Below the pieces are notes generated by a model, which worked only from the letters and a program-made list of their open reading frames with translations, made no database searches and was not told the origin of the DNA. A program made the translations under genes and the position numbers. Below are positions 1 to 42,574 of a DNA stretch of 42,574 nt, piece by piece. How positions within the stretch are numbered: position 1 is the first letter of the stretch; every line of letters starts with the position of its first letter. This stretch comes from Nitrospinae bacterium CG11_big_fil_rev_8_21_14_0_20_45_15. Lineage in GTDB: Bacteria > Nitrospinota > Nitrospinia > Nitrospinales > VA-1. The stretch lies in assembly GCA_002787235.1 (NCBI GenBank), contig PCWG01000011.1:1-42574 (forward strand). The letters run 5' to 3'.

Positions 1-111
1 CAATCCCTTTGTTTCCATCAACTTGGCATGATCTCCACTCTCCACTATCCGCCCCCCATCCAACACCAATATCTGGTCCGCCTTATGAATCGTCGATAAT
101 CTGTGGGCCAT
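1..111 (-). pseudogene. ABC transporter ATPase, C-terminal remnant
   Basis: Read on the minus strand, positions 108 down to 1 encode [19 protein letters not shown] and then a [13 protein letters not shown]-like stretch. This is the H-loop (switch histidine) and following beta strands of an ABC exporter nucleotide-binding domain. The frame runs off the left edge, so the C-terminus is outside the window. Immediately upstream (from about 112 rightward) the same frame reads TNFPY, which does not resemble the strand that normally precedes the H-loop. No Walker A, signature or Walker B/D-loop motif is visible in any frame between 112 and 402. The gene therefore appears 5'-truncated by a deletion, insertion or rearrangement ending near 110. 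A misassembled junction would look the same. Confidence 0.6.
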
Positions 112-402
112 ATAGGGAAAATTTGTTAGCTGGGAGGGGGCCTTTCTCGGGGTTGGGCAAAAACTTTTTCTGTAGGCGGCAGAAAAAGGAAAAGGAGCGG
201 AACTCCCGAGTCATTGCCGGACTGAAATTTGCCCGCAGGCACGTCAAGGCCTGCTGGATTCCTGTCTGACACCCTCCTCCCAGCTTTGGAGGATCGGTCT
301 TGCGCCACTGGCGGGTTTCTGAAAAAATACATTTTGGGCGTCTTCCTGATTTTTTGATGACGTTTCCAAAACTATTTCCAGCACACTTCCAGTTGCGAAC
401 AA
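112..402. other. Gene-free stretch next to the broken ABC gene
   Basis: No credible gene is seen here. Open frames on both strands have Ser/Arg/Pro-rich low-quality translations. A short inverted repeat, CCTCC-CAGCTTT-GGAGG, lies near 277-293. The part at about 200-280 resembles the kind of extragenic repeated sequence often found in many copies in such genomes, but no second copy is in this window, so this is only a suspicion. It may mark the point where the ABC gene was cut. Confidence 0.35.
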
Positions 403-873
403 TCAGGCTATTTGGGGAGGGGGATTGGGTGGTTCTATCAGGATAAAATATAAGGGAAAGCCTGGAATCAGGCTGGCACTGCTTTCCTTGGGTGAGCCGT
501 CTAAAATACTTATTCTCTGGGTCTCTCCTGTAAAGGATGCCGAAAAGCCGGAGGATGCCCCTTTGTGCTTGCTCCCTTGATGACAGTCTGAGGTGAGCAT
601 TGCTTTGTTTTGAATTTTCCTGGACGCTTTGTGAGGACAATTCGGACTCAACAAATGATGCCCTCTGGCTTCACAATGGGGCTTGATGTGGGTCGAATGT
701 TGTACGAGCCCTTCTTTATCGTGTGTATGGAAAATATCAGGCTGATGCTGATGATGTGATACCGACGCTGTGGAGTGCGCGGGACTTGCGGTGATGAACA
801 TCAGGACTGCAGACAGTATGGCTGTCAGCAGGCCTGTCTTGACCACGCGTTTGTTTGTCTGATCGGTATTCAT
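403..873 (-). CDS. His/Cys-rich exported protein (paralogue of 3824-4234)
   Basis: This is a 156-aa protein of unknown function. The N-terminus has basic residues, a hydrophobic stretch (about 12-30) and SPAHS, which is a typical signal peptide. The mature start is His-rich (HHQHQ near 40-44, then FHTHD). Three cysteines follow at about 67, 79 and 97, the middle one in CPHK and the last in DC. The C-terminus is proline-rich, ending PNPPPQIA. The same Cys spacing, CPHK motif and Pro-rich tail occur in 3824-4234, so the two are paralogues flanking one cassette. The ATG at 873 is chosen because it starts the signal peptide. A TTG at 891 would add six residues and overlap the upstream gene. Metal binding is inferred from composition only. 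Confidence 0.7.
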   Translation of the reverse strand: MNTDQTNKRVVKTGLLTAILSAVLMFITASPAHSTASVSHHQHQPDIFHTHDKEGLVQHSTHIKPHCEARGHHLLSPNCPHKASRKIQNKAMLTSDCHQGSKHKGASSGFSASFTGETQRISILDGSPKESSASLIPGFPLYFILIEPPNPPPQIA

Positions 874-887
874 CTTCGCTGTGACCT

Positions 888-1640
888 TCAATTCACCTGA
901 ATCGGGTCCAATGTCAAAATATAGGATTGAATCAATATTCCGTTGCGTTTCAATTTCTGATCAATCTTTCTAACCAACCAATATTCTTTGTCTTTTACAA
1001 AGCTGAAGTGGGTGTTTTCTTCAAAATCATAACCTTCGTAGTTGAACTGAGCCCGGCTTTCTTCTATTCGCCATTTTCCTTTGTGGGTCGTATAAGCAAA
1101 TTCAATGTTGATGGGCGATGGTCCGTCGCTCTGCGCGATTTTCATTTTCTGAATTCTGCGCTTCGTTGAATCGACCCACAGATTGTATTCTGTGATATGC
1201 GAGCTTGAATTTCTTGCTGTGAATTTTGCGTAAACTGTGCCTGCCGAATCTTTCTCAATGGTACCTTGATAAGTCTCCAATTGTCTTTCGAGTGTCGAAG
1301 GAAAAATCATTTGTTTGAAATTTTCAACCACATTCAATGCGTATTCGGCGGCTTCTCCTGAGATTTCTGAATCGCTCAATGCAAAATGAATCTTCTGATC
1401 TTCGGCAGACCACTCAACGCGAACTACGGGTAAATTAAAATAGCTCTGCGTCGAAGGATTCAACTGCTCTACTTTCATGCCTGCTGTCATAGACCGAAGG
1501 CCTTCTAGATCTGGGTAATAATACGCTCGGTCCAGATCGGTCAGTATGGGATCGGCTGAATATGCGGACTCTGCATATCCCACTACCCACAGTAAGCAGA
1601 GACAGGAAAATCCTGCTTTGATTTTATTTGCAAGTTTCAC
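888..1640 (-). CDS. Exported protein of unknown function
   Basis: A 250-aa protein with a signal peptide (hydrophobic residues about 10-24, cut near AYSADP). The rest looks beta-rich, with alternating polar and aromatic strands and phrases such as YNLWVDSTKRRIQ and GYDFEENTHFSFV. This recalls LolA/LolB-like or outer-membrane lipoprotein-sorting folds, but no diagnostic motif is seen and no function is assigned. The GTG at 1640 is preferred: AAAGGAG lies just upstream and it begins 8 nt after the TlpA-like gene ends. A start at 1706 would overlap that gene by 58 nt and bury the signal peptide. It is the fourth gene of the tightly packed run 3627-403 (gaps of 8-15 nt) and probably shares that operon's periplasmic role. 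Confidence 0.75.
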   Translation of the reverse strand: MKLANKIKAGFSCLCLLWVVGYAESAYSADPILTDLDRAYYYPDLEGLRSMTAGMKVEQLNPSTQSYFNLPVVRVEWSAEDQKIHFALSDSEISGEAAEYALNVVENFKQMIFPSTLERQLETYQGTIEKDSAGTVYAKFTARNSSSHITEYNLWVDSTKRRIQKMKIAQSDGPSPINIEFAYTTHKGKWRIEESRAQFNYEGYDFEENTHFSFVKDKEYWLVRKIDQKLKRNGILIQSYILTLDPIQVN

Positions 1641-1648
1641 GGACTCCT

Positions 1649-2191
1649 TTAATTTGCTCTGGCTGAAATCATTGAGAATAATTGCTCGGAGTCTTTTATC
1701 GCCCACGTGCGCGCTCCAGACACGAATCCACGCAGTTGCCCTTCGGTGTCGATCAAATAGCTGGTCGGTAATCCTCGGATAAAATACTGTTTGCGAACTG
1801 TTTGCTCGGGGTCCAGCAGGTTTAAAAACGTTAACTTGTATTTATCGATGTATTCTAAGACTTTGGCGGGATCGCCCCGATCAATATTGACAGCCACTAT
1901 CTCAAATTGATCTCCACCCATCTTCTCGTACAGTCTTTGCAGTGCGGGCAATTCCTCCTGGCACGGGGCGCACCAGGTCGCCCAAAAATGCAATAGCACT
2001 GGTTTCCCACGAAAATTTTTTAGTGCCTTCGTCTTCCCATGAGTGTCTATCAGAGAAAACGAAGGTGCTTCCTTTATTGTTCGTGAAGGGACCACACCCA
2101 ATTTTTCAAAAAGGGCGTGATTTGCCCAAACATCTGCAGTAGCTGTCAGACTGAGAATCATGCTCAAAACTATTAAAATACGTTGCATCAT
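1649..2191 (-). CDS. TlpA-like periplasmic thioredoxin
   Basis: A 180-aa member of the TlpA/ResA/AhpC-TSA thioredoxin-fold group. Residues 1-23 form a signal peptide. The active site FWATWCAPCQEELP has C74 and C77. The conserved cis-proline lies in RGLPTSYLID (P142). Such proteins reduce disulfides in the periplasm, commonly for cytochrome c maturation or for loading copper sites. AGGTGAG precedes the ATG pair at 2191. It lies 8 nt behind the cytochrome gene and 8 nt ahead of the next gene. With a CxxCH cytochrome and Cys-containing exported proteins beside it, the likely clients are neighbours in the same operon (inference). Confidence 0.9.
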   Translation of the reverse strand: MMQRILIVLSMILSLTATADVWANHALFEKLGVVPSRTIKEAPSFSLIDTHGKTKALKNFRGKPVLLHFWATWCAPCQEELPALQRLYEKMGGDQFEIVAVNIDRGDPAKVLEYIDKYKLTFLNLLDPEQTVRKQYFIRGLPTSYLIDTEGQLRGFVSGARTWAIKDSEQLFSMISARAN

Positions 2192-2199
2192 TTTCTCAC

Positions 2200-2472
2200 C
2201 TATTTGGAGGCGTTACGTTGTAAATAATCCAATACGATTTCTTTTTCTTCTGATGAAAAGGCAATCCCTTTCGTTTTCATATGGGTCTCCATCAGAGCTA
2301 TGTAATGCCCCCATTCTGGGGCTGTGTGGCGCGTGGGATGGGGCTGTCCGTGACACACGGTGCATTTTTCACGAACCAGTTGCGCCCCGGGAGAATCTCC
2401 CTCCGGCAGATGATTGATTCCTGCACAGGCACCTAGCACCAGCAAAACTGCGGCAATGATTGTTTTCAACAT
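2200..2472 (-). CDS. Small lipoprotein cytochrome c
   Basis: A 90-aa protein. The lipobox LGAC (C16) follows a short hydrophobic stretch, so the protein is predicted to be lipid-anchored. A single haem c motif, CTVCH, covers C37, C40 and H41, and the sixth ligand may be a Met in LMETHMKTKG (M61 or M65). The C-terminal helix EKEIVLDYLQRN resembles the closing helix of class I cytochromes. Length is typical of a minimal monohaem domain. GGAAGG precedes the start by about 7-10 nt. It sits between a TlpA-like thioredoxin and an outer-membrane protein gene, suggesting a membrane-attached electron carrier for the cassette's redox chemistry. Confidence 0.88.
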   Translation of the reverse strand: MLKTIIAAVLLVLGACAGINHLPEGDSPGAQLVREKCTVCHGQPHPTRHTAPEWGHYIALMETHMKTKGIAFSSEEKEIVLDYLQRNASK

Positions 2473-2487
2473 AAATGCGCCTTCCCT

Positions 2488-3627
2488 TTAGAATCCTAAC
2501 TCACTGGGAGCCTTGAGCCCTGTATAACGTCTGCTTTTCTTGGTTGGAACTTCCCAATACCAGGTGGCTTGAATTTTCCAGTCATCTGCCAATTGCGGAC
2601 CATTCAAATTCATATAAATCGGCCAGGAAACCATCAGCTCAACCACTTGCAGATTCCAGGGCTGAAACTGGAAGCCACCTGAAGCCCATACTTTCCATCC
2701 GCCGTAATTAGCGGGGTCGAACAGCGGGCTGATGAAGTTGTTTTTAGAGTTGAAACCGGCATGTCCTTCGCCTTTCACCCTTTGATCGTATGGTTCGTCG
2801 CTGTATTTGTCTTCGTAAGTCGCTTTCAACTGAACCTGCCCAAGTGCTTTGGGATGAAACTGCAACATGCCATAAAGATCGAGTGCAACTTCCTGCCCGC
2901 GGTGATAGCCCTGGCTGTTGTCGTACCAGCGACCGGTATATTGAAGGTTGGCTCCGTACCAGTAAGGATCTTTGGACCCTTGAAAGGTCAAACCCATAAT
3001 AGGATCGAATGTACCGGTACTGGTCTGCATGCGATAAGGCAAGATGGTTCCCTGAAACACTGCGCTCGGGTGGTTTTGAAAACCAATGTCTATCCGCCCT
3101 GTGGGTGCAGAGACACCGAGAATCGCTGAGACTTGTTTGCTGGGTGCCAGATGATCGTCGGTAAACAGACGGTACTTTCCAATAACTTTGGTATCCCCCA
3201 GACCTTCTGACTGCATAACAAATCCACCCAGTGCTCCGTTGAGCAACATCGGCATATCGTTCCGCACATAACTGGTCATCATCATCAATGCAAAATCATC
3301 GGTGAATGAGTAGGCACCGCTGACCATGGTCATGAACATTTCCATCTCGGCGGGAACAGCCGCAAAGGTCGTCCCATTATTCGCGCCAAGCAGTGTGGAG
3401 GGATCGACGTTTTTCGTCCCATCTTTATAGGGACTCATTCGCATCCAGCTCTGGCTGATTTTGAAACGAAATTCATTGGTTTCGGGAACTCCGCCACCCA
3501 AAATATTCAGCGGCATATTTCCTCCACAATGGGCACAACAAAGCCCGACATAGGCAACTGCACTCACAGGTGCCATTACAACCAAGGAGGAAATAAACAA
3601 AAATACGGCGACACTACGTTTGAACAT
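2488..3627 (-). CDS. Met-rich outer-membrane beta-barrel protein
   Basis: A 379-aa protein with a signal peptide (1-25) and a beta-barrel pattern of alternating aromatic strands. It is broadly like the transporter family annotated as MetA pathway of phenol degradation. Two features stand out. Just after the signal peptide there is GLCCAHCGGNMP (C30, C31, C34). A Met-rich block of about 60 residues follows (SWMRMSPYK, EMEMFMTMVSG, FALMMMTSYV). Cys/His plus Met clusters of this kind are typical of copper ligands, so metal-linked function is suspected, though no substrate is shown. TGGAG precedes the ATG by 8 nt. It heads the close-packed operon running down to 403 and begins 196 nt downstream of the upstream His/Cys-rich gene. 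Confidence 0.8.
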   Translation of the reverse strand: MFKRSVAVFLFISSLVVMAPVSAVAYVGLCCAHCGGNMPLNILGGGVPETNEFRFKISQSWMRMSPYKDGTKNVDPSTLLGANNGTTFAAVPAEMEMFMTMVSGAYSFTDDFALMMMTSYVRNDMPMLLNGALGGFVMQSEGLGDTKVIGKYRLFTDDHLAPSKQVSAILGVSAPTGRIDIGFQNHPSAVFQGTILPYRMQTSTGTFDPIMGLTFQGSKDPYWYGANLQYTGRWYDNSQGYHRGQEVALDLYGMLQFHPKALGQVQLKATYEDKYSDEPYDQRVKGEGHAGFNSKNNFISPLFDPANYGGWKVWASGGFQFQPWNLQVVELMVSWPIYMNLNGPQLADDWKIQATWYWEVPTKKSRRYTGLKAPSELGF

Positions 3628-3823
3628 TGATCCACTCCATCACAAATATTGATCCGATTTATGATCCTCAAATACCCAAAGATATTCCGGTATTGATATA
3701 AGTAATTTTAAAAAAATCTGGAGGTAACTTTTAAGAGAATTGCGCGCGCACATTTGGGCCAAATAAAAAGCACACTGAGGGCCGCGACAAATCGGGTACC
3801 CACTTAAAAGTAAATGAAATGTA

Positions 3824-4234
3824 TTAGTAAATCTTGGGAGGGGGTTCTGGCGAGCCAGAGGTACACGGGGGAAGTAAGGGCAAGCTCGTATCAACAGAGT
3901 CACCGGCCAACGGCAGGTCCTGCGAACCTTGCTCCGATTCAGTGAGTAGACTTGTCAGGCTTCCAGGCAAAACCAAAGTTCGTCCTGCAGGAAGACCGCC
4001 ACAGTCTCTGGCAATGCCTCTGTCCGGGTGACGCATTTGACTTTTGTGCGGACAGAATATTTTTCCAGAGTGATCCATCAAATTGCAATGATCGGTCGAG
4101 TGCTTGTGGTTTCCCATTTTCATCGTATCTTGCATACCTTCATGCAGATGAGGTGACCCCGGGTGCGCAAAAGCAGGGACAGAGAAACCGCCCAGAAGCA
4201 CCAACAGGATTATGAAAACCAAACGTTTGAACAT
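3824..4234 (-). CDS. His/Cys-rich exported protein (paralogue of 403-873)
   Basis: A 136-aa protein of unknown function. Residues 1-23 are a signal peptide ending AFAHP. The mature part opens HPGSPHLHEGM and continues with Met/His-rich sequence (MKMGNHKHSTDH), then C50, C61 in FCPHK and C78 in RDCGG. The tail is Ser/Pro/Leu-rich and ends EPPPKIY. The Cys spacing (C-x10-CPHK-x14-C) closely matches 403-873 (C-x11-CPHK-x15-C). The ATG at 4234 is chosen because it starts the signal peptide. An earlier in-frame start at 4291 adds 19 residues with no sense as a leader. Transition-metal binding is inferred from composition. Confidence 0.75.
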   Translation of the reverse strand: MFKRLVFIILLVLLGGFSVPAFAHPGSPHLHEGMQDTMKMGNHKHSTDHCNLMDHSGKIFCPHKSQMRHPDRGIARDCGGLPAGRTLVLPGSLTSLLTESEQGSQDLPLAGDSVDTSLPLLPPCTSGSPEPPPKIY

Positions 4235-4550
4235 TTTTTTCTCAGGAATAATTTTAAATTCTATAACTGATGCTAGCAGAATAAAATTCATCGCGTCAAT
4301 ATAAAATATAAAATTTATACGGAGTTCCCTTACCTACGTTTTCTTCTTACTCGAATTGACGTTGAACTTATTGTGTTTAAGAGATGATTTGATTGTTAAT
4401 AAAGATGACATTATCCTGCGACATCAATGATCGATTTCATTTTTTTGGCCCGATGAGGATGTATCTTTTGAAATTATGTTATATTGCGGCGCAAAATGAT
4501 GGAACTTTAAACCATAAGAATCACTTTTAAATTTAAGAGGAATTTTTCCG
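4235..4550. other. AT-rich divergent intergenic region
   Basis: This 316-nt AT-rich gap separates the minus-strand metal/redox cassette from gpmA on the plus strand. It must hold promoters for both directions. No RNA gene or convincing small gene is seen. A candidate gpmA promoter is listed separately. On the minus strand a TTGACG hexamer near 4290-4300 could be a -35 for the His/Cys-rich gene, but no matching -10 is clear. Confidence 0.5.
4389..4417 (+). promoter_or_regulatory. Candidate gpmA promoter
   Basis: TTGATT at 4389-4394 and TATCCT at 4412-4417 are separated by 17 nt, each matching sigma-70 consensus at 4 of 6 positions. The predicted transcript would have a leader of about 125 nt before the gpmA ATG. 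The match is moderate and other sites in this AT-rich gap cannot be excluded. Confidence 0.25.
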
Positions 4551-5300
4551 ATGCTCAAACTGGTCTTGCTTCGACACGGACAAAGCCAATGGAACCTTGA
4601 AAACCGATTCACCGGGTGGAAGGATGTTGATCTCACTCAGCAGGGTCAAGAGGAAGCAAAAAACGCCGCAGCATCATTGATAGGAGGCGGTTATCAATTC
4701 GACGAGACGCACACTTCTCTACTGAAACGCGCAATCCGAACTCTCTGGACCGTTCTGGATGAAATGGATTTGATGTGGTTGCCTGTACACCGTTCCTGGC
4801 GGCTCAACGAACGACACTATGGGGCTTTGCAAGGTCTGGACAAGTCCGAAACGGCTGAAAAGCATGGTGAAGATCAGGTCAAAATTTGGCGTCGCAGCTA
4901 TTCGATCAAACCCCCGGCTCTGGACGATGGCGACCCCCGACTCCCTGAGAACGATCCGCGCTACGCGAATGTAGAAAATCCACCGCGTTCGGAAGCATTG
5001 AGCGATACCGTCGATCGTTTCCTGCCTTATTGGAACGATTCCATCGTGCCATCGTTAAAAGCTGGGAAACGCGTTCTCATCTGCGCTCACGGCAACAGCC
5101 TGCGCGCGCTCATCAAACACCTTGACGGGGTGAGCGAGGACGAAATTTCGGAGTTGAATATTCCTACGGGGATTCCTCTTGTCTATGAACTCAACGACGA
5201 CTTGACTCCGATTCGACATTATTATCTGGGCGATGCCGAGGCCATTGCGAAAGCGGCGGCTGAAGTTGCCAAACAGGGCCAGGCCAAGCCATCCCACTGA
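4551..5300 (+). CDS. gpmA: 2,3-bisphosphoglycerate-dependent phosphoglycerate mutase
   Basis: Interconverts 3- and 2-phosphoglycerate in glycolysis and gluconeogenesis, in the cytosol. The 249-aa length is normal for the family. The catalytic phospho-histidine is H9 in [11 protein letters not shown]60 ([10 protein letters not shown]), the pair E87-R88 in [10 protein letters not shown], and the second histidine H180 in [10 protein letters not shown] complete the active site. AGAGGAA precedes the ATG. It is a lone plus-strand gene converging with priA, with a hairpin between them. Confidence 0.96.
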
Positions 5301-5327
5301 GAATAATATTTTCAAGCGATCCATTTT

Positions 5328-5358
5328 CTGTGTGCCGGCCCCACAAGGGCTGGCACAG
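5328..5358. terminator. Hairpin between convergent gpmA and priA
   Basis: CTGTG-TG-CCGGCC at 5328-5340 pairs with GGCTGGCACAG at 5348-5358 around a 7-nt loop, with a 2-nt bulge and one G-T pair. It lies in the 69-nt gap between two convergent stop codons, the expected place for a shared terminator. There is no clear U-tract on either side, so termination strength is uncertain. Confidence 0.45.
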
Positions 5359-5369
5359 ACCCGATGACA

Positions 5370-7871
5370 TCAGAGCAGGTTGACGGGATCGACATCCACT
5401 GAAAACCTTGTTGATGTCTTCAATAAATTCTGAAAGTCTTCACTCTTGCGCGCCAAGCGCAACAGCGCACTCAGTGTCTGGGAATTGGGAGCGCGTAGCA
5501 ACAACCGCCAACGATATTTGTTTTCTATTTTACTCAAGACCGCTGGTGCCGGTCCCAACATATCGGTACCGGGAAATTGGGGAATGAGTCTGGCGAAAAT
5601 GGCCCCCAGTCTCCGCGCTGATTTCTGCACTCTCGCCTCGTCATCACTTTCAATTTCCCAACCCACCGCACGCACAAACGGCGGATAACGCAACTGGCTT
5701 CGCAAGGACAATTCTTTTTCTGCGTAAGCCTCATAATCATGATTGCGCGCGCATTCGAAAATATAATGATCGGGCCGATTGGCCTGCGCGATCACCCAGC
5801 CCGGCGTCTCCCCTCGTCCGGCGCGCCCCGCCGCCTGTGTCAGCAGTTGATAGGCACGTTCGCCGGAGCGGAAATCTGGAATGTTCAGAGGCAAGTCTGC
5901 CAGCATCGCTCCAACCAGGGTAACGTTGGGGAAATCGTGCCCCTTCGCGATCATTTGCGTGCCGATGAGGATGTCTATTTCCTGTGCGTTCAAACGGTCG
6001 CGCATGGTTTCAAAAACCTGTCTGTTTTTTGCGGTGTCTCGATCCAAGCGAAACACCCGCGCCTGCGGGAACAGTTTGATGGTTTCCTCTTCCAGCTTTT
6101 GTGTGCCATAGCCTTTGAAGCGAAGGGCTTCACCCCCACAATCGGAGCATTCGGTCGGGATTCTGGATTTCTGATTGCAATAGTGACAAAGCATGATGTT
6201 GCTCAAACCATGCCAGGTCAATGTCACGCTACATTGTTTGCACTCAAACGCGAATCCGCAATCCTTGCACTGAATGTAATTGGCGGTGCCTCTGCGATTG
6301 AGGAACAGAAAAACCTGCTCGGAACGTTCCAGTCGATCACTGATCGCCTGTTTCAACGCGAAGGAGAAAATACCGAAATTTTTTCTCTCTTCACGTTCCT
6401 TGTTCATGTCAACGATTTGCATCCAGGGAAGCGGGCGATCGTTGACCCGGCGCGTCAGTTTGAGCAATCGGTATTTTCCTGATTGAGCGTTTTTCCAGGA
6501 TTCCAGTGACGGCGTAGCGGTGCCAAGTATGACGGTCGCATTTTGTTCGCGTGCGCGCATTAAAGCGGCGTCGCGGGCATGATATCGCGGTGTCGATTCC
6601 TGCTTATAGGAAGAATCGTGTTCTTCATCCACAATGATCACGCCGATGTTTTTCATCGGCGCAAAAATAGAAGAACGTGCGCCCAGGGCAATGGTCACCT
6701 CACCCGCAAGAATTTTTCGCCATTCTTCGTAACGTTCCGTGCGTGTCAGACCACTGTGCAGTACGGCAATGCGATTGCCGAATCGTTTGCGAAAACGATC
6801 TGCCGTCTGCGGTGTCAGAGAAATTTCAGGCACCAGCAGAATCGCCGATTTCCCCATATCCAGAACACGCTGGATGCATCGCAGATAAACCTCGGTCTTG
6901 CCACTCCCCGTCACACCGAACAATAAAAAAGTTTGAAATTTTTCCGCCTCGATCGACTCGATCAAAGCCGTGCAGACGGTTTTCTGCTCAGGCATCAACT
7001 CCGGCAAAGCCTCTGGCTTTGAAGCATCCGCCTGAAAATCCCAGGGTGATTTTCGGCGCACGCGTGCCGTACGTGATTCAACCAGATCTTTGGTCTTCAA
7101 CTGCCCCAGAGCCGGACCGTAACGCGGATCACGCAACTTCAGATCGCTGATGGAAATCTCGCCCTCCATCAAAATGCGATACAAGGCTTGTTGCCGTGGA
7201 CTCCGCGCCAGCACTGTCAGCATCTCTTCGGCTCCTTCGGCACCTGCGCGCAAACGCACAAAGGTTTCGGTGCGCACATCCACCGCGTTGCGCGTTATTT
7301 TCAGGGAAGATTCCAGGCTTCCTTCAAATTTGAGTTTGGACAACAGCACCCCGTTGAATTTTCGTTTCAAGGCCGTTTGCAATTGCTTGCGCGACAAAGT
7401 CCCCTTCTCACGCAAAAGCTCAAAAAAACTCAAGCTTGCCCCTTTGACTTCGCCCTTCTCTAAAATACTTTTGCCCTGCTCGGTGAGAGAATACAATTCC
7501 TCGCTACGCTCATCCAGTCCCGACGGCAAGGCCGAAGCAATCGCTTCGCCCCAGGAACATTGATAGTATTCCGCCATCCAGCGCGTGAACTTCAGCGTTT
7601 CCGCAGAAAGGACCGGCGGTTCGTCGAAAGCATCTTCGAGCGATTTAATCGTTATCCCAGGATCGCAGGTCTTCGCCCAGCCCACAAGATAACCTGTGAG
7701 CCGACGTGGACCAAAAGACGCAAAAACGCGCGCACCGATTTCCAGACGGCCCTTCAAATGTTCGGGAACCGCATAGCTGAAAGGACCGTCCAGAGGCAGA
7801 TTGAACACCACTTCCGCAAAAGGTCCGATGGGATTCTCTTTCTGCGTCGTTTTTTTTGATGATTCGTTCAT
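5370..7871 (-). CDS. priA: Primosomal protein N' (replication restart helicase)
   Basis: An 833-aa superfamily-2 DNA helicase that reloads the replisome at stalled forks. The N-terminal DNA-binding domain begins near residue 16 (FAEVVFNLPLDGPFSYAVP). Walker A is GVTGSGKT (319-326) and Walker B is DEEH (415-418). The zinc-binding insertion has paired cysteines (CKDCGFAFECKQC, then CHYC and CSDCG) at about 540-580. Helicase motifs V and VI follow, including GTQMIAKGHDFPNV and QAAGRAGRG. Length and motif order are those of a complete PriA, somewhat above the usual 730 aa. No clear ribosome site precedes the ATG. It is transcribed alone, away from a small membrane-protein gene. Confidence 0.96.
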   Translation of the reverse strand: MNESSKKTTQKENPIGPFAEVVFNLPLDGPFSYAVPEHLKGRLEIGARVFASFGPRRLTGYLVGWAKTCDPGITIKSLEDAFDEPPVLSAETLKFTRWMAEYYQCSWGEAIASALPSGLDERSEELYSLTEQGKSILEKGEVKGASLSFFELLREKGTLSRKQLQTALKRKFNGVLLSKLKFEGSLESSLKITRNAVDVRTETFVRLRAGAEGAEEMLTVLARSPRQQALYRILMEGEISISDLKLRDPRYGPALGQLKTKDLVESRTARVRRKSPWDFQADASKPEALPELMPEQKTVCTALIESIEAEKFQTFLLFGVTGSGKTEVYLRCIQRVLDMGKSAILLVPEISLTPQTADRFRKRFGNRIAVLHSGLTRTERYEEWRKILAGEVTIALGARSSIFAPMKNIGVIIVDEEHDSSYKQESTPRYHARDAALMRAREQNATVILGTATPSLESWKNAQSGKYRLLKLTRRVNDRPLPWMQIVDMNKEREERKNFGIFSFALKQAISDRLERSEQVFLFLNRRGTANYIQCKDCGFAFECKQCSVTLTWHGLSNIMLCHYCNQKSRIPTECSDCGGEALRFKGYGTQKLEEETIKLFPQARVFRLDRDTAKNRQVFETMRDRLNAQEIDILIGTQMIAKGHDFPNVTLVGAMLADLPLNIPDFRSGERAYQLLTQAAGRAGRGETPGWVIAQANRPDHYIFECARNHDYEAYAEKELSLRSQLRYPPFVRAVGWEIESDDEARVQKSARRLGAIFARLIPQFPGTDMLGPAPAVLSKIENKYRWRLLLRAPNSQTLSALLRLARKSEDFQNLLKTSTRFSVDVDPVNLL

Positions 7872-7914
7872 TTAAAAATCGTGCGGGTGGGGAGAAGATT
7901 GAGACCGGATAAAA

Positions 7915-7938
7915 TACTCGTTATATTACTCGTTATAT
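7915..7938. repeat. Two perfect 12-bp tandem repeats upstream of priA
   Basis: TACTCGTTATAT occurs twice back to back (7915-7926 and 7927-7938), 44-67 nt upstream of the priA start codon, in the gap between priA and the divergent small gene. Repeat spacing of about one helical turn suits binding by two regulator subunits. On the minus strand the repeat supplies TATAAC and TAATAT hexamers that could act as the priA -10. Confidence 0.6.
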
Positions 7939-8023
7939 AATGTGTAGGGATACTATCCTGTTCGCATTATTATCGCCAATTTTACATGGACTCTCGAACG
8001 AAAAATTTTTCAGGAAAGCGTTG

Positions 8024-8029
8024 TATAAT
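8024..8029 (+). promoter_or_regulatory. Perfect -10 box before the small membrane gene
   Basis: TATAAT at 8024-8029 matches consensus fully, but no good -35 hexamer lies 16-18 nt upstream. A transcript from here would start near 8036, about 45 nt before the TTG at 8081, which favours the short reading of the next gene over a longer one from 7940. Confidence 0.3.
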
Positions 8030-8080
8030 GCAGAAAACATTTGCCTGCAAATACAATCACCCGGACGAGAGAAAAATCCC

Positions 8081-8254
8081 TTGCAGACCCTCATCACAAT
8101 CTTTTTGGGAATCGGTTCCATCTTCTGGATCATGATCGGCACACTGGAGGGCACGCTGGCCGCAAGTGCCATCAAAGTAGGCATCGCCTGGGGCATTTAT
8201 CTGGCGATCTTCATCATCAAAGATTTTATTTCCCGACGTAAAAAAAGAGAATAG
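8081..8254 (+). CDS. Small two-helix membrane protein, unknown
   Basis: A predicted 57-aa protein that is nearly all membrane: two hydrophobic helices (about 2-17 and 24-44) separated by GTLEGTLAAS, and a basic tail RRKKRE. Basic residues at the end suggest a cytoplasmic C-terminus. The open frame extends upstream to 7940, but the extra 47 residues are not hydrophobic in a sensible way and would begin upstream of the TATAAT box. The TTG at 8081 is therefore preferred, with GAGAGAAA about 8-14 nt before it. It is divergent from priA and ends just before the lipocalin gene on the other strand. No family is recognised. Confidence 0.5.
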   Translation: MQTLITIFLGIGSIFWIMIGTLEGTLAASAIKVGIAWGIYLAIFIIKDFISRRKKRE

Positions 8255-8280
8255 ATGAATTCTATCGCACCCTGCCTGCC

Positions 8281-9396
8281 CTATTTTTCAACCATGGGCT
8301 TGCCGTAACCCACCAGTTCCACATACCCTTTGCCTTGGATGTTGGCCCCGGCGGCGGTTCCCGTGGTCGAAACGCTTCCTTCCCAATATGACGCGTTGAT
8401 GGAACGCAGTTGCGACAATTCCTGATCTTCCATATCCGGCTGAATTGTCAAGCTGATTTTCCGATCGGGAAGCTCAATCGTCCAGCCTGCCGGGTAAACA
8501 ATTCCCGTTGTTTCACTGGTCCAGCTTTGCGTGGGAGTGACTTTGAATTCGGTCAATTTCAAATGCTCTGCCCTGCCCGCTTCATCTATATAAGTCCCGC
8601 TGGAAAAAGCATCGACCCCGCCGCCCTTCTTGCGCAATTGATAAAGCATCAGCTCCGTTCCGTTGTTCAGTTTGAGAGAGAACCAGTCCCAGCCTTCCAG
8701 TCCCGGATTCAATTGATTGCTGGAAAACTCGCGATCCATCCAGCTCGTGCCCTGCACCTCGAACGAGCGTCCGCGTACTTTCAACACGCCTTCTGTCGCC
8801 ATGCGTGTGAATGAATAATAATGCGATGCATTGCCCTCACTCTTGCCTTTTCGGCTGATGCCATCCTTGCCATGCACAACCATCGGCTTGACAGGCTCCA
8901 AGCGCAGTTCCAGACCGGTGTCTTCCAGATACGCTTTGAGCAATTGCGTTTCGCCCACTCCTTTCAAGGTCCAGTCTTCGTTCCACACCTCAAATTTTTC
9001 CGAATCGGCTCCGGCGAGACCCAATCCCTTGCGATTGATGCGTTCAAAAAAATAAAATTTTTCATTCTCCAGATCGGAGATCGTCAAATGAGAAAAATAA
9101 ACTTGCCGAGCTGTCCAGCGCGAAGGATTTGCAATTTTCCCTTCAGGGTCGAGGGCCACTCGGAAAAACGTCAGTTGATAACCGAACTCTCTTTGGGAAT
9201 CTTTCTCCTGCAAATTTCCAGTGTAGTACCACCATTCTATCCGGAAATCGTCGTGCGACGCAAAGTCTCTGGGGAACTGATAAACGTAACCGGGCCGGAC
9301 TTCGCGAAAGTCCGATTTTTCAGTATCTGCAAAAACCGGGTACGCCAATGCCAAAGTTATGAGAATATGGAAAAGAAATTGGACGATCATCATCAA
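8281..9396 (-). CDS. Secreted lipocalin-like protein of the AttH/CrtC group
   Basis: A 371-aa protein with a signal peptide (about 1-23, ending PVFADTE). The family signature is clear: a P-x-D region before FRIEWWYYTGNLQ, then FGYQLTFFRV, SHYYSFTRM, a central GTSWMDREFSS with GWDWFSLKL, and a second lipocalin-type domain. This is the carotenoid 1,2-hydratase (CrtC)/AttH-like double lipocalin fold. AttH relatives usually sit beside a FtsX-like ABC exporter. None is present here and no carotenoid genes are near, so the substrate is unknown and likely a lipid or hydrophobic compound. The start is TTG 9396 or one of the two ATGs just after it (9393, 9390). It is divergent from the glycan locus. 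Confidence 0.85.
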   Translation of the reverse strand: MMMIVQFLFHILITLALAYPVFADTEKSDFREVRPGYVYQFPRDFASHDDFRIEWWYYTGNLQEKDSQREFGYQLTFFRVALDPEGKIANPSRWTARQVYFSHLTISDLENEKFYFFERINRKGLGLAGADSEKFEVWNEDWTLKGVGETQLLKAYLEDTGLELRLEPVKPMVVHGKDGISRKGKSEGNASHYYSFTRMATEGVLKVRGRSFEVQGTSWMDREFSSNQLNPGLEGWDWFSLKLNNGTELMLYQLRKKGGGVDAFSSGTYIDEAGRAEHLKLTEFKVTPTQSWTSETTGIVYPAGWTIELPDRKISLTIQPDMEDQELSQLRSINASYWEGSVSTTGTAAGANIQGKGYVELVGYGKPMVEK

Positions 9397-9446
9397 ATCG
9401 GGAACCTTTGCTCAAGCAATCTCGTGAAAATACCGTCAACTATTTT

Positions 9447-10355
9447 ATGAGTGTCTCTATCAATACGCAAACTTCTATCGTCTCCCATCGCCGCATCGGC
9501 CTGACCGGTGCGAACGGCTTCATTGGAGGTCATTTGCTCAAGGCCTTGCAGGGTATTAGCACACATCGCGTGAAGGTGTTCAAGCGGAAAAACAAACGCG
9601 GGGTCCCTGCTCGGAGTGAGTTCCTTTCTTTTGTGAAAGACTCGGACATCATCTATCATCTGGGCGGTGTCAATCGCGGCACACCGACAGAAGTACTTCG
9701 CGGGAATATCCTGACCATGCAGAATCTGATTCAGGCGGTACAATCCCTGAAAGGCGATTGGCCGCATGTAATTTTCACATCTTCCTCTCAGGTTTACCAA
9801 TTGAAGAGTGACAACGCCACTCTGCGTGAAAGCGATCCTGTAGAACCGCAAAGTATTTACGGTATCGCAAAAAAAACGGCTGAAGAATTGTTGACTCTAT
9901 CCAAAATTCCGCACACTCTTTTACGTTTCAGCAATGTGTACGGCCCGGCATGCAGACCGCATTACAATTCGGTGGTCGCGACATTGTGCGATCAAGCCTT
10001 GCAGGGGAAAACTTTGACTCTGAATGGGGATGGCGAAAAGGGTCGGGATTTTTTGTTCATCAACGATGCGATCCATGCGCTGATTGCAGTTGGGATATCC
10101 TCATTAAAAGAAACGCGGGGACTGTACAATGTTTCCAGTGGCAAAATCACGACACTTAATCAAATCGCGCAACAGATCCGCCAACAAATTTCCGAGACAT
10201 GCATTCAGCATCGACTGTCGGCTCCATCGGGAGATCCTTCTTATCGTTGCGACTCCCATCGTTTTCGTCGTCGTTTCAAATGGAAACCTGAAACATCGAT
10301 TCAGGAAGGCATCCCCTTAACCTTGCAATGGTATAAAAAGAGACTCTCGCAATGA
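9447..10355 (+). CDS. CapF-type sugar reductase (split N-terminal half)
   Basis: A 302-aa extended short-chain dehydrogenase/reductase acting on a nucleotide sugar. The Rossmann motif GLTGANGFIGG is near the N-terminus. The active-site Y-x-x-x-K is in SIYGIAKKTAEE. Phrases such as YHLGGVNRG, RFSNVYGP and CRPHYNSVVATLC match the reductase half of CapF/WbjC, which acts in UDP-N-acetyl-L-fucosamine synthesis. In CapF this half is fused to a C-terminal cupin. Here the cupin is the next gene, overlapping by 4 nt (ATGA). The ATG at 9447 is preferred over an upstream TTG at 9408 because the Rossmann strand begins soon after. No WbjB or WbjD partner is in the window, so the exact sugar is uncertain. 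Confidence 0.85.
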   Translation: MSVSINTQTSIVSHRRIGLTGANGFIGGHLLKALQGISTHRVKVFKRKNKRGVPARSEFLSFVKDSDIIYHLGGVNRGTPTEVLRGNILTMQNLIQAVQSLKGDWPHVIFTSSSQVYQLKSDNATLRESDPVEPQSIYGIAKKTAEELLTLSKIPHTLLRFSNVYGPACRPHYNSVVATLCDQALQGKTLTLNGDGEKGRDFLFINDAIHALIAVGISSLKETRGLYNVSSGKITTLNQIAQQIRQQISETCIQHRLSAPSGDPSYRCDSHRFRRRFKWKPETSIQEGIPLTLQWYKKRLSQ

Positions 10356-10756
10356 AAGACATTCTTATCAAAGAACTGGACAAAAAATCTGACGAACGTG
10401 GCTGGCTCATCGAAGCTCTTGGAGCCAACGACATGGAGGCTCCTGCTGAATTTGGGCAGATTCACGTTTCCGTCGCGTACCCGGGAAAAGTGCGAGGAAA
10501 CCATTATCATAAAAGAAAGCTGGAGTGGTTTTGCGTCCCAACCGGACTCGGCAAGCTCATTTTGAAAGATCTGGAAAGCGGCGAGGAAAAAGAATTGCTC
10601 ATGGGTGAAGATCATTTATTCACTGTAAAAATAACGCCAAACGTCGTTCATGCCATAAAAAATATCGGAGAAAAGGACATGGCCCTCATAGTCTATTCCA
10701 GTGAAACGTTCGATCCCGACGATCCCGACACCTATTATCAGGAAATCCTCAAATAA
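10352..10756 (+). CDS. CapF-type cupin sugar epimerase (split C-terminal half)
   Basis: A 134-aa single-domain cupin. The metal-binding motif is VRGNHYHKRKLEWFCVPTG (two His and a Glu), with the second cupin box histidine in PNVVHAIKNIG. The ending EKDMALIVYSSETFDPDD then PDTYYQEIL closely follows the last strand of CapF. CapF's cupin epimerises the 4-keto-hexulose that its reductase half then reduces. Its start overlaps the reductase stop by 4 nt, so the two products are probably made in equal amounts and act as a pair. DERGWLIE near the start is also typical of CapF/FdtA-like cupins. Confidence 0.85.
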   Translation: MKDILIKELDKKSDERGWLIEALGANDMEAPAEFGQIHVSVAYPGKVRGNHYHKRKLEWFCVPTGLGKLILKDLESGEEKELLMGEDHLFTVKITPNVVHAIKNIGEKDMALIVYSSETFDPDDPDTYYQEILK

Positions 10757-10856
10757 CTTTCTGAGCCTCTCGCCTCATTTTTTTTGATTCGGCACAGTCT
10801 TTTAGTTAATAATGGGTCTGAATTTAAAGAATTCCCTCGAATATCCTTTATTGACG

Positions 10857-11639
10857 ATGCGTATCGTACAGACCTTGATTCCATTAGAAAAACTCAATGC
10901 CCTGCTCCCTACTCTAAAAGCGGAGTATGCGAACGCTTTGCCTTTCCCCCATACCGCTTTGGATGATTTTCTCGATAGGGAAATCGCAGAAGCTATTTTA
11001 GAGGAATTTCCCGGAGAAAATGATATCCGATGGAAAAATTACTACGACCAAAATCAGAAAAAGCAGGCCAACGAAAATGAAGAGTTCATGGGGCCGCTCA
11101 CGCGCAAGCTTCTACATGCTCTCAACTCCGCAGAGTTTTTAAAATTTCTCGAAGAACTGACGGGCATTCAAAACCTGATTGCCGATCCGGGATTCCGGGG
11201 TGGCGGACTGCATAACATCTATCGTGGTGGCAAGCTCGGCATTCATGCCGATTTCAACAAACACGAAAGTCTCAATCTCGACCGACGACTCAACTTGCTT
11301 CTGTACTTGAACAAAAACTGGAAAGATGAATACGGAGGCCATATCGAGTTGTGGGATAAAGACATGAAGCATTGTGTGAAAAAACACGCGCCTCTGTTCA
11401 ACCGTGCGGTTGTATTCACCACCACCGATACATCCTATCACGGGCATCCCGACCCGCTCAATTGCCCAGCCGACATGAGCCGGAAATCTCTGGCATTGTA
11501 TTATTACACCGACGGTCGTCCCGGCGAAGAAGTGGGACAATTTCATTCCACCCTTTTTAAAGACCGTCCCAATGAGCCCAAAGAAAATTCTTTGATGATC
11601 AAAATCGGGAAATATCTGCGCAAGCTAAAAAGCCGTTAA
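10857..11639 (+). CDS. 2-oxoglutarate/Fe(II)-dependent oxygenase
   Basis: A 260-aa protein of the prolyl-4-hydroxylase-like 2OG-Fe(II) superfamily. The iron site HxD is in LGIHADFNKH. The distal His is in DTSYHGHPDPL, and the 2-oxoglutarate-binding Arg is probably in SRKSLALYYYT. PFPHTALDDFLDREIAEAIL near residues 32-51 is the usual N-terminal phrase. Such enzymes occur in surface-glycan clusters, where they hydroxylate or otherwise oxidise sugars, lipids or proteins. The target here is unknown. The start is uncertain: ATG 10857 fits family length, while ATG 10812 adds 15 residues. Neither has a clear ribosome site. Confidence 0.85.
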   Translation: MRIVQTLIPLEKLNALLPTLKAEYANALPFPHTALDDFLDREIAEAILEEFPGENDIRWKNYYDQNQKKQANENEEFMGPLTRKLLHALNSAEFLKFLEELTGIQNLIADPGFRGGGLHNIYRGGKLGIHADFNKHESLNLDRRLNLLLYLNKNWKDEYGGHIELWDKDMKHCVKKHAPLFNRAVVFTTTDTSYHGHPDPLNCPADMSRKSLALYYYTDGRPGEEVGQFHSTLFKDRPNEPKENSLMIKIGKYLRKLKSR

Positions 11640-11674
11640 CCAAGAAGCTTCACCCAAACCAGCCAATCGCTTTC

Positions 11675-12745
11675 ATGAAAATCACCTTCATGGTCAACCA
11701 ATACGCCAGAATCAGCGGCGGCAATCGTGCACTTTTTGAATACGCCAATCGTTTGTTGGAAAAAGATTGCGAGGTCCGATGGTTTGTCATGCCTCCACGC
11801 GTTAAATGGACCCGCCCTTTGCAAAAACTGCGTACTTTTTTTGATGAACCGACAATCGAACCCGCTGGAAAGGTGGATTGGCTGGCCAACAAAATTCCCA
11901 TAGAAATATTGCCGCGAAAATCTGAGAAGTGGATTCCCCCGGCAGACATCTTCATCGCCACCGCCTGGCAAACCGCTGAATTCGCAAAAAATCTGGCCCC
12001 TGAAAAAGGACGTAAATTTTATTTCGTGCAACATCACGAAAGTCTCTGGGGTCGCTATAAAAATCAAGCGGCTCAAACTTACCGTCTGCCTTTCAAAAAA
12101 ATTGTCATTTCCACCTGGCTGAAGGAGGAGATGAAAACACATTACGGACAATCGGCGGACGTTCTCGTCACTCCCGTCAACCGGGAGGTTTTTCAAGGCA
12201 CGACCGCACGCAACAACGATACACCACGTGTTTTGATGCTCCACCACGATTACGACTGGAAGGGATTCGCCGATGGGATTGCCGCCTTTCGACAAACTCA
12301 ATCTGAAAAACCTTCCGCGAAATTGGTCGTGTTCGGAGAAAAATTGAAAGATCCCACACCCCTGTTCCGTGATGCCGGTTTTGAATTCGAATACCACTAT
12401 CGGCCCACGCAATCGGATTTAAGAGATCTCTACTCTTCCGCAGATATTTATCTTTGCCCAAGCTGGCATGAGGGTCTCGGCATGCCTCCTATGGAAGCAA
12501 TGTCCTGTGGTTCTGCACTTGTAACGACAGATACGGGTGGAAGTTGGGATTACGCCATTCATAACGAAACCGCTTTGGTGTCCCCCCCCAAAGACCCCGA
12601 GAGTCTGGGCAACAATTTGAAAACTCTGTTGCACGATGAGGGTTTGAGAAAACGGCTGGCTGAAAACGGCAAAAAGAAAATCGAGGAACTCGACTGGGAC
12701 GCCAACTGCGACCGGCTTCTCAATATTTTCAAAGAAAATTCCTGA
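11675..12745 (+). CDS. GT4-family glycosyltransferase
   Basis: A 356-aa GT-B fold retaining glycosyltransferase. The N-terminal half starts MKITFMVNQYARISGGNRAL, with the glycine-rich turn for the acceptor side. The C-terminal half carries the donor-binding motif HEGLGMPPMEAMSCG (E-x7-E) and TTDTGGSWDYA. No signal peptide or membrane helix is seen, so it works on the cytoplasmic face. It sits in a plus-strand series with only 20-36 nt between genes. The sugar and acceptor cannot be told from sequence. Confidence 0.9.
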   Translation: MKITFMVNQYARISGGNRALFEYANRLLEKDCEVRWFVMPPRVKWTRPLQKLRTFFDEPTIEPAGKVDWLANKIPIEILPRKSEKWIPPADIFIATAWQTAEFAKNLAPEKGRKFYFVQHHESLWGRYKNQAAQTYRLPFKKIVISTWLKEEMKTHYGQSADVLVTPVNREVFQGTTARNNDTPRVLMLHHDYDWKGFADGIAAFRQTQSEKPSAKLVVFGEKLKDPTPLFRDAGFEFEYHYRPTQSDLRDLYSSADIYLCPSWHEGLGMPPMEAMSCGSALVTTDTGGSWDYAIHNETALVSPPKDPESLGNNLKTLLHDEGLRKRLAENGKKKIEELDWDANCDRLLNIFKENS

Positions 12746-12765
12746 CAACCGTTGCCTATCTAACG

Positions 12766-13788
12766 ATGCCTTCGACAAAAAAAATTTCAGCGGTCGTTGT
12801 CAATTGGAACGATAAAGAAACTCTCCGGCTCTGCCTGACCTCACTCCACAAACAGGATCACCCCAATCTCGAAATCATTGTGAGCGACAACGGCTCGACG
12901 GACGGATCACAGGAAATGACGCGGCAGGAATTCCCCGACGTTCTCTTGATAGAGAATAACGCCAATCTGGGATTCGGAACCGCTGTCAACCGGGGATTCG
13001 AGCGGGCGAGCGGAGATTATTTGACCTTCCTGAACAACGATCTTGAATTTGCACCTGAAAGCTTCCGCGCATTGCTCAAACAACTGGAAGAAAATCCCGG
13101 ACTCGGCGGAGTCGTTCCCAAAATCCTATACTCGCAGAAACCGGAAATCATCAACTCCTACGGCGTCAACATCCATTACACCGGCATTGCCTGCCCGTAT
13201 CTCGTTGACCAGCCCGATCGAGATGATCTTCAGCCTCACGAAACCGCTTGCGGGGGGATTTTTCTTTTGTCGCGTGAAATGTATGAAGATATTGGTGGCT
13301 TCGATGAAGGGCTGTTCCTCTATCATGAAGATCACGATTTGTCCTGGCGCGGTCGGTTGGCGGGATGGCATTTGGCAACCTGCCCTTCAGCCATTTTTTA
13401 TCATCGCTACCATTTCAACAAAGGCACGATGAAGTACTACCACTCTGAGAAAAATCGGCTGTACCTTCTCCTGAAAAATCTTGAGTTGAAAACCTTGTTG
13501 CTCCTGCTACCCGCTCTAATAATCACCGAACTCGCACAATGGGCACATTCCCTGCTCCATGGCTGGTTTCTTCTCAAAGCAAAAAGTTATAGCGACCTGA
13601 TTGAAAAACTTCCCGAAATTCTGGTCAAACGCAGAGCCATTCAATCCAGCAGGAGGGTGCCCGACCGGGAAATTGCGCGCCTCTTTCAGGCCGATCTTGC
13701 TGTCAGCGGTGTGCAGAGTTTCATTCTCAAACGATTGCTCAATCCCTTTTATATTGCCTACTGGAAGTGCATATCCTACTGGATATAA
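12766..13788 (+). CDS. GT2-family glycosyltransferase (rhamnosyltransferase-like)
   Basis: A 340-aa GT-A fold inverting glycosyltransferase. Key motifs are VVVNWNDKETL at the N-terminus, VSDNGSTDGS (nucleotide binding), FLNNDLEF (the DxD position reads NND, as is common in the WbbL/rhamnosyltransferase branch), ACGGIFLLSRE and LYHEDHDLSWR (catalytic ED). A hydrophobic patch at about 240-265 and a basic C-terminus suggest attachment to the inner membrane. It is last in the first plus-strand glycan unit. A strong predicted promoter starts just after it. Confidence 0.9.
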   Translation: MPSTKKISAVVVNWNDKETLRLCLTSLHKQDHPNLEIIVSDNGSTDGSQEMTRQEFPDVLLIENNANLGFGTAVNRGFERASGDYLTFLNNDLEFAPESFRALLKQLEENPGLGGVVPKILYSQKPEIINSYGVNIHYTGIACPYLVDQPDRDDLQPHETACGGIFLLSREMYEDIGGFDEGLFLYHEDHDLSWRGRLAGWHLATCPSAIFYHRYHFNKGTMKYYHSEKNRLYLLLKNLELKTLLLLLPALIITELAQWAHSLLHGWFLLKAKSYSDLIEKLPEILVKRRAIQSSRRVPDREIARLFQADLAVSGVQSFILKRLLNPFYIAYWKCISYWI

Positions 13789-13798
13789 AACCGAAAAC

Positions 13799-13828
13799 TT
13801 TACAATGACTTGGGTCGACGATTATAAT
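13799..13828 (+). promoter_or_regulatory. Predicted sigma-70 promoter for the acylation module
   Basis: TTTACA (13799-13804, 5 of 6) and a perfect TATAAT (13823-13828) are spaced by 18 nt. The predicted start near 13835 lies between the GT2 stop and the next gene. This would give the methyltransferase-FkbH-ACP-MBOAT-microprotein-SGNH set its own transcription, and supports the TTG at 13882 rather than the one at 13843. Confidence 0.55.
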
Positions 13829-13881
13829 AGAATATCCGCCGGTTGACAGAACCCCCCATTCACACATCGCAGGAAAAACAA

Positions 13882-14793
13882 TTGAACAACCTTGATCAAT
13901 TCATTGAATACTTTAGCGAACACTGCCAAGTCTATTTCCCCGCAATAGAACGAACCCGGGCGCATCATAAGGATTCTTTCGATGCCCTTGGAGGACGTTT
14001 GCTGGGTTGGGCCGTCGATTACCTTGGGGATGGATGGGAAAAAACTCTTGCCGAGGGTTATATGCATTTCCTGATGGATGTCAACCGTTCGCAAATGGAA
14101 TACGAACGACGCGGGCATTATCGCAATAAGTCCTACGACGAAGTGTACACCAGTGTTTACTCCGATCCCGAAGTCATGAACCGATACCACTGGGGCGTAT
14201 ACGTTACAACCTTCGCATGGGAACACCATCTGGAAATTTACGATTTTTTTCAACGCGAATTCATAGCCCGACTGAATCCCGAATCAGGAAGCTTGCTCGA
14301 CCTCGGCTCCGGTTCTGGCGTCTGGAGCTTTCTGACTCTCCATGCATTATCAAACTGGTCGTCCACAGGCATCGATATCAGCCGCCGTTCTGTCGAACTC
14401 GCACAACAAATGGCACCCCAGGCGGAAGCCGAAGGCCGCGTCAACTTTCTGGAAGCCGATGCACTGCAATTTCGCAAATCAGAACCCTGTCAGGCAGGCG
14501 TTTCCTGCTTCCTGCTGGAGCACCTCGAACAACCTCAACAACTCCTGGAAAATTTATCTCAGAATCTTGAACCCGGTGCCTTCGCGTTTGTGACAGGGGC
14601 TTTGACCGCCGCAGAAGTCGATCACATCTCTGAATTTCGTAAAGAATCGGAAATTGTCAATATGGTTGAAAATGCAGGGTTCCGCACGCTTTCCATGCTT
14701 TCTGCCGCTCCACCATCGCACCCGCGCTCGCAAAAATTTCTCCCTCGTTCGCTGGCTCTGGTTTTACAAAAGCGCACGAACGATATCTGGTAA
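13882..14793 (+). CDS. SAM-dependent methyltransferase, class I
   Basis: A 303-aa protein. Residues about 1-125 are a helical region without recognised motifs. The Rossmann-type methyltransferase core follows: motif I LLDLGSGSGVWSF, motif II acidic end in TGIDISRRSVELA, motif III VNFLEADALQF and a SCFLLEHLEQP motif in place of the usual motif IV. The TTG at 13882 has AGGA 7 nt upstream and lies about 47 nt past the predicted transcription start. A TTG at 13843 would add 13 residues. Being first in the FkbH-ACP unit, it may methylate the carrier-bound acyl group or the sugar (inference; FK520-type FkbH clusters include an O-methyltransferase). Confidence 0.8.
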   Translation: MNNLDQFIEYFSEHCQVYFPAIERTRAHHKDSFDALGGRLLGWAVDYLGDGWEKTLAEGYMHFLMDVNRSQMEYERRGHYRNKSYDEVYTSVYSDPEVMNRYHWGVYVTTFAWEHHLEIYDFFQREFIARLNPESGSLLDLGSGSGVWSFLTLHALSNWSSTGIDISRRSVELAQQMAPQAEAEGRVNFLEADALQFRKSEPCQAGVSCFLLEHLEQPQQLLENLSQNLEPGAFAFVTGALTAAEVDHISEFRKESEIVNMVENAGFRTLSMLSAAPPSHPRSQKFLPRSLALVLQKRTNDIW

Positions 14794-14797
14794 CAAT

Positions 14798-16681
14798 ATG
14801 CTCAACGATTTTTTACGAGAACTTTTCACTGGCCAATTCAGCAAAGCACTGGCTCTTCTTGAAAGTGTTGCCAAAGAAACGCCAACGCCCGAAACACTCG
14901 CCATGTTGCGACTGGCTATTTTGCGGCCCGGACACACATTTCTCACTTATCAGCGATTGCTCAATATCTGGTCCTCCTGGGGCAAACCCGCGTTGAAACC
15001 CAACGCAGTCCTTAAAAAAGTCGCCATTGTTGCCGACTTCACCGCCGACCATTTCGCACCGATGATTTCACTGTTCGCAGGTGCTCAGGGAGTTCAGATC
15101 GAAACGCATTTGCCCGGTTACGATTCCGTCGAACAAACGATTCTCGACCCCCATTCGCCCTTGTATGCGAGCCAGCCCGACATCGTGATTCTTTTCTTTT
15201 CCGAACGCTGGTTGAAACGTTATGCGGGGAACTCCGCTCTCTGCAAAACAGAAGATTTGCAACGCGGACAGGAAAGCCTCAGCGGTTTGATTCAAGCTTT
15301 GGAAGCACACAGTCACGCCGATATATTGATCGGCAATCTGCCTCTTTCCGCCTGGCCTCTGGCCGGAGGCATCATCACCAAAGACGGGCTGGCGGGTTGG
15401 AACCAGACCGTCTCGCGCTGGAACGAATGGCTCACAACGTTGACATCCCGGAATCTGCGCATTGTGGATCTGGCCGGGGCTATTTTCAACGCCGGAGGCA
15501 GTGCCGTCCTCGGCCGCACCAATTATCTGCGTGCGCGGATGGCTTATGAAATGCCAGGAACGCTCGCGGTTGCACGCGAACTGGCGGGAGGTCTTGCCCA
15601 TATTTGCGGACGAACGCATCGCGCCTTTGTCTCCGACTGGGACAACACTTTATGGGGAGGCGAGGTTGCCGAGCTGGGAAGTCACGGTGTGCTTTGCGGA
15701 CAGGACTCCCCCGATGCACTGGGATATTTTTTGATTCAGGAATACATCAAATCTCTGACTTGCCTTGGAGTTTTGCTCGCGGGTGTCAGCCGAAACGATC
15801 CAGAGATCCAGAAAATATTTGATGAGAATCACGACCTGCCGCTCAATCTGGGTGATTTTTCGTCCTTGCAGGTGAGCTGGACACCGAAAAGTGATGCCAT
15901 TGGACGCATTTCAAAAGAGCTGGGATTTGGTCCTGAATTCATGGTCTTCATGGATGACAGTCTGTACGAAATCGCACAGGTCTTGTCCGTTCATCCTTAC
16001 ATCGATGTCCTATGGGCCGGTCCCGATCCACAGGGTACGCTGGATCGAATCGCACAATCCCGATTTTTCAATGCGCTTTCACTTTCGGAAGAAGATTTGC
16101 AACGCGGGTCGCATGCCGCTCTTCTCAAAGAACAGCGGGAGTTCAAATCGTCCTTCGCCAATATCGAAGAGTTTCTGCAAGCCATACAGGTGAAATTGAC
16201 ATTCGCCCCACTTGCCGAAAATAATATGGATCGCGTCATTCAGCTGTTCCAGAAGACCAATCAATTCAACTTGACGACACGCCGCCATCGCGAAGACGAT
16301 CTGAAAAATTTCTCAACTCAGGGCGGCTCTGTTTTTGCCATCTCTTACGAAGATTCTTTCGGGTCGCAGGGAATTATTTCTGTCATCGCATTGCAAGCAA
16401 ACGCGAACACGCTTAATATAGAAAGCTGGTTGATGAGTTGTCGGGTACTCAACCGTAGCGTCGAGCAAGCCGTATTTTCTTTTATACGGGAAAAAGCTGA
16501 AGGCAAACCCATCACGGGAGAATATATTCCAACTGAAAAAAACGGGTTGGTTCGCTCCCTGTTTCCCGATCTGGGATTTGCATTGGAAACCACCGACCCG
16601 GGAACCGGTAAGCAAATTTGGCAATGGACAAATAACAATCAAGAACCACCCAAACATTTCGTGGAAATAAAAAAACTATGA
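14798..16681 (+). CDS. FkbH-like HAD/acyltransferase (glyceryl-ACP synthase type)
   Basis: A 627-aa FkbH-family protein. Known members take 1,3-bisphosphoglycerate, remove the phosphate and load the glyceryl group on an acyl carrier protein. Residues about 70-250 match the family's N-terminal SGNH-like region (PGYDSVEQTILDPHSPLY). The HAD phosphatase domain starts with SDWDNTLWGG (D280, D282), then GVSRNDPE, a TPKS lysine and VFMDDS. The C-terminal GNAT-like domain has FQKTNQFNLTTRRH and ends near 610. The ATG at 14798 is 5 nt after the methyltransferase stop. An in-frame start at 14654 would overlap that gene by 140 nt and is rejected. The stop overlaps the ACP start by 4 nt, so enzyme and carrier are translationally coupled. 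Confidence 0.9.
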   Translation: MLNDFLRELFTGQFSKALALLESVAKETPTPETLAMLRLAILRPGHTFLTYQRLLNIWSSWGKPALKPNAVLKKVAIVADFTADHFAPMISLFAGAQGVQIETHLPGYDSVEQTILDPHSPLYASQPDIVILFFSERWLKRYAGNSALCKTEDLQRGQESLSGLIQALEAHSHADILIGNLPLSAWPLAGGIITKDGLAGWNQTVSRWNEWLTTLTSRNLRIVDLAGAIFNAGGSAVLGRTNYLRARMAYEMPGTLAVARELAGGLAHICGRTHRAFVSDWDNTLWGGEVAELGSHGVLCGQDSPDALGYFLIQEYIKSLTCLGVLLAGVSRNDPEIQKIFDENHDLPLNLGDFSSLQVSWTPKSDAIGRISKELGFGPEFMVFMDDSLYEIAQVLSVHPYIDVLWAGPDPQGTLDRIAQSRFFNALSLSEEDLQRGSHAALLKEQREFKSSFANIEEFLQAIQVKLTFAPLAENNMDRVIQLFQKTNQFNLTTRRHREDDLKNFSTQGGSVFAISYEDSFGSQGIISVIALQANANTLNIESWLMSCRVLNRSVEQAVFSFIREKAEGKPITGEYIPTEKNGLVRSLFPDLGFALETTDPGTGKQIWQWTNNNQEPPKHFVEIKKL

Positions 16682-16935
16682 CCGATGCCTCACTGAACAA
16701 CGATGCTCTGGAAAAACTGACAGGTATATTTCGTATTCTGTTTAATGCACCCGACCTTGAGTTGAACGATGATTTGACCGCCAAGGATGTGCCCGGATGG
16801 GACTCTTTCAATCATGTCAATCTTATCATCAATATTGAAGAAGAGTTTGGCGTACGTTTCTCGAATGACGAAGTCGGCAAATTGCAAAACGTCGGCAATT
16901 TAAAATCCCTGCTTGCCGGAAAACTGACCGCCTAA
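16678..16935 (+). CDS. Acyl carrier protein
   Basis: An 85-aa acidic carrier protein. The phosphopantetheine attachment serine is S43 in VPGWDSFNHVNLI. The helix IINIEEEFGVRF that follows is the usual helix II-III region. It overlaps the FkbH stop by 4 nt, so it is the dedicated carrier for that enzyme rather than the fatty-acid ACP. By analogy with DltC it would present its acyl group to the MBOAT encoded next. Confidence 0.93.
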   Translation: MTDASLNNDALEKLTGIFRILFNAPDLELNDDLTAKDVPGWDSFNHVNLIINIEEEFGVRFSNDEVGKLQNVGNLKSLLAGKLTA

Positions 16936-16974
16936 CAATTCGGTCCGTCCGCGCAAAAACTCCCATACCCGCCC

Positions 16975-18168
16975 GTGACTTTCATCAATCCTACGTTTTG
17001 GATCGTTGCTGTCGTCGTCTACATTCTTTTATCGATTGAGACTTCGCACAAGGCAAGCCTGCGTTTTGGGTTCATCAATCTTTTTGCTCTGAATCTTTTA
17101 TTGGGATGGCAAATCGCTCTCGGTGCCCTTCTCGGAGTCACTCTGTTTTGGGGAATGGTCTCTCTCGGCCTGCAATATGGTGCGCAGAAAAATCAAAACA
17201 AGTCCCTTGTCGGGTTTTCAATTCTGGCTGGTGTGACGGTTGTCTTTATTTTTCACAAATTGAATCTGCAACACTCTCCCTGGATCGAAACTCTGCAGGC
17301 CCTTGCGCCATGGATGCGGAGTGACTTTTTCCTCACCTTTCTGGCGGGACTCTCTTTCTCTTATATTTTTGTCCGTTGTGCCGATGCCCTGCACTGTGTG
17401 TTCTGGAAAAATTGCCCTTTGATGGGTCCACTCTCACTCTTTGGCTATCTTTTGCCCTTTCACATGCTCCTTTCTGGCCCCGTCAACGCCTACGAAGAGC
17501 ATCTGGAGATGGATCGTGATGCGGAACCGGAATCGGTCCCTTCACTCGACCGTGTTCTGTTGATCCTCAACGCCATCACGACGGGCTTGTTGTACAAATT
17601 TGTCGTTGCAGAGAGCTTGCGTACTTATTTTTACGGAGCAAATGGAGAGATGACCGTTTCCAATTGGGGCGATTCTGCTATTCTGGCACTCTATGTTTTT
17701 TTCGACTTCGCCGGATATTCCCGCGTCGCTCGTGGACTCGGCTTATTGTATCGCGTGCCCACACCTGAAAATTTTTCAGCCCCCTTTTTGTCGGTATCCG
17801 TCACCGACTTCTGGACCCGGTGGCATATGTCGATGGGACAATTTGTGCGCAGGAATTTGTTCACCCCCATCCAATTGAATCTTGTACGTGCGGTAGGTAT
17901 TAAAAATGCCGGATGGGTGAGCCTTGTCACCATGGTCGTTTCTTTCGGATTTGTGGGCCTTTGGCATCGCATCAGTTGGACCTGGATACTTTGGGGTGTG
18001 GCAATGGGACTGCTCATGGCATTGGAAAAACATGTACAAACTTTTGCCATGCGCAAAGGCTGGAACCGATCGCCCTGGATCGGGCACGCCCTGCCCTGGC
18101 TCGGCCCTGTTTATACCAACACAGTCTTGATAATCAGCGTCCGCTTTGTCGCTGAGGAGATTTTCTAA
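16975..18168 (+). CDS. MBOAT acyltransferase lacking the C-terminal shuttle motif
   Basis: A 397-aa multi-pass inner-membrane O-acyltransferase with about ten hydrophobic helices. MBOAT motifs are LLSGPVNAYEEH, FFDFAGYSRVARGLGLL, DFWTRWHMSMGQFVRRN (H284) and GLWHRISWTWILWG (catalytic H331). It is about 95 residues shorter than the other MBOAT in this window (29636-31117) and ends RFVAEEIF, without the F-x-Y-x-x-F hexapeptide that closes AlgI-like proteins. That motif is instead on the microprotein encoded next, whose ATG overlaps this stop (TAATG). The start is GTG at 16975. It would move the acyl group from the ACP across the membrane, as DltB does. Confidence 0.92.
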   Translation: MTFINPTFWIVAVVVYILLSIETSHKASLRFGFINLFALNLLLGWQIALGALLGVTLFWGMVSLGLQYGAQKNQNKSLVGFSILAGVTVVFIFHKLNLQHSPWIETLQALAPWMRSDFFLTFLAGLSFSYIFVRCADALHCVFWKNCPLMGPLSLFGYLLPFHMLLSGPVNAYEEHLEMDRDAEPESVPSLDRVLLILNAITTGLLYKFVVAESLRTYFYGANGEMTVSNWGDSAILALYVFFDFAGYSRVARGLGLLYRVPTPENFSAPFLSVSVTDFWTRWHMSMGQFVRRNLFTPIQLNLVRAVGIKNAGWVSLVTMVVSFGFVGLWHRISWTWILWGVAMGLLMALEKHVQTFAMRKGWNRSPWIGHALPWLGPVYTNTVLIISVRFVAEEIF

Positions 18169-18320
18169 TGAATGAAGAACGCTTTTTTTACATCAAACTC
18201 AAGACCCCGCTTTCTATCTGGCAAATCACCGGACTTCTAAGCTGGATTCTGATCAAATTGACCTTGATCGCCTCCATGATCCATCAATCCGCAGGAGAAT
18301 TTATCTATGCCGGATTCTAA
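18168..18320 (+). CDS. DltX-like membrane microprotein with C-terminal acyl-shuttle hexapeptide
   Basis: A 50-aa protein, easily missed for its size. The N-terminus is charged (MNEERFFYIKLK). One hydrophobic helix follows (about 18-38, WQITGLLSWILIKLTLIASM). The chain ends exactly at FIYAGF, with tyrosine Y47. C-terminal F-x-Y-x-x-F hexapeptides are the acyl-shuttle motif known from DltX and from AlgI-like MBOATs, where the tyrosine carries the acyl ester from the MBOAT to the SGNH transferase. The ATG overlaps the MBOAT stop as TAATG, and the reading frame overlaps the SGNH start by 14 nt, so it is coupled on both sides. The N-in/C-out topology expected for the role fits the basic residues before the helix. 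Confidence 0.8.
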   Translation: MNEERFFYIKLKTPLSIWQITGLLSWILIKLTLIASMIHQSAGEFIYAGF

Positions 18321-19437
18321 ACCCGAATCAGGAAGCAAGATTGTCAACATCACCATCGTCCTGAGTATCGCCATTGCCTATGCGGTGATCGCTTATGCGG
18401 TCGATAAATTTTCCGGTTCAGCGGGGCCCGGACAATGGTTGAATCAAAATAAAATCATGCAAGAACACCGCGTCGAACTGCGCGAAAAAGTCGAGCGCGA
18501 CCCACATTTCAAAAATGTCGATCGTGAAGCGTACATTCGGGAGATGGAACAAATCATCACCATGAAACAAAAACGCAATCTCGGCAACTGGGTTTCGTAC
18601 AAATCTTTCACACCCAATGTTAGGGGCCAATACGTTCACACCAATGATTTTGGGATGCGTTCCGGTCTCAGCCTGCGTGAGATGGCTGAGAAAGCCCGCG
18701 CCAATAATCAAAAAGGAATCCGCAACGTCCTTCTGCTGGGTGGCTCGGTCGCGTTTGGTTATGGATCGACGGACGATCAACAAACCATTTCAGGATTCAT
18801 GAATGAACTCTTGAAGGGGGAAAAATTTGAGGTCTTCAATCTCGCACAAGGCGGCTTCAACAGCTATATGGATTTATTCAGCCTGAGTGCGATTGGCTGG
18901 CAATTGGAACCCGATATCATCATTGCCATGGAAGGTTACGCCGATGTGTATCATCTGGCCTACGAATCGAAAGGTGGCAACCTCGCCTGGGGATTGTGGA
19001 GCGGGATAGAGCAAGAAAAAAAACCGGAATTCGCTTTGGATTTTCAGTACCACAATCTGGAAGCCATCTGCAAATTGGGAACCGGGCCGGAACGGCAGGT
19101 CATTTTAGCGTTGCAACCCTTGAGCGGTTTCGAAAATGACAGTAAAGTCGAAAATGAAAAGATCAATAAAATGTGGGGTTATTATCCGAAAATCAGGACC
19201 TTGTTTGAGACGGTATCGAAAAATAACAACGCACATTTTGTCGATCTATCCCCTCTGTTCAAAGATGAAAGTCGAGCAGACATCAACTTTTTCGACAAGG
19301 CTCATCTCACTGTCACCGGACAGAAAAAAGTCGCTCAGGCTCTGGCAACGGCGGTTATTGAGGCAGGGAGTCGTAACGAATCTTCCGAAACTGCATTCAC
19401 TCAGCGGCAAAAAATAATCGCCGATATCCTGCAATGA
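18307..19437 (+). CDS. Membrane-anchored SGNH acyltransferase, DltD-like role
   Basis: A 376-aa protein. One N-terminal membrane helix (about 12-32) anchors an extracytoplasmic SGNH domain. The nucleophile is S147 in LLLGGSVAFGYG. The glycine block is NLAQGGFNSY. The third block reads MEGYADV, with alanine where SGNH enzymes normally have Asn. The catalytic D330 and H333 are in FFDKAHLTVTG. AGGAG lies 8 nt before the ATG, inside the microprotein gene. Following an MBOAT and a shuttle microprotein, it is the likely final transferase that takes the acyl group from the microprotein tyrosine and puts it on the glycan, as DltD or AlgX does (inference). Confidence 0.88.
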   Translation: MPDSKPESGSKIVNITIVLSIAIAYAVIAYAVDKFSGSAGPGQWLNQNKIMQEHRVELREKVERDPHFKNVDREAYIREMEQIITMKQKRNLGNWVSYKSFTPNVRGQYVHTNDFGMRSGLSLREMAEKARANNQKGIRNVLLLGGSVAFGYGSTDDQQTISGFMNELLKGEKFEVFNLAQGGFNSYMDLFSLSAIGWQLEPDIIIAMEGYADVYHLAYESKGGNLAWGLWSGIEQEKKPEFALDFQYHNLEAICKLGTGPERQVILALQPLSGFENDSKVENEKINKMWGYYPKIRTLFETVSKNNNAHFVDLSPLFKDESRADINFFDKAHLTVTGQKKVAQALATAVIEAGSRNESSETAFTQRQKIIADILQ

Positions 19438-19444
19438 AAGACGG

Positions 19445-20440
19445 CTACTTCTCGCAGATGAAGGATGCGACTTTCTCCCATACTTCTTCGACGCTGATGG
19501 GATCAAAGTAATTCATATCCGCCGGTTGGATATCGCATAAGGGCACCCCCTCCCGCATGGCACGCAGGACGACACATAGTGAGGGATCGATTTCAAACGG
19601 ACCGGACTCTCCGGGACGGGTGGGGCCAAACAAGGCGACCATAGGTGTTTGCAAGGCCAGCCCTATATGCATGGGTCCGGTATCGGTCGTCACCATGAGT
19701 CCTGCTTTTTCGATGAGTGCCGAGTTGGAACGCAAACTTCGATCGTACACCGCGCAAACCCGTTCCGGGAAATGAGCGCGAACCTCTTCTATAATTCCAC
19801 CTTCCCCCGGCCCTCCACCCAGCACAACCGCATGATGGCTTTCCGTCAGTATCCTGCGAGTCAATTCAATAAATCGTTGGGAAGGCCAACGTTTGTGCAC
19901 CAGAGATGCTCCCATATTGACGTAAACATAGGGTGTTGTTTCTCCGATTCCTTTTTGTCTGAGGAAACTCTGTGCGTTCTTTCGATCGTCTTCATTGAGA
20001 AAAATTTCCATTGCGCTGCCATCTTCTGGAACTCCAATTTGACGCAACAATCCCAATCGGCGATGAATACCGTGTGCCTCTCCTGTAAAGCTGAGTATTT
20101 TTTCAGGATCGATCCATGAAAATCCCTGCTGCGCCCAGAATGTCGGGCAACGCAGAAGTGGGATCATACGCCTGAAATCCTTATTGACATGAAACAGCAG
20201 TCCGCAATCATAAACTCGACGCGCAAGGCTAAATGCCAACACCAACTGATGGTACCAGCGGGGTTCATAGGGATAAACATTTTCGAGATGAGGATTGCCA
20301 TCGAACAGGGTCTTCCACGCAGACTGGACCAGGAGGTCAATCCCCGCTGTGGGATAGGCTTTTTTTAATGCTCGGATGGCAGGGGTTCCCCAAAGGGCAT
20401 CGCCCATTCCAGTGGTGCAAACAACCAGAATTCTTTTCAT
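19445..20440 (-). CDS. GT9 heptosyltransferase-like glycosyltransferase
   Basis: A 331-aa GT9-family protein (ADP-heptose:LPS heptosyltransferase type). The N-terminal MKRILVVCTTGMGDALWGTP holds the G-M-G-D acceptor loop. The donor site has VNMGASLVHKRWP, VLGGGPGEG and TTDTGPMHIGLALQTPMVALFG. It lacks the Cys cluster that other GT9 proteins here carry near the C-terminus, keeping only one Cys there (LCDIQPADMNYFD). The ATG at 20440 fits the family start. An ATG at 20488 would overlap the radical SAM gene and add 16 unrelated residues. It is last in the minus-strand operon 24842-19445 and converges tightly with the SGNH gene. Confidence 0.9.
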   Translation of the reverse strand: MKRILVVCTTGMGDALWGTPAIRALKKAYPTAGIDLLVQSAWKTLFDGNPHLENVYPYEPRWYHQLVLAFSLARRVYDCGLLFHVNKDFRRMIPLLRCPTFWAQQGFSWIDPEKILSFTGEAHGIHRRLGLLRQIGVPEDGSAMEIFLNEDDRKNAQSFLRQKGIGETTPYVYVNMGASLVHKRWPSQRFIELTRRILTESHHAVVLGGGPGEGGIIEEVRAHFPERVCAVYDRSLRSNSALIEKAGLMVTTDTGPMHIGLALQTPMVALFGPTRPGESGPFEIDPSLCVVLRAMREGVPLCDIQPADMNYFDPISVEEVWEKVASFICEK

Positions 20441-20468
20441 GAAGTGCTGTTTCTTTGTGAACGTTGCG

Positions 20469-21464
20469 TCAGGGAGTGTAGTATCCATTGGCCTTGCAAA
20501 TATGGCAAATGGTCTTTACGTCGTTCTCTTGGCCCAATAATTCTTTGCGTGCTGAAATGTATTTGGGACCGTTCCAGATATCGTCAAACTCTTGCTCAAA
20601 CACGTTCCCCATTCGATACTGTTCTTCTGTCACCACACAACCACAAGGGAAAACATCTCCATTCCAGTTGACAAAAGTTTCCATCCAGGGCCGCTTGCAG
20701 AAAGTGATTGGATTTTTCTGGGTCTTCTTTTCGAGATCGTAAGGATTGAACTCTGGCGTTTCCGGAATCCATTGTGCGTCTTTTTCAATATTGTCGGAGG
20801 TCTTTCCCAGAATATCGTCTTTCAAATTGGTACGCATGACGCTGAAAGTGATATCGACACCTATTTCTTTGGCGATTTGTTTGGCCAATTCCATTTGATG
20901 TTCATTTTGCTTCATCACCAAAAAATTCCAAACCAGCCGGAGTGAGGTTCCCTGCCGCTTCACCTCTGCCACAATTTTCCGCATATTATTGAACACCGCA
21001 TCAATGTTGCCACCCACCCGATATTTTTCGTAAACCTCCTGCGTGGCACCATCGACCGAGACGATGAGTTTATCGAGTCCCGATCCTGCAAGCGCGACGG
21101 CCTGTTCATCGGTAACATTGTTCAAATGAGAGCTGGTGATCGTGCGTATTTTATTTTCATTTGCGGTATAAGCCGCCATTTCGGGAAGGGCCTTATTGAG
21201 CAAAGGTTCGCCCCAGCTGTAGAGATTGACCGACTGCAACCATTTGGACATCTTGTCCACTACCAGCTTGAACTGATCGAGCCGCATGGTTCCTCGGTCA
21301 ACGGATTGATCGCCGAGTCCCGTTGGGCAAAGCGGACATTTCAGATTGCAATGGTTGGTTGGATCGAGGGCCAGCATCTTGGGCATGGATGACAATCTGG
21401 AAAAGCCCAGGCGATAAGCTAATTTTATTTTAATGCGATTGATTCTACGACGAAGATCTAGCAT
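20469..21464 (-). CDS. Radical SAM/SPASM protein
   Basis: A 331-aa protein. The radical SAM cluster motif is CNLKCPLC (C-x3-C-x2-C) after LALDPTNH. SYSWGEPLL-type motif (YSWGEPLLN) and a VSVDGATQEVYEKYR stretch follow. The C-terminal SPASM-type cysteines are in CKRPW, FPCGCVV and TICHICKANGYY, likely binding extra iron-sulfur clusters. Such proteins are frequent in surface-polysaccharide loci, where their reactions are mostly unknown. It lies 3 nt from the upstream GT9 gene and between two GT9 genes, so it probably modifies a sugar or lipid of the same glycan (inference). Confidence 0.88.
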   Translation of the reverse strand: MLDLRRRINRIKIKLAYRLGFSRLSSMPKMLALDPTNHCNLKCPLCPTGLGDQSVDRGTMRLDQFKLVVDKMSKWLQSVNLYSWGEPLLNKALPEMAAYTANENKIRTITSSHLNNVTDEQAVALAGSGLDKLIVSVDGATQEVYEKYRVGGNIDAVFNNMRKIVAEVKRQGTSLRLVWNFLVMKQNEHQMELAKQIAKEIGVDITFSVMRTNLKDDILGKTSDNIEKDAQWIPETPEFNPYDLEKKTQKNPITFCKRPWMETFVNWNGDVFPCGCVVTEEQYRMGNVFEQEFDDIWNGPKYISARKELLGQENDVKTICHICKANGYYTP

Positions 21465-21467
21465 GAG

Positions 21468-22364
21468 TTATATATGTCCCTGAACTTTTTCAAAAACTTC
21501 TTCAACAGAAATATTCTCCGGCGAGGCAAACGGTTCGCCAGAAACAATCTCTGCATAAGGGGATAAAGGACCACAACATTCAACAGGATAGCCAATATGA
21601 ATGGCAACCATTTTAACATCAAAACCGGCCGCAATATGCGTCAATCCATTGTCCAGGCCAATATATAAATCAGCCCGACGAATGATGTCGGCAGAAGGTC
21701 GCAATGGAAACCCTCCTGCGTCGATTGTATCATTGAATGTGTGCGGATTGTCTTTCGATACAAAATTCACTATTTTCACATCCCGATGGGCGCGTATTTT
21801 TTTAATCAAGGCATTGAATCGATCGGCCGGCCATTCCTTCATATCTTTTTTTGACCGCGATTCAGGTGAAAGAACGATCAGAAAATCGTCATCCGTCACG
21901 CCATGTTCGTGCAAAAATTTTTCTGCCGCAAGGCTGTCCTCAAAGTCCAGAGAAATAAGAGGACGCCGCCGGGTCAGGGTGACACCGCATTTTTCTTCAT
22001 AGATTTCCATGAGATGTTTGCCCTGCTTCCACCAATCTCGATCCGGGTTGTCTAATAAAAGAACCCAGTCGTGATCTTTCAACCTCTCCCGCTCAATTTT
22101 TTTACGCTGACGTGGTTTCCAGACATTGTAAAAAAAAGGGGTCTCGTAGGAATCCACGGAAGGATGACTGCGAATGACATCATAAAAAATCCCACCGCCC
22201 ACTCCAAAACGAATCGTCGCGGAGGGAAATTTTTCTTTGAGGGCCACAACCGAGGGTGCGGCAAGTACAAGGTCGCCCACACCTCCAATCAAACCAATGA
22301 AGATCGAACGTGGGATTTCAGGACGAACATTGCGCGCAAAAATGCGGTTCCACAGATTTATCAT
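21468..22364 (-). CDS. GT9 heptosyltransferase-like glycosyltransferase
   Basis: A 298-aa GT9 protein. It starts with a short basic stretch, then SIFIGLIGGVGDLVLAAPSV (acceptor loop GGVGD). The donor half has VLSPESRSKKDMKEWP, VNFVSKDNPHTF and YIGLDNGLTHIAAGFDVKMV. It is slightly shorter than the classic 320-350 aa heptosyltransferases, and the usual F-G-x-T after the donor site reads IHIGYPVECCGPLSPY, an unusual variant with a CC pair. It is cotranscribed with the radical SAM gene downstream (3 nt) and lies 76 nt from the fused GT gene upstream. Confidence 0.88.
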   Translation of the reverse strand: MINLWNRIFARNVRPEIPRSIFIGLIGGVGDLVLAAPSVVALKEKFPSATIRFGVGGGIFYDVIRSHPSVDSYETPFFYNVWKPRQRKKIERERLKDHDWVLLLDNPDRDWWKQGKHLMEIYEEKCGVTLTRRRPLISLDFEDSLAAEKFLHEHGVTDDDFLIVLSPESRSKKDMKEWPADRFNALIKKIRAHRDVKIVNFVSKDNPHTFNDTIDAGGFPLRPSADIIRRADLYIGLDNGLTHIAAGFDVKMVAIHIGYPVECCGPLSPYAEIVSGEPFASPENISVEEVFEKVQGHI

Positions 22365-22440
22365 ATCGTTTGTAGAATCAAGAAGGGAGATATTTCAAGA
22401 TGCGGTTGGGCCAATCGGCATCTACCCATTGAAAGCGCAG

Positions 22441-24234
22441 TTATTCTATCATTTCCAGACATTTTTGAAAAACTTCTTCCGGCTCAAAATCCATGCAGAT
22501 TCTATTGGAGCAAGAGGTCAAACCGCATTCCCGACAATCCACATCTTTATAAAAAACATATTGTTTGTCGAGCTTCTCATCATGTGGACGAAAAATTTCA
22601 CGCACGGCCTGACTGAACAAAACAACGGAGGGAATGCCAAAAGCGGCCGCAACATGACTCGGTGAGGAATCGTTATCGACTACCAAATGCGCCTCGTGAA
22701 CAATAGCCATCATCTGCCGAACCGTCGTTTTATGGATGATCTGTAATTTTGGGGAATACTCCAGCAAAACGCTCGCCTTGGGATACTCGGCAGGCGAGCA
22801 AATGACGGCGACTTGCACGCCTTCCCGTTGTTCTAACTTCTTGATCAAATTGCCAAACTTCTCGATTTCCCAGGCACGGATATCGACGGCGGCGGTGGGA
22901 TGAACCACGACCAGTTTCTTTTGGGGATCAAAACCCCGGTCCGCCAATTCCCGCCGCGCCCAATCCAACTCCTCCCGGCTGAGAAAAATTTCGAACTCGT
23001 TTGCTTCGGGCTCGATGCCAAGGGCACGCAAACAATCCAGATCGCGCTGGGTGGAAGAACGATAATGTTCAAACTGCGGCACCAGCACATTGTAATTTTT
23101 ATTGCGGCCGATGTAATGATTATTGAGTTTGTGGGGAGCGTTCAACTTTTTAAGAATACGTGTCGAAAGAGCCCCGCTGTGTGTGTTGATGACCAGATCG
23201 AATTTTTCCAGATTCAGATGTCGAATCAATGCTCTCTCATCGGCTGAAGTCGGATTCTTTGGCAGACCGTATATTTCATCTATGTAGGGGCTTTTTTCAA
23301 AAACGGGTTTGGAATAATCGTAAGTCAGGGCAGAAACTTTGGCTTGCGGGACCGCCTTTTTCAAGTTCGGGAAAATCGGCAAAAGCAAAACATTGTCACC
23401 AATGTCTCTCATTTTGATGACCAGGATTTTCTGGAAGGACTCCAAATCTTCTTTGATCCATTGCCCGTGGCGCAGGTATTTTTCATGGTATTGCAAATAA
23501 CCGCCAAAAACAGCAGACAGTTCGGCAACCGTCCACACGGCACCTTCAAAACCTTCCTTGAAGGCTTTTTGTTTTATCAGGGCATCGAGCAAAGTGATTG
23601 TCAAATCGGGTAACAATTTTAAAAGCATGCCCAGCGTCGATTTGTTTTTTAGAGACGGTGCCAAACGCTCGGTATTTTCCTTTGCTTTGCGATTCCAGTC
23701 TGCCCAGGCGTCCGCCAGGGTCTTTGCTCCGTAGTGAATCAGCTCGCCTTCAAAGTTCCCTTTCTCTACAACGAGATGACGCAAACCTGCTTTGCTGTGG
23801 GGCTGATACACCAGAGCGGATCGGGGATCTTTGCGTGGTTCCAATGCCCGTTTCAATCGTTTTTGCAAATAAATGGTCGTTCGCGGCAAAGAATATTGAA
23901 CCGGGTGGATCGGTATGGTTTGGGTTGTTTGCAAAATAGTCTTCCGCAACAGACCGGTCACGATTTCGTTGGAGCGGACCAAAACAACCCAGGGGCTTTT
24001 CGCACATCGCAGACCGGCTTCCCAGAGAGAAACTGTGTCAGTGCCATGCGCTTCCTCTGCAACTAAAAAATGGGCTCCATGACTTTCAACCTCTTCTCTG
24101 AGGATGGAATGATTCGATCCTGATATTACTATAATAGAAGGAAACCATCGCAAGGTTTGCAAACATTGCCTGAGTTGTCTGCCATCGTCAACCAGAGCGA
24201 CCAGAGCAGTCAGGGTAACATTTGGAGCAGTCAT
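22441..24234 (-). CDS. Degenerate GT2-like domain fused to GT9 transferase
   Basis: A 597-aa two-domain protein. Residues 1 to about 240 follow the WaaE-like GT2 layout (LTALVALVDDGRQLRQCLQ, WFPSIIVISG, FEGELIHYG). The site that should read L-D-A-D-E reads WVVLVRSNEIVTG, and the early D-D-G-S-type motif is also missing, so this domain is probably not catalytic. Residues from about 268 are a full GT9 domain: ILVIKMRDIGDNVLLLP, VVHPTAAVDIRAW, AVICSPAEY and VVDNDSSPSHVAAAFG. It ends with a Cys cluster (DCRECGLTSCSNRIC). Its start overlaps the upstream methyltransferase-like gene by 4 nt (ATGA). The N-domain may position acceptor or partner rather than transfer sugar. Confidence 0.88.
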   Translation of the reverse strand: MTAPNVTLTALVALVDDGRQLRQCLQTLRWFPSIIVISGSNHSILREEVESHGAHFLVAEEAHGTDTVSLWEAGLRCAKSPWVVLVRSNEIVTGLLRKTILQTTQTIPIHPVQYSLPRTTIYLQKRLKRALEPRKDPRSALVYQPHSKAGLRHLVVEKGNFEGELIHYGAKTLADAWADWNRKAKENTERLAPSLKNKSTLGMLLKLLPDLTITLLDALIKQKAFKEGFEGAVWTVAELSAVFGGYLQYHEKYLRHGQWIKEDLESFQKILVIKMRDIGDNVLLLPIFPNLKKAVPQAKVSALTYDYSKPVFEKSPYIDEIYGLPKNPTSADERALIRHLNLEKFDLVINTHSGALSTRILKKLNAPHKLNNHYIGRNKNYNVLVPQFEHYRSSTQRDLDCLRALGIEPEANEFEIFLSREELDWARRELADRGFDPQKKLVVVHPTAAVDIRAWEIEKFGNLIKKLEQREGVQVAVICSPAEYPKASVLLEYSPKLQIIHKTTVRQMMAIVHEAHLVVDNDSSPSHVAAAFGIPSVVLFSQAVREIFRPHDEKLDKQYVFYKDVDCRECGLTSCSNRICMDFEPEEVFQKCLEMIE

Positions 24235-24842
24235 GGCTCCTCCGGAGAAGCGGTTTTTTTTGCGAGAATCAACCGGTTGAATCCGTAACCCGAAAAATTC
24301 AGCAATGGATTCACACAGGTAATAGGATTAAAGAAATTTTTCAAATCCCTTTTCAGGGCAAATCCTATCCGCCCACCCAACGATTCGGATTTGTCCCGCT
24401 TTTCAAACGTCAATGAATCCTGGCGCGCCAGAACTTCATATTCGGGAAGCAGATCAATGCCGTGCGTGTTCCATCCCCGTTCCATGGCGCATTTCACAAA
24501 AAATCCAGCACGGCAACCGACGTCCAGTAAATTCCCCTTCGTGGAAAGGATGCGTTCGATCAAATCCAATAGACTGGAATAAATTTTTTCATAAGAGCCG
24601 GCCCGACGTTTGCGTTCCTCAAAATATTCCCGGTAATAAGGGGTCCCTTTTTGAGTCCCGGTCATTTCCTCTCCATGTACCAGATGAATCGTTTCCTCAT
24701 CCAGCAGGGGATGAACAAACTGAAGTCCACAATTTTCACAGACGACAACGGACGAATTTTTCCGTTCGCAAATCTTTGCGAACATTATAGCACCACAAGA
24801 TTCGCAGGAGTCTGTTCTGTCTATAACAGGAGTGCTGGACAT
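24231..24842 (-). CDS. Shortened zinc-ribbon methyltransferase-like protein
   Basis: A 203-aa protein. The N-terminal zinc ribbon has CESCG and CENCGLQFVHP, as in many C-methyltransferase-like proteins. SAM-binding motif I LLDVGCRAGFFVKCA and motif II THGIDLLPEYEVLA follow. The sequence then jumps to a tail (ALKRDLKNFFNPI, then GYGFNRLILAKK) that resembles the normal C-terminus. The central part with motif IV/V and the substrate site, about 80-100 residues in relatives of near 290 aa, is missing. The frame is intact and coupled to the next gene by a 4-nt overlap. It may be an in-frame deletion derivative with lost or altered activity. It is first in its minus-strand operon. Confidence 0.8.
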   Translation of the reverse strand: MSSTPVIDRTDSCESCGAIMFAKICERKNSSVVVCENCGLQFVHPLLDEETIHLVHGEEMTGTQKGTPYYREYFEERKRRAGSYEKIYSSLLDLIERILSTKGNLLDVGCRAGFFVKCAMERGWNTHGIDLLPEYEVLARQDSLTFEKRDKSESLGGRIGFALKRDLKNFFNPITCVNPLLNFSGYGFNRLILAKKTASPEEP

Positions 24843-24903
24843 GGCTTAAGTTGATGTCTGGATACTGAAAAATAACGGTGCCATCGGATGGCAAAGGCGG
24901 CTA

Positions 24904-24932
24904 GTGACTCTATTACACGGATATGCTAGATT
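24904..24932 (+). promoter_or_regulatory. Candidate extended -10 promoter for the GT4 pair
   Basis: GTGACT (24904-24909) and TAGATT (24927-24932) are spaced 17 nt. The TGC directly before the -10 makes it an extended -10 site. It lies in the 98-138 nt gap between the divergent methyltransferase-like gene and the GT4 gene, with a predicted start near 24939. Confidence 0.35.
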
Positions 24933-24980
24933 AATTTTCGTTTGCAATCAACCATCATTCCCCCGAACGAGAATTTTATT

Positions 24981-26117
24981 TTGTCTCATTTACATATATT
25001 ACATTGCGAATCAGCCACCGGTTGGGGTGGGCAGGAAATCCGGGTATTTCAAGAGACCGGTCTGCTTCTCGAACGGGGCCATTCCGTCGATATCGTCTGT
25101 CAGCCCAACACCCCTCTTTCTCAACACTGCGAGACCCTGAAACATCCCAATTTTCGTTTTTTTAGCCGGGAAATGAAAAGTTCATTTCATCCCGCATCCC
25201 TTGCCGGGGTCTATCGCTTGCTCAAAAAGTTGCGCCCTCACATCGTTCACACCCACAGTTCCGTGGATAGCTGGCAATTCACTTTAATGAGCAAACTGTT
25301 GGGAATCCCTGTCGTGCGCAGTCGTCATGTATCGCTCCCCATTCGAGGTTATTTTCCTAATTCCTGGCTGTATTTCGCTCCAGAACGCATCATCACAAGC
25401 GGGCAGGCCATTTCGGACATCGTCACTCAAGTGCGCGGCGTAAAAAGCGAGCATGTGACTTCCGTTTCTGCGGGTGTTGACTTGAGACGATTCGACTGCA
25501 ACATTTCCGGTGCTGAAATTCGCAAATCATTGGGCCTGATTGAGGGTCAACCTCTCATAGGTAAGATAGGGGTGATTCGCGGCTTCAAGGGCCACAATCA
25601 ATTTCTGGACGCGATTCCCGTCGTTTTGGAGAAAATGCCCTCTGCCCGTTTTGTGATTGTTGGCGACGGTCCCGGCTTTGAAGAAATCAAAGGCAAGGTC
25701 AAAGCTAAGGGACTTAATGATTCAACGACTCTATTGGGCCATCGCAGTGATGTTCCCGAGATAATGTCCGCCTGCGACGTGCTGACTCTGGCTTCAACTT
25801 CGGGTGAAGGCACCCCGCAAGTGATCCCGCAGGCCTTTGCGATGAAAACTCCCATGGTCGCCACCCGGATCGGTTCGACACCCGACCTGCTGGACCAGGG
25901 CCAACGTGGGGTTCTGGTAGAGCCGGGTAGCGGAACCGCTTTGGCGCAGGGCATCCTGCAACAATTAGCCGATCCCGCCCTTGCATTGGAAAAAGCAGAA
26001 CGCGCCTACCAATATTGCAGAGAGGCATTGACCGATGAGCTCATGATTCTGCAAACAATCAAAGTGTACGACTCTATATTAAGTTCGCGCTCACCCCACT
26101 CAAACGGTCAAAAATGA
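24981..26117 (+). CDS. GT4-family glycosyltransferase
   Basis: A 378-aa GT-B glycosyltransferase. The N-terminus reads LHILHCESATGWGGQEIRVF, with the GWGGQE acceptor loop common in this group, and PHIVHTHSSVDSW follows. The donor site has GVIRGFKGHNQF, VIVGDGPGFEE and the E-x7-E region in STSGEGTPQVIPQAFAMKTP. In this last motif the first Glu is in SGEGTP and the usual second Glu is Gln, a variant seen in some GT4 proteins. The TTG at 24981 brings the first beta strand close to the start. A TTG at 24942 would precede or coincide with the predicted transcription start. The stop overlaps the next gene by 4 nt. Confidence 0.87.
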   Translation: MSHLHILHCESATGWGGQEIRVFQETGLLLERGHSVDIVCQPNTPLSQHCETLKHPNFRFFSREMKSSFHPASLAGVYRLLKKLRPHIVHTHSSVDSWQFTLMSKLLGIPVVRSRHVSLPIRGYFPNSWLYFAPERIITSGQAISDIVTQVRGVKSEHVTSVSAGVDLRRFDCNISGAEIRKSLGLIEGQPLIGKIGVIRGFKGHNQFLDAIPVVLEKMPSARFVIVGDGPGFEEIKGKVKAKGLNDSTTLLGHRSDVPEIMSACDVLTLASTSGEGTPQVIPQAFAMKTPMVATRIGSTPDLLDQGQRGVLVEPGSGTALAQGILQQLADPALALEKAERAYQYCREALTDELMILQTIKVYDSILSSRSPHSNGQK

Positions 26118-27259
26118 AGATCGCGGTGATCCGGCAAAAATACGTCAATTACGGCGGTGCAGAAAGTTTTGTCGCCAATTATGCCGAAGCGATGGCCGAA
26201 GAGGGCCACGAAATCCATATATTCGCAAATAAATGGACCGCATCCAAACACGCGAACATTCACATTCATCCCGTTCCCGCAATCAAGATCAACTCTTTCA
26301 TTCGTTCCTTGTCCTTTGCCTGGTTTGCAGGCAGAGCCGTGCGCCGGGGTTCCTTCGATATCATCCAAAGCCACGAACGAATATTTTCACAAGACGTTTT
26401 TCGAGCGGGTGATGGTTGTCACAAGCAATGGCTGGAGTTGAGAAAAAAAAATCTTTCTCCGCTCAAACAACTGACACTGGCGTTGAGTCCTTTCCATTGG
26501 CTGATATTGCAGTTAGAGAAATCCATCTTTGAAACGTCTGCCTGCAAAAAAGTAATCGCCATTTCGGAAATGGTAAAAAATGACATCCAACGCCATTATC
26601 GAATACCCGACGAAAAAATTGTCGTCATATACAATGGGGTATCCCTGCAACGCTTTCACCCGGACAAAAAGAAATCCCAAGGGGAAGCGGTACGCCGAAC
26701 ATTGGGGGTCCGTCCTGAGGAAACGCTCATTCTCCATGTGGGTTCGGGATTTGAACGCAAGGGAACAGCAACACTGCTTAGGGCATTGCAAGAGCTTCCC
26801 GATTTGCCCTGGCGTCTCGCCCTGCTCGGAAAAGCAAACTGGGCTCAAAAACTACAAGGCCTGCCGCAAGCCATTCAAAACAAGATCATTCCACTCGCTC
26901 CGGTTGACGATGTTGAAAATTACTACGCTTCCGCTGACTTATTTGTCCTTCCTTCAATCTACGAACCGTTTGGCAACGCCGTACTCGAAGCTTTGGCAAC
27001 AGGTTTGCCCGTCATCGTCAGCCGCACCTGTGGATCGGCCGAGATCCTGACACCTGATGAAGAGGGTATGATTCTGGAAAATCCCGAAGACTTCCACGAA
27101 CTGGCTGATAAAATCAGTCGGCTCTGCGATGCAAATCTAAGAGAACTAATGGGGAGGAAGGCAAGAACTCTGGCCGAGCAGTTCACAGGAAAGCGCAACG
27201 CGCAGGAGATGCTGGCGGTTTACAAAACAATTCTGGAAGAAAAAAAATCAACAAAATAA
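26114..27259 (+). CDS. GT4 glycosyltransferase, WaaG-like
   Basis: A 381-aa GT-B enzyme resembling LPS core glucosyltransferase I (WaaG). Features are MKIAVIRQKYVNYGGAESFV, then the WaaG-type phrase DVFRAGDGCHKQWLELR, IAISEMVKNDI, VIYNGVSLQRFHP, LHVGSGFERKG and the E-x7-E motif YEPFGNAVLEALATG. WaaG adds the first hexose to the inner-core heptose on the cytoplasmic face of the inner membrane. The ATG overlaps the upstream GT4 stop by 4 nt, so the pair is coupled. A strong hairpin follows directly after the stop. Confidence 0.9.
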   Translation: MKIAVIRQKYVNYGGAESFVANYAEAMAEEGHEIHIFANKWTASKHANIHIHPVPAIKINSFIRSLSFAWFAGRAVRRGSFDIIQSHERIFSQDVFRAGDGCHKQWLELRKKNLSPLKQLTLALSPFHWLILQLEKSIFETSACKKVIAISEMVKNDIQRHYRIPDEKIVVIYNGVSLQRFHPDKKKSQGEAVRRTLGVRPEETLILHVGSGFERKGTATLLRALQELPDLPWRLALLGKANWAQKLQGLPQAIQNKIIPLAPVDDVENYYASADLFVLPSIYEPFGNAVLEALATGLPVIVSRTCGSAEILTPDEEGMILENPEDFHELADKISRLCDANLRELMGRKARTLAEQFTGKRNAQEMLAVYKTILEEKKSTK

Positions 27260-27260
27260 C

Positions 27261-27295
27261 GCCCAGGTAAGAAGAAAAAATATTCTTACCTGGGC
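27261..27295. terminator. Perfect 13-bp hairpin between convergent genes
   Basis: GCCCAGGTAAGAA (27261-27273) is perfectly complementary to TTCTTACCTGGGC (27283-27295) around a 9-nt A-rich loop. On the minus strand the hairpin is followed by a T-rich run (27241-27259 read in reverse), giving a classic intrinsic terminator for the small gene 27323-27523. On the plus strand, no U-tract follows, but the stem may still protect or end the GT4 transcript. Confidence 0.75.
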
Positions 27296-27322
27296 TGGAG
27301 CGATACAGGAGGAAACTAAATT

Positions 27323-27523
27323 TTAAGATTCAACTGCAACGGGAAACTCAGCATCCAAACGTTCTTTTACCCACCGTGGCGTTTGCGTCTTGCCATTGGA
27401 GACCAATGTAATGCTATTCTCTGAATTATAAAATTCATCCCAAAACTTTTTACTGAGCTCTTCGCTTTCAATGGTTTTTTCCAGTTCGCCGTCCGACTTG
27501 AAAATTCTTACCTGATAAAACAT
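27323..27523 (-). CDS. Small soluble protein, unknown
   Basis: A 66-aa protein of unknown family. It is preceded by an excellent ribosome site (GGAGGTG, 5 nt before the ATG) and followed by an intrinsic terminator, so it is a compact single-gene unit and likely well expressed. Composition is charged, with a beta-like start (MFYQVRIFKSDGELEKTI), a helix (SEELSKKFWDEFY) and NSITLVSNGKTQTPRWVKERL. There is no signal peptide, membrane helix or cysteine. It shows no visible tie to the glycan genes on either side. Confidence 0.82.
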   Translation of the reverse strand: MFYQVRIFKSDGELEKTIESEELSKKFWDEFYNSENSITLVSNGKTQTPRWVKERLDAEFPVAVES

Positions 27524-27856
27524 GGTGCACCTCCGATTTTTTTAGACTACTGAATCTGCATCGAATAGGGAGTTTTCTACCACTTTATGAAACCTGACTA
27601 TCTAATACCTATCTCTATGGTTTAGATTGTACGAAAACCTTGTTCCATATAAGCGAAGATCAAGTTACAATTTCGTCACAAAAAAAATCCGAATTCCATT
27701 CTTTTCGGTTGCAAAGAAATTCACAGGGCTGGGAAATTGAGCAGAGAAAATCAGCTGGAAAGATTTAAACTAGATGGACGGGGGGACTTGGCCATCAAAA
27801 CCCTTATCAGGTCATGATGGCCAATGAAAACTTACAATAAAAAAGTAACGGCAGAA
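27524..27856. other. Intergenic region with an inverted repeat
   Basis: This 333-nt gap lies between two minus-strand genes. It must hold the promoter of the 66-aa gene. No clear sigma-70 pair, RNA gene or coding frame is seen. The one structured element is a 10-bp inverted repeat at 27788-27824, listed separately. Confidence 0.5.
27788..27824. repeat. 10-bp perfect inverted repeat downstream of the CDGSH gene
   Basis: TTGGCCATCA (27788-27797) and TGATGGCCAA (27815-27824) are exact reverse complements around a 17-nt spacer. It lies 33 nt past the stop of the CDGSH gene on the minus strand. No T-run follows, so it may be an RNA-end structure or a regulator site rather than a standard terminator. 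Confidence 0.55.
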
Positions 27857-28087
27857 TTATTTTTTCGAATGTGTGCCATCACAAAAAGGTGAGTTTGAAG
27901 TGCGCCCACAGTCACAAATCACAACCCGTTTGGCCTCGGTGATTTCTTGCGTTTTGGGTGTTTTACCAGTATTCATACGGGAGTGGGCACCATCACAATA
28001 GGGTTTGTTAGCAGACTCACCACAGGTGCAATACGTTTTCATGCCGGGGGTTTCATCTACAAACTGGGGAACATTTTCATAGGGCAT
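27857..28087 (-). CDS. Double CDGSH iron-sulfur protein
   Basis: A 76-aa protein with two complete CDGSH motifs: [16 protein letters not shown] and [16 protein letters not shown]. Each supplies three Cys and one His for a redox-active 2Fe-2S cluster, as in bacterial and mitochondrial double-CDGSH proteins of the mitoNEET/MiNT group. There is no signal or membrane helix, so it is cytosolic. The ATG at 28087 has GAGGAG about 10 nt upstream. A longer frame to 28267 adds 60 basic residues and overlaps the divergent gene, so it is rejected. The family acts in iron-sulfur or redox balance, and no partner is evident here. Confidence 0.92.
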
Positions 28088-28241
28088 AACAGAAACTCTC
28101 CTCAAAAATTTTAAAACGGATGTTTTCTTAGTCACCTCAATTGGCCTGTTTAAAATCACGAAAAACCGCTTTTTTGTCAAGTTTAAATCGTCCTTTTGCA
28201 ATCGACATTGTTTTGCTATCACGTCAAGCAGGAGCTTTCGA

Positions 28242-29630
28242 GTGAAAGTTTTATTAACAGGTGGCACGGGGTTGGTTGGATTGGCACTGGTCAGACGCCT
28301 TGTTCACCTGGGCCACTCCGTCAACATTCTTTCCCGCCAACCCGCCAAAGCCATTGAAAAACTACCGCCCGCCTGTCGCGTCCAATTCTGGAATCCGAAC
28401 GACTCTCAATACCATTTAGAAATTGAAGAAGGTACGCAAGCGATCATCCATCTCGCGGGAGAACCTGTCATTGGCGGACGCTGGACCTATGCCTTTAAAA
28501 ATAAAATCAGCACATCCAGGATACTTTCGACGCGTCTACTGGTCGATGCCATCGGAAGAATGCGGACACCGCCGAAGGTATTTATTTGTGCGGGGGCCAT
28601 CGGCATTTATGGAGATCGTCAGGAAGAAGAGCTGAATGAGTCTTCCTCTCCTGGTGAGGATTTTCTTGCCGGGGTCTGCAAAGATTGGGAAGCTGAAGCC
28701 GCTCGCGCGCATTCATTTGGCCCGCGCTGGGTCTCTCTAAGAATCGGACTGGTCCTTGATTTTGAAGCAACCATCATGGAACGTATGCTTCCTGCTTTTC
28801 GGCTGGGACTGGGTGCGCTTCTAGGATCAGGCAAGCAGTGGATGAGCTGGATACATCTTCAAGACCTGATCGATATCTTTCTGCACGTTCTTCAGAAAGA
28901 GGATCTCAATGGACCTGTCAATGCGGTCGCACCCGAACCGGTTCGCAACGAATCGTTTTCGAAAACTTTTGGAAACCTGCTGAATCGACCGGTTTTTTTT
29001 CGAGTTCCCGTGTGGGGACTAAGATTCCTTTTAGGTCAAAGTGCGGGACTGCTACTCGCAAGCCAAAAAGTTTCCGCACAGAAAATTTTAAGTCATGACT
29101 TCAAGTTTTCATTCCCCAACATCAAAATGGCTTTGGATGAAATTTGCGGACACCGCGAACATGTCTTGATAAGAGAACAATGGTTCGATCAAAATTTGGA
29201 AACCTGCTTTGAGTTTCTTTCCAGCATAGAAAATATAGAACGACTGGCACCGCCATCTTTCAAATTTCGCATTGTCAAAACATCCCATTCCAAACTGGAC
29301 AAAGGGGTCACGCTGGACTATCGTTTGCAAGCGATGGGTCTTCCCATGCGCTGGCGTTCCGAGATCACCGAATTCAATCCTCCCTCCTTTTTTTCGGACC
29401 GGCAGGTGATTGGACCTTATGCTCTGTGGGAACACACGCATGAATTTTTTGAAATCGATGGAGGAACCTTGGCACGTGATACGGTAAAATACATTCTCCC
29501 CTTCGGGGCTATCGGCACGGCCTTGGGTCTTTTTCTGGTGCAGAAAGATCTGGATGGAATTTTTTCTTACCGTCGTGAAAAACTCGTGGAATTATTAGGT
29601 GGCCCACAACCGCACCGCCAACAAAATTAG
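28242..29630 (+). CDS. TIGR01777-type epimerase fused to SRPBCC domain
   Basis: A 462-aa fusion. Residues 1 to about 300 are the YfcH/SulA-like NAD(P)-binding SDR of the TIGR01777 group: [47 protein letters not shown] and [13 protein letters not shown]. Residues about 310-455 are a SRPBCC (START-like, cyclase/dehydrase) ligand-binding domain starting [19 protein letters not shown]. Similar pairings occur in other bacteria, and the substrate is unknown. The start is GTG at 28242, with AGGAG 8 nt upstream. It lies 5 nt from the second MBOAT gene, so they may be cotranscribed, although the protein itself looks cytosolic. Confidence 0.9.
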
Positions 29631-29635
29631 ACATT

Positions 29636-31117
29636 ATGGGGTTCAATTCTTACGCTTTTATCTTTTTATTCCTGCCCTTTGTTTGGACGCTTTTCTATCT
29701 GATCGCCCGAACGAAGGGGCCTGCTGTGCTGTGGCTGGTCGGTGCATCGTTTGTCTTTTACGCATGGAATGATCCCCTGCTGATTTCTGTGATGGGCGTA
29801 TCCTTGCTGGTGAATTACGCTTTTGCTTTGAAAATGAAGCCGGAGTCTACAGAACTTTCCACAAGCGGAAAACGTTTTTTCCTTCTGGGAGTGACTCTCA
29901 ATCTCGCGCTGTTGTCGTTTTTCAAATTAGCCGCTTCTTATGGAGGGCATTATCAAATCGCCTTTGAGTCGAGTCTCCAGGTAGGCTTTCCTCTGGCTCT
30001 CTCCTTTTTAACTTTTCAGCAGATACTTTTTCTATCGGAACTGAAAAATGGAAACACAGAGAAACCACGATTTTTGAATTACTGCCTATACATGATTTTT
30101 TTCCCACAACTGCTGGCGGGCCCCCTTGTCAAACCTCAACATTTTTTTCAGCAGTTCGCCGATGATAAATTTTTCAAAATTCGATGGGATTTTATCCCTG
30201 CAGGCTTGACTCTGATCGCACTGGGTCTTTTTAAAAAAGTATCTCTTGCCGATCCCATCGCCCGTTTTGCTGACTCGGCTTTCAATGCCGCACAAGCAGG
30301 CGCAGTCCTCACAACGGGTGAAGCCTGGAGCGGCGCACTGTCTTTCAGCTTTCAAATTTACTTTGATCTCTCAGGCTACGCCGATATGGCAATGGGAATC
30401 GCGCTTCTTTTCGGCCTGCGCCTGCCATGGAATTTCAATTCTCCCTACAAAGCCGACAGTCTCATTGAGTTCTGGCGGCGTTGGCATATCACCCTGTCTC
30501 AATTTGCTCGTGATTTTATATACATCCCGCTGGGCGGCTCTAAAAACAGTTTTTTAATGCAGGGGATTTGCCTGTTAAGCGTGATGACTTTAACCGGACT
30601 TTGGCACGGTGCGGGAATCACTTTCATTGCATGGGGGATTCTGCACGGATTCTTCTTGATCGTGAATCATGCCTGGAGACGTATCTCTCCGGAAAAAGTT
30701 TCAGCAGATCAAGCCGTCTGGGTGCTATGGACAAAGCGTTTCGCAACATTTATCAGTCTTGCTCTGCTTTGGGTCGTATTTCGCGCCGAGAATATCGACA
30801 CCGCTCTTTCTATGTGGAAGTCTATGGCGGGGATGCAAACTAATGTCGTAACGGGAATTAATAACATTAAAATCGGTGAAGACCGTTTGTGGTTTCTTGC
30901 CGTTCTGGTATGGTTGGCCCCGAACTCTCGTGAATGGATGGTTCGTTTTTTTTCATCCATTGACCCGACACACAGTTCCAAGGCAGAGAAATCAATATCC
31001 AGCGCAAAGTATGTCTGGCGTTGCAATGAATACTGGGCCGCATTTCTGGCAATGCTTTTTATCGTCGCGTTACTGCAACTACCCGAAAGTCGGGAATTTA
31101 TTTATATCCAATTTTAG
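29636..31117 (+). CDS. AlgI-like MBOAT acyltransferase with fused shuttle motif
   Basis: A 493-aa polytopic inner-membrane O-acyltransferase of normal AlgI/PatA length. Motifs are QLLAGPLVKPQHF, YFDLSGYADMAMGIALLFG, EFWRRWHITLSQFARDFIYIPLGG (H284) and GLWHGAGITFIAWGILHG (catalytic H324). The last membrane helix (about 465-482) is followed by the C-terminal hexapeptide FIYIQF (Y490). This is the acyl-shuttle motif that in this branch is fused to the MBOAT. It is followed 24 nt later by its likely partner, an SGNH-like protein. Compare the first MBOAT (16975-18168), where the helix and motif are on a separate microprotein. Confidence 0.93.
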   Translation: MGFNSYAFIFLFLPFVWTLFYLIARTKGPAVLWLVGASFVFYAWNDPLLISVMGVSLLVNYAFALKMKPESTELSTSGKRFFLLGVTLNLALLSFFKLAASYGGHYQIAFESSLQVGFPLALSFLTFQQILFLSELKNGNTEKPRFLNYCLYMIFFPQLLAGPLVKPQHFFQQFADDKFFKIRWDFIPAGLTLIALGLFKKVSLADPIARFADSAFNAAQAGAVLTTGEAWSGALSFSFQIYFDLSGYADMAMGIALLFGLRLPWNFNSPYKADSLIEFWRRWHITLSQFARDFIYIPLGGSKNSFLMQGICLLSVMTLTGLWHGAGITFIAWGILHGFFLIVNHAWRRISPEKVSADQAVWVLWTKRFATFISLALLWVVFRAENIDTALSMWKSMAGMQTNVVTGINNIKIGEDRLWFLAVLVWLAPNSREWMVRFFSSIDPTHSSKAEKSISSAKYVWRCNEYWAAFLAMLFIVALLQLPESREFIYIQF

Positions 31118-31141
31118 GCAATCAAGACTCTTTTAAAAACG

Positions 31142-32407
31142 ATGAAAGACGCGACCAAATTTATTTTCGTTTTCACGCTATGTGTCCTGCAGGTATTGAT
31201 TGTTATTGGCGCGTTGAACTGGTTTGTGGACCCCTACTCCATTCATCGTTCGCCGCCAGAAAATCCGCGTCAACCGGTGTGGATGTCGAAGCAATTGCGC
31301 ATAGCCAAAGCTCTTTATGTGCGCAAACTCGCCCCCAAAGGAATCGTTCTAGGGGCCTCAACCGCACAGCTCGCTATCGATCCCAGCCATCCCGGCTGGG
31401 ACAACGAAATCCAACCACGTTACAATCTGGCACTGCCGGGAGCGAATATGTATGAGAACCTCCGGTACTATCAGCATGCCCGTGCCAACGCCCCTTTACA
31501 GAAAGTCCTTCTGGGACTGGATTTTGTTGCCTTCAATCATTTCACCCCCTTGAGCGACGATTTCAAAGAAGGCTTGATCGCTTCTGATAAAGAAGGAAAC
31601 ATAAAATCATCTTTCCTTATGAAAACCGCGATGCCTCTGCTTTCGCTCAATGCCGTGACCGCCAGCCAAAAGAAATTTTTTGCACGAAGAAAAGAAACGC
31701 ATTGGGCAAATGGGCTGGAAATTCCTGAAGAAACCGGCAAGCGTGATTGGCGCGAGGCTATGTTGGGATCGGCTGATGGTTATGTCACACGTCTTCTCTT
31801 GCCGCCGCCCAGCCATCGTTTTTGTCTGGAGGATTCCAGTACGCCGGGTTCTGCACTGGGACGATTAGAAACCCTCTTGCGTACAGCGGCAACTGATGGA
31901 ACCGATATTCGCCTGTTCATCCAACCGTCGCACGCATTTTTGATGGAAGCTTTGCAAGCGACCGGATACTGGGACGATTACGAAATCTGGGAAAGAAAAC
32001 TCGTGGCATTGATCGAAAAAATCAACACAGAAGTCTTACCAGAGAAAAAAATCCTGTTGTGGGATTTCAGTGGATACAACACCTTCACGGCCGAAGCACT
32101 GGCCAAAGACAGCACAACGGCTATGAAATGGTACTGGGACACGGGTCATTATAAAAAAGATTTGGGCGACCGGGTACAAGATCGCATCTTCGGTTTAAAC
32201 CCTCCTGACAGAGAAGGGTCAGAGGATTTTGGAGTCTTGATCGATGCGAACAACATCGACTCACACCTGAAAAGCATTGCAGAAAAGCGGAGTGCCTATT
32301 TGGAAACACAGCGCGAAGACATTCAGGAATTGAAGACACGGATCAGCAACTCGACCAAGAATATCCCGTCTTACGATTGCGCCCGGCTCAGGGAAAGCCG
32401 ATTTTAA
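31142..32407 (+). CDS. SGNH-like acyltransferase partner of the AlgI-like MBOAT
   Basis: A 421-aa protein. One N-terminal membrane helix (about 7-26) anchors an extracytoplasmic domain that begins NWFVDPY, a common opening in MBOAT-partner proteins. SGNH-type features are the nucleophile S73 in IVLGASTAQLAID, the NLALPGANMYEN glycine block and D333 with H336 in WYWDTGHYKKDLG. AlgJ, AlgX and PatB play this role in alginate and peptidoglycan acetylation. The acyl group and target glycan here are unknown. The C-terminus (about 365-421) is charged and helical. It converges with a tiny minus-strand membrane gene. Confidence 0.82.
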   Translation: MKDATKFIFVFTLCVLQVLIVIGALNWFVDPYSIHRSPPENPRQPVWMSKQLRIAKALYVRKLAPKGIVLGASTAQLAIDPSHPGWDNEIQPRYNLALPGANMYENLRYYQHARANAPLQKVLLGLDFVAFNHFTPLSDDFKEGLIASDKEGNIKSSFLMKTAMPLLSLNAVTASQKKFFARRKETHWANGLEIPEETGKRDWREAMLGSADGYVTRLLLPPPSHRFCLEDSSTPGSALGRLETLLRTAATDGTDIRLFIQPSHAFLMEALQATGYWDDYEIWERKLVALIEKINTEVLPEKKILLWDFSGYNTFTAEALAKDSTTAMKWYWDTGHYKKDLGDRVQDRIFGLNPPDREGSEDFGVLIDANNIDSHLKSIAEKRSAYLETQREDIQELKTRISNSTKNIPSYDCARLRESRF

Positions 32408-32452
32408 CTCGTTACGGAGTTGGCAATCTCTGGTTCAGAATCAGCGAACGAA

Positions 32453-32593
32453 TCATCCCAGATAGGTAAAATCCGATTCGGGGTTGAGAGCTGACAAAGC
32501 CAGAATGATCAGTGTCAGAACAACGAGCATGATGAGGGGAATCAAAACTACTTTTTTATTTTCTTTGATGAATTCAGCAACCTTGTCAAACAT
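32453..32593 (-). CDS. 46-aa membrane protein, DUF5989-like
   Basis: A hidden small gene. The protein has an amphipathic start with FDKVAEFIKENKK, a proline-broken hydrophobic helix (VVLIPLIMLVVLTLIILAL, about 15-33) and the ending PESDFTYLG. The order F-x-K-E-x-K-K, L-x-P, long aliphatic helix and an F-x-Y near the end matches the DUF5989 family as I recall it, in which the end reads F-I-Y-x-x-F. Here the final Phe is lacking. GGATGG lies 9 nt before the ATG. It is downstream of the GT9 gene on the same strand (97-nt gap) and converges with the SGNH gene. DUF5989 proteins often accompany polysaccharide genes. Confidence 0.7.
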   Translation of the reverse strand: MFDKVAEFIKENKKVVLIPLIMLVVLTLIILALSALNPESDFTYLG

Positions 32594-32690
32594 AACTGCA
32601 AGCCATCCTTTCCTTTAAATTTTCTTTTGCCCGTAAAAAAAAATAGTAGCGTTTCGTCTTAAGATTCACAAGAGCACAACACCTGTCTTT

Positions 32691-33740
32691 TTATTTTCGT
32701 GACAGTAGCGTTTCCACGGCAGACAAAACATCATCCACCTCAATCCTGCGTTTGCATTCGGCATCGCCGTCAAAACATTCCGGCTTGCGTGTTTTTGAAT
32801 TGCAGGGACTGCATTCAATTTCTTTATAAATAACGATATCCCGATCTCCAAGCGGTTTCCAGACACGGGGATTCACAACACCAAACAAAGCAATTACCGG
32901 AATTCGCAAGGCCGATGCCAGATGCATATAACCCCCGTTATGACAAACAGCAAACTGCGCGGAACGTGTGATCCAGCCCAGCTCTTGAAGCGGTGCGGTC
33001 AGAAAAACAGGAGCTGTTCCCTGTATATGCTTCAATACCTCCTGCGCCTGATCGTCTTCTCCCGGCCCACAAGTCAAAAGAGTTTTGATCCCAAAACGAG
33101 CGGGAAGTGCTTCCGCCAACTCGGCAAATTTCTTGAACTGCCATTGGTCGTATTTCCTTCGCGTTCCGCAATGAACGATTCCGTATGCCTCGCCTTTTTC
33201 GATTCCCTGATTCCGCAATAGTTGTTCGGCATTCAAACGACTGACATCATCGAAATGAATGTCTGGCATGGGCGTATCGAATTCGGCACCCATTTTTTTT
33301 ATCAGGGCCACCTGGTAATCGATGGGATAGCGCGGCTTGAGGTCTGAAAAATCTATTTTTTCATTGTAGAGAAACGACCGTTTGGCATATTTGTTGCCAA
33401 CGCGATATTTTGCCTGACTGACAAAACACATGACCGCTCCACGCGTTCCTTCGTGCATATCGATGGCAACATCATAGCGTCTGCAAAATAAATCCAGATA
33501 AAATTTTGCCTCTTTTAGAAAGCCGCCTTTTTCAAAACACAGTGCCTCGTTCACATCGGGATGACTTCTTACAATATCCAGAGATGCAGGCTCTACCAAA
33601 ACCGTCAAATGCGAATCGGGGAAACGCTTCTTCAACGAAGCGTAAACCGATGTGTTGTAGATGACATCGCCTATGGATCTCAGTTTGATTAAAAGAATAC
33701 GCGCCTTGGGCGGTATCCTTTCGGCCAGAGGTGTGTTCAA
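32691..33740 (-). CDS. GT9 heptosyltransferase (RfaF/WaaF-like)
   Basis: A 349-aa GT9 protein of standard length. The acceptor loop is ILLIKLRSIGDVIYNTSVY. The donor half has GIVHCGTRRKYDQWQ, LLTCGPGEDDQ and VCHNGGYMHLASALRIPVIALFG. Near the C-terminus there is a Cys cluster (IECSPCNSKTRKPEC, then AECKRR). VAIDMHEGTRGAVM follows the usual D-x-H/R pattern. The TTG start at 33740 is well supported: GGGAGG lies 5 nt upstream and it overlaps the GT4 stop by 4 nt. It probably adds a heptose or similar sugar to LPS inner core. Confidence 0.92.
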   Translation of the reverse strand: MNTPLAERIPPKARILLIKLRSIGDVIYNTSVYASLKKRFPDSHLTVLVEPASLDIVRSHPDVNEALCFEKGGFLKEAKFYLDLFCRRYDVAIDMHEGTRGAVMCFVSQAKYRVGNKYAKRSFLYNEKIDFSDLKPRYPIDYQVALIKKMGAEFDTPMPDIHFDDVSRLNAEQLLRNQGIEKGEAYGIVHCGTRRKYDQWQFKKFAELAEALPARFGIKTLLTCGPGEDDQAQEVLKHIQGTAPVFLTAPLQELGWITRSAQFAVCHNGGYMHLASALRIPVIALFGVVNPRVWKPLGDRDIVIYKEIECSPCNSKTRKPECFDGDAECKRRIEVDDVLSAVETLLSRK

Positions 33741-34879
33741 TGCTTCCTCCCTGTCTTCACCGTCTCAAACATTTTCAACAAACCAGCCTCCAATATTTTA
33801 ATATCGTAAAATTCCTGACAGCGTTGACGTGCCGACGCGCCTTTTCTTTGCGCCTCCTCTGGGTTGTCCAGAATGCTGTTAATCGCCGAGGCCAACTGTT
33901 TCGGGCTATCGGGATCGACCAGATAGCCACAATCGTCCAACACTTCGGAAATATCTGAGACGCGTGTTGCAACGATGGGTTTGGCCATGCTCATGGCATC
34001 GAATATTTTTGCGGGCATTTGCCCCGCCGTATCACTGGTTGCGCGTTGTGGAATGGCAATGATATCCGCCGAAGAAAGGTAACTCGGCAGTTGATCGAAA
34101 GGCACTTTGGGGAAAATTTTGATGCGTTCCCTGAATTTTTCATGACGTTTGACCCTATCATCCAATTCTTTTCCCGCCCCGATCACAACTACACAAACCA
34201 AAGGATCAGGAATATCCTCAAGCGCATCAAATAAGTCCTCAATGCCTTTATGCGCACGCGGTGTACCCAAAAACATAACAATTTTTTTAGATTCCAATCC
34301 CAGCTTTTTCTTCATTGCCAGAGCATCAAATTTTTCCGGATTGAGCGTTTGGGTGTCCCTGCAGTGATAAAACAGGGTCCCCGAAAATCGATTTTGCAAA
34401 AAACGATTGCTCACAATAATGGAATCGGCCCGCCCAACCCACTGCTCCATCAACCAGGTGTAAGGCAATCCATTGGGATTGGATAAATTAAAAGACCGAC
34501 CCACCGTTCCCCAAAATCCTGAGTGGAGATAAAACCCCAGCTCCCAATCATCGATATCAACGATGAGCGGTTTTTTTTTGGAGACTATATTTTTTATCGC
34601 TCCGATTCCAAAACTGGTCGGGCGCAGTTTGCAGGCAACCACGATATCGCCGTCGATCGCCTTTATCATCTTGCCCAACGTGGGTAGAAATGCAGGGTAC
34701 CGTTTCCAGGGGAAGGATTTGATGGGCAATTTTATATCCTTCATTGGCTCCCACAAACCACTCGGTTTGATGGGGCCAATCAATTCGACATCATGAACCC
34801 GGGAAACTGCTTGAGCCAATAACGCCGCCCGGCCCAACGAATTGTCAGACAGATCGAAGCATAAGAAACTGATTTTCAA
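33737..34879 (-). CDS. GT4-family glycosyltransferase
   Basis: A 380-aa GT-B protein. The start is MKISFLCFDLSDNSLGRAALL. Donor-site features are MFLGTPRAHKGIEDLFDAL, VVIGAGKELDD and the region PQRATSDTAGQMPAKIFDAMSM. There the usual E-x7-E is changed: the first Glu is absent and the second is Asp. The deviation is like that seen in some GT4 members with relaxed motifs, but it could mean altered activity. It is the first gene of the minus-strand unit 34879-32453, is coupled to the GT9 gene by a TTGA overlap, and is divergent from an ArnT-like gene. Confidence 0.85.
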   Translation of the reverse strand: MKISFLCFDLSDNSLGRAALLAQAVSRVHDVELIGPIKPSGLWEPMKDIKLPIKSFPWKRYPAFLPTLGKMIKAIDGDIVVACKLRPTSFGIGAIKNIVSKKKPLIVDIDDWELGFYLHSGFWGTVGRSFNLSNPNGLPYTWLMEQWVGRADSIIVSNRFLQNRFSGTLFYHCRDTQTLNPEKFDALAMKKKLGLESKKIVMFLGTPRAHKGIEDLFDALEDIPDPLVCVVVIGAGKELDDRVKRHEKFRERIKIFPKVPFDQLPSYLSSADIIAIPQRATSDTAGQMPAKIFDAMSMAKPIVATRVSDISEVLDDCGYLVDPDSPKQLASAINSILDNPEEAQRKGASARQRCQEFYDIKILEAGLLKMFETVKTGRKH

Positions 34880-34948
34880 TGATTGCTCTCCTCCAACCGC
34901 GGTGTGAACCTTTTGTGATGTCGGTTTAATTGCTTCTCTATTTCCGTG

Positions 34949-34954
34949 TATAAT
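34949..34954 (+). promoter_or_regulatory. Perfect -10 box before the ArnT-like gene
   Basis: TATAAT at 34949-34954 lies in the divergent gap. The -35 position 17 nt upstream (TTAATT) is poor. A start near 34961 leaves a leader of about 36 nt before the ATG at 34997, and rules out a GTG start at 34946. Confidence 0.4.
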
Positions 34955-34996
34955 ACAGACCTGCAGTTTACCTTTTCTGGACTACGATTCGCATCT

Positions 34997-36748
34997 ATGA
35001 GCACCAACAATTTTGTACCTTCCCTGATACTGAGAACTCCGTTATGGATATTCTTGTGGGCGACACTGTGCTTCGCGGCATTCAGCTTTCATATCGAAGC
35101 AATCCCGCCTTACCATACCGACGAAAATTTTTACGTCGAATCGGTTCGCAACATGGTCGAGACCGGAGATTATATCACGCCGGTCTATCAGGATAAAAAA
35201 CGCTTTGCCAAACCCCCGCTTTACTACTGGGCCGTCGCGCTCAACTATAAAGTGTTGGGACCGGGGCATGTCTCTGCCAGGCTGGTCTCTGCCTTCATGG
35301 GTGCTCTTTGCATTGCGCTGACTTTTTTTCTGACACGCCGATTATTCGACGAGCCTACCGCCTGGCTGAGTGCTTTCATCTTACCGGGGCTCTATCTGCA
35401 TTTCCAGATTTCGCGTTGGGCGATTACCGATATGATGATGGCTTTCTTCGTTCTTTCGGCGTTTTACTGTAGCCTTCGGAGCGTTGAAAATACCAGAGTT
35501 CGCATAGGCTGGCTCTATTTATTTTACTTTTCCATCAGCCTTGGTTTTCTGACTAAAGGTCCACCTGCGGTGCTGATACCCGCATCTTCTCTGATTCTCT
35601 ATCGCTTCTTCCAAAAAGAGAAAATCCCGTTGCGCGAGTTTAGAATTTTGTCGGGTCTTGTCCTGATACTGGCCATGAATCTGCCATGGTTTTTAACGAT
35701 GTGGCTATTGCATGGCGATGAATTCAAAAATCACATTCTCGGTGCGGAGATCAAAAATCGCGTCATCCACGACCTGCCCTTTTCATTTTATTATTTCGGC
35801 GTTCTCATTCGTTACAATCTGCCGTGGTCCCTGTTTTTCATTTCCGCATTGCTTTACTGGTCAGGGTGGAAACAAAAGGAGGGCTTTAAAAATTTAAAAT
35901 TATCCCCGTGGAAAAAAATACGATTCGTCGCGGGCTCTCTTCGCGAGAATCCATCCCTGCTTTTTTGTCTGACCTGGGTATTCGCACCTATCATCGTGTT
36001 CACCCTGTTCCGGATAGAACACAGCCGCTATCTTCTACCCGTTGCACCCGCCATGGCGGCTTTGCTGGCTCACTTTTTTATCGAACTCAACGCCAACCCC
36101 AACGGATTGAAGTCGATCTTATTCAAAATCCCTTTTTACACAACGCTGGGAATTTATGGGCTAATCGCAATTGCGTCTGCTCTCGCTCTTTGCCTTGTGT
36201 ACCCATTGTCACCGGTGCCTTTGTCCGTACTTCTATTGCCCATCCTGTTATTGCCGGGCACGACCCTGCTGTTTTATGGGTACCGTGCAGGGAAATCATT
36301 GCGTGTGATTATTGCGACCGGAATCTTACAAGTCCTGCTTTTAACTCTTGTCAGTGGCTCGGTTCAGACCTATTTCAACCGTTCTCCAATGCAAGTATTC
36401 GCTGATAAAATTTTGGAAGTAGGATCAGGAAAAGAAGAGTTGGCTCTTTTTCAAGGCTCCAGTCATCGCGCTCGTCTGGGAATCATGACGGCCCAAAGTG
36501 CTTATAATTTTGAGGAGATAAAGGAACTCATCCATTTCATCCAAACACCCGGTCAGAAATTTATTGTCATGAAAGAAAAGGACTGGCAAACAAATTTCCA
36601 GAATTTGCCATTGCGAAAGATTGCAGAAGATCAACTTTGGCAAAGCAAAAAACAGGACAAAGGTTTGATCGGCAAAATATTAAGCGACGGTATCCTCCAG
36701 CATAGGGACGATCTGCTGGAAACTCATGTTCTTTTTTCCACTTTCTAA
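34997..36748 (+). CDS. ArnT-like (GT83) lipid-linked sugar transferase
   Basis: A 583-aa polytopic inner-membrane GT-C enzyme. After the first helix it has the periplasmic loop PPYHTDENFYVESVRNM, in which DE is the catalytic acidic pair of the ArnT/PMT family. KKRFAKPPLYYW and then RWAITDMMMAFF (second acidic site), LTKGPPAVLIP and EHSRYLLPVAPAMA follow. About eleven helices and a soluble C-terminal region (about 465-583) match the family. Such enzymes move a sugar from undecaprenyl phosphate to lipid A or glycan at the periplasmic face. The ATG at 34997 is chosen because the -10 box covers the upstream alternative. Confidence 0.92.
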   Translation: MSTNNFVPSLILRTPLWIFLWATLCFAAFSFHIEAIPPYHTDENFYVESVRNMVETGDYITPVYQDKKRFAKPPLYYWAVALNYKVLGPGHVSARLVSAFMGALCIALTFFLTRRLFDEPTAWLSAFILPGLYLHFQISRWAITDMMMAFFVLSAFYCSLRSVENTRVRIGWLYLFYFSISLGFLTKGPPAVLIPASSLILYRFFQKEKIPLREFRILSGLVLILAMNLPWFLTMWLLHGDEFKNHILGAEIKNRVIHDLPFSFYYFGVLIRYNLPWSLFFISALLYWSGWKQKEGFKNLKLSPWKKIRFVAGSLRENPSLLFCLTWVFAPIIVFTLFRIEHSRYLLPVAPAMAALLAHFFIELNANPNGLKSILFKIPFYTTLGIYGLIAIASALALCLVYPLSPVPLSVLLLPILLLPGTTLLFYGYRAGKSLRVIIATGILQVLLLTLVSGSVQTYFNRSPMQVFADKILEVGSGKEELALFQGSSHRARLGIMTAQSAYNFEEIKELIHFIQTPGQKFIVMKEKDWQTNFQNLPLRKIAEDQLWQSKKQDKGLIGKILSDGILQHRDDLLETHVLFSTF

Positions 36749-36795
36749 CCCGCAAGTACAACGAAATCCGGTTTACATTGATTCAGACTCTGCCC

Positions 36796-38274
36796 TTATC
36801 TCACGGGCGGGAAATCACCTTCTGAAAAATCGTACCGAACATTTTTTCTATTTTCAGCCGAGGTGAAATAGGCATAAGTTTTTTCGGCCTGAATCAAATA
36901 GAATTTTCCGGGGAAAAGCTCTTCCATTTTTCGCCATTGAAACGTTGCTGTAAGCCAGGTGGATCTAGGATCTTTTTCAATGGCCTCAAACAATTGTTCC
37001 GGCTCCTGAAGGGGATAGTCCAGATTTCTCCCGGAATAAAAAATAACCGACTGCTTCGGATTCCACTTCGAAAGTTTATAAGAGCCCACCTTTCCATCCG
37101 GGGGAACGTTCAAATTGATGATGGAAGCCAGCTTGCGGACTTCAACACTGCTGGGTTTCAACGAAACTTTAACTTCCAGCGGTGTCGCATTGATAACAAT
37201 GGCGGTCACCATGATCGTTCCAATGCTTACATACAATAACTTTTGCCTGAATTTTTCACTCGTCCAGTCAGAAATCGACTTGGCTGTGACAATCGCGAGG
37301 GCGGGGAAAATCATAAACAGATATCGCAGGGTTTGATTGGCACTGTAGCTCATGATGCAGATAACCACCGTCGGCCATAAAAACAGAAACAAGGTGGCTG
37401 AATCTTTTTCTTTGAACGCTCGACGGCCAAAAACAACCATGGCCACCGCTGTGAAAGGTACCCAGGGCCAATAGTTTCTCCCAAAATCGCGGAAATATCC
37501 CAGGAAATATAAAGGGTCGCTCTCTGTGGCATTTTGACTGACACCAAATAAAGTCATATGCGCACGCAGAAAATGTCCTTCTATAAAATCATTTCCAAAT
37601 TTTAAATAGTTCACCAGAAACCAAAGCGAACCCAGAATCACCGCCAGCAACCATCCTGCCCAATAACGCCGATTGAACAGGCCTCTCCAACCATCCCGGG
37701 CCAAGATAAAGAAAAAGCCTATCACCAACGGGAAAAAGCCTAAAATACTTTTCGTCCAGACTCCAAAGGCTGTGAACACAGCATAAAGGATATAAAACCT
37801 GCCGTCTTTTTGCGCTTTCCAGAAACAGTACATGGCCGCTGTTACGCAAAAGGCCAATGGAACGTCTAACATGGCTCGACGGGCACCATCGATATACATT
37901 CCGGGAAAGATCAATATGAATGCGGCAAAAAAAGCAATCCAATCGTCTTTATAAATTTCTTTGGCCAATGAACGGGTCATCAGAACGGTAGCCATTCCCA
38001 TGAGTGCCGGGAAAAATGTTGCGGCATAGGTCGAAACACCAAATACCTTGTACGCCAAACCCGTGAGCCAAAATACGAAGGGTGGATTTTCAAATGAGGG
38101 GCCATCCATGTAAGTAACAACCCATAAGCTGTTGGAATCAAATATTTGCTTGGCCTTCAAAGCATAATAAGCATCGTCAAAATTGGAGAGACCTCCGTCC
38201 AATTGACGCCCAAAAAAAATCAAAATCATTGAGTAAACTAAAAAAACCAATTGAAATTTTCTATCGTTCAGCAT
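36796..38274 (-). CDS. ArnT-like (GT83) lipid-linked sugar transferase
   Basis: A 492-aa polytopic GT-C enzyme. The catalytic acidic pair is in GGLSNFDDAYYALKAKQ. GPSFENPPFVFWLTGLAYKVFG follows in pieces, then GARRAMLDVPLAF, WTKSILGFFPL and the NQTLRYLFMIFPALAI region. It shares layout but little close wording with the convergent GT83 gene at 34997-36748, so the two likely handle different sugars or acceptors. AAAGGAA precedes the ATG at 38274 by 5-6 nt. A GTG at 38295 is rejected. It follows a polyprenyl-phosphate sugar synthase-like GT2 gene by 57 nt, the probable maker of its donor. Confidence 0.92.
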   Translation of the reverse strand: MLNDRKFQLVFLVYSMILIFFGRQLDGGLSNFDDAYYALKAKQIFDSNSLWVVTYMDGPSFENPPFVFWLTGLAYKVFGVSTYAATFFPALMGMATVLMTRSLAKEIYKDDWIAFFAAFILIFPGMYIDGARRAMLDVPLAFCVTAAMYCFWKAQKDGRFYILYAVFTAFGVWTKSILGFFPLVIGFFFILARDGWRGLFNRRYWAGWLLAVILGSLWFLVNYLKFGNDFIEGHFLRAHMTLFGVSQNATESDPLYFLGYFRDFGRNYWPWVPFTAVAMVVFGRRAFKEKDSATLFLFLWPTVVICIMSYSANQTLRYLFMIFPALAIVTAKSISDWTSEKFRQKLLYVSIGTIMVTAIVINATPLEVKVSLKPSSVEVRKLASIINLNVPPDGKVGSYKLSKWNPKQSVIFYSGRNLDYPLQEPEQLFEAIEKDPRSTWLTATFQWRKMEELFPGKFYLIQAEKTYAYFTSAENRKNVRYDFSEGDFPPVR

Positions 38275-38331
38275 TTGTTTCCTTTGCGAGCACACTTATT
38301 CTTGATTTGATATTTTCAAAACACCTTCGGC

Positions 38332-39087
38332 CTACTGAGAAGTTATTGAGTCGGGTATCTCGTTGTAAAGTCCTCGCCAGTCATTCAGACGAATTTTGAG
38401 CAATCCCAGGAACATATAAGCCGGATCGATCCAGATACGGACCCGGGAGGCCTCGACATGGTGCCATTCTACCGGGATTTCCCTGATCGTCATTCCATAT
38501 TTTTGCGCGATGAATAACAGTTCGACATCAAAACTGAATCGTTCAATCGTCATCTTTGAAAAAATTGATTGAAACTTTTCGCGTTCAAAACATTTAAACC
38601 CACATTGTGTGTCAATGAGCCCTTTTACAGTCAAAAACTGAACCAATGTATTGAAGAAACGCCCCATGCCCTGACGATACCATTTTTGCCTGACAACAAC
38701 GTTTGATTCAGCAAGTGAACGTGAGCCAATCGCTATATCCGCACCCTGTTCCAATGCATCGAACAATTTCTCAATTTCTTTCAGTGGAGTGGAAAGGTCG
38801 GCATCCGAAATTAAAACCCGGTTTCCCTGTGCCGATGCAACCCCTGTTCTCACCGCATAACCTTTTCCGCGATTTGATTTCAGACGAATGACCCGGCATT
38901 CCGAATCGTCGAAATATTTCCCAGGAACATCCGCAGTGCCGTCGATACTGCCATCATCTACAATCAACAATTCCCATGAGTAGTTTTGTAGCTTCAAAAA
39001 TTCTCTCAAAACCGGCAGGGTTTTTTGGAAACGGATGGCTTCATTGTAGGCAGGAACCACAAGGGAAAGAAAGGGAGCCACGGTCAT
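38332..39087 (-). CDS. Polyprenyl-phosphate glycosyltransferase (Alg5/DPM1-like GT2)
   Basis: A 251-aa GT-A enzyme that attaches a sugar to a polyprenyl phosphate, making a donor for periplasmic transferases. Motifs are LVVPAYNEAIRFQKTLP, IVDDGSIDGTAD, ISDADLSTPL (DxD) and the Alg5-type MGRFFNTLVQFL then DTQCGFKCFER, with IREIPVEWHH near the end. No extra C-terminal membrane domain is present. It is just upstream of an ArnT-like gene on the same strand, and together they form a make-donor/use-donor pair. Confidence 0.92.
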   Translation of the reverse strand: MTVAPFLSLVVPAYNEAIRFQKTLPVLREFLKLQNYSWELLIVDDGSIDGTADVPGKYFDDSECRVIRLKSNRGKGYAVRTGVASAQGNRVLISDADLSTPLKEIEKLFDALEQGADIAIGSRSLAESNVVVRQKWYRQGMGRFFNTLVQFLTVKGLIDTQCGFKCFEREKFQSIFSKMTIERFSFDVELLFIAQKYGMTIREIPVEWHHVEASRVRIWIDPAYMFLGLLKIRLNDWRGLYNEIPDSITSQ

Positions 39088-39182
39088 AAGCAGGGAGCGT
39101 CAAATTGATGTGTGAAAGGGTCAATGACTGATGCGAAAGGAACAGCAGGGGTTCCGTTCTCTATAGGATACGAATCCAATTC

Positions 39183-39455
39183 TTATAACAATCGGTTGAG
39201 CTCTTGCCTTTCCTCCTGCGAACGTTCTGACGGAAACAAGATACCAAATGTTTCCAAACGCCAGACCAACAGGTCCAATCCTTTTAATAGATAAAACCAG
39301 TGGAAAGCGGCATAGATCAAACTTTTTCTTCTGATCCCGCTACGACATAGAACAAAGTCACTCAGTTCGCGTCGCGAGCGTCTGATCAACGGCCAATTCG
39401 CGCGTTCTCTGAAAATACCGATCAGTCGAAAGAAATTTAACACTCGTATCTGCAT
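39183..39455 (-). CDS. Small basic protein, unknown
   Basis: A 90-aa predicted protein without a recognised family. It is rich in Arg and aromatic residues (RRSRRELSDFVLCRS, then LIYAAFHWFYLLKGLDLLVW), with a moderately hydrophobic central stretch and a charged end ERSQEERQELNRLL. Codon usage looks like that of its neighbours, which favours a real gene. There is no ribosome site before the ATG at 39455, and a start at 39464 is also possible. It lies upstream of the GT2/GT83 pair on the same strand. A partial or decayed gene is possible. Confidence 0.42.
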   Translation of the reverse strand: MQIRVLNFFRLIGIFRERANWPLIRRSRRELSDFVLCRSGIRRKSLIYAAFHWFYLLKGLDLLVWRLETFGILFPSERSQEERQELNRLL

Positions 39456-39611
39456 AAAAAACAATGAAAAATTTAAAGGTATGACCTGGCATTAAAACGA
39501 ACATTTAATTTTTATAAAATCGCCTATATACTATAGCAACGACTCATGTAAGTAAAGATACCCGTTTGCCGATAAAGCACGTAATTCTATCTCACCACAA
39601 ACAACTAAATA

Positions 39612-41405
39612 ATGACGCATAAGAAATTAGATCAGGATGCACGTCATCTGATTGAACCCGATGACAAATTTGTTGCATGGCATTTTGCTTATCTCGCCAA
39701 AATGGTGGCAGTCGATAGCCGAAGCTTTGGCGTTGCCGAGTTTGAGGGAGACCGCAAAGTTCCTAGCGATATGAAAGAAATCCTCGCTCTGGCAGAGGAT
39801 TATTTACGACAGATTGGCTTTACCTCGATAAAAATCAATCAAAATACATCGGGATCGGCGCATCCCTTTCCCCTTTTGTTGGCGCAAGGTCCTTTGGACC
39901 CCGAAAAACCCACCATCCTTTTTTACGCGCATCTGGACAAACAACCCTATATGGATGATGGAAATTTCCTGAAATGGGATGGAGTCCCCCCCACTGAGTT
40001 GACTTGGAACGCCGATCGAACCCGTGCCTACGGGCGCGGTGCCGCGGATGATCTGAGTGGTGTCATCTCTATTGGCATGAGCGTTCACGCTCTGTTGAAA
40101 ACTCTCGAGGCCGAGGGGAACGAAGATCCGTTTTCAAAAATGCCCTGCAATATAAAAATAATGTACGAAACCGAGGAGGAATGCGGATCACACTCCCTCT
40201 CCCTTCAAATCAAACAAAACCCCGATTTTTTCAAAGAAATAGACTGCGTCATCATCACCGACGTGGTCAATCCTGCCACCGGTGTCCCTGGTCTCACCGC
40301 TTCGTTGCGCGGCATCCTCCAATCCGAAATCGAATTGGAAAAGGTAGATCCTTCAAACCCAGAGGATCCTCAAACGGTACTCTACAAAATACTGGCAAGC
40401 CTTATTCATGAGAACCATTCCCTTGCCGTCGACGCAATTGCCCAAGCCGACATCCCTCTGACCGACGAGGAAAGAGACGGGTTGCGTCAGGTACCCATGA
40501 CCGTCAACGACTTGCGAGACATGGCCGGCATCTTGCCAGCAATTGCAATGACCGTTCCCGACGACAAGGAATCGGTTCTCGCCGCTCAATTACGCAAATC
40601 ATTCGCAAACGTTCGTCCCGGACATCGCGTCACAGGAAGCGTTGTTTTGGGTCAGGCAGGCGTTCGCATCAAATTCAAAGGCTCTCCGATTGAACAAAAT
40701 CTGGAGCAGGGTCTGAGAAGTTTGATCGAAGAAAAGAATACATTCCACTTGCAGGTCCAGTTTGAAAAAATTTCGCAAAATACAGGGCAGGCCGAATTCG
40801 ATCTCATCATGACCGCATCCAGCAAAGACCCCCATTCAGGAGTCACCGGCGGCCCTTTTCCCATTGCCGAATTGCAAATCGCCAAAATGGTCGAAAGCAT
40901 CGCAAACCATTACGGCTCACTGAACATTGAAACGCGCTCATTAAATCTTTCGCAAAAGGATCAAGGCCGGTTGTTCGACTCATCCATTGCTAAAGCAATT
41001 GTGGAAATTCGGATCGCCGCAGGGAACCTTCATGAAGAAGCACAAGATCATTTAAAAAAGCATTTACTCGCACATGCGCCCGAAGGATTTCAACTCAGAA
41101 TCAAAAGCGATAAAGGGGCAAACCCCTGGCGAACAGAAATATCAGACCCGATTTTCCAACAGATTCTGAAATCTCTCGAAGTTGGTTATCACACAAAGCC
41201 ATGTCTATATGGGTGTGGAGGGAGCATTCCCTTTGTTCCCAAGCTCATGGAAGCACTCGGCCCCATACCCCCTCTGTGTCTGGGGGCTTACGATACCGAA
41301 TCTCGGATGCATGAGCCGGGTGAAAGCTTATCCATTCCAGATCTTTTAGGGTGTACCCGCACCATTATAAATTTCATAACTGAACTGGACAAAATAGATA
41401 AGTGA
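39612..41405 (+). CDS. M20-family metallopeptidase
   Basis: A 597-aa zinc peptidase of the M20 (dipeptidase/deacylase) family. The first metal ligand is in LFYAHLDKQP (H107, with catalytic D109). The bridging Asp is in GRGAADDLSG. The catalytic Glu pair is in YETEEECGSHS, and IITD gives the next ligand. The final His is probably in ESRMHEPGESL. A dimerisation domain lies between about 225 and 440. Length is above the usual 450-500 aa because of a longer central part (LTDEERDGLRQVPMTVND). No signal peptide is present, so it is cytosolic. The substrate is unknown. Confidence 0.9.
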   Translation: MTHKKLDQDARHLIEPDDKFVAWHFAYLAKMVAVDSRSFGVAEFEGDRKVPSDMKEILALAEDYLRQIGFTSIKINQNTSGSAHPFPLLLAQGPLDPEKPTILFYAHLDKQPYMDDGNFLKWDGVPPTELTWNADRTRAYGRGAADDLSGVISIGMSVHALLKTLEAEGNEDPFSKMPCNIKIMYETEEECGSHSLSLQIKQNPDFFKEIDCVIITDVVNPATGVPGLTASLRGILQSEIELEKVDPSNPEDPQTVLYKILASLIHENHSLAVDAIAQADIPLTDEERDGLRQVPMTVNDLRDMAGILPAIAMTVPDDKESVLAAQLRKSFANVRPGHRVTGSVVLGQAGVRIKFKGSPIEQNLEQGLRSLIEEKNTFHLQVQFEKISQNTGQAEFDLIMTASSKDPHSGVTGGPFPIAELQIAKMVESIANHYGSLNIETRSLNLSQKDQGRLFDSSIAKAIVEIRIAAGNLHEEAQDHLKKHLLAHAPEGFQLRIKSDKGANPWRTEISDPIFQQILKSLEVGYHTKPCLYGCGGSIPFVPKLMEALGPIPPLCLGAYDTESRMHEPGESLSIPDLLGCTRTIINFITELDKIDK

Positions 41406-41411
41406 TATAAA

Positions 41412-41453
41412 ATGGTTACACAAGAACTGAACCTGAATTTTGACCGATTATGA
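41412..41453 (+). other. Possible 13-codon leader ORF before the HD-GYP gene
   Basis: An ATG at 41412 opens a 13-codon frame (MVTQELNLNFDRL) whose TGA stop overlaps the HD-GYP ATG as ATGA. The spacing would let ribosomes finishing the leader restart on the main gene, which has no ribosome site of its own. The leader's own ribosome site is weak, so this is tentative. Confidence 0.25.
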
Positions 41454-42418
41454 GCAATGAAATAGAAAATCAATACCGCCCCATCGACCTTGAGTTTTTG
41501 AGAAATGGTGGGGAGGATTTTGACATATTCACCAAAACAAAAGAGTTTGGCACGACGAAATTCATCCGCTTCGCCAGTTCTGCCCCAGAACATCAAGACC
41601 GCATCAGACGGATGGTAGAGTCGGGTGATCACGAAATAAGCTTCTACATCAAAGAAGAGGATTTATTCAAATACTATCGCCATGCAACTCATTCCTTGCG
41701 TGACTTTGTCTCAGATGCATCTGTTCCTGTCGAAAAAAAAGCTGAAAAGGTGTACGAAGTATCCAAGGGAGTGATGAAGGAATTCTTCGACTACAATGCA
41801 TCAGGAAAAATTCTGGAATCCTCTGAAGAAGTCATGGGAATGATGGAAGAGTGCATGTCCACAACCAATTTTGGCTTTAAGGGCATCGCAACTTTGACAA
41901 GCAAGGATTATTACACTCACACTCATAGTGTAAACGTTGGACTCTATTGCATGACTCTCGGAGTAAAAATAAAAATGCCGCGAGAAGAAATCAAAGCCCT
42001 CGGGCTGGGAGGGATGTTACACGATGTCGGCAAGAGCCAAATTGACAGTGAGCTCATTAACAAAAATGGCAAATTGAGCGATGCAGAATTTGAGGCAATG
42101 AAGTCCCACGCACCCATAGGCGAAAAAATTCTTGCAGATATGCAATGCTATGGCAGTAAAGTGGTTTGCATGGCGGGACAACATCACGAAAAATTCGCCG
42201 GCGGCGGCTATCCGCTCGGTCTTCGAGGAGAAGAGATTTCTGTGTACGCCCGAATCTGTAAAATAATGGACGTTTACGATGCACTTACCACACGACGCTC
42301 CTACAAACTTGCAATGCGTCCGTTCGATACACTGGCACTCATGACCAAACAGATGGCCGGCGATTTTGATCCCAAACTCATGCATCTGTTCATCAAACAT
42401 ATGGGGCCTGAACTTTAA
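41450..42418 (+). CDS. HD-GYP domain protein (cyclic-di-GMP phosphodiesterase type)
   Basis: A 322-aa cytosolic protein. Residues about 1-130 are a variable N-terminal domain of the kind found ahead of HD-GYP (DUF3391-like position). The HD-GYP domain follows: HTHSVNVG, MLHDVGK (H191, D192), KSHAPIGEKIL, GQHHEKFAGGGYP (H245, H246, GYP at 253-255) and IMDVYDALTTRRSYK. All metal ligands are in place. The usual Asp of H-H-E-x-x-D-G is alanine (A250), but that residue is not a metal ligand. Known members break down cyclic-di-GMP. It is near a surface-glycan locus, fitting control of biofilm or envelope state, though no direct link is shown. Confidence 0.92.
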   Translation: MSNEIENQYRPIDLEFLRNGGEDFDIFTKTKEFGTTKFIRFASSAPEHQDRIRRMVESGDHEISFYIKEEDLFKYYRHATHSLRDFVSDASVPVEKKAEKVYEVSKGVMKEFFDYNASGKILESSEEVMGMMEECMSTTNFGFKGIATLTSKDYYTHTHSVNVGLYCMTLGVKIKMPREEIKALGLGGMLHDVGKSQIDSELINKNGKLSDAEFEAMKSHAPIGEKILADMQCYGSKVVCMAGQHHEKFAGGGYPLGLRGEEISVYARICKIMDVYDALTTRRSYKLAMRPFDTLALMTKQMAGDFDPKLMHLFIKHMGPEL

Positions 42419-42574
42419 CTGATTTTAGAACCCTGGAACCTCTTCATCCCCTCACAAAAGCCTCTTCAATCGACTGCAATCATAGAATAAAAGACTTGAA
42501 TTTTAGTAGGCTGAAAACTATTGATCTCGTGTAATATATAAAATGAAGATTTGACCCCTTATAATTCTTCTGAT

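Follow-up and report, generated by a model that had tools for sequence, protein, structure and literature searches.

A putative Dlt-like MBOAT–microprotein–SGNH acylation machine with an FkbH protein in place of DltA in a Nitrospinae glycan locus

The Dlt system (DltA-DltB-DltC-DltD-DltX), which carries out D-alanylation of teichoic acids, combines an adenylating enzyme, DltA, with a carrier protein, a short MBOAT, an SGNH partner and a separate single-transmembrane (TM) microprotein ending in FxYxxF. The PatA/PatB and AlgI-type systems also consist of an MBOAT and an SGNH protein, with the identical hexapeptide shuttle motif fused to a longer MBOAT, and acetyl-CoA is the donor for PatA. The acyl-tyrosine shuttle has been established for DltX and PatA (PMC12148441). 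A 2025 study has described non-Dlt MBOAT/SGNH pathways as having neither a carrier protein nor a DltX-like microprotein (PMC12148441). In polyketide pathways, which most of the described FkbH proteins serve, FkbH loads glyceryl from 1,3-bisphosphoglycerate onto a stand-alone acyl carrier protein (ACP) (PMC7489565). Such loading occurs in the tetronate and methoxymalonyl polyketide pathways, sometimes with an O-methyltransferase.

Here we describe a gene set in a window that comprises the whole analysed stretch of DNA, 42,574 nucleotides of contig PCWG01000011.1 of Nitrospinae bacterium CG11_big_fil_rev_8_21_14_0_20_45_15. The set very probably encodes a carrier-dependent MBOAT–microprotein–SGNH acylation machine for an envelope glycan, which would be Dlt-like with FkbH serving for DltA. 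At the level of sequence, the parts, their linkage, the active-site residues and their joint conservation are established. Like Dlt, the set has a carrier protein, a short MBOAT and an SGNH partner in one operon, a separate single-TM microprotein ending in FxYxxF at 14 of 14 loci, and an MBOAT that is nearest to DltB and has the same two histidines. Unlike Dlt, it has FkbH rather than the adenylating DltA, its MBOAT lies in a deep clade of its own and reaches 137 bits where the DltB model requires 375, the gene order differs, a methyltransferase is usually added, and the set sits in a Gram-negative glycan locus. It shares the MBOAT, the SGNH protein and the hexapeptide with PatA/PatB and AlgI-type systems, but the motif sits on a microprotein of its own, and there is a carrier protein where PatA uses acetyl-CoA. 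It also shares an FkbH-family loader and a stand-alone ACP with the polyketide systems, but here they occur without polyketide synthase or dehydrogenases, and the acyl group would be passed through the membrane and onto a glycan.

Layout of the gene set

Open reading frame analysis and profile searches place six genes on the same strand at the sites claimed by the first-pass annotation, preceded by a candidate promoter:

13799..13828, + strand: sigma-70-like promoter site, TTTACA-18-TATAAT, an 11/12 consensus match only
13882..14793, + strand: SAM methyltransferase, 303 aa (Methyltransf_25/23 profiles)
14798..16681, + strand: FkbH, 627 aa, the proposed acyl loader (TIGR01686, FkbH_N)
16678..16935, + strand: acyl carrier protein, 85 aa, GWDS with Ser43, putative DltC role (weak ACP profile matches)
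16975..18168, + strand: short MBOAT, 397 aa, putative DltB role (PF03062)
18168..18320, + strand: single-TM microprotein, 50 aa, ending in FIYAGF with Y47, putative DltX role (tail kept in relatives, Ka/Ks)
18307..19437, + strand: membrane-anchored SGNH protein, 376 aa, Ser147/Asp330/His333, putative DltD role (GDSL profiles)

The best start of the methyltransferase is TTG at 13882 with AGGA just upstream, and its stop at 14793 is followed by the FkbH ATG at 14798. The ACP ATG at 16678 overlaps the FkbH stop at 16681, the ACP stop at 16935 is separated by a 39-nt gap from the MBOAT GTG at 16975, the MBOAT stop and the microprotein ATG overlap at 18168 as TAATG, and the microprotein, with its stop at 18320, overlaps the SGNH gene, with its ATG at 18307, by 14 nt. 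The open reading frames, the junctions and the profile searches agree with each gene name of the first-pass annotation, which had read the set as joined mostly by overlapping stops and starts. That annotation had also called the set promoter-led. The site at 13799-13828 exists, but the region has 10 sigma-70-like sites against 6.1 expected, so that a promoter at this position is plausible rather than proven.

The MBOAT clade and its occurrence

The best solved relative of the MBOAT is DltB, both by sequence (6bug, 8jem) and by predicted fold (TM 0.74/0.71; model pLDDT 76). H284 and H331 are invariant in the relatives compared and align, in an ungapped stretch of the sequence match, with positions 289 and 336 of DltB, which we take to be the active-site histidines of DltB. 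The protein ends at 397 aa with the C-terminus VAEEIF and does not have the extra C-terminal segment on which MBOATs of the AlgI/PatA type carry the motif. A tree of 84 MBOATs resolves three groups (each 100/99), namely the 14 members of the set, the DltB-type proteins and the fused-type proteins, and the window MBOAT falls below the cut-off of the curated DltB model (136.9 bits against 375). The MBOAT is therefore DltB-like in build and yet not a DltB. A profile search of 13 carrier genomes found no DltA above the TIGR01734 cut-off, and FkbH occupies the operon instead, ruling out a genuine Dlt system. The separate MBOAT clade (100/99), together with the lack of DltA above the cut-off in the carriers, indicates that the set is, as judged from its genes, a third lineage of MBOAT/SGNH systems, one that has both carrier protein and microprotein. 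DltX-DltA-DltB sets are also seen in Gram-negative phyla, namely in Verrucomicrobiota (L059, L078) and Gemmatimonadaceae (L101), and so a Gram-negative microprotein by itself is not new.

Profile scans of genome contigs detected this MBOAT, accompanied by a microprotein that ends in the motif, in a MAG labelled Desulfobacteraceae UBA2156 (L040), in two Planctomycetota (L041 and L042) and in Bradyrhizobium zhengyangense (L043), and whole-genome searches in the phylum of L041 added three further loci (L150/G109, L151/G244 and L152/G432). FkbH and ACP lie beside the MBOAT at every locus with a long enough contig, and the FkbH-ACP-MBOAT sets, for which the first-pass annotation had proposed a search, recur in four phyla. 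The set is rare: it is carried by 6 of 77 genomes of the window's phylum, 4 of 392 of the phylum of L041 and 1 of 385 of the Bradyrhizobium class. Sampling 398 genomes from the phylum of Bradyrhizobium and 395 from that of UBA2156 yielded no carriers beyond the known ones. This patchy occurrence suggests horizontal spread. The Bradyrhizobium copy looks damaged, with a short MBOAT and a broken SGNH frame. A scan for DMSO-reductase-II/Nxr-type proteins in the 77 genomes of the window's phylum yielded sub-threshold hits alone.

Loader, cargo and acceptor

The window FkbH matches TIGR01686 with E=3e-65 and 220 bits, exceeding the curated cut-off of 146.65. It retains DWDNT, which corresponds to the HAD motif DxDxT, as well as K364, the DD pair and C548, the MSCR cysteine found in every FkbH compared. 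The change from VCSKN to GVSRN, which removes the Cys of motif II, was considered as possible evidence of an inactive FkbH and rejected, because this position varies among FkbHs (C, N, V, I, S, A) and its absence in the window FkbH therefore means little. The protein departs from the canonical sequence at DDNPxER, which becomes DDSLYEI, and at FGDxG, which becomes FGSQG. FkbHs of the window's phylum have the same replacements, with EDNIFEI instead of DDSLYEI in G027, and the changed residues may line the probable substrate pocket. In G244, G432 and Bradyrhizobium, MBOATs of this clade are accompanied by FkbHs with canonical residues, so that FkbH is a constant element of the system and the FkbH subfamily varies between lineages. 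The ACP matches its profiles weakly; the GWDS site is present, and GWDS[FL]NH is conserved in the ACPs of relatives. Methyltransferases that belong to the family of the window's enzyme and align with it outside the SAM domain too are encoded at G001, G002, G004, L042 (two), L150, L151, L153 and L156, and none was found in the locus neighbourhoods of the G027 and G432 copies. It is possible that this enzyme O-methylates the carrier-bound acyl group.

Our best guess for the cargo is glyceryl or O-methylglyceryl. Since DDSLYEI and FGSQG take the place of canonical residues, the cargo may differ from glyceryl. If the FkbH of the window's clade has shifted to another phosphorylated hydroxy-acid, the same relay would build an ester other than glyceryl, and the methyltransferase would act on the acid or on the glycan. 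The changes around DD and FG in this clade, set against the canonical copies of G244, G432 and Bradyrhizobium, make this a real possibility, but the clade scores above the FkbH cut-off and retains TNQFNLTTRR, the HAD residues and the Cys of MSCR, and we consider such a shift less likely than not.

The acceptor is likely a surface glycan and probably the product of the flanking glycosyltransferases. The window encodes four proteins of the GT9 heptosyltransferase family, several other glycosyltransferases, two PMT-family proteins and sugar epimerases. Genes for a PfkB-cytidylyltransferase protein and for the chain-length protein Wzz adjoin the G027 copy, and the Bradyrhizobium copy adjoins a glycosyltransferase and a DegT aminotransferase. 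The two PMT-type transferases, as possible protein glycosylation enzymes, would fit an acceptor other than LPS or O-polysaccharide, such as a glycan attached to protein, a lipid or a small molecule that is secreted. Such an acceptor is unlikely, however, because heptosyltransferases and other glycosyltransferases flank the set and because of the neighbours of the G027 and Bradyrhizobium copies. The reading that FkbH and ACP serve secondary metabolism, such as a polyketide pathway, and merely adjoin the MBOAT/SGNH pair, to which the role of most described FkbHs (PMC7489565) might point, is highly improbable and can be set aside, since the annotated part of the window has no polyketide genes and the MBOAT keeps its FkbH and ACP companions in four phyla, even where genes are reordered.

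FkbH/ACP genes adjoin long fused-motif MBOATs as well (L154, L155, L156 minus strand), suggesting that carrier-fed fused MBOATs, which may take acyl-ACP, also exist.

The microprotein and the proposed relay

The microprotein matched no Pfam or NCBIfam family in profile searches. A TM micro-ORF ending in F-x-Y-x-x-F is present at all 14 loci of the MBOAT clade, compared with 0 of 120 in the opposite-strand control; it lies within 2.6 kb of the MBOAT at 13 of them and after FkbH at the remaining one (G027). In the same-phylum relatives G001, G002, G004, G021 (two contigs) and G027, it is a single-TM protein of 49-51 aa ending in F[IV]YAGF. Across the loci, the tails are FIYAGF, FVYAGF, FIYQGF, FVYGGF, FLYQGF and FFYQAF, so the Tyr and both flanking Phe residues do not vary. 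Ka/Ks between the window and G002, G001 and G004 is 0.015, 0.10 and 0.12, respectively, and reaches 0.32 in other pairs (0.015-0.32 overall), the values of the wider pairs being rough because synonymous sites are near saturation. These data indicate that the microprotein is a real protein under purifying selection. Although the last codons in the window overlap the SGNH start by 14 nt, there is practically no chance that the FIYAGF tail is an artefact of that start and its ribosome-binding site, because the order ACP-MBOAT-SGNH-FkbH-microprotein in G027 leaves the tail clear of any SGNH start with the motif kept, the two genes just touch in L041 and L043 with the motif kept, and Ka/Ks is likewise low upstream of the overlap.

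A predicted model of the SGNH protein (pLDDT 69) shows the fold of SGNH hydrolases behind a membrane helix at the N-terminus, and its structural matches are general esterases, not specifically DltD or PatB. Among 12 sequences, Asp330 and His333 are invariant and Ser147 is nearly so.

These parts suggest the following relay. FkbH would take an activated phospho-acid, most likely 1,3-bisphosphoglycerate, dephosphorylate it and load the acyl group, D-glyceryl or close kin, onto the phosphopantetheine of ACP Ser43, where the methyltransferase may O-methylate it. The loaded ACP would dock at the cytoplasmic face of the MBOAT, which would hand the acyl group to the microprotein at Y47, within its FIYAGF tail outside the cytoplasm. 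From there the tail would present the acyl group to Ser147/Asp330/His333 of the SGNH protein for transfer to the surface glycan. The first-pass annotation had proposed a relay like DltBCD-X with FkbH replacing DltA, and this architecture is well supported: the three tests set for it, concerning conservation of the microprotein among relatives, the C-terminal Tyr in homologues and membership of FkbH/ACP in an unrelated polyketide pathway, all left it standing. The glyceryl-type ester on LPS or another surface glycan that the annotation also proposed is the more tentative part.

A literature search returned no relevant paper joining FkbH with MBOAT, O-antigen or exopolysaccharide, and no paper on an MBOAT with SGNH and an acyl carrier protein, so far as this literature shows making the FkbH-loaded lineage new. 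We propose tentatively, at not far short of even confidence, that this third lineage attaches glyceryl or O-methylglyceryl, derived from 1,3-bisphosphoglycerate, as esters to surface glycans of Gram-negative bacteria, a pathway not described before. Since a carrier protein and a microprotein occur in a separate, non-Dlt MBOAT clade in four phyla, the generalisation that such pathways have neither (PMC12148441) does not hold. The parts look modular, as FkbH/ACP are also found with fused-motif MBOATs. If the cargo is glyceryl, the system would link central glycolysis to envelope decoration, and FkbH would gain a role outside natural products.

Microprotein helix and neighbouring genes

Codon 30 of the microprotein gene (window 18168-18320) encodes a lysine within the predicted TM helix, and the alignment shows that this lysine is invariant in 11 of 11 aligned core members. 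The microprotein frame is intact in the Bradyrhizobium zhengyangense copy (L153:13219-15456), where the MBOAT is short by about 80 N-terminal residues and the SGNH frame appears broken; this copy looks to be decaying or to carry a sequence error. Neighbours of the set in other loci that might modify the acyl group are:

L152:10186-10641, glyoxalase_4
L153:7814-8260, glyoxalase_4
L150:10140-11186, transketolase-like
L153:12254-12904, transketolase-like
L042:2883-3785 (Planctomycetota), PhyH dioxygenase

MBOATs with a fused motif

FkbH, ACP and SGNH genes accompany long MBOATs ending in the fused motif (FIYFQF, FLYFQF) at three loci:

L154:6470-11826
L155:441-6506
L156:2371-5135, minus strand

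MaoC-like and SDR genes are additionally present in the L155 locus, and FkbH of L156 is fragmented. The window itself encodes a second MBOAT of fused type:

29636-32407, second MBOAT, then a 421-aa protein

This MBOAT is 493 aa long with the C-terminus REFIYIQF; the 421-aa protein, which has no match in Pfam, may be its partner.

MBOATs with an adenylation-type ligase

ACP, an amino-acid-adenylation-type ligase and an MBOAT of 565-567 aa without the hexapeptide are encoded at:

L157:5938-9581, minus strand, window's own genome
L158:4857-8452

These genes are a further carrier-linked MBOAT set within the window's phylum.
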